A stretch of DNA of 64,000 nucleotides from Acinetobacter kyonggiensis (GTDB lineage: Bacteria; Pseudomonadota; Gammaproteobacteria; Pseudomonadales; Moraxellaceae): NCBI RefSeq assembly GCF_900107285.1, contig NZ_FNPK01000003.1, forward strand, positions 124,001 to 188,000, read 5' to 3'. The translations under genes were made by a program, and so were the position numbers. Below, in pieces: positions 1 to 64,000 of the stretch (position 1 is the first letter of the stretch; every line of letters starts with the position of its first letter). The notes beneath the pieces were generated by a model. That model made no database searches. It saw only the letters and a list, made by a program, of their open reading frames with translations, and was not told the DNA's origin.

Positions 1-1061
1 CGCACAGTCACCTGTTGCCCCGGATTAATGTAATAGTTCAAATCAACCAGTTTTGTTTCTTTATTAATTTCAGGAACCATATTTACTTCAGCATAGTAAT
101 AACCTGCATTACCATACTTACGAAGTAAAAGTTGTTTGACTGCATTTACTTTTTCTTGAGAATAAGTCTCGCCATCTTTATAAATTTTTAGGGCTTTTAA
201 TTCTTCTGGCTTATAAAGTGCATCGCCTAAAAACTTAGTTTCACCAAACTTAAATTGCTCACCTTCTTCTACAGCAACTTCAACAAAAATATTCTTTTTA
301 TCTTCACTCAAGTTCAAATTTGAATTGGTAATATTAAAATTGATATAACCTTTATTTAAATATAATGCGCGTAAAGCCTCTAGGCTGGCTGCCATTTTTT
401 CTCGTGCATAGCGGTCGTTACGCGTAACAATTGAACTCCAACCACTCTCTTTTACAGCAAAGGCCTGCTTAATTTCGCTTTCTTGAAAAACAGTATTACC
501 AATAATATTGATATCAACAACTTTAGCGGCTTTACCTTCCACAAAATCAACGGTTAAATCGACACGATTATTCGGTCTAGCCGTGGTAACAACTTTAACA
601 TCAGCATCATAACGACCTTGCTGCATATACTGCTGTTCAAGTTCGGTCTCAATGGTTTGCAGGGCAGATTTTTTCAAAACCTCACCTTCTGCAATACCCA
701 TTTTTTTCAGCCCTTCTTCTAGCGCTTCTTTAGGTATGAGCTTATTACCTTTAAACTCAACTTTTGAAATGAGTGGGCGTTCAACCACTGTAAAAATGAG
801 CGCATCCGCTTCTTGAGATGCTTTAATATCATCAAACAAGCCCGTGGCATATAAAGCACGAATCGCATTTGCAATGGTTGTATCATTGACACGATCACCA
901 GCATTGACAGACAACATCCCATAGACATTGGTTGGCGTTAAACGAACAAGCCCGTTAATTTTTATATCGCGGACAATGAATTCATCTGCTGCATATACTT
1001 GTTGTACTGCTGCCATTGCACTGATGAGTGCCAAAGGCATAAATAAATGTGTGTGCTGCAT
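1..1061 (-). CDS. bamA: Outer-membrane protein assembly factor BamA (3' end outside window)
   Basis: BamA is the outer-membrane beta-barrel that inserts other barrel proteins, with periplasmic POTRA domains that receive substrates and bind the Bam lipoproteins. I translated the minus strand from the ATG at 1059-1061. A signal peptide ends near VYA/ADE (about residue 24), followed by POTRA-type sequence such as FIVRDIKINGLVRL and later VEFKGNKLIPKEALEEGL. About 353 codons are present, covering the signal and most of the POTRA region; the C-terminal barrel lies beyond position 1. It follows rseP on the same strand, the usual order in the pyrH-to-bamA envelope cluster. The call is secure; only the truncation at the window edge limits it. 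Confidence 0.95.
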   Translation of the reverse strand, partial: MQHTHLFMPLALISAMAAVQQVYAADEFIVRDIKINGLVRLTPTNVYGMLSVNAGDRVNDTTIANAIRALYATGLFDDIKASQEADALIFTVVERPLISKVEFKGNKLIPKEALEEGLKKMGIAEGEVLKKSALQTIETELEQQYMQQGRYDADVKVVTTARPNNRVDLTVDFVEGKAAKVVDINIIGNTVFQESEIKQAFAVKESGWSSIVTRNDRYAREKMAASLEALRALYLNKGYINFNITNSNLNLSEDKKNIFVEVAVEEGEQFKFGETKFLGDALYKPEELKALKIYKDGETYSQEKVNAVKQLLLRKYGNAGYYYAEVNMVPEINKETKLVDLNYYINPGQQVTV

Positions 1062-1102
1062 GCCTGTCTTTTCCGATGTTAATTTATTTCGTATCCACGT
1101 TC

Positions 1103-2458
1103 TTATAAACGCATGAAGTCATTGAATAATGCAAGGAGCATCATACTCCCAAGCAGTACCATACCAATTTTCAAACCAACCAATTGTATTTGTTCAGAAA
1201 CAGGTTTACCACGGATCAGCTCAATAAAATAGTAAACTAAATGTCCACCATCAAGCATGGGTATAGGCAATAAATTTAAAATTCCTAAACTTACACTCAT
1301 TAAAGCCATGAATGAGATAAAGGTCTGCCAACCCATTTCTGCACTCTGTCCTGCAACCTTAGCAATCGTAATAGGCCCAGATAAATTATCCAAACCAATT
1401 AAACCACGGACCATTTTGACAATCGAGTTCAAAATCATACCTGATATTTGACCCGTTTTATCAACCGCCATGACAAAAGCTTCAGTTGGACTATATTGAA
1501 TCGTTTGTTTGTATTCTGCAGGTATAGTTATTTTTCCGGGTATACTTTGTACACCAAGCACACCAGAAACATTCCCCATATTATCACGCTTCGCTTGTGG
1601 CATGATTTGCAAATGTACCAATTGATTTTGACGCAACACATCAATTTTCAATAATTTTTCCGGTGCAGCCTGAACAGTTTGAACGACATCAAACCAATCA
1701 TTCATTTTCACACCATCAATCGCAATAATTTTATCGCCTTCTTTCATCCCTTGACGAATGGCAGCACCATCTGCGCTCAGTTTAGTAGCAATAGCAGCAA
1801 TAGGTGGACGATATGGCATAAAGCCAAGACTATCTAATGCAGACTGACTTTGATCCTTTAAAAAGTTTTGAATCGGCAATTTAAACGTTTGTATTTGACC
1901 ATTACGATCAGCTTGAACTTCGATTGAACCTGTTTCACCGACCCGATCCACCAACGCAAAATTTAACTTTTCCCACGTTGTGACTGGCGTACCATCCACT
2001 GCCGTAATTTTATCACCAACATTCAGTTGAACTGTGGCAGCGGGTGTATTCGGTAACACTTTACCAACACGAGTATTGAGTTGCTCTTGAGATGGTAAAA
2101 ATAAAATCCAAAATAAAACCACAGCAAAAGCCAAATTAATCAGCGGCCCCGCAGCGACAATTGCGATTCTCTTCCAAGGATGTTGTCGATTAAATGCCTT
2201 CGGCAAATCTTCTTCTGCAACATTACCTTCGCGTTCATCCAACATTTTGACATAGCCACCAAATGGTAATGCCGAAAGCTGATATTGAATGCCAGACTTT
2301 TTAGATGTCCACTTCAATAAAGTTGGACCAAAACCAATCGAATAGACTAAAACTTTGACACCGAGTTTACGTGCAACAATATAATGTCCAAACTCATGAA
2401 TCGCAATCAGCGGCCCGAGCAGAAAGATTGCAGCCACAATAATAAACAAGGCACTCAT
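1103..2458 (-). CDS. rseP: Site-2 zinc metalloprotease RseP
   Basis: RseP is an inner-membrane intramembrane protease that cleaves anti-sigma factors and leftover signal peptides. The 451-residue product has the zinc motif HEFGH at residues 21-25 in the first membrane helix and a second active-site motif LDGGH near residue 402 in a C-terminal helix. Two PDZ-like segments lie between them (around residues 115-210 and 215-300). Length matches the family. It starts 3 bases after the dxr stop, so translation is probably coupled, and bamA begins 42 bases downstream. No unusual residue was seen. Confidence 0.97.
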   Translation of the reverse strand: MSALFIIVAAIFLLGPLIAIHEFGHYIVARKLGVKVLVYSIGFGPTLLKWTSKKSGIQYQLSALPFGGYVKMLDEREGNVAEEDLPKAFNRQHPWKRIAIVAAGPLINLAFAVVLFWILFLPSQEQLNTRVGKVLPNTPAATVQLNVGDKITAVDGTPVTTWEKLNFALVDRVGETGSIEVQADRNGQIQTFKLPIQNFLKDQSQSALDSLGFMPYRPPIAAIATKLSADGAAIRQGMKEGDKIIAIDGVKMNDWFDVVQTVQAAPEKLLKIDVLRQNQLVHLQIMPQAKRDNMGNVSGVLGVQSIPGKITIPAEYKQTIQYSPTEAFVMAVDKTGQISGMILNSIVKMVRGLIGLDNLSGPITIAKVAGQSAEMGWQTFISFMALMSVSLGILNLLPIPMLDGGHLVYYFIELIRGKPVSEQIQLVGLKIGMVLLGSMMLLALFNDFMRL

Positions 2459-2461
2459 GTT

Positions 2462-3658
2462 TTAACTTCCATTATTGATGACAATTTGCTGTGCAATAGA
2501 ACGAGCCACTCGATCTGCTTGCAAAATAAGCTCTATCGATTCCGCAGCACTATTTTCCACTTGATTCAAAGTCTGTTCGACCACTTGAGGGATTTCAGTA
2601 AAAGCAATCGCTTGATTCAAGAATGCTGCAACTGCAACTTCATTCGCTGCATTTAAAATGGCAGGAGCCAATCCACCACTTTGCATAGCCTGTCGTGCCA
2701 GTTTTAATGCAGGGAAACGCGTTGTATCAGGTTCTTGAAAATCCAACTGATGATTCATAAATAGATCAAGTGCAGGCACATGGGTCTGAATACGCTCAGG
2801 CCATGCAAGTGCATGCGCAATTGGCGTACACATATCAGGATTACCCATTTGTGCCAAAGTTGAACCATCCACGTACTGAACCATAGAGTGAATAATACTC
2901 TGCGGATGAACCACCACTGTTACAAACTGTTCTGAAATTGCAAACAGATGACAAGCTTCTATCAGCTCCAAACCTTTATTCATTAAGGTGGCAGAATCAA
3001 CAGAAATTTTTTGCCCCATAGACCAATTCGGATGCTTACAGGCCTGTGCAGGCGTTACATTTTGTAATTGTTCAAGACTATGGTTAAGAAATGGACCACC
3101 AGAAGCGGTCAGTAAAATTCGCGATACACCCTGCTTCGGCTGTCCATTGCGCTCCGCCTGAAAATACCCATCAGGCAAACATTGGAAAATAGCATTATGT
3201 TCAGAATCAACAGGAAGCAATTGGGCATTGTAATCAAGTGCAGCTTGCATCATGAGATCGCCAGACATCACCAATGCTTCTTTATTTGCAAGCAAGACAC
3301 GCTTACCCGCCTTAACGGCAGCAAGTGTTGGCAATAAGCCCGCAGCACCTACAATAGCAGCCATAACCACATCAACATCTGGATGTTCAGCAACAGCAAT
3401 TAAGCCAGCCTCACCTATCAGAATTTCAATATGATTCAAATCTTGTTTTTGGAACTGCTGTTGTAGTTCGGCAACTTTATTTGCTGGAACCACCACAATT
3501 TTCGGTCGATACTGTTTGCATATTTCAACAAGTTCTAAAATTCGACTATGTGCCGTGACTGCAAATACAGAATACTTTTCAGGATGCTGCTGCAAAATTT
3601 TTAAGGTGCTTTGACCAATGGAACCCGTTACACCCAATATACAAACAGATTGCGACAT
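2462..3658 (-). CDS. dxr: 1-deoxy-D-xylulose 5-phosphate reductoisomerase
   Basis: Dxr converts DXP to MEP using NADPH, the first committed step of non-mevalonate isoprenoid synthesis. The N-terminus has the nucleotide-binding glycine motif [11 protein letters not shown] (about residues 9-19). Metal-ligand residues D151 and E153 lie in DSEHN, and the region [12 protein letters not shown] carries the later catalytic acid. At 398 residues it has normal length. The start codon directly abuts the cdsA stop, so this is one operon. The product feeds undecaprenyl diphosphate synthesis by UppS, two genes upstream. Confidence 0.97.
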
Positions 3659-4483
3659 CTATAAATTTACACCAATAAGTTTTAAAACATACATGCCAGC
3701 AGCAAAAATTGGAGCCGCAGCAAGCAATGAATCAATACGATCGAGCACACCACCATGTCCTGGTAGAATACGACCTGAATCTTTAATTCCTGCACGACGT
3801 TTGATCATAGATTCAAACAAATCACCTAAAACAGAACTAAATACCGTGACTACAGATAAAATCAAAAACAGAATATGTTGAGCAATGGTTAAGTCTAAAT
3901 AAAGAACTTCTACAGCAGCAACAATCAGCATTGCAGTAAAAACACCCCCATATAAACCTTCAACCGATTTATTTGGACTCACATCTGGTGCAAGTTTTTT
4001 CTTTCCTAATTTACGTCCGACAAAATAAGCACCACTGTCTGCCCCCCATACCAATAAAAATAGGTACATGAGCCACCATGGTGAACTATGCCATACAGAG
4101 AAAATTGCGGTAACCGCAGCAGAAATTAAAACAAACCCAATAATCTTTAAGCTTGGATTGTACCATCCATCATAATCTGGATACGATTTAACCCAAAAGA
4201 TGCTTAAAATCCAACATAAAATAGAAGCCGCCCAAAGCAATAAAGCAATATCATTAAAATATAATGCCAAAGTTGCTAAAGCCGCAGTTGCAATACCATA
4301 AACCCAAGCTAGGAGTTTCACAGAATTTTTATTTTTTCTTGGCATAAGCTTAAACCACTCATACCCTGCAACCCCTGCTGCAACAATCATCAGCATAAAC
4401 ATTGGATACTGAGACTGTGTAGCAAACATACAACTGAGTACGACTGCTACCAATACCAATGCGGTTATAATCCGCTCTAACAT
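3659..4483 (-). CDS. cdsA: Phosphatidate cytidylyltransferase
   Basis: CdsA makes CDP-diacylglycerol from phosphatidic acid and CTP at the inner membrane, the precursor of all bacterial phospholipids. The 274-residue protein is almost entirely hydrophobic with about eight membrane segments. It ends with the CDP-alcohol signature: MIKRRAGIKDSGRILPGHGG followed by DRID (about residues 225-255). It lies between uppS and dxr with almost no spacing, as in the pseudomonad arrangement of this cluster. The assignment rests on the signature and gene order. Confidence 0.96.
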   Translation of the reverse strand: MLERIITALVLVAVVLSCMFATQSQYPMFMLMIVAAGVAGYEWFKLMPRKNKNSVKLLAWVYGIATAALATLALYFNDIALLLWAASILCWILSIFWVKSYPDYDGWYNPSLKIIGFVLISAAVTAIFSVWHSSPWWLMYLFLLVWGADSGAYFVGRKLGKKKLAPDVSPNKSVEGLYGGVFTAMLIVAAVEVLYLDLTIAQHILFLILSVVTVFSSVLGDLFESMIKRRAGIKDSGRILPGHGGVLDRIDSLLAAAPIFAAGMYVLKLIGVNL

Positions 4484-4493
4484 GTATTAATTC

Positions 4494-5240
4494 TCAATTT
4501 TTCTCTTGTTGGATTTGCTCTGAAGTTTTCCCAAAACGACGTTCGCGCCCAGCAAAAACTGCTAACGCATCATCGAATTCCTCAACAGTAAACTCAGGCC
4601 ATAAGGTTTGGGTAAAATACAGTTCAGCATATGCTGCCTGCCAAAGTAAAAAATTCGACAAACGAAAATCACCACCTGTACGAATCAATAGATCGACAGC
4701 TGGCAAATCCGCCATACTGACATGTTGTCCAAACAACTCAACATTTATATCTTCAATAGCGATTTTTTTTACCACAGCATCCGCTGCAATTTGCTTTGCA
4801 GCCTGCGCCATATCCCACATACCACCATAACTGATCGCAATGGTCAACGTCATGCTGTCGAACTTAGCAGTCCTTTGTTCAGCTTGCAACATTAACTCAC
4901 GTAAATGTGAAGATAAACGAGAACGATCACCAATAAAACGTAAAGCAATATTAAATTTTTCCATTCGAGGCAATTGCTCTAGGATTGTTTCTTCTAACAA
5001 TACCATGAGTAAATCCACCTCAAATTGGGGACGATTCCAATTTTCGCTAGAGAATGCGAAAACAGTTAACGCTTGAATTTGATTTTTTCTACAGTGTTCA
5101 ACAATCGGATCGAGGACATTTTTACCTTCACGGTGTCCATCACCTTTTTGCATTTGCATCTTTTTAGCAAAACGATTGTTGCCATCCATGATGATGGCAA
5201 CATGTTTTGGAAGAAGCAAGCTATCTTCTGATGCGGTCAT
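4494..5240 (-). CDS. uppS: Polyprenyl (undecaprenyl) diphosphate synthase
   Basis: UppS is the cytosolic cis-prenyltransferase that extends farnesyl diphosphate to C55 undecaprenyl diphosphate, the lipid carrier for peptidoglycan and O-antigen. The 248-residue protein has the catalytic MDG motif at residues 18-20 and the C-terminal substrate motif RTGGDFRLSNFLLWQ. The sequence after MDG reads NNRFA, where the family usually has NGRWA, and the C-terminal motif departs from the usual RTSGEQRISNF. The catalytic Asp19 is kept, so activity is expected. Six bases separate it from frr. Some related genomes label this gene ispU. Confidence 0.94.
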   Translation of the reverse strand: MTASEDSLLLPKHVAIIMDGNNRFAKKMQMQKGDGHREGKNVLDPIVEHCRKNQIQALTVFAFSSENWNRPQFEVDLLMVLLEETILEQLPRMEKFNIALRFIGDRSRLSSHLRELMLQAEQRTAKFDSMTLTIAISYGGMWDMAQAAKQIAADAVVKKIAIEDINVELFGQHVSMADLPAVDLLIRTGGDFRLSNFLLWQAAYAELYFTQTLWPEFTVEEFDDALAVFAGRERRFGKTSEQIQQEKN

Positions 5241-5246
5241 TAAATC

Positions 5247-5801
5247 TTAAACCTTCATCAATTCAGCTTCTTTCGCAGCCAAACGCTTTTCTACTTCAGC
5301 AACGAATTTATCGGTGATTTTTTGAATGTCGTCTGATGCACGGCGATCATCATCTTCAGAAATTTCTTTTTCTTTCAATAATGCTTTGATATCACCCAAT
5401 ACATCACGACGAATGTTACGAATCGCAACTTTGGCATTTTCAGCTTCAGTACGCGCAACTTTTTGCATATCACGACGCGTTTCTTCAGTCAGTGCAGCCA
5501 TTGGTACACGAATCGCATCCGCAGTAATTGGATTAAGACCCAAACCTGCTTCACGAATCGCTTTATCAATTGCAGATACCATTGAACGTTCAAATGGCTG
5601 TACCAACAATGTACGTGAATCTTCAAGACCAACGTTTGCCACTTGGTTCAGTGGAACATCAGAGCCATAGTAAGAAACCATCACACCATTTAAAATAGAT
5701 GGGTGCGCACGACCTGTACGAACTTTGGCAAAACCGTGCTCTAGAGACTCTAGAGTCTTATTCATACGGTCTTCGCTGTCTTTTTTAAGATCGTTAATCA
5801 T
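5247..5801 (-). CDS. frr: Ribosome recycling factor
   Basis: RRF splits the post-termination ribosome together with EF-G. The 184-residue product has the family features: N-terminal helix ([20 protein letters not shown]), central beta domain ([16 protein letters not shown]) and C-terminal coiled-coil helices rich in charged residues. Length is typical at 184-186 residues. It lies between pyrH (78 bases upstream) and uppS (6 bases downstream), the usual bacterial order. Confidence 0.97.
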
Positions 5802-5879
5802 ATGATCTTCCTTACTTAATTCTAAGAGATGTAATTACTAAATAGCGTGTAGTATAAAGAGCTTTCAGGCTCACGTACA

Positions 5880-6608
5880 TTAATTCGTAACGTGTGTCCC
5901 TTCTTTTTCACCCATAACCACTGAAAGCAATGAGCCAGATTTGTTCATATCAAAGACTTGAAGTGGTACATTATGGTCGCGGCACAAGCAAATTGCGGTT
6001 AAATCCATAATACCTAATTTTTCATCAAGTACTTGATCGAAAGTTAACTTGTCATATTTCACAGCATCATCGTATTTACTTGGATCTTTATTATAAACGC
6101 CATCGACTTTGGTGGCTTTTAAGATCAAGTTCGCTTCGATTTCAATACCACGTAAGCAAGCTGCTGTATCTGTCGTAAAGAATGGATTACCTGTACCCGC
6201 AACAAATACGCACACTTCGCCTTGAGTTAAATGGCGAATCGCATCACGACTTGAATAAGATTCAACTACAGCACCAATCGGTAAAGCAGACATTAAACGC
6301 GTTTTAATGTTACGGCGCACCAAAGCATCACGCAAAGCCAAACCATTCATCACAGTCGCAAGCATACCCATTTGATCGCCTGTTACACGGCCAACCAAAC
6401 CATCTTTTTGCAATTGGCTACCACGGTATAAGTTACCACCACCAACCACGATACCCACTTGAACACCCAAACCAACTAAGTGTGCAATTGCTAAAGACAT
6501 TTGATCAAGCACTTGTGCATCAATCCCCATGTCTTTATTTCCAGCAAGCGCCTCACCAGAAAGTTTTAATAAAATACGTTCGTAACGGGGCTTTTTTGAG
6601 TCCAACAT
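5880..6608 (-). CDS. pyrH: UMP kinase
   Basis: PyrH is the hexameric bacterial UMP kinase that makes UDP from UMP for pyrimidine nucleotide synthesis. The 242-residue protein belongs to the amino-acid-kinase fold: [13 protein letters not shown] near residue 10, glycine-rich [10 protein letters not shown] near residue 55, and a [13 protein letters not shown] nucleotide-site motif near residue 140. It is the first gene of the frr-uppS-cdsA-dxr-rseP-bamA run; rpsB-tsf, which often lie upstream, are absent here and rimO precedes it instead. Confidence 0.97.
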
Positions 6609-6657
6609 CTGGGAATCTCCGAATTTTCAAATATCTAAAACTTTATTCGCATCTTTT

Positions 6658-8001
6658 TTAAGCTGATTTGATCTGAATTAACTTGGCATATAAATCATAT
6701 TCATCTGCATCAGTAATTTCAACTTCGAGCAAATCACCCGATTTAATCAAGCTCTTATCAATATCTTCTACAAAAACATTACCATCAATTTCAGGCGCAT
6801 CTGCATAAGAACGTGCAATCGCTACTGGGAATTCTTCATCTAAATCATCAACCAGCACAGTCATGGTTTGACCAATACGTTTTTGTAGTTTCGCAGCAGA
6901 AATAGCCTGTTGAACTTCCATAAAACGCTCATAACGATCTTGCTTGATTTCTTCAGGCACATGATCTGGCAAATCATTTGCTGTCGCACCTTCTACAGGC
7001 GAATAGGTAAAGCAACCGACACGATCAAGCTGAGCTTCTTTCAACCATTCAAGCAATACTTGGAAATCTTCCTCAGTTTCACCTGGGAAACCCACCACAA
7101 ATGTTGAACGAATCACCAATTCTGGACATTTTTCACGCCACAATTTCAGACGTTCCAATGTGTTTTCACTATGAGCTGGTCGCTTCATCAATTTTAAGAT
7201 GCGCGGACTGGCGTGCTGAAAAGGAATATCTAAATATGGCAAAATTTTGCCTTGCGCCATTAAATCAATCACTGCATCCACATGTGGATATGGATAAACA
7301 TAATGTAAACGCACCCAGATACCAAGCTGACCTAAAGCTTCACACATATCATAGAATTTGGTTTTAACCGGCTGACCGTTCCAAAAATCTAATTTGTATT
7401 TGGTATCTAGACCATAAGCTGATGTATCTTGTGAAATCACTAAGACTTCTTGCACACCCGCTTTTTTCAGCGCTTGTGCTTCGCTTAACACTGAACCCAC
7501 AGGACGTGAAACCAAATCGCCACGCATACTTGGAATAATACAGAATGTACAACGATGGTTGCAGCCTTCTGATATTTTCAAATAAGCATAATGTTTTGGC
7601 GTTAAACGAATCCCTTGTTCAGGAACAAGGTCAATAAATGGGTTATGCTTAGGTGGTGCAGGCACATATTCATGCACAGCTTCCATCACATCTTGATACG
7701 CGGCAGCACCCGTTACTTTTAAAACACTTGGGTGCATTTGACGAATTTTTTCTTCATCTTTACCCAAACACCCTGTCACAATGACACGGCCATTTGCGCT
7801 AATGGCTTCGCCAATTGCGTCTAAAGACTCTTGTACTGCAGATTCAATAAAACCACAAGTATTAACAACAACCAAATCAGCACCATCATAATCCGATGCT
7901 ACATCATAACCTTCAGTCTTCAACTGAGTTAAAATTCGTTCAGAATCTACCAATGCCTTAGGACAACCTAAAGAAACGAAACCGACTTTGGGGGACTTCA
8001 T
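6658..8001 (-). CDS. rimO: Ribosomal protein S12 methylthiotransferase RimO
   Basis: RimO is a radical-SAM enzyme that adds a methylthio group to an aspartate of ribosomal protein S12. The domains are in standard order: an N-terminal UPF0004 domain ([13 protein letters not shown] at about residue 8), a radical-SAM motif CNHRCTFC with three cysteines near residue 150, and a C-terminal TRAM domain from about 380. I start at the ATG at 7999-8001, giving 447 residues, because a GGAG ribosome site lies 9 bases upstream. An in-frame GTG five codons earlier overlaps that site and is less likely. The gene is divergent from glnL. Confidence 0.95.
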
Positions 8002-8363
8002 GAATCTGCACTCCACTATAATGCGCGTATTGTATGTCTTTTCGAATCATAAAAACAGACAGAAAGCCGACTCTTTGTATAACGCACCAAAATACATCCA
8101 ATTTTTTAGCAAATATTTTATGCGCACCATTTTGGTTCACTAATAATTTTAATTGCTTTACTATGCTATGAGTTTCTGCAATCAAAGCACAAAAAAAAGC
8201 ACACTTTTATTGCGGCAATTTTTTTATTTAGACAAATACTTAAAGTTGGCGTGCATTTTGCTTTATTTCGACAACGTTTAATTCGTTGAATGTCCCAGAA
8301 TAGGGAGAAATGACAAGAAGTGCAGATGCCATTGCGCTATTTTAATACAGGATGCTTTCGCTA
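8002..8363. other. Divergent intergenic region rimO/glnL
   Basis: This 362-base region separates two divergent genes and has no convincing ORF. It must hold the rimO promoter on the left. On the right it contains a sigma-54-type promoter at 8247-8261. Between them it is AT-rich with no other clear motif. Confidence 0.6.
8247..8261 (+). promoter_or_regulatory. Sigma-54 (-24/-12) promoter for glnL-glnG
   Basis: The sequence TGGCGTGCATTTTGC has the GG and GC dinucleotides with the exact 10-base spacing of the RpoN consensus TGGCACG-N4-TTGC. Only two positions of the conserved parts differ. It points towards glnL, and the expected transcription start is near 8273, about 90 bases before the chosen start codon. 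I infer that NtrC activates its own operon; no NtrC site was searched for systematically. Confidence 0.6.
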
Positions 8364-9473
8364 ATGGATCAACCCGTCGCTATCGACTACCGCCTTTTAG
8401 TGGATAACTTAACTACAGCTATTTTGCTGGTCGATCGTCACCTTAATATTTTTTATTTAAATTCTTCTTGTGAATCATTATTTGACATTAGTTTGCTGCG
8501 CGCCTCGGGTCAACCTGTTTTAAATTTACTCCATATGCCCAATGATGAATTCAATACCCAAGAAGCATTATTAAATACATTCACCACAGGACAACCCTAT
8601 ACCCGTCGTGAAGCAACCATTAGTGTGAATTTTAAAGATATTCATGTGGATTATACTGTTTCACAAATTAACGCTCAAAAGCCGTATCATCCACTGCTCC
8701 TAATCGAACTCAATCCAATTGATCGGATGTTGAAAATTTCTAAAGAAGAAAACTTAATTCAACAACATCAAGTTGCAAGACAATTGATTCGCGGTGTAGC
8801 GCACGAAATTAAAAATCCTTTAGGTGGCATTCGTGGTGCAACACAACTCCTTGCGCGAAGCTTGAATGATCCACAATATGCAGAATTTACCGACATTATT
8901 ATTAGTGAAGTCGATCGCTTACGTAATCTGGCCGACACTATGCTTGGATCTCGCCAATTACCGAGTTATGAACTGGTTAATGTGCATGAACCTTTAGAAC
9001 GTGTTCGCTCTCTCATTACCAATCAAACCAAAAAGAAAATCAAAATCACCCGTGACTACGATTTGTCATTACCCGATGTGATGGCAGATCGCGATCAACT
9101 TATTCAAGTCATGCTTAATATCAGCGTCAATGCAGTACAAGCCATGATGGAAAATAAAGAATTCTTTGTTGATCACCAACCTGAACTTATTTTACGAACA
9201 CGTATTCAACGCCTTGTCACGATTAATGGTGTGTTAAAACGCTCTGCTATTCGCATCGACATTGAAGACAATGGCCCAGGTGTGCCAGAAGAAATTTTAG
9301 AATCCGTGTTTTACCCACTGGTCACAGGACGTGCTAAAGGCACGGGACTAGGGCTGAGCATTGCACAAAATATTATGCATCAACATAGCGGAATGATTGA
9401 ATGTCAGTCAGTTCCAGGAAAAACAGTATTTAGCTTATATTTACCTTGGGAGTCTAACCATGTCGCGAAATAA
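8364..9473 (+). CDS. glnL: Nitrogen regulation sensor histidine kinase NtrB
   Basis: GlnL (NtrB) phosphorylates NtrC when nitrogen is scarce and dephosphorylates it with PII when nitrogen is plentiful. It has no membrane segment. An N-terminal PAS domain (about residues 8-95) precedes a DHp domain with the H-box AHEIKNP, phospho-accepting His147. The C-terminal HATPase domain shows DNGPGVP and GTGLGLSIAQNI. I chose the ATG at 8364 because AGGA lies about 10 bases upstream; an ATG at 8352 is in frame but has no ribosome site. Its end overlaps glnG by 14 bases. Confidence 0.93.
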   Translation: MDQPVAIDYRLLVDNLTTAILLVDRHLNIFYLNSSCESLFDISLLRASGQPVLNLLHMPNDEFNTQEALLNTFTTGQPYTRREATISVNFKDIHVDYTVSQINAQKPYHPLLLIELNPIDRMLKISKEENLIQQHQVARQLIRGVAHEIKNPLGGIRGATQLLARSLNDPQYAEFTDIIISEVDRLRNLADTMLGSRQLPSYELVNVHEPLERVRSLITNQTKKKIKITRDYDLSLPDVMADRDQLIQVMLNISVNAVQAMMENKEFFVDHQPELILRTRIQRLVTINGVLKRSAIRIDIEDNGPGVPEEILESVFYPLVTGRAKGTGLGLSIAQNIMHQHSGMIECQSVPGKTVFSLYLPWESNHVAK

Positions 9474-10941
9474 AATATGGGTAATTGATGATGATCGTGC
9501 CATGCGCTGGGTGTTGGAAAAAACATTCAAAGAAGAAGGTTTTGATGTAACCAGTTTTGAAGAAGCGCAATCTGCTCTTGATCAACTGAGCACGGATTTA
9601 CCTGATGTAATTTTGACCGATATTCGTATGCCAGGCATCGATGGTCTCACCTTTTTAGGCAAAGTAAAAGCCAGCCATCCTGATCTCCCTGTGATTATTA
9701 TGACAGCACATTCAGATTTAGAATCTGCTGTATCCAGTTATCAAACAGGTGCTTTCGAATATTTACCGAAACCTTTTGATATTGATGAAGCCTTGGCGTT
9801 GGTCAATCGTGCGATCTTGCATATTACCAAGTTACAACAACAAGAATCTGCCAAAACAGCTCCTCCAATTCAATCTGCTGAAATCATTGGTGAATCCCCT
9901 GCTATGCAGGAAGTATTCCGAGCAATTGGCCGCCTATCGCAATCTCACATTACTGTACTGATTAATGGTGAATCTGGAACAGGTAAAGAGTTAGTTGCAC
10001 ATGCGCTTCATCGCCATTCCCCACGTAGCAGCAAACCTTTTATTGCCTTAAATATGGCAGCCATTCCAAAAGACTTGATTGAAACTGAACTTTTCGGACA
10101 TGAAAAAGGTGCCTTTACCGGTGCAAATTCTCAACGCCAAGGTCGTTTTGAACAAGCCAATGGTGGAACGCTATTTTTAGATGAAATTGGCGATATGCCA
10201 TTTGAAACCCAAACACGCTTATTACGTGTATTAGCAGATGGTGAATTTTATCGCGTTGGTGGACACATTCCTGTCAAAGTTGATGTACGGATTGTTGCTG
10301 CCACTCATCAGGATTTAGAAAAATTAGTCAATGATGGGCGCTTCCGTGAAGATTTATATCATCGTCTAAATGTGATCCGTATTCACATTCCAAAACTTGC
10401 ACACCGTAGCGAAGACATTCCAATGTTGGCGCAACACTTCTTAGCTCGTGCTGGTAAAGAATTAGGTGTGAATCCTAAAATTTTACGTCCAGAAACCCAA
10501 GAATATATGCAACAACTGCCTTGGCAAGGCAATGTGCGTCAGCTTGAAAATACTTGCCGTTGGCTAACGGTCATGATTACTGGGCGTGAGGTCTACCCTG
10601 AAGACCTACCTTCTGAATTAAAGCAAATTCCAATTCAGCGCTCTAGTGATGAAGCTCAACCCAATAGTACTTTTGATCGCGTTTCACTGCATCATTGGGA
10701 TGAATTATTAGGGCAATGGGCAATACAAAAGCTTAAAAATGGCGAGATGAAGATTCTTGACATTGCAACTCCTATGTTTGAACGCACTCTAATTACAGCA
10801 GCTTTACAACAAACACGTGGACGTAAACGCCATGCGGCTGAACTTTTAGGCTGGGGTCGCAATACTTTAACCCGTAAGCTCAAAGAACTTGGCATGGACA
10901 CTGTCGATGATGATGTTGAAGAAGAAATTATCGAAAGTTAA
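9460..10941 (+). CDS. glnG: Nitrogen regulation response regulator NtrC
   Basis: NtrC activates sigma-54 promoters of nitrogen-assimilation genes. The 493-residue product has a receiver domain (phospho-acceptor Asp54 in LTDIRMPG, Lys104), an AAA+ domain with Walker A GESGTGKE at 170-177, the sigma-54 contact loop GAFTGA at 217-222 and Walker B TLFLDEIGDM, and a C-terminal Fis-type helix-turn-helix (AAELLGWGRNTLTRKLKELG). The start at 9460 follows TTGGGAG at a good distance; a longer in-frame extension to 9397 lies wholly inside glnL and is rejected. Translational coupling to glnL is likely through the overlap. Confidence 0.96.
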   Translation: MSRNKIWVIDDDRAMRWVLEKTFKEEGFDVTSFEEAQSALDQLSTDLPDVILTDIRMPGIDGLTFLGKVKASHPDLPVIIMTAHSDLESAVSSYQTGAFEYLPKPFDIDEALALVNRAILHITKLQQQESAKTAPPIQSAEIIGESPAMQEVFRAIGRLSQSHITVLINGESGTGKELVAHALHRHSPRSSKPFIALNMAAIPKDLIETELFGHEKGAFTGANSQRQGRFEQANGGTLFLDEIGDMPFETQTRLLRVLADGEFYRVGGHIPVKVDVRIVAATHQDLEKLVNDGRFREDLYHRLNVIRIHIPKLAHRSEDIPMLAQHFLARAGKELGVNPKILRPETQEYMQQLPWQGNVRQLENTCRWLTVMITGREVYPEDLPSELKQIPIQRSSDEAQPNSTFDRVSLHHWDELLGQWAIQKLKNGEMKILDIATPMFERTLITAALQQTRGRKRHAAELLGWGRNTLTRKLKELGMDTVDDDVEEEIIES

Positions 10942-10950
10942 TTTCTTCTC

Positions 10951-10978
10951 AAAAAAAAGCTCCTTCGGGAGCTTTTTT
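10951..10978 (+). terminator. Rho-independent terminator after glnG
   Basis: AGCTCC/GGAGCT stem with a TTCG tetraloop, flanked by eight A and six T residues. It is symmetrical and probably also ends the opposing gene on the right. Confidence 0.9.
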
Positions 10979-10997
10979 AATCCAATGTCATACCATT

Positions 10998-11324
10998 TTA
11001 TGCAGTAAAACCTACATAACGAAAATACCCCTCTATTCCCAAATCTGATTTAACAATCAAATAATCAGGATAAGTAGATTGGGTGATCTCTGAAAACATA
11101 TTCACCTGATCATCATGAGCATGTAAATCATCTACCGAACGCGGCATAGTCTGCTCAAACTCATCGGTCATATATTCAAAGCCAACATCCATGGCAATAA
11201 ATAATGTATGTTCACATGGCTGAACATATTGTTCCTCAGCCCAATCTATAATGTTTTGTTGGCAATGTGGACAAGAAATATTATCTGTTGCCTGAATAGA
11301 GAGTTGAATCAATTGATAGGTCAT
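10998..11324 (-). CDS. Small zinc-ribbon-like protein of unknown function
   Basis: I do not recognise a named family. The roughly 108-residue acidic protein has CPHC at about residues 18-21 and a later C-E-H about 20 residues on, which together could bind one zinc. No signal peptide or membrane segment is present. I start at the ATG at 11324; a TTG start at 11372 would add 16 residues but has no better ribosome site. It sits alone between two terminators, so it is probably monocistronic. Function unknown. Confidence 0.6.
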   Translation of the reverse strand: MTYQLIQLSIQATDNISCPHCQQNIIDWAEEQYVQPCEHTLFIAMDVGFEYMTDEFEQTMPRSVDDLHAHDDQVNMFSEITQSTYPDYLIVKSDLGIEGYFRYVGFTA

Positions 11325-11400
11325 AAAAAATAAATCAGTTTTTCTATCATGATAGTTTAGCAAACAATTCAACTTTCTCTATTTTTTAAATAAAATTGCA

Positions 11401-11430
11401 AAAAAGAGAATCTTTCGATTCTCTTTTTTC
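11401..11430 (-). terminator. Rho-independent terminator after the MFS transporter
   Basis: Stem AGAGAATC / GATTCTCT with a short loop, flanked by A and T runs, 10 bases after the transporter stop codon on the minus strand. Confidence 0.85.
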
Positions 11431-11439
11431 TCGCTTGAG

Positions 11440-12645
11440 TTACTTGTAAGTCGATTTATAACGCGATAGCGCAGTTACAGCAATTGCTGAAATAACTACA
11501 GCAGGTAAACTCGCGATTAAAATACCCGTCGTGCCCAAGCCTAATGTTAAAATTTTCCCCGTTAACAAAGGCCCTGTCATTGCACCTAAACGCCCTAAAG
11601 AAATCGCACTTCCTACCCCTGTTACTTTCCCCATTCCTGAATAGAAAATTGGTGAAATCCCATAAAGAATAGACTGACCACCTGTAGAAAAAATACCGCC
11701 CATCACGCCTGCTAAAATTAATACAGGAATAGACGTTGTCGTAAACAATAAAACCAGCGCAATAAATAACCCACCATAGATAATGGTCGCCATTTGCCAG
11801 AGTTTTAAGCGATCCAACAAATAACCCAAAGCCAAAGTACCAATAACCGCACCGACTTGAAAGACCAACATAACCATAAAGGCTTGTGGCTTTTCCAAAC
11901 CCTGTTCCATCAACAAGTTAGGCAACCAACTAATCAAAATATAATTAATCATTAAGGTAAAAAAGAAACCCACCCAAAGTGGCAAGGTATTCTTATATTG
12001 TTGGTTTTTAAACAATACTTGCGCCATATTTGGCACAGTTTCTATAGCTGCTTTCTCGACAACAACCACTTTTGGCTTATCCTTAAGAATAACTGCCATC
12101 AATGGAATTAATAGCAACGGCGTTAAACCGCCAATCAAAAATAAAGTTTGCCATTGAACTTCAGGTAACAATATTGCAAGGCTCGCAACAAAGATTGCAC
12201 CAACAGGTAAGCCGCAATACATCAAGCTATTTAATTTACCCCGATTCGCTTCAGTTGCTTCATCACCCACAACTGAAATCATGGTTGGCATTGCAGCTCC
12301 AAGTCCCAAACCTGTAAAAAAGCGGGCCGCATATAAAGCTTCAACACTTGGTGCCAATGCCGTCAAAGACATAAAAATGCCAAAAATGGCGATAGAAAGC
12401 ATCAAGACTTTCTTCTGCCCGAAATAATCCGCAATACGCCCGCCAAAGAATGCTCCAAATAGCATTCCGAATACACCTAAACTAAAAACATATCCCATTT
12501 GAACTTGATCCAAACCGAATGTCGCTGCAATTCCTTTAGCTGCAATACCCGGTGCTTGAAGATCAAAACCTTCAAAAAATGCGACCCAAAAACACAAAAA
12601 TATCGTTAAGATTTTTTGTAGTTTCCCTGTGTGTGTTTGTGCCAT
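11440..12645 (-). CDS. MFS transporter, aromatic acid:H+ symporter (AAHS) family, MhpT-like
   Basis: A 401-residue protein with twelve predicted membrane segments. The N-terminal segment FFEGFDLQAPGIAAKGIA, the loop motif GGRIADYFGQKKVL and SLMYCGLPVGA closely resemble E. coli MhpT, the 3-hydroxyphenylpropionate importer, as I remember that sequence. The AAHS family imports aromatic acids with protons. The real substrate is not known: no catabolic gene lies beside it here. A perfect 10-base inverted repeat just upstream of the start is a candidate operator, which suggests substrate-induced expression. Confidence 0.85.
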   Translation of the reverse strand: MAQTHTGKLQKILTIFLCFWVAFFEGFDLQAPGIAAKGIAATFGLDQVQMGYVFSLGVFGMLFGAFFGGRIADYFGQKKVLMLSIAIFGIFMSLTALAPSVEALYAARFFTGLGLGAAMPTMISVVGDEATEANRGKLNSLMYCGLPVGAIFVASLAILLPEVQWQTLFLIGGLTPLLLIPLMAVILKDKPKVVVVEKAAIETVPNMAQVLFKNQQYKNTLPLWVGFFFTLMINYILISWLPNLLMEQGLEKPQAFMVMLVFQVGAVIGTLALGYLLDRLKLWQMATIIYGGLFIALVLLFTTTSIPVLILAGVMGGIFSTGGQSILYGISPIFYSGMGKVTGVGSAISLGRLGAMTGPLLTGKILTLGLGTTGILIASLPAVVISAIAVTALSRYKSTYK

Positions 12646-12666
12646 GATCGATCTCCATCAATAATT

Positions 12667-12694
12667 AGCAAATTACATGACCAAGTAATTTGCT
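12667..12694. promoter_or_regulatory. Candidate operator: 10-bp inverted repeat upstream of MFS transporter
   Basis: AGCAAATTAC and GTAATTTGCT are perfect inverted repeats separated by 8 bases, 22-49 bases upstream of the transporter start codon. The arm size and spacing suit a dimeric repressor or activator. Which regulator binds is unknown; IclR-family regulators of aromatic-acid genes in Acinetobacter use 10-base repeats, which is only suggestive. Confidence 0.5.
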
Positions 12695-12916
12695 CAAGTA
12701 TTGTGAAATCAAATCTTGTATAGAAATAGCACGACAATGGTCGGGTTTAATCCCCTTTAAACAATAAAAGCCAACTCAATTAGACTTAAAAGATTAAACA
12801 AACAGACTTTTATAATCTTAATGTTTTTGATTTTTATATATTTTCAAACACTTATATCTGTAGTAGTTTTTTATGATCAAACCATAGTCAAAATTGATTC
12901 ACTAAAATTAAGCCAT
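12695..12916. other. AT-rich non-coding stretch
   Basis: This is the rest of the 316-base gap between the transporter and mnmG. I see no conserved ORF or RNA in it. It should contain the transporter promoter on the minus strand. Confidence 0.4.
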
Positions 12917-12947
12917 AAAAAAACCCGCATGATGATGCGAGTTTTTT
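12917..12947 (-). terminator. Rho-independent terminator after mnmG
   Basis: CCCGCAT / ATGCGAG stem with one mismatch and a GATG loop between A6 and T6 runs, 15 bases past the mnmG stop. Confidence 0.8.
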
Positions 12948-12961
12948 CAAGTCAAATTAGC

Positions 12962-14842
12962 TTAAGCCGATTTTTTAGCTTGTGCATTCTTACGAATGGT
13001 AATCATGACTAGCTGTACCGCAGCAGGTGTCACACCCGGAATACGACTCGCTTGTGCTAAAGTCTCAGGTCGTACATCTTTTAATTTCAACGTAATTTCA
13101 CGCGACAAACCTGACACGATGTCATAATCAAAATCAGCAGGAATTTTCGTATCTTCAAGGCGTTTCATCTGTGCAACATCTTCATGTTGACGGTTGATAT
13201 AACCTGCATATTTCACTGCAATTTCAATTTGCTCGCCCACAAATGGAGTAACTTCAGAACCTGTGAGTTCTGCAATTTGAGCAAAATTGATATTTGGACG
13301 TTTCAACAAATCAATCGCAGAACACTCTTTAGAAAGATCTGCACCCGTCATCTCAACGAATTTTTTACCCATTGGATTATTCGGTGCAGCCCATAAATGT
13401 TGTAAACGACTGGTTTCTTTCTCAACTGCTTCCATTTTTTCACAGTAAGCCGCCCAACGCGTATCATCAACCAAACCAAGTTCACGACCCATTGCAGTTA
13501 AACGCTGATCCGCATTGTCTTCACGTAACATTAAACGGTATTCCGCACGTGAAGTGAACATACGGTACGGTTCTTTCGTACCTAACGTAATCAAATCATC
13601 AACCAATACACCCATATACGCTTCATCACGCTTAGGTGTCCATTGCTCTTGATCCCACGCACGACGTGCAGCATTCAAGCCTGCAAGTAAACCTTGTGCA
13701 CCCGCTTCTTCATAACCCGTCGTACCGTTAATTTGACCAGCAAAATACAGGTTATTAATGGCTTTGGTTTCTAAAGAGAATTTTAATGCTTGTGGATTGA
13801 AATAATCATACTCAATTGCATAACCCGGACGAAGAATATGTGCATTCTCCATACCACGAATTGAACGTACCAATTCAAACTGAACATCAAATGGTAGCGA
13901 CGTCGAAATACCATTTGGATAAAGCTCGTGTGTTTCCAAACCTTCTGGTTCAAGGAACACTTGATGTGAATTTTTATCGGCAAATTTATGAATTTTATCT
14001 TCAATCGATGGGCAATAACGCGGTCCCACACCTTCAATCACACCTGTGTACATTGGTGAACGGTCTAAACCACCACGAATAATCTCATGTGTCCGCTCAT
14101 TGGTATGAGTAATATAGCAATTCACTTGTTCAGGATGCATAGACGCATCGCCCATGAATGACATGGTTGGCGATGGGAAATCACCCGGCTGTGGTGTCAT
14201 TACTGAAAAATCCACCGAACGCGCATCAATACGTGGCGGTGTACCGGTTTTTAAACGACCAACTGGTAAATTTAACTCACGTAAACGTGCTGCCAATGAA
14301 ATAGATGGAGGATCACCCGCACGACCACCGCTCGATTTTTCCAGTCCTACGTGAATCACGCCACCCAAGAATGTACCCGTGGTTAGCACCACCGTTTTCG
14401 CATCAAAGCGAATACCCATTTGCGTCACAACACCTTTAACGGTATCGCCATCTACAATTAAGTCATCCGCCGACTGCTGAAAAATATCCAAATTGGCTTG
14501 ATTTTCTAATGTTTCACGAATGGCTGCTTTAAAACGCACACGGTCAGCTTGCGCACGTGTTGCACGTACTGCCGCACCTTTACGCGAATTTAAAATACGG
14601 AATTGAATACCACTTTTGTCAGCAGCCAATGCCATTGCACCGCCTAAAGCATCAATTTCACGTACTAAGTGTGATTTACCAATACCACCGATGGCAGGAT
14701 TACAGCTCATCTGCCCTAAAGTCTCAATGTTGTGAGTTAAGAGTAATGTCTGTCGACCCATACGCGCCGCAGCAAGTGCTGCTTCGGTACCTGCGTGACC
14801 GCCACCGATAACAATGACATCGTAAACTTTAGGATAATGCAT
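12962..14842 (-). CDS. mnmG: tRNA uridine-5-carboxymethylaminomethyl modification enzyme MnmG
   Basis: MnmG (GidA) works with MnmE to modify the wobble uridine of several tRNAs, using FAD and methylene-tetrahydrofolate. The 626-residue length is typical. The FAD-binding motif [10 protein letters not shown] is at residues 13-22, and the family signatures [27 protein letters not shown] and [16 protein letters not shown] are all present. The C-terminal helical domain that contacts MnmE is complete. It is a single gene with its own terminator and a likely upstream -10 element. Confidence 0.97.
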
Positions 14843-14875
14843 AATGGTTTGAGAGATAAAAAAGAATGACGGAGT

Positions 14876-14881
14876 ATTATA
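14876..14881 (-). promoter_or_regulatory. Probable -10 element of mnmG promoter
   Basis: TATAAT on the minus strand, preceded by TTGA, 34 bases before the mnmG start codon. No good -35 box is visible at 17 bases, so this is a tentative call. Confidence 0.35.
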
Positions 14882-15096
14882 TCAAAACTAAGCAAGATAA
14901 GTTGACAAATTCAGTCAATTTTAAGCGTGACCACCGTATTCATGTACAGCGCATCAAAAAATTGAAATGTAATCATGCTTTGCAGAGTTACATATAAATA
15001 AAACATTTAATCTTCAAAATTTACTTGAATCACATTGTTTTATTTTGGGTGTTTTATAACCTGTAAGTTAGTACACGACAAACAAAGGTATAAGTG

Positions 15097-15447
15097 ATGA
15101 ATAAGAATATTTTCTTCTCCGCAATACTCTGTAGTCTTTGTCTCACACCCTTTACCACGCAGGCCAATGATAAAGTTGAAACAACTTATAATGCGCAAAA
15201 GTACCAACAGGTTTGTAAAGGCAAAATGCAAGGCGATCAAGTCAGCTTTGCTTACCGAGGCATTATCTGGAATGGGACTTGTGAACCTCAATTCTTCCCG
15301 TCTTCCAAAAAAGTGATGCTAAAAGGTGACGAAGCAGAGTTAAATTCTATTTGCCACAGCGATACAAATGCAACCTCAATGAATATTGAAGGGCATGAAA
15401 TCAAAGGTAAATGTGCTTTAGGATTTACTGCACCACGGCCTAAATAA
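15097..15447 (+). CDS. Small secreted protein of unknown function
   Basis: I do not recognise the family. The 116-residue product starts at the ATG at 15097, with AAAGG 8-9 bases upstream; a GTG one codon earlier is in frame. A signal peptide runs to about residue 23 (FTTQA/ND), so the mature protein is exported. It has four cysteines in the mature part (VCKGK, GTCEP, ICHS, KCALG), consistent with two disulfides in the periplasm. It is transcribed alone, followed by a terminator. No enzyme motif is visible. Confidence 0.7.
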   Translation: MNKNIFFSAILCSLCLTPFTTQANDKVETTYNAQKYQQVCKGKMQGDQVSFAYRGIIWNGTCEPQFFPSSKKVMLKGDEAELNSICHSDTNATSMNIEGHEIKGKCALGFTAPRPK

Positions 15448-15481
15448 TCAGATTATTATTATTTCGTTAACCAAGTCAAAA

Positions 15482-15518
15482 AAGTGGGCAAAAAAATTAT
15501 TTCTTTGCCCACTTCCTT
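15482..15518 (+). terminator. Probable terminator
   Basis: AAGTGGGCAAA / TTTGCCCACTT perfect 11-base stem with an AT-rich loop, 34 bases after the small secreted gene. The T run after it is interrupted by CC. Confidence 0.6.
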
Positions 15519-15588
15519 TATTGCTTATTAAAAGAACTTGTTTAAACTCACAGCATATTAAGGAATAAAAATAGAAAAAGGATGTTTC

Positions 15589-16479
15589 ATGGATTCAGGG
15601 CTATTCACATTTTTTTTACCAATAGCACTTGCCATCATGATGACTGGATTGGGACTGGAACTGACACCGAAAGATTTCCTACGGATCCAATACTATCCAA
15701 AGGCTATTTTTTTAGCTTTATTCGCCCAACTGATTATTTTAGTTCTTATTGCTTTTTTAATTTGTATCTTTTTACAACTACCACCTCTTCTAGCTGTAGG
15801 CTTAATGCTACTTGCAGCCTCACCAGGTGGGCCGACTGCAAATTTAATTAGCTATATTTATAAAGGGGATGTTGCATTAAATATTACCCTCACAGCTATT
15901 AACTCGATTATTTGCACCTTTACCCTACCTTTTATAGTCAATTTATCAATTCACTATTTTTTAGGCGATCATCAAAAAATTGGCATGCCGATCACAAAAA
16001 TTACTCAGGTCTTTTTAATCATTTTTATCCCTGTGTGCTTAGGGATGCTCATTCGTTCAGCTATACCTACGATTGCATTGCAACTTAAAAAACCCATGCG
16101 ATTACTGTCTGTTTGTTTCTTAACTTTTATTTTCTGCTTTGCATTATATAAGGAACAATCTAACGTCATCGAATATTTTGCCGATATTGGCATTGCAACC
16201 GCTCTTTTTTGTTTTACCAGCTTATTGGTGGGTTATTTATTACCTCTCCTCGCCGGAATCCCTGACCAACAGGCGCGTGCATGTACCTTTGAAATAGGCA
16301 TTCACAACACCACTATTGCATTAACGATTGCACTTTCAGTGTTATCCAATAGCACCATCGCCATACCCGCAGGCATTTATTCTATTTTCATGTACGCTTT
16401 TGCATTTTTGTTTGGTTATATTTTAACAAGAAGTCCACTTACTATTAAGCAAGAAAAGCCTAAAGCAATTAATGACTAA
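15589..16479 (+). CDS. Bile acid:sodium symporter family (BASS) protein, copy 1
   Basis: A 296-residue inner-membrane protein with nine or ten hydrophobic segments and the SBF-family core motif GLMLLAASPGGPTANL around residue 70, where sodium-site residues lie. The family moves organic anions such as pantoate, pyruvate or bile acids with sodium; the substrate here cannot be told. AAGGA lies 6 bases before the start. Copy 2, of identical length and with the same opening MDSG...GLGLELTPKDF, follows 263 bases later, so the two arose by tandem duplication. This copy has GGP where copy 2 has GGS. Confidence 0.85.
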   Translation: MDSGLFTFFLPIALAIMMTGLGLELTPKDFLRIQYYPKAIFLALFAQLIILVLIAFLICIFLQLPPLLAVGLMLLAASPGGPTANLISYIYKGDVALNITLTAINSIICTFTLPFIVNLSIHYFLGDHQKIGMPITKITQVFLIIFIPVCLGMLIRSAIPTIALQLKKPMRLLSVCFLTFIFCFALYKEQSNVIEYFADIGIATALFCFTSLLVGYLLPLLAGIPDQQARACTFEIGIHNTTIALTIALSVLSNSTIAIPAGIYSIFMYAFAFLFGYILTRSPLTIKQEKPKAIND

Positions 16480-16741
16480 ATAGCCAGACTACTCCTTTAA
16501 ACCACAAAGGAGTAGTTAATCTACATTCCCTTTAAGATGAACAATCTTGATCAGACCCAAGCACTCCAGCCCCTTGGTAAAAGTGAACAAATCATTAACA
16601 ACCGAAGCCAATGCAAAATTCATACAGGCTATTCCATATTTTTTATTTATCAGCTATACAACTATTATTCAATTTATAACAATCAGTAGAAAAAAATTAA
16701 TCTCAATTAAATAAAAATCAACTCAAGATAGGAGATTTTGA

Positions 16742-17632
16742 ATGGATTCAGGAATTATCACCATTTTATTACCCTTAGCACTCGCCATTATCATGATTGG
16801 CTTAGGACTAGAACTCACACCAAAGGATTTTACCCGTGTAACCAAACAACCTAAGGCAGTTTTAATTGCCTTATTTTGCCAATTGGTGATTTTAGTCAGT
16901 ATTGCTTTTATCATTTGTAAAGTTTTAGCCCTTCCACCTTTGCTTGCTGTTGGTTTAATGCTCCTTGCAGCATCACCGGGTGGGAGTACAGCCAACTTAT
17001 TTAGTTATCTCTTTAAAGGGGACATTGCACTCAATATTACTTTAACCGCAATCAATTCAGTCATTGCTGCTTTTACCCTACCTTTCATTGTTAATTTTGC
17101 TATTCAGCACTTTATGAATGATGGGCAAGAAATTAGCTTGCAGTTCAGTAAAATTTTACAAGTGTTTGCGATCATCATTGTTCCTGTTGGTATTGGTATG
17201 CTGATTCGACACTATGCACCGCACTTCACTGAAAAACTCAACAAACCCCTGCGTATTTTTGCAGTGAGCTTTTTAATCTTAATTATTATTGGCGCCATCA
17301 CCAAAGAGCGTCATCAAATTTTAGAATATTTAGCACAAGTGGGCTTAGCCACTGTTTTATTCTGCTTATGTAGTTTATTGATCGGTTATTTCGTGCCACG
17401 ATTATTGGGAATCAATAGTGCACAAGCACGTGCATGCGCATTTGAAATTGGCATTCACAATAGCACCCTTGCGATGACCATTGCCCTTACAGTCATGGCT
17501 AGCTCTACAGTTGCAATGCCAGCTGCCGTATATTCTATTTTCATGTATGTATTTGCAGCTGTATTTGGCATGTTGTTAAATAAGTTCGCACCGCAACCGA
17601 AGGTGGACGTTATTCATGAACCTACGACTTAA
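16742..17632 (+). CDS. Bile acid:sodium symporter family (BASS) protein, copy 2
   Basis: The paralogue of the upstream gene, also 296 residues, with motif GLMLLAASPGGSTANL and the same second-half motif ACAFEIGIHNSTLAMT. A strong AGGAG ribosome site precedes the ATG. The two products differ at many positions spread along the length, so the duplication is not recent and their substrates may differ. The 262-base gap between them holds no ORF, and copy 2 may have its own promoter there. It is closed by a terminator at 17653. Confidence 0.85.
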   Translation: MDSGIITILLPLALAIIMIGLGLELTPKDFTRVTKQPKAVLIALFCQLVILVSIAFIICKVLALPPLLAVGLMLLAASPGGSTANLFSYLFKGDIALNITLTAINSVIAAFTLPFIVNFAIQHFMNDGQEISLQFSKILQVFAIIIVPVGIGMLIRHYAPHFTEKLNKPLRIFAVSFLILIIIGAITKERHQILEYLAQVGLATVLFCLCSLLIGYFVPRLLGINSAQARACAFEIGIHNSTLAMTIALTVMASSTVAMPAAVYSIFMYVFAAVFGMLLNKFAPQPKVDVIHEPTT

Positions 17633-17652
17633 AACAACTACAACTTAAAATC

Positions 17653-17677
17653 AGGATGCCGCAGTGCATCCTTTTCT
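17653..17677 (+). terminator. Rho-independent terminator after BASS copy 2
   Basis: AGGATGC / GCATCCT perfect 7-base stem, 6-base loop, followed by TTTTCTT. Confidence 0.7.
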
Positions 17678-17761
17678 TACTCTACTGCATGAATAGGTAG
17701 CTGTTATTGCATCAGTTCTATACAATGCTGACTTTAGAAAAGTTAATTTTAGGTTATCTCT

Positions 17762-18679
17762 GTGAAGTGGTTACAAATTCATATTACTGTTGAACAAGCG
17801 CAAGTCGATTTTACTGAAACATTATTAAGTTCACTCGGTGCTGTCAGTGTAACTTTAGATGATGCTGAAAATCAGGACTTACTTGAACCACTTCCAGGCG
17901 AAACTCCGCTTTGGAATAAAGTCATTGTGACAGGTATTTATGCCCAAGAAGATGACGAAGAAATTGATGTGAATGCTTTACTCACATTTATTACTGCACA
18001 AATGCCTGAAGCACCACTACGCCATGAATTCATTGAAGACCAAGAATGGGAACGTACTTGGATGGATGCGTATGAACCTATTCAAATTGCTGAAAAATAC
18101 TGGATTGTTCCTGAATGGATGGAAGCACCTGAAGCAGATGCAGTAAACATCAAGCTTGATCCGGGCCTAGCATTTGGTACAGGTAACCATGCCAGTACTT
18201 TCTTATGCCTACAATGGCTAGGTAAAACCGATGTTAAAGATAAAATTGTAATCGACTATGGTTGTGGTTCTGGCATTTTAGGTGTTGCTGCGCTACTGCT
18301 CGGTGCGAAAAAAGTCTACGCAACCGATATTGACCCACAAGCTATTCTTGCAACCAAACAAAATGCTGAACTTAATGGTGTGCTCGACAACTTATATGTT
18401 GGGTTACCAGAAGAGTTCAATGTCGAGTTAAAAAATCAAAAAGCAGATGTATTTGTCGCAAATATTCTTGCTGGCCCCCTAATGGCTCTTGCGCCTGAAT
18501 TCGCAACTTTGATCAAATCTGAGGGAGAGTTCGCACTTGCAGGCATATTAGAAGAGCAAGTAGCTGATGTTTCTAATGTTTATTCAAGTTTTTTTGATAT
18601 ACTAGAAGTTGAAAAACGTGAACAACATTGGTGCCGTATTTCGGGGAAACGCCAAAATACCCATTCAAATTTTGAATAG
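17762..18679 (+). CDS. prmA: Ribosomal protein L11 methyltransferase
   Basis: PrmA trimethylates ribosomal protein L11 using SAM. The 305-residue protein has the N-terminal substrate domain and a Rossmann methyltransferase domain with [18 protein letters not shown] and [19 protein letters not shown]. The start is GTG at 17762, with AGG about 8 bases upstream; the following residues KWLQIHITV match the family N-terminus. The DUF3426 gene begins 3 bases after the stop, so they form one unit. In related bacteria prmA lies upstream of fis, as here. Confidence 0.95.
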
Positions 18680-18682
18680 ACT

Positions 18683-19543
18683 ATGAGCGAAAAACAAACC
18701 TACTGCCCTAACTGTTTTACCAAGTATAAAGTCTCAGTGGCTCAACTCACAGTTGCTCGGGGCATGGTTTGTTGTGCCAAATGCTCAACCAATTTTAATG
18801 CGTTAACACATCTGGTAGTAGACAAAGAAGAACCTTGCTCTACTCCTCTTTCTATTCCTTCTGCAAACCCAACCCAAGCCACAGAAATAACAGAGCAATT
18901 TATAGACGGCCAACGATCAGAACAACATCTATTGGATATTTTTGATCGTAAAGTAGAAAACTCAAATATTGATTTAAAAACCTATCTCAATAACTTAAAT
19001 TATTTCAGTACGGAACCTATTGGCAACTATCCTGCGCTTAATTGGTCTGACAAATCAGAACAAGAAAACAAACATAGTGCTTGGCACTATGCGCTTTGGA
19101 TTGTGGTGAATATCTGTTTAATTAGTTTACTTGTTTTCCAATTTTTCTGGTTTAACCCTAAAATTTTAAACAATAGTCCAGCAGCGAGTGCCACATTTAA
19201 TACCGTGTGTCAGGCATTTAATTGCTCGATATTGGATCAGAATTATCGTCTTATTTCGACCAACAAAGTAAAACTAAAACAGATTTCTAAACAAGAAACT
19301 CAGTTTACTGGTGAGTTAATCAATTACCATTCTAAAAGTTTGGCCCTTCCAATCATCAAGGTGAATTTAAAAGATAATGGAGAAATTATATCTTCTTATT
19401 CTTTGCAACCTTCCGAATACCTGATTAGCAGTCTTGCGGGCATCCACCGCATCCCACAGAATAGTCCTTTTAAATTTAAGTTTAACCTTCCTGTGTCTCG
19501 CAAAAGCTTCGACACCTACAGTTTAGAAATAATTTCTCCTTAA
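18683..19543 (+). CDS. Zinc-ribbon, DUF3426 membrane protein
   Basis: The 286-residue product opens with an MJ0042-type zinc ribbon (CPNC near residue 8, CCAKC near residue 31). A low-complexity linker follows, then one membrane helix (about residues 137-157, WIVVNICLISLLVFQFF), then a C-terminal DUF3426 domain predicted outside the cytoplasm. The molecular role of this family is not established. It follows prmA at 3 bases. In pseudomonads the same gene lies between prmA and dusB-fis, which supports the call. Confidence 0.85.
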   Translation: MSEKQTYCPNCFTKYKVSVAQLTVARGMVCCAKCSTNFNALTHLVVDKEEPCSTPLSIPSANPTQATEITEQFIDGQRSEQHLLDIFDRKVENSNIDLKTYLNNLNYFSTEPIGNYPALNWSDKSEQENKHSAWHYALWIVVNICLISLLVFQFFWFNPKILNNSPAASATFNTVCQAFNCSILDQNYRLISTNKVKLKQISKQETQFTGELINYHSKSLALPIIKVNLKDNGEIISSYSLQPSEYLISSLAGIHRIPQNSPFKFKFNLPVSRKSFDTYSLEIISP

Positions 19544-19746
19544 GATTGAAAAAAACTATTAAAAAAAACAAAAAAATGTAAAAAAAATGCAGTTTTCTTG
19601 CTCACTTTTTCTGAGACAATGCTATCATACGCGCCACGAAAGCTTTGTGCCGCAAACTCCTCGCTATTTTTCACAACAAATACAATTTAGCAAAATGCGC
19701 TTTATCTATATATTGCGTATAGAGCAGATTTTTTTGTTTTGATTTT

Positions 19747-19791
19747 GGTCGGTAACAAATATTTAACTATTGTTACGCTTAAATTTCGACC
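19747..19791 (+). repeat. Nested inverted repeat in fis leader
   Basis: GGTCG-GTAACAA pairs with TTGTTAC and, after a 10-base spacer, CGACC. Two stems of 7 and 5 base pairs are nested. It could be an RNA structure or a protein site; function unknown. Confidence 0.45.
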
Positions 19792-19830
19792 ATTCCGTTG
19801 GTTTGTGGCATGCTAAATGTTCAAGTTTTA

Positions 19831-19861
19831 GAACTCCGCTTTAGGATCTAAAACGGAGTTC
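19831..19861 (+). promoter_or_regulatory. Hairpin in fis leader (terminator-like attenuator candidate)
   Basis: GAACTCCG / CGGAGTTC outer stem, one C/A mismatch, then TTTAG / CTAAA inner stem and a 3-base loop: 13 pairs in all. It is followed by ATTTAATTTTAT, a poor T run. It lies 70-100 bases before the fis start. Confidence 0.5.
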
Positions 19862-19931
19862 ATTTAATTTTATAGACCACTTTTATATATCTCTTTACCC
19901 AAGTGATATTTGATTTTTCGGATTAATTCGC

Positions 19932-20201
19932 ATGAATAGCAAATCTCCTATTTTTACTGCACAATCTGATGTCGCTCTTCGTATTCACGTAGATCGCGCA
20001 GTTCGCCACTATTTTGCACAATTGCAAGGTGAGCAGCCATCTCAAGTTTACGACATGGTGCTAGCAGAAATGGAGAAACCTCTTTTATCTGTAGTGCTTG
20101 AATATACTCGCGGCAACCAGACACGCGCTGCCGAGATTCTCGGACTTAACCGTGGCACTTTACGCAAAAAGTTAAAAGCTCACGGTTTAATGAGTGAATA
20201 A
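19932..20201 (+). CDS. fis: DNA-binding protein Fis
   Basis: Fis is a nucleoid protein that bends DNA and adjusts transcription with growth rate. The 89-residue protein ends with the Fis helix-turn-helix ([20 protein letters not shown], residues about 65-84). The N-terminal arm is short, as in non-enteric Fis proteins. The usual upstream partner dusB is missing; a 388-base region separates fis from the DUF3426 gene. A terminator follows, so purH is probably transcribed separately. Confidence 0.93.
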
Positions 20202-20207
20202 ATGATA

Positions 20208-20238
20208 AAATGCTCACGGCTACCGTGGGCATTTTTTT
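20208..20238 (+). terminator. Rho-independent terminator after fis
   Basis: TGCTCACGG / CCGTGGGCA stem (one G-T pair) with loop CTA followed by eight T residues. Confidence 0.9.
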
Positions 20239-20295
20239 TATCTTACGTTTTGCCTATTGTTTTAATCTAGACCTTTAATATTGTTGACGAAAATC

Positions 20296-21870
20296 ATGAC
20301 TATTAAACGCGCTTTAATCTCTGTATCTGATAAATCAGGGATCGTTGAATTTGCTAAAAACCTCGTAGCTCTTGGGGTAGAAATTTTATCTACTGGTGGT
20401 ACATATAAGTTGCTTAAAGACAACAATATCGCTGTAGTGGAAGTTTCAGAGCACACTGGGTTCCCAGAAATGATGGATGGTCGTGTTAAAACACTTCATC
20501 CAAAAATTCATGGTGGCATCTTAGCTCGCCGTGGTCTAGACGAAGCTGTAATGGCTGAACATAACATCGATGCAATCGATTTAGTGGTTGTGAATCTTTA
20601 TCCATTCGCTGCAACTGTAGCAAAACCAAACTGTTCACTGAGCGATGCGATTGAAAACATCGACATCGGTGGCCCGACTATGGTTCGTGCTGCTGCAAAA
20701 AACCATGCGTCTGTGGGTATTGTAGTTAATGCATCTGATTACGACACAGTAATTGCAGAACTTAAAACAGACGGTGCATTGTCTTATGCAACACGTTTTG
20801 ACCTTGCTGTGAAAGCATTTGAACATACTGCGCAATATGACGGCATGATCGCATCTTACTTAGGTGCTCGGGTCGGCAAAGAAGAAGGTCAAGCAGATAA
20901 ATTTGCACGTACTTTCAACACACAATTAAATAAAGCACAAGATTTACGTTACGGTGAAAACCCGCATCAGTCTGCTGCATTCTATGTTGAAAGCACAGCA
21001 ACTGAAGCTTCTGTTTCAACTGCGAAACAGCTTCAAGGTAAAGAATTATCGTATAACAACATTGCAGATACAGATGCAGCACTTGAATGTGTGAAATCTT
21101 TTACTAAACCTGCATGTGTGATTGTAAAACACGCAAACCCATGTGGCGTTGCTGTGTCTTTAGAGGGCATTGCTGCGGCTTATGACCTTGCTTATGCAAC
21201 AGATCCTGAGTCTGCATTCGGTGGCATCATTGCATTCAACCGTGAATTAGATGTTGCAACTGCGCAAGCCATTGTCGACCGTCAATTCGTTGAAGTGATT
21301 ATTGCCCCAAGTATCGCTGAAGGCGTACTTGAAGTTACAGGTGCGAAGAAAAACGTACGTGTACTGGTCTGTGGTGAACTTCCTGCAATTGATGCACGTC
21401 AATCTCAGCTTGACTACAAACGTGTGAATGGCGGTTTATTGGTTCAAGACCAAGACTTAGGCATGATCACGAAAGATGATCTTAAAGTTGTGACTGAAAT
21501 TGCACCAACTGAAGCTGAAATCGACGATTTGATCTTTGCTTGGAAAGTTGCAAAATACGTAAAATCAAATGCGATTGTCTATGCCAAAGGTCGTCAAACC
21601 ATTGGTGTTGGCGCAGGTCAAATGAGCCGTGTAAACTCAGCGCGTATTGCTGCAATTAAAGCTGAACATGCAGGCTTAGTGGTTGAAGGTGCAGTAATGG
21701 CATCTGACGCATTTTTCCCATTCCGTGATGGTATTGATAACGCTGCAAAAGCAGGAATCAAATGTATCATCCAACCGGGCGGTTCTATGCGTGATGAAGA
21801 AACTATTGCTGCGGCTGATGAAGCAGGCATTGCCATGGTCTTCACGGGCATGCGTCACTTCCGTCATTAA
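20296..21870 (+). CDS. purH: Bifunctional AICAR formyltransferase/IMP cyclohydrolase
   Basis: PurH carries out the last two steps of IMP synthesis. The 524-residue protein has the N-terminal cyclohydrolase domain ([27 protein letters not shown]) and the C-terminal formyltransferase domain with [11 protein letters not shown] (catalytic Lys-His) around residue 275. I start at the ATG at 20296, which gives the family N-terminus [12 protein letters not shown] codons at 20281 and 20284 are in frame but not needed. purD follows after 131 bases, as in many bacteria, with a strong inverted repeat in the gap. Confidence 0.97.
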
Positions 21871-21918
21871 TTGATGGAATCCTGACTGTAATGACAAAGT
21901 CATACATGTGGTTTAAAA

Positions 21919-21976
21919 CAGATTTCTAAATCTGACATAAAGTCCTCGCCTATTTTGGGTTGAGGACTTTATGTCA
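21919..21976 (+). promoter_or_regulatory. Perfect 15-bp hairpin plus overlapping palindrome in the purH-purD gap
   Basis: TGACATAAAGTCCTC (21933-21947) and GAGGACTTTATGTCA (21962-21976) are perfect inverted repeats with a 14-base loop, followed by TTTT. A 16-base palindrome, CAGATTT-CT-AAATCTG (21919-21934), shares two bases with the left arm. The hairpin is terminator-like and ends 25 bases before purD. It could partly terminate purH transcripts or control purD. Confidence 0.65.
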
Positions 21977-22001
21977 TTTTCGATTCATGGAGTATGAAGC
22001 G

Positions 22002-23285
22002 ATGAATATTTTAGTATTGGGTAATGGCGGACGTGAACATGCACTCGCATGGAAAATCGCTCAAGATGAAAAAGTTGCACAAGTATTTGTCGCCCCTGGC
22101 AATGCAGGTACAGCAACAGAAAATAAATGTAAAAATGTAGAACTAAATATTTTAGATAATGCAGGCATTATTGCTTTTGCAAAAGAAAATGAAATCTCTT
22201 TGGTCATTGTTGGTCCAGAAGCACCTCTCGTTAATGGTGTGGTTGATGCTTGCCGTGCTGCGAATGTTAAAGTCTGGGGCCCTACCCAATTTGCAGCGCA
22301 ACTTGAAGGCTCAAAAGCTTTTGCGAAGCATTTCTTAAAACGCCACAACATTCCAACAGCGTTCTACGATGTATTCACAGAAGTCGATGCTGCTAAAGCC
22401 TATGTTGAACAAAATGGCGCACCGATTGTGATCAAGGCCGATGGTCTTGCTGCGGGTAAAGGTGTGATTGTTGCCATGACCAATCAAGAAGCATTTGATG
22501 CCATTGATGACATGCTTGCAGGCAACAAATTTGGCGATGCTGGTTCACGTGTGGTCATCGAAGAGTTTCTAGATGGTGAAGAAGCTTCTTTCATTTGTAT
22601 GATTGATGGCAACAACATTTTACCAATGGCAACCTCACAAGATCACAAACGTATCTTTGAAGGTGACCAAGGCCCAAATACTGGTGGTATGGGGGCTTAC
22701 TCTCCTGCTCCTGTTGTGACTGCTGAAGTTTTCGATAAAGTCATGAAAGAAGTCATGCGTCCTACTGTGGATGGTATGGCGGCTGATGGTCATGTTTATA
22801 CAGGTTTCTTGTATGCAGGCTTGATGATTGATGAACAAGGTCAACCTAAAGTAATCGAGTTCAACTGTCGTTTTGGTGACCCTGAAACTCAACCCATCAT
22901 GATGCGCTTAAAATCTTCTTTGGTTGATTTGGTTGAAGCTGGCATTGCAGGTAATTTACCTGCGGAAGCGCAGTGGGATGAGCGTAAAACTGTTGGTATC
23001 GTACTTGCATCGAAAGGCTATCCAGAAACATCAAGCAAAGATGATGTGATTTCTGGTTTAGACACAGAAATGACCGATGCCAAAGTTTTCCATGCGGGTA
23101 CGGCTGTAAATGCAAATGGCGAGATCGTGACTGCGGGTGGTCGTGTACTTTGCGTAACAGCATTGGGCAATACCATCGGTGAAGCACAAGCAAAAGCATT
23201 AGAACTTTGTGAAAAAGTGACTTTTGATGGCGTTCAATATCGTAAAGATATTGGTTACCGTGCAATTGCGCGTGAAAATGCTTAA
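22002..23285 (+). CDS. purD: Phosphoribosylamine-glycine ligase
   Basis: PurD is the ATP-grasp enzyme that makes GAR from phosphoribosylamine and glycine, the second step of purine synthesis. The protein from the ATG at 22002 has 427 residues and the typical start MNILVLGNGGREHALAWKI. Other motifs are ADGLAAGKGVIVA, QDHKRIFEGDQGPNTGGMGA and FNCRFGDPETQ. A GGAG ribosome site lies 9 bases upstream; longer in-frame starts run back into the hairpin and are rejected. A terminator follows. Confidence 0.97.
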   Translation: MNILVLGNGGREHALAWKIAQDEKVAQVFVAPGNAGTATENKCKNVELNILDNAGIIAFAKENEISLVIVGPEAPLVNGVVDACRAANVKVWGPTQFAAQLEGSKAFAKHFLKRHNIPTAFYDVFTEVDAAKAYVEQNGAPIVIKADGLAAGKGVIVAMTNQEAFDAIDDMLAGNKFGDAGSRVVIEEFLDGEEASFICMIDGNNILPMATSQDHKRIFEGDQGPNTGGMGAYSPAPVVTAEVFDKVMKEVMRPTVDGMAADGHVYTGFLYAGLMIDEQGQPKVIEFNCRFGDPETQPIMMRLKSSLVDLVEAGIAGNLPAEAQWDERKTVGIVLASKGYPETSSKDDVISGLDTEMTDAKVFHAGTAVNANGEIVTAGGRVLCVTALGNTIGEAQAKALELCEKVTFDGVQYRKDIGYRAIARENA

Positions 23286-23300
23286 TTTTTATTAAGTTTT

Positions 23301-23326
23301 AAAAACCCGCCAAGTGCGGGTTTTTT
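23301..23326 (+). terminator. Rho-independent terminator after purD
   Basis: ACCCGC / GCGGGT stem with a short loop between A and T runs, 15 bases past the purD stop. Confidence 0.9.
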
Positions 23327-23418
23327 ATTCGAAAATTTATCTACAAAATACAAGTAATAATCACTTAAGATTATATGATTTTTCACTATTCGCACTTACC
23401 TTACAAAGAAGAAAAAAA

Positions 23419-23964
23419 TTGACGATATCCCTTTGTATTATTTTGCTCATTATTTTAATAACAATCTATATCCTTAAGATATTCAATAAAAGATATATGA
23501 ATACTCCTGCATATGTATTTATAAAAAAATGCTTCTTGATTTGCCTTTGTCTACTGCCATTGGTTTGGTACATATTTATTAAAGACTTAAACCATGCGCA
23601 AATGCCTGACAATGCAAATGGTTCATATGTATTAGGAGTTGCACTCATCATGTTTATTTCACCTATTTTAATAACTATCGGATTTTTAATAGGTTATGTA
23701 TTTTTTCTTGCCATATTTATGAGTATTCATTTAATCATTTCAAAAAATAATGGTAACAATTTAAAGTTTATATTTAGCATCCTGTTAACTACATTAGCCA
23801 TGGTTATCATTTTACAAATTATTTGGTGGGGGATATTTTATTCTGAAGGCTCCATACCTCTGCGTATCTATACTTGGAATATTGCAATACTCACTTTACC
23901 TTGGCTGCCTATCATTGGGGCAACATTAATTCAAAAATGCAAAGATCAGAAAAGACGCCAATAG
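23419..23964 (+). CDS. Hypothetical multi-pass membrane protein
   Basis: I do not recognise a family. From a TTG at 23419 (AGAAG-like ribosome site about 8 bases upstream) the product has 181 residues with about five hydrophobic segments and a basic tail (KCKDQKRRQ). An ATG at 23497 would drop the first helix. An upstream GTG at 23314 lies inside the purD terminator and is unlikely. Base use is more AT-rich than the flanking core genes, which fits acquired or fast-evolving DNA. The start is uncertain. Confidence 0.5.
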   Translation: MTISLCIILLIILITIYILKIFNKRYMNTPAYVFIKKCFLICLCLLPLVWYIFIKDLNHAQMPDNANGSYVLGVALIMFISPILITIGFLIGYVFFLAIFMSIHLIISKNNGNNLKFIFSILLTTLAMVIILQIIWWGIFYSEGSIPLRIYTWNIAILTLPWLPIIGATLIQKCKDQKRRQ

Positions 23965-24729
23965 AAGTATGCTTTCAAACATTACGGATGAAATTTAAAC
24001 TCCCTTATTACATTATTTAATACCAATATCTTATGCTATCTTCTTTATTATTGGATAAGTTTTCTATCTTGATCGCTTTTTGAAATTGACCAATCGAAAT
24101 GAACAAGATCATTATTCTGTGAAAACTTACCGCGATGTAATTACATTAATGGGACAATATTAGCCACAGATTCCTCTTTTTGATCATTTTAGATGATCAT
24201 TAAATAAATATCCTTACAAACCATAACATAGTACAAACTTGTCTATCACATCATTATCTATTTTTTAGATTTAGACTGAAAAAAAAATTATAAAGAAGTA
24301 TTAAAAACAATATCTTATAGATTGTTAATATAATTTAAAATAATATATTGTTTTTACTATTAAATTTTCAAATATCTCGCTTTTGTTATGCTATAAAAGA
24401 GATAATTATTGAGTTTTTATTCACTATATTACATATAGATTTATTGTTATGATGAGCCAAATTTTGATTCAGTTAAAATGCAATCTCGTGAATGAATACA
24501 ATGATTTAAAACATCTTATAATTGTTTTAATTTGATGTTCACCAAATTGCTAATTGAATAGCATAATTTGTTAATTTTATCATGCTATGCATAGATCAGA
24601 GAACGTTTGGATAGAATGACTGTAATCACATCTTCGTTTTATACTGATCTCGATTTTGACTTAATCTCTTCAATGAATAGAATAATTCGTAAATTTAAAG
24701 CCAAAATTAAATTTACTGAGGATGGATAC
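23965..24729. other. 765-base AT-rich intergenic region upstream of metQ
   Basis: No gene-length ORF is present. A 34-codon open stretch at 24059-24160 (ending TAG at 24163) reads like degraded coding sequence, for example DRFLKLTNRNEQDHY, but I cannot name it. The right part should hold the metQ promoter. I looked for a SAM riboswitch and saw nothing I could support. A TGATCA repeat pair near 24178-24200 is short and may be chance. Confidence 0.4.
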
Positions 24730-25599
24730 ATGAAAAAGCTCCTTGGACTTGTTTTAGGTTTAACCGTTGGTCTAGCTGGTTGTTCTAAACCGGAAACACC
24801 TGCGACTGACACAGCAAAAACAGATACAGCACAAGAACAAACCGTTGTTATGGCATCGACTGGTTCTGATGCTGACATTTGGCGTTATATTGCAACTCTG
24901 CCTGAAACAAAAGCAGCAGGGATTAAACTTGAAGTGAAAAATTTCACTGATTATGTAGCCATGAATACTGCTGTTGCAAATAAAGAAGTGGATATTAATG
25001 CCTTCCAATCTTATGCATATCTAGTTGCCTTCAACGAGTCAAATAAAGATAAAATTGCACCTGTTTCAACAACATATTTAGAGCCTATGGGAATCTATTC
25101 AAGCAAAGTTAAAAAAGTTGAAGACTTTGCCAATGGTGCAACTATTGCAATCCCTAACGACGGTGCAAATGAATCACGTGCATTATTACTTTTACAATCT
25201 GCTGGCTTAATCAAATTAAAAGACGGCTTTGATATTGTTAAAGGTACACCTTCAGACATTACTGAAAATACGAAAAAAATCGTGATCAAACCTATTCAAA
25301 TGGCAACTGCTGTACGTGCTAAAGATGAAGTTGATGCGATTGTACTGGGTAATACTTTGGCAATGGAAGGTGGTTTAAACGTACTGAAAGACTCTATTTA
25401 CTATGAGCCTACTGACCAAAGCACAAAAATGAATGTCAATGTTCTTGCCGTTGCTGAATCACGTAAAGATGATCCTATTTTGAAAAAAGTGGGTGAGCTA
25501 TATCACGTTCCAGCTGTAGGTACATATGTTCAAAAACACTTCGGTGGAACTAAAGTCGATGTAAATAAACCTGTAAGCTATCTTACAGAATCAAAATAG
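24730..25599 (+). CDS. metQ: D-methionine-binding lipoprotein MetQ
   Basis: MetQ is the substrate-binding lipoprotein of the methionine ABC importer. The 289-residue product from the ATG at 24730 has a lipoprotein signal ending in LAGC (Cys about residue 18) and the NLPA-family body with DADIWRYIA, VDINAFQSYAYL and IPNDGANESRALLLLQ. GAGG lies 8 bases upstream; the longer ORF start at 24607 is rejected. It precedes metN and metI, whereas the common order is metN-I-Q. A hairpin lies between metQ and metN. Confidence 0.95.
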   Translation: MKKLLGLVLGLTVGLAGCSKPETPATDTAKTDTAQEQTVVMASTGSDADIWRYIATLPETKAAGIKLEVKNFTDYVAMNTAVANKEVDINAFQSYAYLVAFNESNKDKIAPVSTTYLEPMGIYSSKVKKVEDFANGATIAIPNDGANESRALLLLQSAGLIKLKDGFDIVKGTPSDITENTKKIVIKPIQMATAVRAKDEVDAIVLGNTLAMEGGLNVLKDSIYYEPTDQSTKMNVNVLAVAESRKDDPILKKVGELYHVPAVGTYVQKHFGGTKVDVNKPVSYLTESK

Positions 25600-25618
25600 T
25601 CTTATAATGACTTAAACG

Positions 25619-25649
25619 AAACAGGCAAAGTTAATTTGCCTGTTTTTTC
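25619..25649 (+). terminator. Hairpin/terminator between metQ and metN
   Basis: AAACAGGCAAA / TTTGCCTGTTT perfect 11-base stem, loop GTTAA, then a T run. As metN starts 24 bases later with no obvious separate promoter, partial read-through is likely, giving more MetQ than MetNI. Confidence 0.8.
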
Positions 25650-25672
25650 ATTTTTGTATAGCTTTTGACGAT

Positions 25673-26698
25673 ATGATTGAATTTAAAAACATTTCAAAAC
25701 ACTATGAGCTGAAAGGTCAAACCATACGCGCACTGGACCAAATTAATTTGGAAATTCCAGCAGGCAGTATTTTTGGCATTATTGGCTATAGTGGTGCAGG
25801 AAAAAGTACCTTAATCCGCTTGATTAATTTGCTTGAGCGTCCAAATAATGGACAAGTCATTATTAATCAAACAGATTTTACGGCACTGGATTCACGTACA
25901 TTACGTCAAGAACGTGCAAATATCGGCATGATTTTTCAGCATTTTAATTTACTCCAAACCAAAACGGTTGCAGACAATATTGAAATGCCTTTGAAACTGC
26001 TGGGTGTAAATAAGGCTGAACGTGAAAAACGGCTCAATGAATTACTTGAATTTATTGATTTAACACATAAAAAAGATGCTTTCCCTGATGAACTTTCAGG
26101 TGGTCAAAAGCAACGTGTCGGTATCGCCCGAGCTTTAGCCAATCACCCTAAAATTTTACTTTGTGATGAAGCGACGTCTGCACTTGATCCGCAAACCACG
26201 AAATCTGTTCTTGCTTTGCTTAAAAAGATTAATAAGGAGCAAGGCATTACCATTGTCATGGTCACGCATGAAATGGATGTCATTGAATCTGTTTGTGATT
26301 ATGTTGCAGTCATGGAACAAGGTAAAGTCATTGAAACGGGTTCTACTTTAGAAATTTTTAGTCAACCTCAACATCCAACGACTAAAAACTTTATTCAAAC
26401 TGTTTTACAACAACAATTGCCAGTTAATATTTTAAATAATCTAGAAAACCAAAATCATAAAAGTATTTATAGCCTGCAATTTTTAGGTACATCTGCACAA
26501 GAAACTGTCGTACAAACTGCAATTAAGCAATTTGATGTGAGTTTAAACATTTTGTTTGCCAATATGACTGAAATTAATGGTTCAGTAATTGGTCAAATGT
26601 TCGTACAACTTTTGGGTGACCCCGAAATAATTCGTCAAACCATCGACTTCTTCGAACAAAATGGCGTCAAAGTGGAACAGTCAGGAGTTAGACCATGA
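25673..26698 (+). CDS. metN: Methionine ABC transporter ATP-binding protein MetN
   Basis: MetN drives methionine import. The 341-residue protein has Walker A GYSGAGKST (residues 38-46), signature LSGGQKQRVGIARAL, Walker B ILLCDEATSALDP, and a C-terminal NIL domain (about 265-341). In MetN proteins the NIL domain binds methionine and inhibits transport when the cell is full. Its stop overlaps the metI start as ATGA, so the two are translationally coupled. Confidence 0.96.
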   Translation: MIEFKNISKHYELKGQTIRALDQINLEIPAGSIFGIIGYSGAGKSTLIRLINLLERPNNGQVIINQTDFTALDSRTLRQERANIGMIFQHFNLLQTKTVADNIEMPLKLLGVNKAEREKRLNELLEFIDLTHKKDAFPDELSGGQKQRVGIARALANHPKILLCDEATSALDPQTTKSVLALLKKINKEQGITIVMVTHEMDVIESVCDYVAVMEQGKVIETGSTLEIFSQPQHPTTKNFIQTVLQQQLPVNILNNLENQNHKSIYSLQFLGTSAQETVVQTAIKQFDVSLNILFANMTEINGSVIGQMFVQLLGDPEIIRQTIDFFEQNGVKVEQSGVRP

Positions 26699-27390
26699 GA
26701 GAACTCATCGTACAATGGCTCACCACACTGACAGCACCATTTTGGGAAAGCTCTTTAAGCATTGACCAATTTGTTACAGCAATGCAAGAAACGATTCAAA
26801 TGGTCGTTTTCGCTATGTTGTTCGGTACAATTTGGGGCTTTATTCAAGCGATCACGTTATTGGTCACTCGTCCGAATGGTATTCTGCCAAATCGAGCGGT
26901 TTATCAAATTTTAAATCCGATTGTAAATGCGCTACGCTCACTGCCCTTTATTATTCTACTGATTGCTGTTTTCCCACTCACCAAAGCGTTAGTCGGGACA
27001 ACCATTGGCACTTGGGCAGCCATTGTACCACTGACCATTTATGTCGGCCCTTACATTGGTCGCCTTGTAGAAACATCATTGCTTGAAGTGAATGAAGGAA
27101 TTATTGAGTCTGCCCAAGCGATGGGAGCATCTCCTTGGCAGATTATTTTCAAATTCATTATTCCTGAATCTCGTAGTTCATTAATTTTGAGCCTCACAAC
27201 AGCAACCATTAGTCTTATTGGTGCAACAGCGATGGCGGGTGCTGTCGGTGCAGGTGGTATTGGTGACTTAGCGATTTCGTATGGCTATCAACGCTTTGAT
27301 CAAAGTGTCGTCTACCTCACCGTTATTGTCCTCTTAGTGCTTGTTCAAATTGTGCAGACTTTAGGTAATTGGTTAGCTAAGCTCAGATAA
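26695..27390 (+). CDS. metI: Methionine ABC transporter permease MetI
   Basis: MetI forms the membrane channel of the methionine importer. The 231-residue protein has five or six membrane segments and the permease EAA-type loop EGIIESAQAMGASPWQIIFK around residues 131-150, which contacts MetN. The order metQ-metN-metI makes a complete system. A terminator follows at 27413. Confidence 0.96.
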   Translation: MRELIVQWLTTLTAPFWESSLSIDQFVTAMQETIQMVVFAMLFGTIWGFIQAITLLVTRPNGILPNRAVYQILNPIVNALRSLPFIILLIAVFPLTKALVGTTIGTWAAIVPLTIYVGPYIGRLVETSLLEVNEGIIESAQAMGASPWQIIFKFIIPESRSSLILSLTTATISLIGATAMAGAVGAGGIGDLAISYGYQRFDQSVVYLTVIVLLVLVQIVQTLGNWLAKLR

Positions 27391-27412
27391 ATCAGCATTG
27401 AAGAAATCCTTT

Positions 27413-27438
27413 AAAACCCTCAAATTTGAGGGTTTTTT
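27413..27438 (+). terminator. Rho-independent terminator after metI
   Basis: AAAACCCTCAAA / TTTGAGGGTTTT perfect 12-base inverted repeat running into T6. Confidence 0.9.
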
Positions 27439-27604
27439 ATTTATGCTTTTCGCTTAAAAATAAGTCAGCTGCATCAGCGATACATAAAAACATACACTAT
27501 GGTCAATAATAGACCACATAATCAGCTTTGAATTTGCCAAATATAAGCCATAACAATATTCAGAGCATGCTAAAATAGCCGACGGTTTTTGCAGGGACTC
27601 ATTT

Positions 27605-30600
27605 ATGCACTTTGTTCATCTTGGTATACATACAGAATTTTCAATTACGGAATCTATCGTACGTATACCTGATCTTATTAAAGCTGCAGTGAATGATGAA
27701 ATGCCAGCTTTGGCATTAACTGATCTATCTAATTTACATGCCGCAGTTAAATTTTATAAAAAATGCTTAGATAAAGGCATTAAGCCAATTATGGGCAGTA
27801 ACATTCGCCTAAATGATGCAGAACATAAAGTCACACTGCTTTCAATGACCAACAAAGGTTGGCGTAGTCTCACTGAAATTGTTTCGCGTGGCTTTATTGA
27901 AGGTCAGCAACTTGATATCCCTTGTGTACAAAAAGAGTGGGTTCTTGAACAAAACCAAGACATTATTGCACTCTTAGGCATGCATAGTGATGTGGGTAAA
28001 ATGCTGAACTCATCCAACCCACAAAAAGCGGAACCATTATTAGAAGAATGGATCGAAAAATTTGGCAATCGTGTCTATTTAGCCCTGACCCGCACCGACC
28101 GCCCTGATGAAGAAAATTTCATTGCTGGGGCAATCAAACTGGCTCAAAAATACAATATCGGTGTCGTTGCGCATAATGATGTGCATTTCATTGCACCCAC
28201 AGATTTTGAAGCACATGAAGCTCGTGTTTGTATTGCCGATGGTTATGTTTTAGGTGACAGTCGTCGTCCTCGTTATTATAGTTCTGAACAATATTTTAAA
28301 ACCGCAGAGGAAATGACGGAACTCTTTTCAGATATTCCGTCTGCGATTGAAAACACCTACCACATTGCTAAACGCTGTAATGTCAGCTTACGCCTAGGTT
28401 TCAATGACCTGCCAGATTACCCAGTACCTGAAGGTCATACCATTGACACCTTCTTTGAGCATGTTTCTCAAGAAGGCTTAGAAGAACGTTTAGATTTCCT
28501 TTATCCCGTTGAAAAACGCGATGAAGATTGGCCTGAAATTCGTAAAGTTTATGATGAACGCCTCGCCTATGAAATTGGCACCATCTTAAACATGGGATTC
28601 CCCGGTTACTTCCTGATCGTGATGGACTTCATTCAATGGTCTAAAAATAATGGCGTTCCAGTAGGCCCAGGACGTGGTTCAGGTGCAGGCTCATTGGTGG
28701 CCTATAGTTTAAAAATTACCGATCTTGATCCACTCCGTTACGACCTGCTATTCGAACGTTTCTTGAATCCAGAACGTGTCTCGATGCCCGACTTTGACAT
28801 CGACTTCTGTATTGCAGGGCGTGACCGCGTGATTGATTATGTTGCGCGTCATTATGGCCGTGAAGCGGTTTCACAAATTGCGACTTTCGGGACGATGGCC
28901 GCGAAAGGTGCAATTCGAGATGTCGCGCGAGTATTGGGTAAATCTTATGGTTTGGCAGACCGTATCTCGAAAATGATCCCGACCAAACCCTTAGGTGTAG
29001 ACCTGCGTGGTGCCATCGACATCGAGCCGCAGCTGAAAGACATCGTGACCAATCCATCTAACCCAGATAATGACGATGCAGCCGAAATCTGGGAAATGGC
29101 TTTAAAACTTGAAGGCATTACCCGTAATACCGGTAAACATGCCGGCGGTGTGGTAATTGCACCGGGTAAAATCACCGATTATTCAGCCGTGATGTGTGAT
29201 GCGGATGGTACTAACCGCGTAGCACAATTCGATAAAGATGATGTCGAATCAGCAGGTTTAGTTAAATTCGACTTTTTAGGTTTACGTAACCTAACCGTAA
29301 TTGAAGATGCCATTCAAAATATTAATAAACGCATTGGGCCTGAAAAATCAGTCGATATTACGTATATTCCGTTAGACGACCCAAAAGCCTATTCAATCTT
29401 TGCCGATGCCAATACCACTGCGATCTTCCAGTTTGAATCCGTCGGCATGAAAAAAATGCTGAAAGAGGCACGTCCAAGTAAGTTTGAAGAAATTATTGCC
29501 TTTGTATCCTTGTACCGTCCGGGTCCAATGGATCTTATTCCTGACTTTATTCACCGTATGCATGGTGGCGAGTTTGAATATCTACATCCCTTACTCGAAG
29601 GGGTTTTAGAACCAACCTATGGGATTATGGTTTACCAAGAACAGGTGATGCAAGCCGCGCAATATTGTGCGGGTTATACACTGGGTGGCGCAGACATGTT
29701 ACGTCGTGCCATGGGTAAAAAGAAACCTGAGGAAATGGTCAAACAGCGTCAAATCTTTATTGAAGGTGCCGCGCAAAAAGACATTGATGAAGCCACCGCC
29801 AACCATATTTTCGACTATATGGAAAAATTCGCTGGCTATGGTTTTAACAAATCACATGCCGCAGCCTATGCCCTCGTTGCTTACCAAACCGCGTGGCTAA
29901 AAGCCTATTATCCATCTGAATTTATGGCGGCAGTACTGACTTCAGAAATGCAGAATACCGACAGTATTGTATTTTTGATTGATGACTGTCGAATCAATGG
30001 TTTAGAAGTGTTTCCTCCTTCAATTAACATGTCTTTTTATCAGTTCCATGCCAGTGATGAAAAAACCATTGTCTATGGTTTAGGTGCAATTAAAGGTGTG
30101 GGCGAAGCCGCTATGCAATCGGTGATTGATTCACGCTTGCAAGATGGCCCTTACAAAGATCTATTCGACTTCTGCCATCGTATTGATTTGAAAAAAATCA
30201 ATAAACGAACTTTAGAAGCCCTGATTCGCTCAGGTGCTTTAGATTGCTTAGGTATTGATCGTGCCAGCATCATGGCGCAATTGCCTGAAGCGGTGCAAGC
30301 AGCTGATCAAGCACGCTCTAATCGTGAAACGGGCATCATGGATTTATTTGGTGAAGTTGAAGAAGTTCAACGTAAACCTGCTAAACCCGTTAAAGCATGG
30401 TCAGATGAAGTCCGTCTCAAAGGTGAAAAAGATACCCTTGGCTTATATTTAACTGGACATCCGATTGATGTTTATCGCCCAGAGTTAAAGTCATTTATTC
30501 CTGTGCGTATTAATGAATTAACACCTACACGTCGTGGGGTTACCACCGTTTTTGCCGGCTTGGTGGTGGATGTTGCCAATTTCCCAAATCGGATGATGGT

Positions 30601-31168
30601 CACCCTAGATGATGGTACAGCGCGAATTGAAGTGTCTGCCAACCATGAACGCTTCCAACGCTTTAAAGATATTATCCAAGCTGACCGTGTGGTGGTGATT
30701 GAAGGTGAAATCTATGAGCGTGAAGGTTATGATCGCCCAATGGGACGCTTAACCAAAGCCTTTAGTCTCAATGAGATTCGCCAGAAACGAGCCAATAGTA
30801 TCCAAATTAAATTGGCTGCTGAACATCTGACCAAATCACTCAGTCTAGATTTACAAAAAATTCTGCTGCCATTTTGCAATGTCGATATGTGTAATCACAT
30901 TCCAATGCAATTACAAATTGATTATCCCTATGCGACTGCCGAAGTTCACTTGGGATTAAACTGGAAAGTTGCACCACAGGATGAATTGCTGGCTAAATTA
31001 CGCGATTATTTTGGTAAAGATGTCATCCATATCGAATATCAAGTGAAATCTAAGGCCGCAAAAGCCGTACAGTATAGTAAGCCCGCGCAAATTGCACCGC
31101 CACCTGCCAATGTCAGCATGGATGATGCAATGGACATGTATCAGGCTGAAGCCAACCAATATTCTTAA
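27605..31168 (+). CDS. dnaE: DNA polymerase III alpha subunit
   Basis: DnaE is the replicative polymerase. The 1187-residue product matches DnaE1 in length. The domains are an N-terminal PHP domain (HLGIHTEFSITESIV, residues 4-18), the palm with catalytic motif PDFDIDF at residues 395-401, the helix-hairpin-helix region (YGLGAIKGVGEAAM), and a C-terminal OB fold (TTVFAGLVVDVANFPNR) and tau-binding region. The N-terminus has HTEFS where E. coli has HSDYS. AGGGA lies 8 bases before the ATG. It is followed by trmJ after 33 bases. Confidence 0.97.
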   Translation: MHFVHLGIHTEFSITESIVRIPDLIKAAVNDEMPALALTDLSNLHAAVKFYKKCLDKGIKPIMGSNIRLNDAEHKVTLLSMTNKGWRSLTEIVSRGFIEGQQLDIPCVQKEWVLEQNQDIIALLGMHSDVGKMLNSSNPQKAEPLLEEWIEKFGNRVYLALTRTDRPDEENFIAGAIKLAQKYNIGVVAHNDVHFIAPTDFEAHEARVCIADGYVLGDSRRPRYYSSEQYFKTAEEMTELFSDIPSAIENTYHIAKRCNVSLRLGFNDLPDYPVPEGHTIDTFFEHVSQEGLEERLDFLYPVEKRDEDWPEIRKVYDERLAYEIGTILNMGFPGYFLIVMDFIQWSKNNGVPVGPGRGSGAGSLVAYSLKITDLDPLRYDLLFERFLNPERVSMPDFDIDFCIAGRDRVIDYVARHYGREAVSQIATFGTMAAKGAIRDVARVLGKSYGLADRISKMIPTKPLGVDLRGAIDIEPQLKDIVTNPSNPDNDDAAEIWEMALKLEGITRNTGKHAGGVVIAPGKITDYSAVMCDADGTNRVAQFDKDDVESAGLVKFDFLGLRNLTVIEDAIQNINKRIGPEKSVDITYIPLDDPKAYSIFADANTTAIFQFESVGMKKMLKEARPSKFEEIIAFVSLYRPGPMDLIPDFIHRMHGGEFEYLHPLLEGVLEPTYGIMVYQEQVMQAAQYCAGYTLGGADMLRRAMGKKKPEEMVKQRQIFIEGAAQKDIDEATANHIFDYMEKFAGYGFNKSHAAAYALVAYQTAWLKAYYPSEFMAAVLTSEMQNTDSIVFLIDDCRINGLEVFPPSINMSFYQFHASDEKTIVYGLGAIKGVGEAAMQSVIDSRLQDGPYKDLFDFCHRIDLKKINKRTLEALIRSGALDCLGIDRASIMAQLPEAVQAADQARSNRETGIMDLFGEVEEVQRKPAKPVKAWSDEVRLKGEKDTLGLYLTGHPIDVYRPELKSFIPVRINELTPTRRGVTTVFAGLVVDVANFPNRMMVTLDDGTARIEVSANHERFQRFKDIIQADRVVVIEGEIYEREGYDRPMGRLTKAFSLNEIRQKRANSIQIKLAAEHLTKSLSLDLQKILLPFCNVDMCNHIPMQLQIDYPYATAEVHLGLNWKVAPQDELLAKLRDYFGKDVIHIEYQVKSKAAKAVQYSKPAQIAPPPANVSMDDAMDMYQAEANQYS

Positions 31169-31201
31169 TTTTTAAATATTTAAATTCAAATTGGACACCT
31201 T

Positions 31202-32059
31202 ATGAGTCAAGTTGACAATGCTGTTGTTTCAGCACATCTTTCCCATGTGCGTATTGTCATGGTGAATACTACATTACCTGCAAATATTGGCAGTGCATTA
31301 AGAGCCATGAAAACCATGGGCTTATCTAAATTGGTGTTGGTTGCGCCTAAAACCTATCCACACCCCGATATTAATGCTTTAGCCGCAGGTGCTGTAGATC
31401 TCATCGAACAGATTGAAATTGTAGCGACATTAGAAGATGCCATTAAAGATTGTCACCTTGTTTTTGGCACCAGTGCGCGTAGCCGTACCATTCCGTGGCC
31501 TTTGCTTGATGCACGCCCTGCTGCTGAAAAATCCATGCAAGCAGTTGTTAAAGACCAACAAGAAATTGCGATTGTATTTGGTCGTGAAGATCGCGGCTTG
31601 ACCAACGAAGAATTGGCGATGGCGAATTATCACGTCACTATTCCAGTCAATACTGATTATGGCGTATTGAATGTTGCACAAGCCATTCAAGTCATTTGTT
31701 ATGAAATGCGTATGGCCGCGATGGCGTTTGTAGAACAAAAGGAAAATCCTGAAGCAAGCATGCCTGTGACCGAAACAGAATCTATGCATTGGGATGAGCC
31801 TTTAGTCACGCATGAACAAATGGAACAGTTTTATCCACACATTGAAAAAATGTTGGCTGAAATTGAATTTATGGACCCTAAAAACCCAAGATTATTGCCT
31901 TTACGCTTGCGTCGCCTATTTGGACGTATACAATTAGACCGTATGGAATACCATTTACTTCGTGGCATATTCACTCGTGTACAAGCGATGAATAATGGTA
32001 CATGGAAAAAATCAGTAGATAAAACAACAGATTCTTCAGAGGATCAACCTCATGCTTAA
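31202..32059 (+). CDS. trmJ: tRNA (cytidine/uridine-2'-O-)-methyltransferase TrmJ
   Basis: TrmJ is a SPOUT-fold enzyme that methylates the ribose of position 32 in tRNAs. The 285-residue protein has [20 protein letters not shown] near the N-terminus, [13 protein letters not shown] around residue 123 and the knot motif [19 protein letters not shown] around residue 145. A helical C-terminal extension of about 120 residues is typical of TrmJ. Its end overlaps cysE by 8 bases, the same pairing as in other gammaproteobacteria. Confidence 0.94.
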
Positions 32060-32858
32060 ACAGCTCAAAGAAGACATACAAGCTGTATTCGCGCGCGATC
32101 CCGCTGCTCGAAACACTTTGGAAGTTCTCACCACTTATCCCGGCATTCACGCACTCATCATGCACCGTGTTGCTCATGAACTTTGGCAAAAAGAGTGTAA
32201 AGGCTCTGCTCGCCTGTTGTCTTCTTTTAGTCGTTTTGCCACAGGTATTGAAATTCACCCGGGTGCTAAAATTGGTCGTCGTTTTTTTATCGATCACGGC
32301 ATGGGTGTCGTCATTGGTGAAACGGCTGAAATTGGTGATGATGTCACGCTATATCACGGTGTCACTTTAGGCGGCACCACGTGGAATAAAGGCAAACGTC
32401 ATCCGACATTAGAAGATGGTGTGGTGGTCGGTGCTGGTGCAAAAATTCTAGGGCCATTTACTGTTGGTAAAAACTCTAAAGTGGGTTCTAACGCAGTCGT
32501 AACCAAAGAAGTTCCGCCAGATACCACAGCAGTCGGTAACCCTGCCCGTTTTATCACCAAAGACAAACCTAAAGATGCCGAAGAAGCACGTCGTCGTGAT
32601 TATGCTGAAAGTATTGGTTTCCAGCCATATGCAGCAACGCAAGATCAATCTGACCCAATTTTAGAGGGTATGCGTGTTCTACTGGACAGAATTCAGCATA
32701 ATGAAAAACGTATGAATACTTTATGTCAGCGCTTATCTTTGCTCGATCCATCATTTAAGAAACAGCAAGATGAACAGCCTTTTAGTATTGAAGAACTTAA
32801 AATTATTGAAGATGTGCGACGCGAATGTGAAGCACAAAGCACTCAATCTAAAGCCTAA
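32052..32858 (+). CDS. cysE: Serine O-acetyltransferase
   Basis: CysE acetylates serine with acetyl-CoA, the first step of cysteine synthesis. The 268-residue protein has the shorter N-terminal helical region of the EpsC/NifP type rather than the longer E. coli form. The left-handed beta-helix starts at [20 protein letters not shown] (from about residue 69), with active-site residues in DHG and YHGVTLGGT. The C-terminal tail of about 80 residues is longer than usual and rich in charged residues. Overlap with trmJ implies coupled translation. Confidence 0.94.
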
Positions 32859-32968
32859 AGTTGTTATGAAATATTAACAAGCGCTAACTTGCATGTTGAT
32901 CAGAGTTTTCTTAGACTGACAAATGTGCTTATTGATCAACTTTAAAATTAAATGAATGGATGACCCAT

Positions 32969-33883
32969 ATGACACTTAAGCCTTTGGCATGTACACTCAT
33001 TGCAATGTCTTTGCTCTCTGCATGTAGCATGGCACCAACTGAAGATAAAAAACCGAATAGCCCAATCATCTTCACTGAACCTGATTTAACTGCACCATTC
33101 TATGCACTAAATCCATTTAATTACGATGCACCACCTCCATTTGAAATTGCACTTAGAAAAGCAGCTGCACAGCCTGTGACTAAAATGGAAGTGAATCTGC
33201 AAAGTGACCCATCTAAAAAAATCACTTTAGATGTTAATAAACTGATCATTCCAACCGTGAACAGCAATCAACGTACTTTAAAATATGCTGTTCTTGCGGG
33301 TAATAATGAAATTGACATCACTGAAATTGATGACTTTTTACAATTGGTTGAAGGTAAAGCACGTCATTACCCACCTCGCTTTAGTGAACGTCAAGAACGT
33401 AAAGGCTTTGAAGCCAAACTCAAAGAGTTAACACAACAGCTAGACACCTTGGCATCTAAAGATAATGCGTCTTTCGATGTCCTGATTCGCGCATTTAAAG
33501 CCAGCGTGATGGCACGTAACCTTGATTTGGGTTCGGTCTACACCACCAAGTCTTTAACCTACGCACAGCGTATTTTAAAAATTAACAAAGACGATGCTGA
33601 AGCAAACTTTTGGTTTGGCTTTGGTTTGTCTGAAGGTGGCGGTCAACGTGAAGCGATTCCATATTTAGACAAAGCCATGAAAGCAGGCGTACAAGAGGCT
33701 TATCTATCTGCCGCAAATAACTATATTGCGATGGAACAGAAGAAAAATGCGATTCAAACTTTGAAAAATTACAAAGTAAAATATCCGCAAGAAGCAGAAG
33801 TTGCAGACCGTTTAATCAATGAAATTGAAAAACAAGGTCGTTGGAACGTATGGCAAGTGCTTAGTTCACCTAAAGCATCTTAA
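32969..33883 (+). CDS. TPR-repeat lipoprotein of unknown function
   Basis: The 304-residue product starts at the ATG at 32969, with GGA about 8 bases upstream; an ATG three codons earlier lacks a ribosome site. The signal peptide ends in the lipobox LLSAC (Cys about 20), so it is a lipoprotein of the cell envelope. The C-terminal half has tetratricopeptide-like helices, for example DAEANFWFGFGLSEGGGQRE and AYLSAANNYIAMEQKKNAI. I cannot assign a function. A lipase-like lipoprotein gene lies downstream beyond a terminator. Confidence 0.75.
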   Translation: MTLKPLACTLIAMSLLSACSMAPTEDKKPNSPIIFTEPDLTAPFYALNPFNYDAPPPFEIALRKAAAQPVTKMEVNLQSDPSKKITLDVNKLIIPTVNSNQRTLKYAVLAGNNEIDITEIDDFLQLVEGKARHYPPRFSERQERKGFEAKLKELTQQLDTLASKDNASFDVLIRAFKASVMARNLDLGSVYTTKSLTYAQRILKINKDDAEANFWFGFGLSEGGGQREAIPYLDKAMKAGVQEAYLSAANNYIAMEQKKNAIQTLKNYKVKYPQEAEVADRLINEIEKQGRWNVWQVLSSPKAS

Positions 33884-33900
33884 GTTTTAAGTCCTCATCA

Positions 33901-33928
33901 AATAGACCGTCTTGTACGGTCTATTTTT
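33901..33928 (+). terminator. Rho-independent terminator
   Basis: AATAGACCGT / ACGGTCTATT perfect 10-base stem, 5-base loop, followed by a T run. Confidence 0.9.
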
Positions 33929-33962
33929 GTTTGTAGCAATGGAAAATTAGAAGAATGACTGT

Positions 33963-36017
33963 ATGATGAAGAAAAACTCAAACAAATACTTAATGCAGAT
34001 GATCTTTATGCCAAACTCGCTATACAAAATTTTGTTTGCTGCACTATTGAGTAGTTCTCTATTGACGGGTTGTCAAATCGTCAGTGTCAAAAATCAAGCC
34101 ATCAACGTAACCATTACCAATGAGCGAGAAAGCATACTCACCCGCAACAAATTAAGTGAAGCCAGTTTAAATGTACTTTCTATGACAGGGCGCGAAGCAA
34201 AAATTTGCGCTGACAAACCAGAACAGTGCATCCAAGAAATACAACAAATCCCTCAAATTCAAGACGAACAAATCCTTTCTACAGCAAGTGAAGTTTTTTT
34301 AGCCAAAGCTTTGGCATATGAAAAATCAAGTGATTGTAAAGTCAGCATTTTAACCAGTCATAAATCTGAAGAAAAACAAAAATTACAACAAACTGCTTAT
34401 GAAAAATGCTTAGATCAACAACTCTATATGTTGGATAAAAGTATCCGCTATAGTTATGCATACATGTTCAAAACCAAACGTGGCCCGCAAGACCGTATTT
34501 TTGATAACAGACAAGTACAAATTCGAGATTTTTATAATTTAGCCATCGCAAAATTGGTTTCAGCTTATGCGCTACGTTACAAACCAACAGAAGTAGAACA
34601 CCAAATTAAAGTTGGCAAAAGTATCTACAACATTAACTTTGACCATTATCCTCAATTAAAAGAACAAAAAATTGAACAAATGCTCTCTAGCTATAATCTC
34701 AATTTTTCTGGTTTACGTTCCATTAACCGCCGTGATGGTTTTGGTTCGGAATTTGTCGTTGTTTTACCCCAAGTTAAAAATGATATTGGCGAAGCTAAAA
34801 GCAAGTATATTATTGATCCGATCAATTTTAGTTATAAAAATGGCATCAATCCGAATATCCACCAAGCCCGTTATTTAGCTGCGACGCTCACCGTAGAACC
34901 TAAGTCAGCCAGCAGTATTGAGGATATTTTAAATAATCCCGAGTTTGAATTAAAAGCCTTTGATCCTTACAAATATGACAATGTTGTGATGGCGGGTAAA
35001 ACCTATCCACTTGCAGCCAACTTCTCTACCCCTTATGGTTTATGGCTTGCACAAAACAATTTAGGTAAAGCTGCATATTTAACTTTGATTGATCGTGATG
35101 ATCATCTCACCATGCCGCATTTATATATGCTGGAACCCTATAATCCGAATAAAAAGGTCATCGTATTGGTTCATGGTCTCGCCAGTAGCCCAGAAGCATG
35201 GATACGTCTCACCAATGACATTATGGGCGACCCTGTGCTACGTGAACACTTCCAAGTATGGCAAGTGTTCTACTCCACCAATATGCCCATTATTGAAAGC
35301 CGCTTCCAGATTTATGCCTTGCTTAACCAAACTTTTTCTCAAGTTGATCCTAAAGCTGCGGCAAAAAAAGATGCTGTTCTTGTTGGACATAGCATGGGTG
35401 GAATTATTGCCCGACTATTGGTCAGTGACGCCAACCTCACTCAAAAAGCATTATCCATGATGAGCAATCGTCAATTGAATAAATATAAAAATATCCCGAT
35501 TGTATCGCAGCGTTTAATTCTTAAAGATATTCCTAACTTTAATCGCGCAATTTTCCTTGCTTCACCACATAAAGGAACCGAATTTGCTGACCGATGGTTT
35601 ACCAAAGCAGCACGTAAAGTCATTCGTTTACCTGGTGCATTCCTTTCTGCCATAGGCGATACATTACAGAGCCAAGATTTAGACTTTAAAGATTTATTAA
35701 AACAGATTGATCACGGGCTAATTCAAAATGGGCCAAGCGATTTAAGCTATCAATCAAAATTTATGGAGCTCACCAAAGACGTTAGCCCACGTAAAGGTTT
35801 AGCCTTCCATTCAATTATTGGTAATGCGACCAAGAGTGATGATCTTAATCTGATTACCGATGATGTCGTGCCGTATAAAAGCGCACACTTAGATGGTGCT
35901 GTTTCTGAAAAGATCATCAACGGTGGGCATTCTATTCAGGAAACACCAGAAGCCGTTTTAGAATTACGTCGTATTCTACGATTACATCTCACACAGCTAG
36001 GTGTGTATAAACCTTAG
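33963..36017 (+). CDS. Alpha/beta-hydrolase (lipase/PGAP1-like) lipoprotein
   Basis: A 684-residue exported protein. The signal peptide ends in the lipobox LLTGC; from the first ATG the n-region is long, so the ATG at 34008 is an equally good start. The N-terminal 350 residues match nothing I can name. The C-terminal half is an alpha/beta hydrolase: oxyanion-hole strand VLVHGLASSPEAW, nucleophile Ser477 in GHSMGG, and catalytic His656 in NGGHSIQETPE. Proteins of this design hydrolyse lipids or esters; the substrate is unknown. An enzyme facing the periplasm or outer membrane is likely. Confidence 0.8.
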   Translation: MMKKNSNKYLMQMIFMPNSLYKILFAALLSSSLLTGCQIVSVKNQAINVTITNERESILTRNKLSEASLNVLSMTGREAKICADKPEQCIQEIQQIPQIQDEQILSTASEVFLAKALAYEKSSDCKVSILTSHKSEEKQKLQQTAYEKCLDQQLYMLDKSIRYSYAYMFKTKRGPQDRIFDNRQVQIRDFYNLAIAKLVSAYALRYKPTEVEHQIKVGKSIYNINFDHYPQLKEQKIEQMLSSYNLNFSGLRSINRRDGFGSEFVVVLPQVKNDIGEAKSKYIIDPINFSYKNGINPNIHQARYLAATLTVEPKSASSIEDILNNPEFELKAFDPYKYDNVVMAGKTYPLAANFSTPYGLWLAQNNLGKAAYLTLIDRDDHLTMPHLYMLEPYNPNKKVIVLVHGLASSPEAWIRLTNDIMGDPVLREHFQVWQVFYSTNMPIIESRFQIYALLNQTFSQVDPKAAAKKDAVLVGHSMGGIIARLLVSDANLTQKALSMMSNRQLNKYKNIPIVSQRLILKDIPNFNRAIFLASPHKGTEFADRWFTKAARKVIRLPGAFLSAIGDTLQSQDLDFKDLLKQIDHGLIQNGPSDLSYQSKFMELTKDVSPRKGLAFHSIIGNATKSDDLNLITDDVVPYKSAHLDGAVSEKIINGGHSIQETPEAVLELRRILRLHLTQLGVYKP

Positions 36018-36054
36018 TGAGCAAATTCAAGCGCTAAGCATGGCTGAATTGTCA

Positions 36055-36082
36055 CCACATAACGGCTTAATCCGTTGTGTGG
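36055..36082 (+). terminator. Hairpin after the hydrolase gene
   Basis: CCACATAACGG / CCGTTGTGTGG 11-base stem with one G-T pair and a 6-base loop, 37 bases past the stop. No T run follows, so it may slow decay of the mRNA rather than stop transcription. Confidence 0.5.
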
Positions 36083-36111
36083 TCATGGAAATAAAATCAA
36101 TCAGAATAATG

Positions 36112-36455
36112 TTATCCCCAAGTAGAAAGCTCCTTCCGTTCAAGTACAAACGATAATTCACTATAAGGCACTTTACATTCTGAGCTGTAAAAGAGCAGTA
36201 CCTGATTTAACCATAATTTACATTTAATGCCTAAATACAAGATCCAGACGAGCAGGATCTTCATTCTTTTTATACAAGAAGCGCGTTATTTTTAAAAACC
36301 AAATAAGGATGCACATTAACTCCAGAATTGGAATCGCATAACCAAGAAATCAATAAAATAACCATCAGAATCGCACATATATTGGCAATCTAAAGACTTT
36401 TAAAACGCTTACTGAACCATATCGAAAGCGCAGAAATAGCACTGCTTATTTTCAT
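36112..36455 (-). pseudogene. Decayed membrane-protein gene
   Basis: On the minus strand an ATG at 36453-36455 opens a reading frame (MKISSAISALSIWF...) broken by TAG at 36390-36392. Past it the same frame gives the hydrophobic ICAILMVILLISW. After one shift a second frame continues with YAIPILELMCILIWFLKITR and KKNEDPARLDLVFRH, ending at 36224. A third frame, from an ATG at 36264 to a TAA at 36112, gives 50 codons including VLLFYSSECKVPYSELSF. The switches between coding-like frames suggest one disrupted small membrane protein of unknown family. The call is from reading by eye. Confidence 0.45.
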
Positions 36456-36484
36456 AAATGGCTATTCTTTCAGGAAAAATTCAA

Positions 36485-36597
36485 TTATATTAGACTTCTT
36501 CCACAAGTCATTTTTTGATCAATGCACATAATTTATAAAGCCGACATTAAAAAATAAACTTTAGGAAAGATTAGATTCATAGCTGTGAAATACTGAC
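36485..36597 (+). repeat. Degenerate copy of a short repeated element (copy A)
   Basis: Read on the plus strand this stretch aligns with the reverse complement of 42798-42911, including the shared run GTCNTTTTTTGATCAA and, in translation, the ten residues DFFHKSFFDQ. Identity by eye is about two thirds, with one inserted base. Copy A has in-frame stops, so it is a relic; copy B is still an ORF. The two lie in opposite orientation about 6.3 kb apart. Confidence 0.6.
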
Positions 36598-36738
36598 ATA
36601 AAAGCATAAAAATTGAATTTTAAACATTTTTTGATTTATGCAAGCTATTTATTATATTGATAAGTATATTGTTTTTTAATATAGAATATTTAATAAAAAA
36701 ATGAACAATCATTTTTTACATGAATAGTGAGAAAATTC

Positions 36739-38010
36739 ATGAAATTAAAAGGGTCTAGTGCATTAAATAGAATGCAAATTGAACAAGTTGCTTCTAGGGG
36801 ATTAAACTCTGTTCATTTTTCTAAAACACTCGAGCGGATTTACCAAGAACAATATAAAAATGAAGCAGCTTATGAATTTAGATTTCGTGGATTAATTATA
36901 TTAATTTTGTACTTATTTCTCAGTTTAGGTATTTATCAAACTATTTCTGACCATGACATAATGCAGCAGTGGCTCACCTATTATGCATGGGTCGGAATTA
37001 TTGTCATCACCGCTTGGATCTTATCTTTTTTTAAAAAATTTAACCAATATTTCGACTATTATACCGGTTTTGGTTCCATGGTCGCGATTGCCATCTCCTT
37101 TATCATTATCACCAATATTGGCGCAGATCCCAATAATACCGCACAGAATAATGTGCTATTTCATACTGCCATGATGTATGCCGTGGTGATTACTTACAGT
37201 TTTGTCGGTATGCGATTTTACACGGCAGTTATTGTATGTTGGATGGGTGGTCTGATTGCGATTTTCATTTCAATCTGGTCAAATCAAGATATTGGCTGGA
37301 CCTTATTAAATAGAACCTATACTTTTTATAGCTTTTTAGGCATGGCTTTAACCTATGCCATTGACCGCCAGCATCGGGAAAATTATTTACAAAACTGTAT
37401 TATTGAATTGAACCAAATTGAATTAACCCAACAAGCTCAACAATTGGCATTATTATCACAATTAGACTCACTCACAGGTTTGGCTAATCGACGTTATTTA
37501 AACGAGGTTCTCGATAAAGAGTGGCGCTATGCGCTAAGACATCAAACACCATTAAGTATATTAATGGTCGATATCGACTTTTTTAAAAACTACAATGATC
37601 ATCTTGGGCATATCGCAGGTGATCAATGTCTGCAATTGATTGCAGATTCAATACACTCGATTACTGCACGAAGCAATGATCTAGCTGCACGCTATGGTGG
37701 AGAAGAATTTTTACTCGTTTTTCCAATGACAGACCAACAGCAAGCCGAAGCACTAACCATACGCCTTTTACAACTCATTGAGGCAGCTGCTATTCCCCAC
37801 CCATCCAGTCCTATTTCTGAACACATTACCATTAGTGTAGGAATCTCGACCGTAGTACCGCAAGCGGATCATCAAATCTCGGAACTGATTAACTTAGCGG
37901 ATCGTGCATTGTATTTCGCCAAAAATGAAGGACGAAACCGTTATCATATTGCTGAACCCTATGCCGAAACCACCTCTACAGACACAACAAATAAGCACAT
38001 TTACCTTTAG
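36739..38010 (+). CDS. Membrane-bound diguanylate cyclase (GGDEF domain)
   Basis: This enzyme would make the second messenger cyclic di-GMP. The 423-residue protein has about six membrane helices (residues 45-215), a short linker with a predicted coiled coil (IIELNQIELTQQAQQLALLS), and a C-terminal GGDEF domain. The active-site motif is GGEEF at 320-324, which is catalytically competent in known cyclases. An inhibitory site RxxD is present at Arg311-Asp314, so product feedback is likely. I start at the ATG at 36739; GTG at 36727 is in frame. The sensor domain's signal is unknown. Confidence 0.9.
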   Translation: MKLKGSSALNRMQIEQVASRGLNSVHFSKTLERIYQEQYKNEAAYEFRFRGLIILILYLFLSLGIYQTISDHDIMQQWLTYYAWVGIIVITAWILSFFKKFNQYFDYYTGFGSMVAIAISFIIITNIGADPNNTAQNNVLFHTAMMYAVVITYSFVGMRFYTAVIVCWMGGLIAIFISIWSNQDIGWTLLNRTYTFYSFLGMALTYAIDRQHRENYLQNCIIELNQIELTQQAQQLALLSQLDSLTGLANRRYLNEVLDKEWRYALRHQTPLSILMVDIDFFKNYNDHLGHIAGDQCLQLIADSIHSITARSNDLAARYGGEEFLLVFPMTDQQQAEALTIRLLQLIEAAAIPHPSSPISEHITISVGISTVVPQADHQISELINLADRALYFAKNEGRNRYHIAEPYAETTSTDTTNKHIYL

Positions 38011-38460
38011 AGCTTAGCAAGTCAACATTTTATCGTAAGATTAATCTTACTATATGCAAAGGAAATTTAGAGTCAATCTTAAGTAATCTGAAGCAAGGAT
38101 CACCTCCTCATCCATCTTTCCCCTATGCACAGGTTGCAGAATTTGTTCAACATATACGGCAGAAAAAATAATAATTTCTTCCAAGTGTTCCTTTACCCAA
38201 AAAGCTATCAATTTACTCGAATCCATTCAAAATGATACACAGTCATTTTATTTTCCCTGCACTTCGAAGTGATAGAATGTGCTCTGATATGTCATAAACA
38301 GTTTTGATCAAGCCGATGTATGAACAAAAAGCTAAAAAAAATGGCATAGGTTTTGATCCAAAACGGCTTTATGCTAAATCTTCATAAACACTTACATGTT
38401 TATATCTATTTTTATATCAAGTAAGCTTTTTAACTTGGCTCCCTAAAATTGCGTTAGAAA
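38011..38460. other. Intergenic region with integrase relic
   Basis: 450 bases between the diguanylate cyclase and PepSY genes. It holds a 16-base perfect palindrome GTAAGATTAATCTTAC (38035-38050), the integrase relic (38061-38272), and a 23-codon open stretch from an ATG at 38316 (YEQKAKKNGIGFDPKRLYAK) that reads like coding sequence but that I cannot name. Confidence 0.5.
38061..38272 (+). pseudogene. Relic of a P4-type tyrosine recombinase (integrase)
   Basis: Frame one (38061-38171) reads NLESILSNLKQGSPPHPSF and then PYAQVAEFVQHIRQKK before a stop. This matches the linker of P4-family integrases, which typically has HHPALPYAEIPAFMAELR. Only about 15 bases later, VPLPK (38187-38201) and, after a one-base shift, KAINLLESIQNDTQSFYFP (38201-38272) match the region near the C-terminus that reads VPLS.QALELLE...FPS. 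About 100 residues in between, with the first catalytic residues, are deleted. The family match is from memory of the motif. Confidence 0.65.
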
Positions 38461-39816
38461 ATGAATTTGAACTTTAATTTTTGGCAAATATTTTTCCGTT
38501 TAATACATGTATATGCTGGAATTTTTATTGCTCCATTTATTTTTATTGCTGCACTAACTGGCCTTTTTTATGCTGCCACGCCTCAAATTGAACAGTTGAT
38601 TTACAGTGAAATACTATATGTAGATCAAAACCATTCAAAAATTCAGCCTCTTAGTCAACAAATTGAAATAGCTAAACAATCTTTATCATCCTCTGCACAC
38701 ATTACAGAAGTCCGTCCATCGGCAGCGCCTAACCAAACGACTCGGGTTATTTTCTCAGACCCGAAGCTAAAGCAACAAAATGAAGCTGTCTTTGTAGATC
38801 CCTATACGCTTGAAATCAAAGGTCAATTCGCTGTGTATGGTACAAGTGGCTTATTGCCATTTCGAACAACACTTGACCACCTTCATCGAGATTTATTATT
38901 AGGAAATTGGGGACGCTTTTATAGTGAACTAGCAGCAAGTTGGTTAGCCATTTTAATCTTTACAGGTTTATATCAATGGATTAAACGTCGTAAAATATTA
39001 AAAGATAAGAAAACCAATCACAACAGACTCATTCAAAAACATAGCACGATCGGGTTATTTTTATTTCCCCTGCTGCTCTTTATTGCGATTACTGGTCTAA
39101 CATGGTCTGAATGGGCGGGAGAAAATATTCGTATTCTTCGGCAATCACTGAGTTGGCAAACACCTACATTAGTAACATCGCTCAAAGCAGAGAGTATGCC
39201 AGCAGTTATAATGCATCATGGCGATCATGTCATGACTCCTAACAATCCTACTGTGCATATTTCCTCTGAAGATTTCGATACTGCTTTAGCAATTGCACGG
39301 CAGCATGGTATCGATGCGTCTCAAATACAAATCAAGCCTCCTTCAGATGTGAACCAAGTATGGACTGTTTCAGAAATTCAGCGGCGCTGGCCGACTCAGG
39401 CAGACAGTATTGCCATTGATGTGCAACAGCATCAAGTCTTAGATCAGCTTTATTTCCAAGATTATCCATTGATTGCCAAACTGACACGTTGGGGAGTTGA
39501 TGCACATATCGGTATTTTATTTGGCTGGATAAACCAACTCGTTTTAATCATTTATGCACTTGCGCTATGCAGTATGATTATTTATGCATATTTGGCTTGG
39601 TACAAACGGACTGATTTAAAACAAACAACCATTCAACTCGTCGGTCAAACGATAATGATTTGGAAGCAGGCTGCAATTAAACAAAAAATAATACTATTTT
39701 TTGTTCTGAGCATCATGGGAATTCTTTTGCCCATATTTGGGATCAGTGTGCTTATTGCTCTAGTTGTCATCATCATTAAGCATGTAACAGCACAAGAAAA
39801 TATTAATCGGACTTAG
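38461..39816 (+). CDS. PepSY-associated transmembrane protein
   Basis: A 451-residue inner-membrane protein of the PepSY_TM family: an opening helix FRLIHVYAGIFIAPFIFIAA, two more paired helices with conserved histidines (DHLHRDLLLGNWGRFYSELA), and C-terminal helices. Such proteins often lie beside TonB-dependent siderophore receptors and in some species (FpvG type) help reduce ferric iron in the periplasm. Here it is convergent with an IutA-like receptor, so a role in releasing iron from the imported siderophore is a fair inference. No heme or flavin site is proven from sequence. Confidence 0.85.
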   Translation: MNLNFNFWQIFFRLIHVYAGIFIAPFIFIAALTGLFYAATPQIEQLIYSEILYVDQNHSKIQPLSQQIEIAKQSLSSSAHITEVRPSAAPNQTTRVIFSDPKLKQQNEAVFVDPYTLEIKGQFAVYGTSGLLPFRTTLDHLHRDLLLGNWGRFYSELAASWLAILIFTGLYQWIKRRKILKDKKTNHNRLIQKHSTIGLFLFPLLLFIAITGLTWSEWAGENIRILRQSLSWQTPTLVTSLKAESMPAVIMHHGDHVMTPNNPTVHISSEDFDTALAIARQHGIDASQIQIKPPSDVNQVWTVSEIQRRWPTQADSIAIDVQQHQVLDQLYFQDYPLIAKLTRWGVDAHIGILFGWINQLVLIIYALALCSMIIYAYLAWYKRTDLKQTTIQLVGQTIMIWKQAAIKQKIILFFVLSIMGILLPIFGISVLIALVVIIIKHVTAQENINRT

Positions 39817-39959
39817 TTAAAGCGCTATTGTATGGTGACCAGTCGAAAGTACGGTAAGTTTCAGATGCAGGTTTATTCATTTTAAAATTATATGACTATT
39901 AGAATTATATGACTGAACTAATCTTCAATGATGGGTTTGTACAACAAAACAGTTCTATC

Positions 39960-39992
39960 TCAAAATATCCGCAAAATTTACGGATATTTTGA
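39960..39992. terminator. Bidirectional terminator between PepSY and TonB-receptor genes
   Basis: TCAAAATATCCG / CGGATATTTTGA perfect 12-base inverted repeat with a 9-base loop between convergent genes. It is AT-rich and T-rich on both sides. Confidence 0.65.
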
Positions 39993-40001
39993 TAGAAAAG
40001 G

Positions 40002-42191
40002 TTAATAATTAATCGTATAACTTAAGGCAAAAGTACGACCTTCAGCAGGAATTGCTAACAATGTATTTGCATTGGTTACTGCTGCTTGTTGAGCAAATAC
40101 TGTTTTATATTGATTTCCCCAAACATTATAAACACCGAAATCTACACGCCCTTTCGCCATAGGGAAATGTGCCAATACATCCATTGTGGTATAACCTTTA
40201 ATCTCTGCCGCGCTATTACTATCTGTTAAGCCTGCTGCTTTTAATGCTTGGTCATCTTGATAGGCTTTATCTGTTCCTTTAATGGCTTGCATTTGTGCAC
40301 GGACACCATAGCCGTCATCATTATTCCATTCAGCAAACAGTGTGCCTTTTATTGGAGAAATAGCAAAGGCATTTAATTCATGCCAATTATTTGCTCCATT
40401 TTTATATTGCCCGCGGGTATAACCCAAAGTGCCGCCTACTTTATAGTTTTCCATAAATGGATAACTAATATTGGCTTCTGCACCATAAACACGTTGATCG
40501 GTATCGACAATATTCACTGATCGGTCTGAATTGAACTGTACCACTTTATCAGAAGTATTATAAAAACCTGTTAAGCCCAGATTTAGACCATCATCTTGAT
40601 TTAAGCGCCAACCCAATTCATAGCTATTGACCGTAATCGGTGCAATGCCTGAAGTCGTTAATGTATAAGCAGCAACATCCCGTAGCACACGCTGTACATC
40701 GGGATAGCTATAACCTTGTGAGAAATTCGCATAAATTTGTTGAGCATCGGTCAGTTTATAGACTGCACCTAAATTAAATAAGAATTTATCAGAATCTGTC
40801 GAATCGGCAGCCATTAAAGTATAAGGTTTACGCGCAGTTAAATAACTGTCTGTGTCTGCCTGAACATATTGATAACGTACTCCAGCCTGAACATTTAAGC
40901 GCTCTGTTAAAGCATAGTCCCCTTGTAAAAATGTCCCAATATTTTGGATTTGTGTGTCTGGCCCTGAACCTTGTGTCTCCCCCGTTGCGGTATAGACCAA
41001 ACCATTATTAGTCGGTTTATAGAATTCGGCCCATTGATGGTCTTTTTCCCAATCGTAATCTAGACCATAAGTGAGTTTTAGATCCCGTTCTGCAACTTTA
41101 AGATCAGATTGAACCGTAGAACGAATACCCGCATAGTCCACATTAGATTGGCTTTGTTTTACATCAACACCATCAGCCGAATAACCATAAGGTACAAAGC
41201 GGGATTTTTCATTGCGGTAATACGCTTCGACATTCAAAATTTGCCCAAGGAAATTTTGGTTTTGATACTGAGTATTAAACGCATAGCGCTCTGTAAATGG
41301 CTGATTATCTAAACTCCAGCCTTTAATCGCTTTATAAGAGGGTTGGGTTTTTGTTTTTAAATAAGAATAGTCAGGCCCATATTCTGTATCTTGTTCATCT
41401 TTATAATATTGAGCGCCAAAACTTAAGCTTTGATGGTCAGTTAAATTAAAGTTTAGACGACCATTTACATCGATGGTATCGGTATCCATAGTGCTGCCTT
41501 GCCACGGACTTAATGAAATACGATCACCATTGCCATCAAACTGAGAACCACGGCTGGTATAGTCTAAACCTAAAAAGCCATCCACTTTGTCATGACTAAA
41601 TGAAGCGGTTTGTCCAACCTGATACGCTAAGCTATCACCACGGAAATTATCAGCCGATGTCATACCTAGCTTGGTTTGAAAAGCAACAGGTTCTGATTTA
41701 TCCGCACGTTTAGTAATAATATTAATAATCCCGCCTGTTGCCCCTGAACCATAAATACTGGTTGCACCAGAAACGACTTCAATATGATCAATCATATTCG
41801 GGCTAATACTATTCAACTGACGCGCTACATCACGAGAACCCGTTTGCGATACCCCATCAATCATCACCAGCACATTACGCCCACGCATAGTTTGACCGTA
41901 ATTACTGGTTGTTCCACTACTTGGTGCTAAAGGCGGTACAAGTTGTGCCAAAACATCTGCGACCTTGCGACCTGCCCCAGCCTGTTGAGCAATTTCCTCA
42001 CCACGAATGGTTTGAACTGTTCCTGCCACTTCCGCAATACTTTTAGGTGTTCGCGTTGCTGTTACTACAATTGGAGCTAACTGCGTATCTGCTTTCTTTG
42101 TTTGCAATGATGGTGCTGTAACTTCATCTGCATACAAGTGTGTACAAATGGCTGTGGTCAGCAGGCAAAGACTAAAGTGAGACAGACGCAT
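40002..42191 (-). CDS. TonB-dependent siderophore receptor, IutA-like
   Basis: An outer-membrane receptor of 729 residues. I start at the ATG at 42191, with AGGA 6 bases upstream, which gives a normal signal peptide ending YA/DE; an ATG 18 bases further out is in frame. A TonB box-like PIVVTATRT lies near residue 40, then a plug domain (YGQTMRGRNVLVMIDGV, GSGATGGIINIITK), then a 22-strand barrel ending in the aromatic pattern FALSYTINY. Plug and barrel motifs resemble the aerobactin receptor IutA, suggesting a hydroxamate ferric siderophore. A Fur box lies just upstream. A decayed synthetase fragment precedes it. Confidence 0.9.
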   Translation of the reverse strand: MRLSHFSLCLLTTAICTHLYADEVTAPSLQTKKADTQLAPIVVTATRTPKSIAEVAGTVQTIRGEEIAQQAGAGRKVADVLAQLVPPLAPSSGTTSNYGQTMRGRNVLVMIDGVSQTGSRDVARQLNSISPNMIDHIEVVSGATSIYGSGATGGIINIITKRADKSEPVAFQTKLGMTSADNFRGDSLAYQVGQTASFSHDKVDGFLGLDYTSRGSQFDGNGDRISLSPWQGSTMDTDTIDVNGRLNFNLTDHQSLSFGAQYYKDEQDTEYGPDYSYLKTKTQPSYKAIKGWSLDNQPFTERYAFNTQYQNQNFLGQILNVEAYYRNEKSRFVPYGYSADGVDVKQSQSNVDYAGIRSTVQSDLKVAERDLKLTYGLDYDWEKDHQWAEFYKPTNNGLVYTATGETQGSGPDTQIQNIGTFLQGDYALTERLNVQAGVRYQYVQADTDSYLTARKPYTLMAADSTDSDKFLFNLGAVYKLTDAQQIYANFSQGYSYPDVQRVLRDVAAYTLTTSGIAPITVNSYELGWRLNQDDGLNLGLTGFYNTSDKVVQFNSDRSVNIVDTDQRVYGAEANISYPFMENYKVGGTLGYTRGQYKNGANNWHELNAFAISPIKGTLFAEWNNDDGYGVRAQMQAIKGTDKAYQDDQALKAAGLTDSNSAAEIKGYTTMDVLAHFPMAKGRVDFGVYNVWGNQYKTVFAQQAAVTNANTLLAIPAEGRTFALSYTINY

Positions 42192-42227
42192 TATTATTCC
42201 TTGAATCATAAGTATTAATATTAGCGA

Positions 42228-42248
42228 AAATAATAATCATTATTATTT
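42228..42248 (-). promoter_or_regulatory. Fur box upstream of the siderophore receptor
   Basis: AATAATAAT-C-ATTATTATT is a perfect 9-1-9 inverted repeat (10-1-10 with the flanking A/T). It agrees with the Fur consensus arms GATAATGAT/ATCATTATC at 14 of 18 positions. It lies 37 bases upstream of the start codon, so Fur would block transcription when iron is plentiful. Confidence 0.8.
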
Positions 42249-42297
42249 ACATTGTAAAACTTTTGTTTCAATTTTAATGATTTTTAAGCATGCTGGA

Positions 42298-42555
42298 TTA
42301 AATGGCTGTTTTTTCTAACATTTGATTTTTCTGTGCTTCAAATACCATACCAAACTTATGATAAAACTCCATAAGCGGTAAAATCATAATCTCTAAGAAA
42401 TACTTAAACCACTGTAAAGCAACATCCGACTGATTTTGACTTGTTTATACAATATCTTTGGCTGAACTCAGTTCTGCACCGCGTCCTTCTCTATTAAACA
42501 TGGTGTTAGCTTTAGATATTGCCCAACCATTCAGTTCAGTTTTATTGGCTAAGTA
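42298..42555 (-). pseudogene. Fragment of an IucA/IucC-type (NIS) siderophore synthetase
   Basis: The minus strand has 86 codons in one frame with a single internal TAA at 42445-42447. The second half, ALQWFKYFLEIMILPLMEF followed by YHKFGMVFEAQKNQML, resembles the conserved region of NIS synthetases (family pattern: two prolines, then a hydrophobic run, then HG...EAH.QN). The first half, NKTELNGWAISKANTMF, would precede it. Both ends are lost. It lies 106 bases upstream of the receptor start and on the same strand, as in aerobactin loci. The family match is from memory of the motif. Confidence 0.55.
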
Positions 42556-42740
42556 TTAGATAACTTGCATAAATCAAAAAAATTCAATATTCGATTATTT
42601 GAAATTTGCACTGCCTCATTTTGAGTACTTCAATTTTTATGCCTTTGCGTAGGCATTATCTCTACTTTTGAAAGGTCAAAATAAGGATTTCAAAATATAT
42701 TTTGAGTTCGCAAGAAAAACCTTTTGTTTCCCATACATGA

Positions 42741-42787
42741 CATCCTGAGCCAGTTTTAAGGCACTGCTTTAAAACTGGCTCAGGATG
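42741..42787. repeat. Perfect 19-bp inverted repeat
   Basis: CATCCTGAGCCAGTTTTAA and TTAAAACTGGCTCAGGATG are exact inverted repeats with a 9-base loop. TTTCCC on the left and GGGAAA on the right can extend the stem beyond an 8-9 base bulge. The stop codon of the small minus-strand ORF falls inside the right arm. No strong T run follows on either strand. Confidence 0.75.
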
Positions 42788-42992
42788 GGAAATGTGCGGC
42801 ATTCATGCCACACTCATCAACCCAATACTTCCTAGAATTTGTTTTTAAATTTTGGCTTTCAAACGATTTGTGTTGATCAAAAAACGACTTATGAAAGAAG
42901 TCCATTATAGCCTCAAGCTCAAGCGTCATTTTATTTATCACACCAGCAGACAAAACTGCCTTTTTTAAAGCAAATGTATTATTTTCACCCAT
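42780..42992 (-). CDS. Small ORF of unknown function
   Basis: 70 residues with no family I can name. AGGA lies 4 bases before the ATG, a usable ribosome site. The middle (AIMDFFHKSFFDQ) is matched by a degenerate copy at 36485-36597, so this sequence belongs to a repeated element. The C-terminus ends DECGMNAAHFPS. It may be a real small gene, or the surviving part of a mobile element's gene. Confidence 0.4.
   Translation of the reverse strand: MGENNTFALKKAVLSAGVINKMTLELEAIMDFFHKSFFDQHKSFESQNLKTNSRKYWVDECGMNAAHFPS
42798..42911 (-). repeat. Copy B of the short repeated element
   Basis: The coding counterpart of copy A at 36485-36597, in inverted orientation. Together the two copies bracket the diguanylate cyclase, integrase relic, PepSY gene, receptor and synthetase relic. 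Confidence 0.6.
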
Positions 42993-43227
42993 CTATTCCT
43001 ATTTCCCTTTCTGATTCATTAGATTTTGTTAAAATTCCCCAGTAACGGGCTTTGTTACTTTGAACTTCTGATACAGATCACACATTAGCATTTAAAATTA
43101 GGTCTACCAAAAGGTACACTTATGTTTCGGATTCTTTTGATTTACATGAAACACCATAGGTCAAAATAGGACAGCGCATCAAATGCAACTTACTGAAAAA
43201 ACGTATATATTTAAAGGGCTTTAATAG

Positions 43228-45879
43228 ATGAATGCTGATAAAACAACACCCGACCTGTCCTTACTAACACCTATGATGCAGCAGTATTTAACGATAAAAA
43301 TGCAGCATCCACACTCACTCATGTTTTATCGCATGGGTGACTTTTATGAATTATTTTTTGACGATGCACATAAGGCAGCAAAATTACTTGGGATCACCCT
43401 CACCCATCGTGGTAAAGCCAATGGCGAACCTATTCCTATGGCAGGCGTTCCCTATCATGCTGCTGAAGGTTATTTAGCGCGACTAGTAAAAAAAGGGGAA
43501 ACAGTTGTCATTTGTGAACAGCTTGGCGAAGGCGAGAGCGCAGGCACTCGCAGTAAGGCACCTATGGAACGTGGCGTTGTCCGAATTATTACTCCCGGCA
43601 CGCTGACCGATGATGCACTCTTAAACAGTCATCAATCGTCTAATTTAGTCGCGCTTTGTGTTCAACAAAATCAAATTGGGATTGCACTCCTTGATTTAAG
43701 TGCGGGTATTTTTAAAGTTCAACAGCAAAATTTTCAACAAGAACAGCTTGCTATCGAACTATCTCGCTTAATGCCAAGTGAAATTTTGGTTGATGAAGAT
43801 ATTGTCGACCCCAATATTATTGAACAAATAAAAAAACAACTGGACTGCCCTGTTACAAAACGTCCCAATGTTGACTTCAACATCAATAATGCGCAAAAAA
43901 CATTATGTGACCAATTTGCGGTATCTACACTTTCTGGTTTTGGAATTGATCATTTACCGCTTGCCAAAGCCTCTGCGGCAGCGCTCATTCATTATGCCAA
44001 AGAAACACAAAAAACGGCTTTACCGCACATTCGCTCAATTCAGTTAGAACAAAGCAGTGACTTTATTGCACTTGATCCAGTAACGCGTCGTAATCTAGAA
44101 CTGGTCGAACCCTTATTTGAACACGGCACATCACTGTTTCAACTCATTAATGACTGCCAAACAGCGATGGGCAGTCGTTTACTCAGCCGTACCATCATGC
44201 AGCCCTTACGAGACACCAAATTACTGGATGCCCGACTCGATGCCACGGCTTCTGTGCTCAATGGCTATCACGATTCTCCTATTCGCTTAGTACTTAAAGA
44301 CATTAGCGATATTGAACGTGTGCTGAGCCGTGTAGCCCTAGGTAGTGCACGTCCACGTGATTTGGTACAACTGCGTCAAGCCTGCGCACAAATTCCTTTA
44401 CTACGCCATGCGATTCAACCCATTACACAGGCGCATCAATCCAACTTAATTCAGCAATTGGATCATGAATTAGGTGATTTTAATGGTCTACACCAACGCT
44501 TAATGTCAGCCATTGTTGAACACCCACCTGTATTACTTCGTGATGGCAATGTAATTGCAGAAGGTTTTGATAGTGAACTCGATGAACTGCGTAAGATCCG
44601 CGATCATGCAGGTCAATTCCTCATCGACTTAGAAATTCAAGAGCGTCAAAACACAGGCGTTTCAACGCTTAAAATTGGTTACAACCGAGTCAGCGGTTAC
44701 TATATTGAACTGACTCGCGCTCAGGCAGAGCAAGCACCTGAGCATTACATTCGTCGCCAAACTTTAAAAAATGCTGAACGCTATATCACACCAGAATTAA
44801 AATCTTTTGAAGATAAAGTTTTATCCAGTGAATCTCGTGCCCTTGCGCGTGAAAAAATGTTGTTTGAAATTCTGTTGGATGAATTACGTCAAGATATTGG
44901 CAATCTACAAATGATGAGTAGCGCGATTGCACAAATTGATATGTTGGCTAACTTCGCCCATCAAGCACGTTTACGCAATTGGTCTCGCCCTGAATTTAGC
45001 CCTGAAATTGGGGTAAAAATTATTGCGGGTCGACACCCTGTGGTTGAAGCCTTAAGCAAAACTGCCTTTACACCGAATGATACCAGTTTAGACTTCAACC
45101 ACCGCATGGCAATTGTGACTGGACCCAATATGGGTGGTAAATCAACCTTTATGCGCCAAACAGCACTGATTAGTTTATTGGCTTATTGCGGATGTTATGT
45201 TCCTGCCAAATCTGCCATTTTGGGCCCTATCGATCGTGTTTTCACTCGTATTGGTTCTGCCGATGATTTATCTACGGGTAAATCAACCTTTATGGTTGAA
45301 ATGACGGAAACGTCTCAAATTTTGCACCATGCAACCAACCAATCTTTAGTGTTGATGGATGAAGTTGGACGTGGCACCAGTACCTATGATGGCTTATCCT
45401 TAGCATGGGCATGTGTGCTCGACCTCAGTAAGCGGATTAAATGTCTGTGTCTATTTGCCACGCATTATTTTGAACTCACTGAACTTGGCAAAGAATCAGG
45501 CATTGATAACTACCATGTCACAGCCAAAGAATTAAATGGCAATTTAATTTTATTGCACAAAGTTCAGCATGGCCCAGCAAGTCAAAGTCATGGCTTACAA
45601 GTCGCTAAATTAGCGGGTATTCCTGCCAGCGTAATTAAAGAAGCACAAAATCGCTTAAAGATTTTAGAAAAACAGCAACATCTACAATTTAATAAAGCCG
45701 TGCAAAATGACTTGTTCAGTGTCGCGGATGAACCTACTGTTGAAGTCATTGAACGTATTATAGAAGTTGAGAAAGATGTACCCGTACTCAATCTATTAAG
45801 AGCTTTAGATGTCGACAATCTTTCACCACGTGAGGCGCTACAGCAAATATATGCTTTAAAAGATGCTTTAGAAGCATAA
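43228..45879 (+). CDS. mutS: DNA mismatch repair protein MutS
   Basis: MutS recognises mismatches and starts repair. The 883-residue protein has the mismatch-binding motif with Phe and Glu in [16 protein letters not shown] (residues about 32-47), the lever and clamp regions, and the ATPase domain: Walker [10 protein letters not shown] at 631-639, ST.F..EM motif in [16 protein letters not shown] and Walker [17 protein letters not shown]. Length is within the family range of 850-880. It has a terminator-like hairpin after it. Upstream DNA is accessory, so mutS marks the return to core genome. Confidence 0.97.
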
Positions 45880-45903
45880 TTTAAAACTATTTTGTATCAG
45901 ACC

Positions 45904-45928
45904 AAGACTCCCGAATAGGAGTCTTTGT
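45904..45928 (+). terminator. Probable terminator after mutS
   Basis: AAGACTCC / GGAGTCTT perfect 8-base stem with a 6-base loop, followed by TTGTCATTT. Confidence 0.6.
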
Positions 45929-46084
45929 CATTTACGCCCTCTATTTAGTCATATATTCAGTTTTTATTAGAATAAACAGCCCTGCATATAACAAATATCA
46001 ATAAAAGCAATTGTTACTTACATGCTTTTTTGCCTAAAATACAGCAAGAGTAATTAGAACCATATTTTTTAGGTAGCTGTCGCC

Positions 46085-46408
46085 ATGACCTTTGTTGTCA
46101 CTGAAAATTGTATTAAATGTAAATACCAAGACTGCGTAGAAGTTTGTCCAGTGGATTGTTTCTACGAAGGTCCAAATTTCCTCGTCATTAATCCTGATGA
46201 ATGTATTGACTGTGCTTTATGTGAACCTGAATGTCCTGCTAACGCTATTTTCTCTGAAGATGAGTTACCAGAAGGTCAAGAAGTCTTTATTGAACTCAAT
46301 ACTGAACTTTCACAAAAGTGGCCAAACATTACACAGATTGGCGACCAACCTGCTGACCGTGAAGAATGGAATGGTAAAACAGACAAGTTGCAATACTTGG
46401 AAAAATAA
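46085..46408 (+). CDS. fdxA: Seven-iron ferredoxin
   Basis: A 107-residue electron carrier of the 7Fe type, with one 3Fe-4S and one 4Fe-4S cluster. Cysteines fall in [17 protein letters not shown] (residues about 9-25) and [12 protein letters not shown] (about 39-50), and a C-terminal tail of about 45 residues is usual for this family. It is a single gene with a terminator. Its redox partner is not evident here. Confidence 0.94.
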
Positions 46409-46422
46409 CAGTATTTTTAGAC

Positions 46423-46457
46423 CAAAAAAAAGATCAGCAATTGCTGGTCTTTTTTTA
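46423..46457 (+). terminator. Rho-independent terminator after fdxA
   Basis: A-run, AGATCAGCAATTGCTGGTCT self-complementary stem with one G-T pair, then T7. Confidence 0.9.
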
Positions 46458-46552
46458 TACTTAAAACACACATTTGATTGCAATATTTTCAAATTTTATC
46501 CTTCAAATTAGATTAAAATAGAGCGAGTGTTTATAAATATTTGATTTCTATA

Positions 46553-47257
46553 ATGAAGCATTTTCTAAAGGGATTACTAGGCTTAAGCTTAGTTCCACTT
46601 GTCATGATTGGATGTACCACATCTCATCAGAAAACACCCGATGGGAAACGGATCTTCATTCCACAAGAACGTATTATTATTGAACGTCCAATTCCACCGA
46701 AAACCGTTCCTTATGCTTATAACGCATGGGTTGCTATAGGTGAGAATTTACGTCAAGTACGTGAATATGAAACCTTTCTTGAACGTAATGGGGTTGGTAA
46801 TATTATCCCAAGTTTTGAACTTATGCGTACTGCGCGTGATTGGCAAAAATGTGCTCGTTCCCAATATATGATTCCAAACCGAGAATTGTGGAATAACCAA
46901 ATTTCAACATTGCGTGTATTTAAATATTTAGTGGCAGCAAAAGTATTAACTGATTTTGAAGTGACTTCCGTGTACCGTGATTTACCACTGAATCAGTGTG
47001 CTGGTGGTGCAAATTCATCACGTCATTTATTTAACTCTGCGATCGACTTCCGCATTGGCCCTGCATATCCTCAAGCTGAAGATTACGCATTTGTTGAAAA
47101 TACCAAATTTAAATTGTGTCAATTTTGGGCACAACATGGTCAAAGTCTAAATATGGGACTTGGACTATATGCTTCAGGTCAAATCCATATTGATACCCAA
47201 GGTTATCGAACTTGGGGGCCTGACCTTTCACGTTACTCATCGATGTGTAATTACTAA
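46553..47257 (+). CDS. Lipoprotein with peptidase M15 (D,D-carboxypeptidase-like) domain
   Basis: The 234-residue product from the ATG at 46553 has a lipoprotein signal ending VMIGC (Cys about 24). The C-terminal domain has the M15-type zinc pattern: His158 and Asp165 in SSRHLFNSAIDFR and His212 in GQIHIDTQGYRTWG. Such enzymes cut peptidoglycan peptides ending in D-alanine, or related bonds. The fold may instead be the YcbK/DUF882 relative. It would act in the periplasm. It is a single gene with its own terminator. Confidence 0.8.
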   Translation: MKHFLKGLLGLSLVPLVMIGCTTSHQKTPDGKRIFIPQERIIIERPIPPKTVPYAYNAWVAIGENLRQVREYETFLERNGVGNIIPSFELMRTARDWQKCARSQYMIPNRELWNNQISTLRVFKYLVAAKVLTDFEVTSVYRDLPLNQCAGGANSSRHLFNSAIDFRIGPAYPQAEDYAFVENTKFKLCQFWAQHGQSLNMGLGLYASGQIHIDTQGYRTWGPDLSRYSSMCNY

Positions 47258-47273
47258 AAAAATCGATTCAAAT

Positions 47274-47302
47274 AAAAAAGAGATCTTCAAGATCTCTTTT
47301 TT
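47274..47302 (+). terminator. Rho-independent terminator
   Basis: AAAAAAGAGATCT / AGATCTCTTTTTT perfect 13-base stem with loop TCA. Confidence 0.9.
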
Positions 47303-47393
47303 ATTGCTAATGTCTTTATAAATCGTAAACGAAAAATTGCACTCTGAATGGAAAAGTTTAAAATGCTTGCATCGCAACCATGGTGACAAAGCT

Positions 47394-48059
47394 ATGCAAC
47401 AAATGTGGACAGAGATTGATGCCTACATCGATTCACATTTAATTCCAGAAGACCCGATTCTTCTACAAACCTTAAAACATACTGAAGATAAAGGTTTTCC
47501 AGATCACCTTGCAGTTGCCCCGAATCAAGGCATGCTGCTGCAAATGCTCATTCAAATGAACAACTGTAAGCGCGTACTGGAACTTGGTACTTTTGCAGCT
47601 TATAGCACAATGTGGCTTGCACGCGCCCTACCGAAAGATGGTTATGTCTTAACCATTGAAGGTCGAGATACTCATGCAGCATTGGCTCAAGAAAATATTG
47701 ATCATGCAAAACTTCCGCCAACCATAGAGCTTAAAGTTGGACGTGCTGCGGATATCCTAAAAGCCTTACCCAATGACTTTGAACCTTTCGATTTTATTTT
47801 TATTGATGCCGACAAACAAAGTTACCCAGAATATTTAGAATTAAGCTTAAACTTGTCTCATTCAGGAACCATTATTGTGCTGGATAATGTCATCCGTGCA
47901 GGTGACATTATCAATGCTGAGAATCATAAGCCAAGTATTGAAGGTATTCGTGACATGTTTTCCGCTTTACAGAACCATCCTCGAATTTTATCTTCTACTG
48001 CCCTACAAACGGTCGGAAGTAAGGGGCATGATGGCTTTGCTTTAGCTATAGTGAAATAA
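47394..48059 (+). CDS. SAM-dependent O-methyltransferase (COMT class I)
   Basis: A 221-residue protein of the O-methyltransferase family 3 (catechol or caffeoyl-CoA type). The SAM site is RVLELGTFAAYSTMWLARAL (about residues 61-80) and metal-ligand aspartates lie in FIFIDADKQSYPEYL and VLDNVIRAG. I start at the ATG at 47394, with GGTG upstream; the ORF runs back to 47337 but those codons match nothing. The natural substrate is unknown. A terminator follows. Confidence 0.85.
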   Translation: MQQMWTEIDAYIDSHLIPEDPILLQTLKHTEDKGFPDHLAVAPNQGMLLQMLIQMNNCKRVLELGTFAAYSTMWLARALPKDGYVLTIEGRDTHAALAQENIDHAKLPPTIELKVGRAADILKALPNDFEPFDFIFIDADKQSYPEYLELSLNLSHSGTIIVLDNVIRAGDIINAENHKPSIEGIRDMFSALQNHPRILSSTALQTVGSKGHDGFALAIVK

Positions 48060-48074
48060 TTTGACACACAGATC

Positions 48075-48098
48075 AAAAAACAGCCTAACTGTTTTTTT
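48075..48098 (+). terminator. Rho-independent terminator after the O-methyltransferase
   Basis: AAAAAACAG / CTGTTTTTT stem with a 5-base loop. Confidence 0.8.
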
Positions 48099-48132
48099 AT
48101 TTATTTATTATATATTTACAAACACTGTCCAT

Positions 48133-48163
48133 ATAGTTATCCACAAGTTATGCGGATAACTAT
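48133..48163. repeat. 10-bp inverted repeat containing a DnaA-box sequence
   Basis: ATAGTTATCC / GGATAACTAT with an 11-base loop. TTATCCACA at 48137-48145 equals the DnaA-box consensus. It lies after two convergent genes, so a weak terminator is the likeliest role. Confidence 0.45.
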
Positions 48164-48202
48164 GTTTAATTATTGATCACTGCTTTTAAAGCAATATTTT
48201 AT

Positions 48203-49045
48203 CTATTTTACGACCAACAACGGGACAAGTGAATTTCGGAATATACTGGTTGCAACACTTCCCAAAAAGAATTGACGAATTTTACTGTGACTAAACGCAC
48301 CGAGTAGTATCAACTGTATCCCATGTTCATTTTGATATTCAAGTATATTTTCAGCTACATCACCATAACGATATTCTATCACCACATCAAACCCAGCATC
48401 AGCCAAATACTGTGCAGGTTCCTTTAATACTTCTGGATGATCTCCAACATACAGTAAATGACACTGTAACAATTTTAATAAATCACTTTGTGCTACGCGC
48501 TTCATCAAATTGACACAGGTTGGCGAATATTCATAGGCAAAAATAAAACGTGTAGGTGGTTTAAAGTTTTCTCCAACCGTCATAACAGTACAATTCGCGC
48601 CCCGAATGAAGTTCTCAACATTACTTCCGATAGGCTTATTTCGTTCTGCAGCGCGCTCACCAACTCGACCAATAATGGCGATGTCATCATCTTTAAGCAC
48701 ATTAAAACTTTGCTCTAAAAAGTCGCCTTTTTCTTGAATATGTGAGGCGGTGATCTCGTACTTTTGCTGAATCATTTCAGAAATATGGTTCAACAAATTA
48801 TTACTATAATCCAGTGCGAGTTCACTTTGTTTTTGTTCAAGTTCTGCCAGTTCTTTCAACAACATTGCATTACTTTCAAAACCAATCACACCACTAATTT
48901 CCCCCAAATGATAACTTGCGGGGTAATAATCTAAAACCTGTAATAACACCAGTTCACGTTGTGTCTGCTTCGCAACCCATGCCGCGGCTTCAGCAACTGC
49001 ATTCACGCATGGGGAAGAATCAATACATGCGATTACACGTTTCAT
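48203..49045 (-). CDS. Universal stress protein with two UspA domains
   Basis: A 280-residue cytosolic protein with two Usp folds in tandem (about 1-145 and 150-280), like UspE. The start VIACIDSSPCVNAVAEAA is the usual first strand and nucleotide loop. The second domain ends with LILLGAFSHSKIRQFFLGSVATS and VPLLVVK, matching the G-x2-G-x9-G(S/T) ATP pattern. The first domain has a weaker pattern. It probably helps survival under stress; the precise role is unknown. Confidence 0.88.
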   Translation of the reverse strand: MKRVIACIDSSPCVNAVAEAAAWVAKQTQRELVLLQVLDYYPASYHLGEISGVIGFESNAMLLKELAELEQKQSELALDYSNNLLNHISEMIQQKYEITASHIQEKGDFLEQSFNVLKDDDIAIIGRVGERAAERNKPIGSNVENFIRGANCTVMTVGENFKPPTRFIFAYEYSPTCVNLMKRVAQSDLLKLLQCHLLYVGDHPEVLKEPAQYLADAGFDVVIEYRYGDVAENILEYQNEHGIQLILLGAFSHSKIRQFFLGSVATSIFRNSLVPLLVVK

Positions 49046-49178
49046 TTTCGCCTCGCTTTTCGCCCATGAAGGCTTTAAGTCTATTTGTTATTTTAACTTA
49101 GCATAACTATACGTGACTGTGCATGCTTTTATGTAATCAAACTGTTGATATGTAAAGATCTTAATTGTATGAATTGTC

Positions 49179-49796
49179 TTAATCACGATAACGAATAAAT
49201 TTTGCAGGATTGCCTGCCACAATAGCCGACTGTTCAATATTTTTGGTCACCATACTATTCATGCCAACAACAGCGTGGGCATGAATCGTTACACCATCCT
49301 TAACTCCGACATGTGCGCCTAACCAAACATCCTGACCAATCTCGATCCCCTGCGAACGTACAGGTTGTTGATAAATAGGTTGCTCAAGTTCCATACCATG
49401 ATCAAATGCATATAAATGGCAATACGCCGCGATACGAACTTGATCATGCAGCTTAATACCCATGCGCCCACCATCCAGAATACAGTGATGGTTAATTGCG
49501 ACTTCGCTCCCTATTTCTAAGGGGCCGTGCAAAGTACAATCTGCGGCAATAAAAGTATTATCCCCAATAATAATTTTACGTCCGGGTTCTGCAAAAATAT
49601 GGGCCAGTGGCGAAATAAAACAATTTTCACCAATTTCCACTGTTTCCATTTGCATTAAGTAGGCTTGATATTCTTTTTGCCATGCTTCAGCCCAACCCCG
49701 ATTTTTAGGTTTTAATGACCAATACAGCCACGGCATATAATTCAAACGATGTTTATGCTGTTCACGATATTTCAATAATGGGTCTTGTTCAGTCAT
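49179..49796 (-). CDS. Hexapeptide-repeat acyltransferase
   Basis: A 205-residue protein with left-handed beta-helix repeats (ISPLAHIFAEPGRKIIIGDNTF, GVKDGVTIHAHAVVGMNSMV), typical of O-acetyltransferases in the maltose/galactoside/WbbJ group. No signal peptide. The substrate, perhaps a sugar, is unknown. Its start overlaps the yigZ end by 8 bases, so the two genes are co-transcribed. Confidence 0.82.
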   Translation of the reverse strand: MTEQDPLLKYREQHKHRLNYMPWLYWSLKPKNRGWAEAWQKEYQAYLMQMETVEIGENCFISPLAHIFAEPGRKIIIGDNTFIAADCTLHGPLEIGSEVAINHHCILDGGRMGIKLHDQVRIAAYCHLYAFDHGMELEQPIYQQPVRSQGIEIGQDVWLGAHVGVKDGVTIHAHAVVGMNSMVTKNIEQSAIVAGNPAKFIRYRD

Positions 49797-50388
49797 GCTG
49801 CGGCTCTTCTAGCATTTTTAATTGTTCACGACCACGTGTCACATCTTGAATTTTTAAGGACAAAGGTTCAATTTGATGAATTTGTAGCAAAGCTACAACG
49901 TATACCCCTGTTGCAGTATAGTCTTGTTGAAATTCGATCTGTTGTTGATTCAGTTCGTATTGAAAGATTGCCCATTCATTAAACTGGCAGCTAAAGCTGA
50001 CTTTTTTCTTTTCAATCAGCTCAATTTTTTCAGCCAATAATAAACACTGCCCAGCACAACCGCCATAGGCTCGAACTAAGCCCCCTGTGCCCAGTTTAAC
50101 GCCACCATACCAACGATTCACTAAAACCAGAATATTGCTTAATTCGTTCCCTTCAATGGTTGCAAGAATAGGTCTGCCCGCAGTTCCTGACGGCTCGCCA
50201 TCATCATTAAAGCGGACATTATGGCCAATTTTCCATGCCCAACATTGATGTGTGGTACTAACATCCTTGCTCATTTCTAAAAAGTCTTTGACATCTTGTT
50301 CATTTGCTACAGGAACAGCAAGAGCTTGAAAGCGACTTTTTTTAATCTCTTCTTCAAAAGTAACTTCTGAGGCAATGGTAAATGGCAT
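49789..50388 (-). CDS. yigZ: YigZ family protein (IMPACT/UPF0029)
   Basis: A 199-residue protein of the IMPACT family with motifs KKSRFQALAVPVANE, DDGEPSGTAGRPIL and VNRWYGGVKLGTGGLVRAYGG. The family has ribosomal-protein-S5-like folds; its role in bacteria is unsettled, possibly in translation or stress. I start at the ATG at 50388, since the ORF extension upstream of it matches nothing and runs into the lptB terminator. It lies downstream of the lpt genes but is separated by a terminator. Confidence 0.88.
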   Translation of the reverse strand: MPFTIASEVTFEEEIKKSRFQALAVPVANEQDVKDFLEMSKDVSTTHQCWAWKIGHNVRFNDDGEPSGTAGRPILATIEGNELSNILVLVNRWYGGVKLGTGGLVRAYGGCAGQCLLLAEKIELIEKKKVSFSCQFNEWAIFQYELNQQQIEFQQDYTATGVYVVALLQIHQIEPLSLKIQDVTRGREQLKMLEEPQHD

Positions 50389-50449
50389 AAATCTTAAGTT
50401 AATGACAACACTACAGCAGTATAGCCTGTTTTCAGCGATTTTTAGAGAC

Positions 50450-50479
50450 AAAAAACCGCCTATGAAAAGACGGTTTTTT
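50450..50479 (-). terminator. Rho-independent terminator after lptB
   Basis: AAAAAACCG / CGGTTTTTT arms with a 12-base loop, 47 bases past the lptB stop on the minus strand. Confidence 0.75.
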
Positions 50480-50526
50480 GAAAGTGATTTGGTATATGCA
50501 TTTACAGCATGCTTATGAGGGCTTGA

Positions 50527-51273
50527 TTAAACGGTAAAGTCGTCACCCAAATAAACTTGGCGTACCGTCTCATTTTCTAAAATTTCTTGTGGTGTTCCTT
50601 CCGCAATTACGGCACCCTCACTGACAATATAAGCACGTTCACAAATGGCTAAGGTTTCTCGTACATTATGATCTGTAATGAGAACCCCTATACCGCGATC
50701 CTTTAATGTCCGAATAATATCTTTAATATCTCCTACAGAAATAGGATCTACCCCAGCAAAAGGTTCATCAAGCAACATAAACTTAGGGTCAGCAGCCAAA
50801 GCACGTGCGATTTCGGCACGGCGACGTTCACCACCAGACACACTCATACCCAATGAATCTTTAATATGGGTGATTTTAAAATCAGCCAACAATTCATTTA
50901 AGCGTTGCTGACGCTGCTGTTTATTTAAATCTTTACGCGTTTCTAAAATGGCCATAATATTTTCAGAAATGGTTAATTTTCTAAAAATCGAGGCTTCCTG
51001 CGGCAAATAACCAATGCCTTTACGGGCACGTTCATGCATGGCTAAATCAGACAAATCAAGATCATCCAAATGAATCTCGCCTTTGTCCATACGAACTAAA
51101 CCAACCACCATATAGAAACTTGTGGTTTTACCTGCACCATTTGGCCCAAGTAACCCAACAATCTGCCCACTTTGCATTTGAAAAGAAACATCTTTAACCA
51201 CCCATCTTTTACTATAGTTTTTTGCAAGATGTTTAATACAAAGCGTTTGTGGTTGATTGAGCAATTGATCCAT
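50527..51273 (-). CDS. lptB: LPS export ABC transporter ATP-binding protein
   Basis: LptB powers extraction of lipopolysaccharide (or lipooligosaccharide) from the inner membrane with LptFG. The 248-residue protein has Walker [10 protein letters not shown] (about residues 43-51), signature [16 protein letters not shown], Walker [14 protein letters not shown] and the switch His in [10 protein letters not shown]. The ATG overlaps the lptA stop by one base. Order kdsD-kdsC-lptC-lptA-lptB is the standard gammaproteobacterial cluster. Confidence 0.97.
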
Positions 51274-51839
51274 TAATCACGTGCTCCTGGGAAAGATTTT
51301 GCGCCCGATGGTGGAATAACAATTTGAACACGACCTGAAGATGAACCTGAGCTATTTGGCGTACCTGTAGCTTCGACATCACCTTTATTCATACTATATT
51401 TCAATGTATTACCACGAATACTCGCACCATTTTGTTGTAACAATGCGCTTCCAGATAAGGTAATAATGCCCGTTTCAGCATTATAAATAATCTTTTGTGC
51501 CTGCCCTTTGGCTAAGCCTTTGTTCACATCTACTTGCTGTTGAAACCGAGCAGGGCCACCTGTCGCAGTAATCGTACTAATTTCTCTTTTTGCATTTAAA
51601 GTCGCAACAATCGAAGCTGCTTGTAATTTCATGGTGCCTTGTTCAATGATGACATTACCTGTATAGGTGGTAATACCTGTTTTTTCATTATACGTTGCAC
51701 GGTCAGCGATCAATGAAATGGGCTGATTTCGGTCAGCAGGGATTGCAAATGCGGTTGCCGATGATAATACAACCAAACCGACTAAAGCTGCTTGCTTAAA
51801 CAAGGTTTTAGAAAATGTAAGCTTAAGATTTTGGTTCAT
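51273..51839 (-). CDS. lptA: LPS transport periplasmic protein LptA
   Basis: LptA forms the periplasmic bridge that carries LPS to the outer membrane. The 188-residue product has an N-terminal signal peptide (ending near TAFA/IPADR) and the OstA-type jellyroll core with [19 protein letters not shown] Gly/Ser-rich C-terminal tail follows. Its start overlaps the lptC end by 17 bases. Confidence 0.95.
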
Positions 51840-52371
51840 ATTTTCCTCGAATATTAAAAAATTCGTATTGACCGTTATTTAAATTGGCTTTCAAACCTTG
51901 GCTCACAAACTCAGCTTGTGGAGATTGCACAATGACTTGTTTATTGGTTTCAATTTCTCGAGTTTTAGGATATCCCGTTAACTCTGTCGTTTGGAACTGC
52001 ATTTTACCTTGTTGCATCAGCTTAACCGCCAACACATCACCCGACAAGACAATGCGTTCATTATCGTCATAACCATTTGCAACTTTGGCATAAAAAGTAG
52101 CATCTACAGCGCCATCTTTATATATTGAAGCATTCAAATTTGTGAGTTTTGATGTTTGTTTTTGCATGTCTTGCTCAAGACGATCGACTCGAGCACGCAC
52201 AGACAAATGACCATTATCATCGGTTTGAGTCAGATTAATTTTTTCAGCGGAATAAGTCATACTCCTTGCTGAATCAACCTCAAGTTTATTACCCTTACCG
52301 CTATAATAGTAGTAACCACCACTTATAGCTGCAATTGCTATAGCAGTTACGTATAAAACTTTTGTATCCAT
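51823..52371 (-). CDS. lptC: LPS export protein LptC
   Basis: LptC is a membrane-anchored bridge protein that receives LPS from LptB2FG and hands it to LptA. The 182-residue protein has one N-terminal membrane helix (VLYVTAIAIAAISGGYYYY) and a periplasmic OstA-like domain (VDATFYAKVANGYDDNERIV, SPQAEFVSQGLKANLNNGQY). Position between kdsC and lptA supports the call, as sequence conservation in LptC is low. Confidence 0.93.
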   Translation of the reverse strand: MDTKVLYVTAIAIAAISGGYYYYSGKGNKLEVDSARSMTYSAEKINLTQTDDNGHLSVRARVDRLEQDMQKQTSKLTNLNASIYKDGAVDATFYAKVANGYDDNERIVLSGDVLAVKLMQQGKMQFQTTELTGYPKTREIETNKQVIVQSPQAEFVSQGLKANLNNGQYEFFNIRGKYEPKS

Positions 52372-52411
52372 AAGTGTGGTCTTAACTCAAATTAAATGAA
52401 TTACTTAACTA

Positions 52412-52951
52412 TTAATGTGGGACAGAGGTATATTTTTCAAGGAAAACGTCATACGCGCCTTTAGCCATCAAAATCATATCGCAGATTTCACGCACTGCAC
52501 CACGACCACCCATGGCCTGAGTCACAAGGTCGGCACGGCGACGTACTTCCACATGACCATTTGGAACGGTAACTTTCATGCCCGCAATCGCAAATGCAGA
52601 AAGATCTGGCCAATCATCACCCATATATAAACAGTCTTCTGGTGCAATATTCAATTGTGCACATGCTTCGCGTAATGCGATACCTTTGTCTTCACGACCT
52701 TGAAAAACCAAGTCTACACCTAAGTCAGACATCCGTTTTTCAACAATATTACTTTTACGTCCAGTGATGATAATGACTTTAACACCTGCTTGTTGCACAA
52801 GTTTCATGCCTAAACCATCACGGATATCAAATGATTTAATTTCATCACCTGTATTGGTGAGTGTCACAAAACCATCACTTAAAATACCATCGACATCAAG
52901 AACCAAAGCTTCAACATGACGCGCTTGTTCCAATAAAATATAAGATGCCAT
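52412..52951 (-). CDS. kdsC: 3-deoxy-D-manno-octulosonate 8-phosphate phosphatase
   Basis: KdsC removes phosphate from KDO 8-phosphate to make KDO for LPS core. The 179-residue HAD-superfamily protein has the nucleophile motif DVDGILSDG (Asp19, Asp21), ITGR as motif II and GDDWPDLSAF as motif IV. It lacks a large cap, as for tetrameric KdsC. kdsD ends 3 bases upstream. Confidence 0.96.
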   Translation of the reverse strand: MASYILLEQARHVEALVLDVDGILSDGFVTLTNTGDEIKSFDIRDGLGMKLVQQAGVKVIIITGRKSNIVEKRMSDLGVDLVFQGREDKGIALREACAQLNIAPEDCLYMGDDWPDLSAFAIAGMKVTVPNGHVEVRRRADLVTQAMGGRGAVREICDMILMAKGAYDVFLEKYTSVPH

Positions 52952-52954
52952 TTA

Positions 52955-53932
52955 TTAATTTACCCCAGCTTGAATCAAGTCATGCATACTAATGACACCA
53001 ATGACTTGATTGACATCATCAACAACAACAAATTGATTGATTTTCTTTTCATTCATTCGCTCTAAAGCTTCAACTGCACGAGCTTCTTGCGAAATCGTTA
53101 AAGGATTCTTCATCATGACTTCTGAAACAGCCAAATTCACATCAAAACCTTGCTGTTTATCAATTAAACGACGTAAATCTCCGTCGGTAAAAATACCCAG
53201 CAGAACATTATTTTGATCCACAATTGTGGTTAAACCTAGACGTTTATTTGAAATTTCGTATAAAACTTGATTCATTGGTGTATCTGGAGATACTTTCGGC
53301 AATTCTTCACCTGTATGCATCAAATGCTTAACATGAAGTAATAGCCGTTTTCCTAAAGCTCCCGCTGGATGTGACATCGCAAAATCATCCGCAGTAAAAC
53401 CACGTGCATCCAATAAAGCAACCGCCAGTGCATCACCTAAAGCCAAGGTTGCAGTGGTACTTGACGTTGGCGCTAAACCTAGTGGGCAAGCTTCTTGAAT
53501 ATTACCCAAAGTTAAAGCCACATCGGCATTTTGCGGCATTGGCCCTTTATCATCGCCACTGATGGTAATTAAAGGAATTTCTAAACGCTTAATCAATGGC
53601 ATGAGCATCATAATTTCATCGCTCTTGCCCGAGTTTGAAATGGCAATGAGTACATCACCATACACCAGCATACCCAAGTCACCATGCCCCGCTTCACCCG
53701 GATGCATAAAGAATGATGGCGTACCTGTTGAAGCAAAGGTTGCTGCCATTTTACGACCAATATGCCCCGACTTACCCATTCCCGTAATGACTAAACGCCC
53801 TCGGCACTGCAAAATAATTTCACAAGCGTGGCTAAAACGTTCATCAATTTGTGTCGCTAATATTTCTAGGGCTTTTTCTTCTATACGCAAAGTTTCTAAT
53901 GCAACTTTTTGGAAGTCTATTTGGTTCGGCAT
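52955..53932 (-). CDS. kdsD: Arabinose-5-phosphate isomerase
   Basis: KdsD converts ribulose 5-phosphate to arabinose 5-phosphate, the first step of KDO synthesis. The product from the ATG at 53932 has 325 residues: a SIS domain (VITGMGKSGHIGRKMAATFA, SNSGKSDEIM, LAPTSSTTATLALGDALA) and two C-terminal CBS domains. A TTG five codons upstream (53947) has a weak ribosome site and is a possible alternative start. It begins the LPS operon and is divergent from cysS. Confidence 0.95.
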   Translation of the reverse strand: MPNQIDFQKVALETLRIEEKALEILATQIDERFSHACEIILQCRGRLVITGMGKSGHIGRKMAATFASTGTPSFFMHPGEAGHGDLGMLVYGDVLIAISNSGKSDEIMMLMPLIKRLEIPLITISGDDKGPMPQNADVALTLGNIQEACPLGLAPTSSTTATLALGDALAVALLDARGFTADDFAMSHPAGALGKRLLLHVKHLMHTGEELPKVSPDTPMNQVLYEISNKRLGLTTIVDQNNVLLGIFTDGDLRRLIDKQQGFDVNLAVSEVMMKNPLTISQEARAVEALERMNEKKINQFVVVDDVNQVIGVISMHDLIQAGVN

Positions 53933-54148
53933 ATTTTTTGGGTTCAATGTAGGTTTACCTTAACTCTATTTAAAGAGTGACTCTAATCAAGCAAAAATAA
54001 TTTTCGCAATTTTATCATATCTATGCAAATCTCACGTTTCTAAATGTACAACTTTTCACAAGCTTATAAAAAAAGCGTATAAAACTTTATGAAAAATAAT
54101 GCTTAGGTTAAGATGAGCTACCATTTAATTGACCTATTTTGAAGAGCT

Positions 54149-55570
54149 ATGCAACCATTTGTTCTATACAACTCAGAGCAACGTAAAAAAGTTGAATTTG
54201 TTCCACGTGTTGAAGGACATATCGACATGTATGTGTGTGGTATGACTGTATACGATTACTGTCATATTGGACATGCTCGAGTCATGGTTGCATTTGACTA
54301 CATTATTCGTTTCTTGCGCAGTCAAGGTTGGAGCGTTAAATACGTTCGTAATATTACCGACATTGACGATAAAATTATTCAACGCGCCAATGAAAATGGC
54401 GAAAGCATTACTGCACTGACAGATCGCTTTATTCAAGCCATGAATGAAGATGCTGCAAATCTTGGTTGTGCTGCACCTGATGAAGCACCACGCGCCACTG
54501 ACTATATTGATCAAATGCAAAACATGATTGGTAATTTAGTCAATAAAGGTACGGCTTATCCTTCAAATAATGGCGATGTATATTTCCAAGTGGAAAAATT
54601 TGCCAAATATGGTCGTTTGTCAGGTCGTAAACTGGAAGATATGCAAGCAGGTGCATCTGAACGTGTCGATGTCGAAGTTGAAAAGAAACATCCTTTTGAC
54701 TTTGTACTTTGGAAACATGCCAAAGAGAATGAACCGTCTTGGGCTTCGCCTTGGGGCAATGGTCGCCCGGGTTGGCATATTGAATGTTCTGCCATGTCGA
54801 CCTGCTGCCTAGGCAACCATTTTGATATTCACGGTGGCGGTTCAGACTTGATGTTCCCACATCATGAAAATGAAATTGCGCAATCTGAAGCTTCTACAGA
54901 TGAACAATATGTCAATTACTGGATGCATGTCGGCTTTATTAATGTCGATGGCGAAAAAATGTCTAAGTCTTTAGGCAACTTTTTTACCATTCGTGATGTG
55001 ATGGAGAAATTCCACCCTGAAGTGATTCGTTACTTTATTGTGTCTTCTCACTATAGAAGCCCAGTCAACTTTTCAGACTTTGCATTAAAAGAAGCAAAAA
55101 ATACCCTTTCTCGTTTTTATCATTCATTTAAAGCATATCAACAAGTTTATGCTGAAAAAACCACTGAAGCTTTAGACGAAACTTTGGTTGAACGCTTTAA
55201 TGCCGCTATGCGTGATGACTTTAATACATCCGAAGCGATTGCGGTCTTGTTTGAAATTAACAAAGAACTCAACCGTGCAGTAAAAGATGAAAATGCTGAA
55301 CAAGCCACTGTTTACTATTCAACATTACGTCACCTCACTAATATTCTTGGTTTGGTTCAATACAATGTAGATGAATTCTTAAAATCTGATATTGGTCAAG
55401 ATGCTTTAGGTTTGTCTGAAGAACAAATTACAGATTTAATTCAACAACGTGTTGATGCAAAAAAAGCCAAAGAATTTGCCAAAGCCGATGAGATTCGTCA
55501 GTCTTTACTTGATCAAGGCATTGTTTTGGAAGATACCCGTCAAGGTACCATTTGGCGTCGTGCTGATTAA
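54149..55570 (+). CDS. cysS: Cysteinyl-tRNA synthetase
   Basis: CysS charges tRNA-Cys. The 473-residue class I enzyme has the HIGH motif at residues 39-42, the KMSKS motif at 270-274 and zinc ligands Cys30, Cys213, His238 and Glu242. Length is usual (460-470). tRNA-Gly lies 64 bases downstream under its own promoter. Confidence 0.98.
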
Positions 55571-55594
55571 TTAAACAATCAAATTTATAGAGAG

Positions 55595-55622
55595 TTGACA
55601 GTTTTATAAAACGCTCTATAAT
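55595..55622 (+). promoter_or_regulatory. Sigma-70 promoter of tRNA-Gly
   Basis: TTGACA (55595-55600), 16-base spacer, TATAAT (55617-55622): both boxes match the consensus exactly. Transcription should start near 55629, a few bases before the tRNA. Confidence 0.9.
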
Positions 55623-55634
55623 GCACTCCATAAA

Positions 55635-55710
55635 GCGGGAATAGCTCAGTTGGTAGAGCATAACCTTGCCAAGGTTGGGGTCGAGAGTTCGAGTCTCTTT
55701 TCCCGCTCCA
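55635..55710 (+). tRNA. tRNA-Gly (anticodon GCC)
   Basis: 76 bases with an encoded CCA end. GCGGGAA pairs with TTCCCGC in the acceptor stem; D arm AGCTCAGTTGGTAGAGC, anticodon stem-loop ACCTTGCCAAGGT with GCC at 55668-55670, and a T-arm with TTCGAGT are present. It reads GGC and GGU codons. A consensus promoter and a strong terminator make it a single-gene unit. Confidence 0.97.
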
Positions 55711-55717
55711 AAATACG

Positions 55718-55750
55718 AAAAAGCCCTTATCATTGATAAGGGCTTTTTTT
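55718..55750 (+). terminator. Rho-independent terminator after tRNA-Gly
   Basis: AAAGCCCTTATC / GATAAGGGCTTT perfect 12-base stem with a 3-base loop and T7. Confidence 0.95.
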
Positions 55751-56048
55751 CATCCCTAACCCCGATTATCTTTCTATCTTAAATGACATTCATCATCAAA
55801 CCATGATGGGCTAAACTTTAAAGCCCCCAATACAGCAATCACCTTGCCCTAAAAACAAATTATTCGACAACTCAAAGACTTTGAAACCACATATTTCTTC
55901 ATCTGCTTAAACAAGCAAGTAAAAACTGACCCTATACAGATAATGTGATTAAAGCCAAAACGATATATTTTTATCCTTTTTTATTACTGCATGTTCACTA
56001 TGTTAATCTTGAGCTAGGTAAAGAATCTTGAAACAAGAGGAAAGTGTC
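55751..56048. other. Intergenic region between tRNA-Gly and usp gene
   Basis: About 300 AT-rich bases with no ORF or integrase beside the tRNA, and no duplicated tRNA 3' end. It should include the promoter of the following stress gene. I see nothing else. Confidence 0.4.
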
Positions 56049-56495
56049 ATGAATTACCAACACATCTTACTTGCTGTTGATGATTCCCCAACTGCTATTG
56101 CGACTGCTGAGCAAGTGATTATTTTAGCCAAAGCATTAAGCAGTAAAGTCACCATAGCCAGTGTTGTTGTACTCGACCCTTTAACCAGCGTTAGTTTTTA
56201 TAAAAATGTACCGGGCATAACGGATTATTATCTGGCAGCAAAAGCGCATGCCAAAAACATTCTGGCTGAGCTAAAGCAAAAATTTACTGACTACGGTATT
56301 GAAACAGAGACGAAGCTCATTAGTAGTCATTCCCCAAGTGATGGTATTTCCAAACTTGCGGATGAGTTAAATGTTGACTTAATTGTGGTCGGTTCACATG
56401 GTCGTACAGGTTTAAAAAAGGTGCTCATTGGCAGTATTGCACAAGACATACTGACTTCTAGTCATGTTCCCGTACTTGTGATGAAACACACAAAA
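56049..56495 (+). CDS. Universal stress protein (single UspA domain)
   Basis: A 149-residue cytosolic protein (stop codon at 56496-56498) with ILLAVDDSPTAIATAEQV at the start and the ATP-binding pattern VVGSHGRTGLKKVLIGSIAQDI near residues 116-137, so it is of the ATP-binding type. I start at the ATG at 56049, which has GAGG 8 bases upstream; the longer ORF from 56028 begins with TTG. Role: survival under stress, details unknown. Confidence 0.9.
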
Positions 56496-56517
56496 TAATA
56501 TTTTATGCACAGTTCCC

Positions 56518-56538
56518 CAGCTCACTTTATGTGAGCTG
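56518..56538 (+). terminator. Weak terminator-like hairpin
   Basis: CAGCTCAC / GTGAGCTG perfect 8-base stem with loop TTTAT, followed by ACTTTACTTCTT. Confidence 0.5.
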
Positions 56539-56691
56539 ACTTTACTTCTTAGATGAGCTTTTAATATTTGGTAACTTAAACGTAGCTTACTCAAAAAATT
56601 CAATTAAATTAAGATTATAAATCAATTCACATTAACGCTATTAAAGCATAAACTTTGATCAGTTTTTTATCGACATGACCAGAGTAAAAAT

Positions 56692-57078
56692 ATGTCACAA
56701 CAAGACTTCGAAAATGGTTTAAAAGTTCGTACTGAAGTTATGGGCGAATCTTTCGTGAAACGCGCACAAGATAATACGGTGCCCTTCACTCAACCCTTAC
56801 AAGACTGGATTAATGAACATGCGTGGGGTTCAACTTGGCAACGTGAAGGCGTGCTGCCGCGTAAGTATCGTTCACTGATTACCATTGCTTTCTTAACTGC
56901 TCAAAAAAGCCCGACAGAACTTAAAGGTCATGTCCGCGGTGCATTGAATAACGGCGCGACTGTAGAAGAAATTCAAGAAGTGCTCCTTCATAGTCTGCCT
57001 TACTGCGGTGCACCAGCCACGCAGGAAGCTTTTCGTGCTGCGCTTGAAGTGATTAATGAATATCAAAAATCTGAATAA
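56692..57078 (+). CDS. 4-carboxymuconolactone decarboxylase family protein
   Basis: A 128-residue protein of the CMD/AhpD-like family. It closely resembles PcaC of the beta-ketoadipate pathway: EHAWGSTWQREGVLPRKYRS, ELKGHVRGALNNGATVEEIQE and LPYCGAPATQEAFRAA. No other pca genes lie here, so it may be a stand-alone paralogue with another substrate rather than the pathway enzyme. No CxxC pair of the AhpD type is present. It is convergent with modC. Confidence 0.88.
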   Translation: MSQQDFENGLKVRTEVMGESFVKRAQDNTVPFTQPLQDWINEHAWGSTWQREGVLPRKYRSLITIAFLTAQKSPTELKGHVRGALNNGATVEEIQEVLLHSLPYCGAPATQEAFRAALEVINEYQKSE

Positions 57079-57095
57079 TAGGGTTTGAAATGTAT

Positions 57096-57130
57096 AAAAA
57101 TAGTTTAGGTATAAGGCTTAGGCTATTTTT
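57096..57130. terminator. Possible bidirectional terminator
   Basis: AAAAATAG / CTATTTTT 8-base inverted repeat with a 19-base loop between convergent genes. Confidence 0.35.
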
Positions 57131-57155
57131 ATTGCATGATTAGATCTTTGCGGGT

Positions 57156-57797
57156 TTACCTATGCTGCAATTGCCCTTGATCTAACTGCAAAATATCAGC
57201 TTTTAAATATTTCAACTCTTCCAAATGATGCGTCACATAAATCATGGGTAAATCTAACTCATCTTTAATTCGCGTTAAAAATGGTAAAATTTGCTGTTTT
57301 AGCTGATGATCCAACCCCGTTAATGGCTCATCTAAAAGCAATAAATGAGGGGAAGATAACAATGCCCGCCCAATCGACACGCGTTGTGCCTCTCCACCAG
57401 AAAGTTGATGTGCTTTACGTTGACATAAGTGTGTCAGTTCGAGCAACGCAATGATTTCATTAAACTGAAATTTCCGTTCAGATTGGGGAATTAATTTTTC
57501 TGCATAACAAAGATTTTGCTGCACATTCATATGTGGAAACAGCAATGCATTTTGAAAAATTAATGCAATTTTTCGTTGATGCATCGGTACATGAATTTTT
57601 TGCTGGCTATCGAATAAAATCTGCTGATTAAACTGAATTGTCCCATGTGTCGGCTTTAATAAACCCACAATATTTTTTAATAGAGTACTTTTACCACAGC
57701 CAGATGCACCAACAATCCCTAAAAGCTGTTGTTGCATTTCCAGTTTAACATTCAACATAAAATCAGCATGTTGATATTGAAAATTACACTTCAACAT
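57156..57797 (-). CDS. modC: Molybdate ABC transporter ATP-binding protein (short form)
   Basis: ModC powers molybdate import. The 213-residue protein has Walker A GASGCGKST (about 32-40), signature LSGGEAQRVSIGRAL, and Walker B HLLLLDEPLTGLD. It ends near residue 213 and lacks the C-terminal TOBE/MOP domain that E. coli ModC (about 350 residues) uses to bind molybdate. The identity is fixed by its neighbours modB and modA. The stop is followed by the promoter-less convergent region. Confidence 0.9.
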   Translation of the reverse strand: MLKCNFQYQHADFMLNVKLEMQQQLLGIVGASGCGKSTLLKNIVGLLKPTHGTIQFNQQILFDSQQKIHVPMHQRKIALIFQNALLFPHMNVQQNLCYAEKLIPQSERKFQFNEIIALLELTHLCQRKAHQLSGGEAQRVSIGRALLSSPHLLLLDEPLTGLDHQLKQQILPFLTRIKDELDLPMIYVTHHLEELKYLKADILQLDQGQLQHR

Positions 57798-57798
57798 A

Positions 57799-58482
57799 TC
57801 ACGCTCCTAATTTTTGTTGATACTTTTGCAAAATAAAATAATTGGCAATTAAAGCGCTAAATGCCAAAATCAAAGACAATGCCACCAGTCGCATTGCCAT
57901 CTCTTCACCATTGGGTTGTTGTAGCAATGAATAAATTGCTATCGGAATAGTCCTAGTTTCATCGGGGATATTACCGACAAAAGTGATGGTTGCGCCAAAC
58001 TCACCCAAACTTCGACTAAAACATAAAATACTGCCAATCACTATTCCAGGAATAGCCAACGGTAAATTAATACTCAAAAACACTTTCCACGGTGCTGCGC
58101 CTAATGAACCCGCAATTTGTTCGAGCTGTTGATTCATCAACTGAAAGGATAAACGTATGGGTTGTACCATCAAGGGAAATGCCACAATCATCGAGGCCAA
58201 CACCGCACCTTTCCAATTAAATGCCAGTTGAAGACCGAATGCATTTAAATATTTGCCAATTAATCCCTGATTACCAAATAAGACCAGAAGCAAATAACCC
58301 AAAACGACGGGGGGCAAAACCATGGGCAATTGCAATAATGCTTCAACGATAAATTTGAGCCGAAATTCATGCCGTGCAAGTAACCACGCCAATGCAACTG
58401 CAAAAGGTAAGCAAAATAATGTGGCAAAGCCTGCAACTTTGGCAGATAAATAAAGTGCACTAAGTTCCTCTGGACTGAACAT
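57799..58482 (-). CDS. modB: Molybdate ABC transporter permease
   Basis: ModB is the membrane channel. I start at the ATG at 58482, giving 227 residues, because GGGGGAG lies 5 bases upstream; an ATG six codons earlier is in frame. It has five or six membrane helices and the permease loop EQIAGSLGAAPWKVFLSINL near residues 135-155 that docks on ModC. One base separates it from modC. Confidence 0.93.
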   Translation of the reverse strand: MFSPEELSALYLSAKVAGFATLFCLPFAVALAWLLARHEFRLKFIVEALLQLPMVLPPVVLGYLLLVLFGNQGLIGKYLNAFGLQLAFNWKGAVLASMIVAFPLMVQPIRLSFQLMNQQLEQIAGSLGAAPWKVFLSINLPLAIPGIVIGSILCFSRSLGEFGATITFVGNIPDETRTIPIAIYSLLQQPNGEEMAMRLVALSLILAFSALIANYFILQKYQQKLGA

Positions 58483-58528
58483 GCTCACTCCCCCATTCAT
58501 TTACTTAGTCACGTACTGAATCATTTAC

Positions 58529-59287
58529 TTAGGGTTTCAAACTAAAACCATATGTCTGGAAGACCGTTTTGGCTTGTGCACTGTGTTTCACAAACTTTTC
58601 AAATTGAACGGCTTCTTTATTTTTTTCACCTTGTTTAGTCAATGCCAGTGGATACACAATCGGACTATGTGATTGACTTGGGAAGGTACCAATAATTTTC
58701 ACTTTTTGACTAATTAAAGCATCAGTTTTATAGACAATACCAACTTCACATTCACCTCGCTCTACAAAAGCCAGAGCCGAACGCACATCATCTGTGCCCA
58801 CCATACGGCCTTTTAAAGCATCTAACCAATTCAACTTCAGTAGGCTTTGTTTCGCATATTTTCCTACAGGAACAGACTCCATTTGCCCTGTACATAAATG
58901 TCCTTTAAACGATTGGGCGAAATTAAAACTCGGTTGGGCTTTAAATGGAATGTGTAAATTTTTCGGGCTAATTAAAACCAATTGATTAAACAACAAAGGT
59001 TGGGCTTTATTTTCAGTAATGATCTGTTTTTTAATCAAATAATTCATCCAATCTAAATCCGCAGAGAAAAAAATATCACTATTTGCCCCTGCTTCTACTT
59101 GTTTTGCCAAAGCAGATGATGCGCCAAAAACAGCAACTATATCCGTTTTTGGATATTGTTTTTCATAAAGTGCGGCAATATCGGTGATGGCATTGGTCAA
59201 GCTTGCAGCAGCATAAACCTTAACTGTTTCTGCCTGAAGCGTACCGCATACACCAATGAGTACTGTACCAATAATTAAGTTTTTCAT
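58529..59287 (-). CDS. modA: Molybdate-binding periplasmic protein
   Basis: ModA is the soluble binding protein of the molybdate importer. The 252-residue product has a cleaved signal peptide (ending LQA/ETVKVYAAAS). Ligand residues of the family lie in AASLTNA and GASSALAKQVEAGANSDIFF. It is first of modABC, and moeA ends 75 bases upstream, so import and cofactor synthesis are linked. Confidence 0.94.
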   Translation of the reverse strand: MKNLIIGTVLIGVCGTLQAETVKVYAAASLTNAITDIAALYEKQYPKTDIVAVFGASSALAKQVEAGANSDIFFSADLDWMNYLIKKQIITENKAQPLLFNQLVLISPKNLHIPFKAQPSFNFAQSFKGHLCTGQMESVPVGKYAKQSLLKLNWLDALKGRMVGTDDVRSALAFVERGECEVGIVYKTDALISQKVKIIGTFPSQSHSPIVYPLALTKQGEKNKEAVQFEKFVKHSAQAKTVFQTYGFSLKP

Positions 59288-59362
59288 TGCTTCCCCTCAT
59301 TTTAAATATGGCGTGATTTGATCAATGACTGATTGAATAAATTTAAGCGAGTAATGGTCAAA

Positions 59363-60607
59363 TCACGAGTGAATAAAAATACCTTGCACAATTTGACCTT
59401 CAAACATACTTTTCCCCGCAGGTATTCGCACTAAACAATTGGCTTGCATTAAATTACTCAGCATATGTGATTGTTGTTTAGACAAACTTTTAACCTTAAG
59501 GACAGACTGCTCAAAACTGGCGGACATCCTTAAAAAGCGTTCTCGTGCATCCATTTTCAAATCATGTGTTAGTACTGCACTAAACCAGTTCGGCGGCTGC
59601 TTTTGACCTTGTAACGCATTCAGCAAAGTCGAAGTATAAATTTGCATCCCCATATAAACAGCGGCAGGATTACCCGGCAATCCGAGTAAATAACAAGCCG
59701 AATGATCCGCTCTCGCTAAAGTCGCAAAGAAGATAGGTTTGCCTGGTTTTTGTTTGACTTTCCAGAAAATTTGCTCAAAACCTAAAGCTAACGTGACGGG
59801 TCGAATAAAATCATAATCGCCAACCGATACCCCGCCTGTGGTTAAAATAAGGTCATAATCTTGAGAGAGCGTTTGAATTAATGCTGTAACGGCATGTTCA
59901 GTATCTGCCACATGAAAAATTTCGACCTGTTGCGATTGCTGCTGAAACCACGCTTTAATTAAGGGTGCATTGGCATCAAAAATTTTACCCGATGCAAAAT
60001 CCTCAACTGAAACTGCCACCTCATCACCCGTAATCACCACCGCTACTTTGGGATATTGAAAAACCTGAACCGTTTGAACACCTGCCATGCTTAAAGATGC
60101 AATTGCCCCCACAGACAGTTGCTGCCCTTGACTTGCCAGTAATTCACCTATAGAAATTTCTTCCCCAACATCTCGAATATCGCTATGGGCTTTTAAGCTC
60201 TCTGTAATTTCAATATTAGATGAATCAATAACGCTTACAATTTCTTGACGCGCTACGGTGGTCGTACCCACAGGAATTTTGGCACCGGTGAAAATCCGCG
60301 CTGCCTGTCCTTGTTTTAACTGTAACTCAGAGCCATGACCTGCCTGAATCTCTCCAACCAATTCAAATGAACTCTTCGGCTCAATTGTCGATGGTGCACA
60401 CAGCGCATAACCGTCCACTGCACTTTGGGAAAATAACGGCAAATTAATTTGAGAATAAACATCTTCAGCTAAATAGCGATTTAAAGCTTGATCTAAAGTG
60501 AGCTGTTCCGCCACTAAAACTTGAGCGTTATCCAAAATTAACGCCAAAGCCTGATCGACGGTAATCAAGCCCTGTTCTGCTCCGCATGCTGACATGCTGC
60601 TACTCAT
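59363..60607 (-). CDS. moeA: Molybdopterin molybdenumtransferase MoeA
   Basis: MoeA inserts molybdate into adenylylated molybdopterin. The 414-residue protein has the four MoeA domains; recognisable stretches are LPLFSQSAVDGYAL, IFTGAKIPVGTT, TTGGVSVGDYDF and LLGLPGNPAAVYMG. It overlaps the moaCB stop by 4 bases, so translation is coupled. Length matches E. coli MoeA (411). Confidence 0.95.
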   Translation of the reverse strand: MSSSMSACGAEQGLITVDQALALILDNAQVLVAEQLTLDQALNRYLAEDVYSQINLPLFSQSAVDGYALCAPSTIEPKSSFELVGEIQAGHGSELQLKQGQAARIFTGAKIPVGTTTVARQEIVSVIDSSNIEITESLKAHSDIRDVGEEISIGELLASQGQQLSVGAIASLSMAGVQTVQVFQYPKVAVVITGDEVAVSVEDFASGKIFDANAPLIKAWFQQQSQQVEIFHVADTEHAVTALIQTLSQDYDLILTTGGVSVGDYDFIRPVTLALGFEQIFWKVKQKPGKPIFFATLARADHSACYLLGLPGNPAAVYMGMQIYTSTLLNALQGQKQPPNWFSAVLTHDLKMDARERFLRMSASFEQSVLKVKSLSKQQSHMLSNLMQANCLVRIPAGKSMFEGQIVQGIFIHS

Positions 60608-61527
60608 TGATAGCCACCTTGATGCGGGATATTTTTTTGCACATCAAATAAATGTACTAAGGCAGGAAGGATCGCAACCAAAGATTCTTGAGCGCCTTGT
60701 CGGCTGCCCGGTAAAGTCAGTACCAAGCTATGACCGATATACCCCGCAACACCACGGCTTAAAGCCGCATAAGGCGTACGTTTTTGTCCAAAACTACGTG
60801 AGGCTTCCATTAGCCCCGGTATTTCCCGTTTTAATAAAGGCTGAATAGTTTCTACGGTTAAATCTTTCGGGCCTAAGCCTGTCCCACCCACGGTTAAGAT
60901 CAGCGGATAATGATTTTTTTGCTGTTCAATCAGTGCCAATAATTGTTCTGGACTGTCTGGAATCACTTGATAAGCAATCTGACTAAAATTGGCTTCTTGT
61001 AAAATTTCTAAGACATTTTGTCCTGCTGTATCTGGTTTCTTCCCTGCCGCTACGGTATCGGATAACACAATAATAGATGCTGACAAACTTTCTTTTAACA
61101 CACGAGTAAAGTGAGACTTACCGCCTTTTTTCTTTTGTAATTTACATTGATCCAAAGATAAATCTTCGGGTTCACAATGCGGTTTTAACATGTCGTACAA
61201 AGTTAAGCCCGCAAGGCTGACCGCAGTTAATGCTTCCATTTCTACGCCAGTCGGGCCAATGGTTTCAACTGTGGCAATAATTTCCACATAATTTTCAAAG
61301 AGTTCAAAGTCTACATCGGCACGGTAAATCGGTAGTGGATGACACAATGGAATCAGCTCATCGGTACGTTTCGCTGCTAGAATACCCGCAATCCGTGCAG
61401 TTTTAAGCGCATCGCCTTTTTCCGTATTGCCATTACGCAAAAGTTCAATGCAATGTGGCGGAGCATGCAAAATACCTGTTGCCACTGCAGTACGATAACT
61501 CTCTGCTTTCATCCCAACATTTTTCAT
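60604..61527 (-). CDS. moaCB: Bifunctional MoaC/MoaB molybdenum cofactor protein
   Basis: A 307-residue fusion. The N-terminal part (about 1-155) is MoaC, cyclic pyranopterin monophosphate synthase: ELIPLCHPLPI and GPTGVEMEALTAVSLAGLTLYD, with the His-Pro catalytic region. The C-terminal part (about 160-307) is a MoaB/MogA molybdopterin adenylyltransferase: TVGGTGLGPKDLTVETI and LPGSRQGAQESL. The MoaC product goes to MoaD/MoaE, and the MoaB activity acts later, so the fusion does not pair consecutive steps. The order moaE-moaCB-moeA supports the call. Confidence 0.93.
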   Translation of the reverse strand: MKNVGMKAESYRTAVATGILHAPPHCIELLRNGNTEKGDALKTARIAGILAAKRTDELIPLCHPLPIYRADVDFELFENYVEIIATVETIGPTGVEMEALTAVSLAGLTLYDMLKPHCEPEDLSLDQCKLQKKKGGKSHFTRVLKESLSASIIVLSDTVAAGKKPDTAGQNVLEILQEANFSQIAYQVIPDSPEQLLALIEQQKNHYPLILTVGGTGLGPKDLTVETIQPLLKREIPGLMEASRSFGQKRTPYAALSRGVAGYIGHSLVLTLPGSRQGAQESLVAILPALVHLFDVQKNIPHQGGYQ

Positions 61528-61612
61528 TGCATGTTCCTATCATTTATTTTTACAGTAAAATTAAGTTTTGGGGCTTAAATAAAGGATGATAAATTATTAA
61601 ATCATTCTCAAT

Positions 61613-62125
61613 TTAATGATGACAATGTTGATCATGTTCATATGTGTTGACTGCATGATGATGTGAATGTGGCTCATCTACATCATCCTTACGAATACAA
61701 CAGCCTTCAACATACTGACTGCTGCCATCCATATAGAATTCTTCTTTCCAAACGGGCACTTCATGTTTCACGCGCTCTACTGCTTCTTCACAAGCGGCAA
61801 AGGCTTCACGACGATGTGCCGCATAAGCAATCGCAATAATGGCTTTTTCACCAATGTCTAAAGCGCCAATACGGTGAATAACTCGTACATAGGACACCGT
61901 ATATTTGGCTTGAATTTCTTGTTCTATTTGACGAATCATTTTTTCCGACACAGGTGCATACGCTGTATATTTCAGCGTCTTCACCGCTTTGCCTTCATGA
62001 TGATTACGCACCGTACCAATAAAAACACCAATACCACCACATTCAGGAAAATGCTGAATTTGATCAAAACTTTCTAAAGTTAACGCAGTATCCTGAATTC
62101 GTGAAAATTGTTTTAACTCTTTCAT
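61613..62125 (-). CDS. moaE: Molybdopterin synthase catalytic subunit MoaE
   Basis: MoaE makes molybdopterin from the pyranopterin using sulfur from MoaD. The 170-residue product has GGIGVFIGTVRNHHEG, HRIGALDIGE, AAHRREAFAACE and the catalytic lysine in VPVWKEE. The tail after about residue 150 is His-rich (EPHSHHHAVNTYEHDQHCHH), about 20 residues longer than typical MoaE. It starts 1 base after moaD. Confidence 0.95.
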   Translation of the reverse strand: MKELKQFSRIQDTALTLESFDQIQHFPECGGIGVFIGTVRNHHEGKAVKTLKYTAYAPVSEKMIRQIEQEIQAKYTVSYVRVIHRIGALDIGEKAIIAIAYAAHRREAFAACEEAVERVKHEVPVWKEEFYMDGSSQYVEGCCIRKDDVDEPHSHHHAVNTYEHDQHCHH

Positions 62126-62126
62126 C

Positions 62127-62378
62127 TTAACCTCCTGCTACGGGTGAAAGTAGCACTAAGGTACTGTCCAAGTGAAGTTCGGTCTGACGTGAAATAATGT
62201 CCTCACCCATAGCACAAGCACAACGCTCGATCATCGCTAAAGCAGCTGGATATGCTTGTCCAACTTGAGCCAAGACATCCGTGATTGTGCTGTTTAGGCT
62301 GCATATGATTTCTAAATCTTGCGGTAACTGTCGCTCTACCGCACCGAAGGCTTCAATTTTGATTTTGATTTGTGACAT
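62127..62378 (-). CDS. moaD: Molybdopterin synthase sulfur carrier subunit MoaD
   Basis: MoaD is a ubiquitin-like sulfur carrier. The 83-residue protein ends in VAGG, the Gly-Gly that is thiocarboxylated. I start at the ATG at 62378, which has GGAGG five bases upstream overlapping the moaA stop region; an ORF extension to 62390 is rejected. It joins moaA and moaE in one operon. Confidence 0.94.
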   Translation of the reverse strand: MSQIKIKIEAFGAVERQLPQDLEIICSLNSTITDVLAQVGQAYPAALAMIERCACAMGEDIISRQTELHLDSTLVLLSPVAGG

Positions 62379-62379
62379 C

Positions 62380-63441
62380 TTAACCTCCAATCATGTGCAT
62401 ACTAATTTTTCGACTGCTTTTATCTAAACTTTGATTTTTCAAGCGCTGTTCTATCGCGTGATAACCCTGTTCTTTGTGCCAGATATAGGTAAATAAAGCA
62501 TCGTGTAAATTCACTTCACTTGACGCTGTTTTTAAGGTCAGTGCTTTAATTTGTGTTTTTAACTTCAACCCTTGCGGAGCAAAGAGACAATTATAAAATT
62601 CGCCTTGTGCAGTTAAACGCACTCGATCACATGTTCCACAAAACGAGTTGGTAATGGTGGAAATAATGCCTATTGGATGACCATCAATAAAATGCTGTCT
62701 TGCGGGATCTGAAGTGGTCTGAGCCGAACCATGTCCTTGCTTAGTCACTGTAAATTCAGTGGCTAAAGTTTCTAAAATTTGTTGCTCACTCACCACATGT
62801 TCAGTTGACCATTTTCGATCACCGTCTAGCGGCATAAACTCAATAAAACGTAAAACAATTTGCTGCTGAACTGACCAACGCGCCAAAGGCAAAATTTGAT
62901 TTTCATTCATCCCATGCATTAGTACAGTATTAATTTTTATTGGGAGTCCTACCGCTTGAGCAGCTTGAATTCCTTCAAGTACAGGTGCCAAGTCTTTTTG
63001 AGTTAAATGTTTAAATTGGCTCGCATCCAAACTGTCTAAACTAATGTTCAGGTCATCTAGACCTGCTTGCTTTAACGCCTCTGCATATTGTTTTAAATAA
63101 TGCGCATTGGTGGTCATGGAAATCCGTTTTAGCCCGAACTGCTTTAAGTTTTGTAGTTGTGCAACAAAATGTACCACGCCCTGACGCATGAGCGGCTCAC
63201 CACCCGTAATACGAATAAATTCAATACCACGGCGCACCATAAAGTCACAAAACTGATAAAGCTCTTCAAAGCTAAGTAAATCGTGTTTTTTCATCCATTC
63301 TGGGTGTTCAGGCATACAGTAGACACACTTAAAATTACAGCGATCAGTCACTGAAATGCGCAGTTTTCGCTTACCACGACCAAATTGATCGACAAATAAT
63401 GCATTGCTTTTAAGTTGTGTCATCATATTCATGTTGAACAT
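62380..63441 (-). CDS. moaA: GTP 3',8-cyclase MoaA
   Basis: MoaA is the radical-SAM enzyme that starts molybdenum cofactor synthesis from GTP. The 353-residue product has the SAM cluster motif CNFKCVYC (about residues 34-41), a second cluster with CGTCDRV and a later NCLF, and the conserved C-terminal Gly-Gly. The first ATG (63441) lacks a strong ribosome site; ATG codons at 63432 and 63423 are alternatives. It is the first complete gene of the run, with a perfect palindrome upstream. Confidence 0.95.
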   Translation of the reverse strand: MFNMNMMTQLKSNALFVDQFGRGKRKLRISVTDRCNFKCVYCMPEHPEWMKKHDLLSFEELYQFCDFMVRRGIEFIRITGGEPLMRQGVVHFVAQLQNLKQFGLKRISMTTNAHYLKQYAEALKQAGLDDLNISLDSLDASQFKHLTQKDLAPVLEGIQAAQAVGLPIKINTVLMHGMNENQILPLARWSVQQQIVLRFIEFMPLDGDRKWSTEHVVSEQQILETLATEFTVTKQGHGSAQTTSDPARQHFIDGHPIGIISTITNSFCGTCDRVRLTAQGEFYNCLFAPQGLKLKTQIKALTLKTASSEVNLHDALFTYIWHKEQGYHAIEQRLKNQSLDKSSRKISMHMIGG

Positions 63442-63466
63442 CCATCTTCAGGCATTAGGTGGTTAC

Positions 63467-63483
63467 TGCACAAATATTGTGCA
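63467..63483 (-). promoter_or_regulatory. 17-bp palindrome upstream of moaA
   Basis: TGCACAA-ATA-TTGTGCA is a perfect palindrome 26-42 bases upstream of the moaA start. It could be an operator for the moa operon; the regulator is unknown. Confidence 0.45.
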
Positions 63484-63565
63484 AAAGCTTTAAATCGCCC
63501 AATCTTATTATTATTAGATCTGCAATAAGTGTTCCAACTTTGTGCCAAAGGTAAAATATCGCGCT

Positions 63566-64000
63566 TTAATGTAGAAATTTAATTTGTTGATGCTGTTGCA
63601 GCTCATCGGGTGAGTTAATACTGTGAAAAAATAAGGCATGGTTGGTAAAATGTGCCACTTGAGCGTGCAATTCTGCAAAACAATGCCTTAAACTGCGCTG
63701 TTTTTGCTCAAGACAATCACTCAGGTGCGCCAAACTGCTGCGTTTAACCAAGCAAAATGGGTACAGTGCTTTGCCATTTATTTCCGCATAAGCAACTTCT
63801 GCCAAACTATTTTTAGCCAAAGCCAGATGTAATTTAAAAATGATTTTTGGGGGAATGTAGGTCACATCACAGGGTACAAACAGCACATAGTCTGCTTGTA
63901 CATGTGACCATGCGCTTTTCATTCCCATCAATGGGCCTAAAAAACCATTTTCATCATCCTGATAGCAATGAATACTGGGAATAATCTTTTGATAAATCGA
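63566..64000 (-). CDS. mobA: Molybdenum cofactor guanylyltransferase MobA (5' end outside window)
   Basis: The minus strand stays open to the window edge. The visible C-terminal part (about 144 residues) reads ENGFLGPLMGMKSAW and VLFVPCDVTYIPPKI, matching the GPL.G and PCD motifs of MobA, which makes the bis-MGD cofactor from molybdopterin and GTP. The N-terminal GGxSxRMG site lies outside. It heads the moa-moe-mod run on the same strand, 124 bases before moaA. Confidence 0.88.
   Translation of the reverse strand, partial: SIYQKIIPSIHCYQDDENGFLGPLMGMKSAWSHVQADYVLFVPCDVTYIPPKIIFKLHLALAKNSLAEVAYAEINGKALYPFCLVKRSSLAHLSDCLEQKQRSLRHCFAELHAQVAHFTNHALFFHSINSPDELQQHQQIKFLH

Follow-up and report, generated by a model that had tools for sequence, protein, structure and literature searches.

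A mosaic of gene fragments beside an intact receptor

The window, a 64,000-nucleotide stretch of the Acinetobacter kyonggiensis genome, contains on its minus strand an intact bfnH-like TonB-dependent receptor gene (40002-42209; 735 aa from the first ATG) and, just upstream, an 86-codon stretch (42298-42555, minus strand) whose reading frame is open apart from a single TAA. The initial annotation regarded this entire stretch as the fragment of one siderophore synthetase with an internal stop. A fragment of an NIS synthetase gene is indeed present on the strand of the receptor (42446-42332), while the remainder of the stretch belongs to other genes, making the whole a mosaic of three genes, each represented by a fragment. 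When the 85-residue piece was compared with 119 Acinetobacter genomes, matches were found in 90, and its two halves proved unrelated to each other: residues 36-81 resemble NIS synthetases of ~600 aa, with genome G069 giving the highest identity (72%, E 1.1e-16), and the hits to residues 3-36 are proteins of another kind, ~350-390 aa long, which many genomes encode, the present one included and frequently in multiple copies. Since the halves are different genes, a single decayed synthetase reading frame with a nonsense codon was ruled out. A contig scan with the 85-aa piece matched one locus, from a goat-colon bacterium (41%), and an NCBIfam search with the fragment returned nothing relevant (one irrelevant match).

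Alignment with G069 and with a gene copy elsewhere in the same genome resolves four successive pieces along the minus strand (42553-42453, 42446-42332, 42343-42297 and 42308-42200). The first (42453-42553) is the remnant of a TIGR03299 (DUF932) phage/plasmid-like gene, which aligns without gaps across 101 columns to another copy in this genome (75% over 32 aa); that copy is intact (L062:2108-3289) and is identified as a TIGR03299 phage/plasmid-like protein, Pfam DUF932, at E 6e-119. The second (42332-42446) corresponds to approximately codons 401-439 of 599 of a bfnA-like NIS synthetase, with 85% ungapped DNA identity over 115 bp to G069 (L063:8581-8695) and a tblastn match of 73% over 45 aa (E 4e-14). 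The third (42297-42343) is a fragment of a bfnL-like GNAT acetyltransferase gene (84% over 50 columns to L063:17798-17847), and the fourth (42200-42308) is a piece of the receptor leader, aligning to L063:18013-18122. The TAA (42447-42445) falls at the join of the DUF932 remnant and the synthetase fragment and is no nonsense mutation. The piece following the stop scores 23.1 bits against Pfam PF06276, the C-terminal NIS domain (E 1.2e-4; cut-off 25.2 bits; positions 2-33 of 161 only), and a profile search with 42298-42555 gave no match to PF04183, the NIS catalytic domain, as befits a remnant rather than a family member. With PF06276 below its cut-off, the synthetase homology of 42446-42332 rests on the 85% DNA identity to the intact G069 gene.

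The neighbouring receptor gene, which matches PF00593 and PF07715, probably starts at 42191 (MRLSHFS). Its product is 91% identical to the receptor standing in line with the G069 cluster and 71.5% identical to A. baumannii BfnH over residues 14-735; full length, plug and beta-barrel domains and BfnH homology place it in the BfnH type, and a score of 370.2 bits against the RhtA equivalog NF052649 (curated score 1100) places it outside that family. Pairwise Nei-Gojobori dN/dS is 0.064 against both G156 and G069 and 0.049 against G157; G156 and G157, which both lack synthetases, give 0.060 when compared with each other. Such low values show constraint averaged over the whole history of the gene, before and after the loss alike. 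Ahead of the receptor lies a Fur-box-like site (42226-42244, plus strand) that agrees at 16 of 19 positions with a Fur consensus and is the best in the window, its score being equalled in 0 of 1271 other 100-bp stretches of the window and in 2 of 2000 shuffles of its own 100-bp stretch. The intact receptor and a Fur-like box, as initially annotated, are both in place. In A. baumannii and in some of the relatives a bfnJ-type PepSY gene stands alongside the receptor; no homologue of it was found beside the receptor in the window, so uptake here may depend on different inner-membrane components. A PepSY protein encoded at 38461-39816 was considered as bfnJ and rejected: the counterpart of bfnJ is a distinct PepSY protein, present in A. 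baumannii and next to the receptor in some related genomes. In one other genome, G048, a second receptor copy that ends after approximately residue 400 (L117, G048:C1:606742-607944) occurs besides the full one.

Type of the lost cluster and probable manner of its loss

The source of the fragments can be read from intact clusters in related genomes. In G069, the genes run in the order NIS1, Lys/Orn N-monooxygenase, MFS exporter, NIS2 (SbnF-like), NIS3 (SbnC-like), FhuF-like 2Fe-2S protein, RraA-like protein, GNAT acetyltransferase and receptor. The best solved relative of NIS1 is IucA, the other two synthetases are nearest to SbnF and SbnC models, and the monooxygenase scores 360.5 bits against PF13434. 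The published table of the A. baumannii baumannoferrin cluster bfnABCDEFGHIJKL, as given in PMC10483418, assigns siderophore biosynthesis to A, a monooxygenase to B, MFS to C, an AcsC-like protein to D, IucA/IucC to E, a 2Fe-2S protein to F, RraA to G, the receptor to H, PepSY to J and an acetyltransferase to L, with I and K as further positions. A stretch without annotated features in A. baumannii NZ_CP104448.1 (L171) reproduces this order, including small ORFs at positions I and K. Identities of its products to those of G069 are 51% (A), 64% (B), 55% (C), 63% (D), 51% (E), 35% (F), 52% (G) and 60% (L); H is 71.5% identical to the window receptor, and J is 54% identical to the PepSY protein beside the receptor of G036. 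NZ_CP104448.1 (4.09 Mb), like NZ_CP077849.1 and NZ_CP064203.1, is an A. baumannii sequence in the range of 3.7-4.1 Mb that PLSDB lists as a plasmid and that looks chromosome-like by size.

G069 thus carries a bfn-type cluster, with the order A-B-C-D-E-F-G followed by the acetyltransferase and the receptor, and the agreement of this order and of the identities with the A. baumannii locus indicates that the lost cluster was of the baumannoferrin type, with bfnL placed before bfnH. In the A. baumannii cluster as published L stands last, whereas in the intact relatives it lies between bfnG and bfnH; in the window, A and L survive as fragments and H alone is intact. The lost siderophore would accordingly be of the baumannoferrin type, and presumably a hydroxamate, given that the intact clusters include a Lys/Orn-monooxygenase gene. 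A hydroxamate siderophore had originally been proposed, with aerobactin named for a growth test; the hydroxamate part is retained as probable and the aerobactin part is replaced. The aerobactin system, iucABCD-iutA, comprises NIS synthetases, an N-monooxygenase and an acetyltransferase, all of which it has in common with the bfn-type cluster, and the NIS1 of G069 is nearest to IucA among solved proteins. However, the intact relatives have three NIS synthetases in the bfn order, and this cluster type rules out aerobactin as the lost siderophore. Going by the description in PMC13320182, the acbABCD/actBCAD genes for acinetoferrin in A. haemolyticus and A. junii are another siderophore system from this genus, with transport genes of its own.

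Compared with G069, ~9.1 kb are absent at the main junction, comprising the six middle genes in their entirety together with parts of the NIS1 and acetyltransferase genes. The junction is a 12-nt overlap of bfnA-like and bfnL-like sequence (42332-42343, minus strand) that coincides with a 14-bp repeat: in G069 the two junction sites are 9,114 bp apart and each carries the identical 14-mer, the longest exact repeat between bfnA and bfnL in that genome, with no other of at least 12 bp. A repeat with bfnA of at least 14 arises in only 11 of 500 codon shuffles of bfnL, which makes this length uncommon in its own right; the weight of this evidence would lie in the break falling exactly on the repeat. 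Across ten intact clusters examined, the two junction 12-mers are identical at all 12 positions in G069 and G119, share 11 in G065, G011, G035 and G161, 10 in G051, and 8 in G078, G007 and G141. A second junction, between the acetyltransferase fragment and the receptor leader, is again a 12-nt overlap of the alignments (42297-42308, minus strand), with ~165 bp absent relative to G069. Overlaps of 12 nt at both junctions would be the expected product of deletion between short direct repeats.

It is very improbable that the pieces represent chance similarity or an assembly error. They are short (47-115 bp), but the largest extends over 115 bp at 85% identity without gaps, the cluster-derived pieces keep the order and polarity of the cluster beside its cognate receptor, the scar sits within a 257-kb contig, and the break falls at the longest repeat shared by bfnA and bfnL. 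The explanation that we hold with considerable confidence is that the locus is the scar of a collapsed baumannoferrin-type cluster beside a kept receptor, in a bacterium that would make no such siderophore, would express the receptor under iron limitation and would use the ferri-siderophore of others. The fragments, their order and polarity, and the junctions can be read directly in the window. As to the order of events, a cluster bfnA-B-C-D-E-F-G-L would once have stood directly upstream of the bfnH-like receptor; short direct repeats in bfnA and bfnL, ~9.1 kb apart, would have allowed deletion of the cluster interior; a smaller second deletion would have taken the end of bfnL; and a join to the phage/plasmid-like gene remnant and a MITE-like repeat would have severed bfnA from its 5' part, leaving behind the receptor and its Fur-type box.

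Synthetases, receptors and the insertion site across the genus

The genome under study is a draft assembly of 73 contigs, listed as 100% complete. Profile searches of this draft gave no matches to PF04183 and none to the NRPS condensation domain PF00668, and PF06276, which is positive in 55 of 119 Acinetobacter genomes, has none in this one. Against the N-monooxygenase profile PF13434 there were four partial matches of 20.7-33.5 bits (cut-off 21.3 bits), all flagged, one jointly with its neighbours, in a search to which 12 of 14 control genomes were also positive. None was retained as a siderophore N-monooxygenase: FMO-like or related oxidoreductase models fit three of them better, and tryptophan-halogenase-like or FAD-binding models the fourth. 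Across the 73 contigs, then, no NIS- or NRPS-type siderophore biosynthesis genes were found, and the search for intact iuc-like genes elsewhere likewise yielded no IucA/IucC match in the draft. Neither of the two results that would tell against a loss of production, namely a stretch without IucA/IucC homology or an intact synthesis cluster for the same siderophore elsewhere, was obtained.

The same questions were put to 175 Acinetobacter genomes, one per species, of which 60 have a receptor match at E <=1e-250 and 77 are positive for PF04183. A receptor of at least 85% identity occurs in 21 of the 175, the present genome included. Seven of these 21 have a bfn-type cluster beside the receptor (G069, G161, G065, G145, G051, G007 and G141; in G145 the first cluster genes are inferred from PF04183 matches alone), three have IucA/IucC genes elsewhere in the genome (G153, G166 and G114), and eleven have no IucA/IucC match (the present genome, G000, with G156, G157, G036, G058, G073, G118, G033, G022, G142 and G048). 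Remnants beside the receptor were found in three of the eleven: the present genome, G157 (bfnL codons 23-195) and G058 (the end of bfnE with bfnF, G and L). Since the endpoints differ in all three, different losses are indicated. In the other eight, no remnants were found beside the receptor within the stretches examined, which for G022 reach just ~0.9 kb upstream, as far as its contig extends.

On a 31-receptor tree, 12 rows bear the no-synthetase label (G129, at 82%, among them), and this label requires 8 changes, at least 4 of them forced by strongly supported branches; gains and losses are indistinguishable and 9 of 28 inner branches are open, so that these changes do not count losses with certainty. 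As few changes arose in 77 of 500 shuffles, and the label is thus not clearly clustered. The tree labels G104, G084 and G010 as 'cluster adjacent' from coordinates alone and puts G070 and G131, with NIS genes of another type within ~10 kb, in a third group.

The frequency of receptor-only genomes would also suit a receptor kept for another ligand, a different xenosiderophore, beside a scar that is neutral debris without social meaning. Receptors have apparently been exchanged in G007 and G145, where the window-type receptor lies at a bfn-type cluster beside small fragments of another receptor, as such a reading would allow; yet even these two remain at a bfn-type cluster, and in G069, G161, G065, G051 and G141 the receptor stands in line with the intact cluster, which makes a change of ligand unlikely. 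The locus in G007 and G145 (L068, L147) has the appearance of a receptor replacement, the window-type receptor (88%) being in the opposite orientation and the other receptor fragmented.

Receptor and scar lie together at a site that differs among species. In G073, G058 and G036, an alpha/beta-type gene (counterpart in the window 33963-36017, labelled by eye) directly precedes mutS and the receptors are elsewhere, while in the window the two genes are separated by a 7.2-kb insert that contains the receptor and the scar along with one GGDEF and one PepSY gene. Beyond the insert's outer edge lies the native mutS leader (42915-43227), whose counterpart in G157 aligns to window 42915-43335 with 75% identity across 433 columns. 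A MITE-like repeat of ~350 bp (42555-42902, minus strand), with 94% copies at two other places in the genome, forms the right edge of the insert; 70-82% copies occur at eight loci compared in other genomes, and a shorter, degenerate and inverted copy (36487-36654) lies at the left edge. A 70-aa ORF (42780-42992) starts in the native mutS leader, ends within the MITE-like repeat and has no NCBIfam or PHROG matches.

Comparison of the cargo upstream of mutS (window 36018-43227; L163, L164, L168 and L170) reveals an intact bfn-type cluster of the window's polarity in G141, separated from mutS by a copper-type ATPase gene; a PepSY-like ORF and a different TonB receptor in G157; an adhesin-like ORF in G156; and an integrase-bearing element with DUF932 and YqaJ-like genes in G069. 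The space before mutS looks like an insertion hotspot whose cargo varies by species. The G069 element points away from mutS, like the DUF932 remnant of the window, which is plausibly left over from an integrase-type element of this kind.

The mutS gene itself is 96% identical to that of G156, 94% to G073, 93% to G058 and G036, 86% to G157 and G051, and 83% to G069 and G141. G156 comes first by both genes, but G157 and G069, which rank directly after it in receptor identity, trail well behind in mutS (receptor/mutS identities 93%/96% for G156, 91%/83% for G069 and 89%/93% for G058). Because receptor similarity tracks mutS only partly, transfer of the locus between species is likely, and the receptor locus looks horizontally mobile on this comparison. 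An A. variabilis plasmid typed as mobilizable (NZ_CP083659.1, L172) carries an 87% receptor, a small ORF, and PepSY and DUF3325 genes, with no cluster genes within the 26 kb examined; this combination constitutes an uptake-only cassette.

These data bear on when and where the cluster was lost. The receptor locus could have come in by horizontal transfer as a ready-made uptake unit, scar included, in which case the lineage itself was never a producer, and we give this not far short of an even chance. It accords with the alpha/beta-type gene adjoining mutS, and receptors elsewhere, in three of the four nearest genomes by mutS among the eight tested (G073, G058 and G036), with the 7.2-kb insert at that very site in the window, with a receptor similarity that does not follow mutS throughout, and with the mobilizable plasmid bearing receptor and PepSY gene and no cluster genes. 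On the other hand, G156 is nearest in both mutS and receptor, as under vertical descent, and G141 carries an intact cluster upstream of mutS with matching polarity, which agrees with the cluster having resided at this site for longer. Arrival as a scar is compatible with the same anatomy as collapse in place and differs from it in when and where the deletion happened; the deletion may be older than the arrival of the locus in this lineage. The original proposal that the strain had lost production and kept import is thus well supported as a genomic state, but not supported as simple vertical reductive evolution, the receptor locus having apparently moved between species.

Probable uptake without production in Acinetobacter

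The collapse of a baumannoferrin-type cluster beside its receptor is an event of a known kind. In marine Vibrio, as the work of Cordero et al. is recounted in PMC5583256, the synthesis cluster was lost and the receptor kept, as here, with non-producers arising within producer clades; the present case concerns a between-species sample of Acinetobacter, a bfn-type cluster, and a scar that reveals the manner of loss. According to the same source, Pseudomonas non-producers make use of heterologous pyoverdines, and PMC10483418 describes eight A. baumannii isolates without the bfn cluster, for which xenosiderophore piracy is speculated. Among the papers listed in searches of an open-access library we found no description of a bfn scar or of receptor-only Acinetobacter species, and the readable scar is what is added here to a kind of event already known. 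The receptor type is of further interest because BfnH, according to PMC7595644, has looked promising as a vaccine antigen.

Uptake without production is well supported, at the level of gene content, as the state of this genome, which appears to be one of several such states in the genus; the cell itself would live on the siderophore of its neighbours. Tentatively, and with the expectation that it is rather more likely to fail than to hold, the bfnH-type receptor in Acinetobacter might be seen as a mobile uptake unit whose adjoining clusters collapse repeatedly, with varied endpoints and in one case primed by a bfnA/bfnL repeat, and which spreads between species, on plasmids as well, giving rise to many non-producers that draw on a siderophore shared across the genus. 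Siderophore 'cheating' is often deduced from the presence or absence of genes, whereas here the loss can be read from a scar that still includes its probable priming repeat, and other remnants of similar loss are present in two related species. The scar and the remnants in these relatives therefore make the dependence of receptor-only species on nearby producers testable across a single genus, along with the frequency at which a public-good pathway collapses to uptake only.
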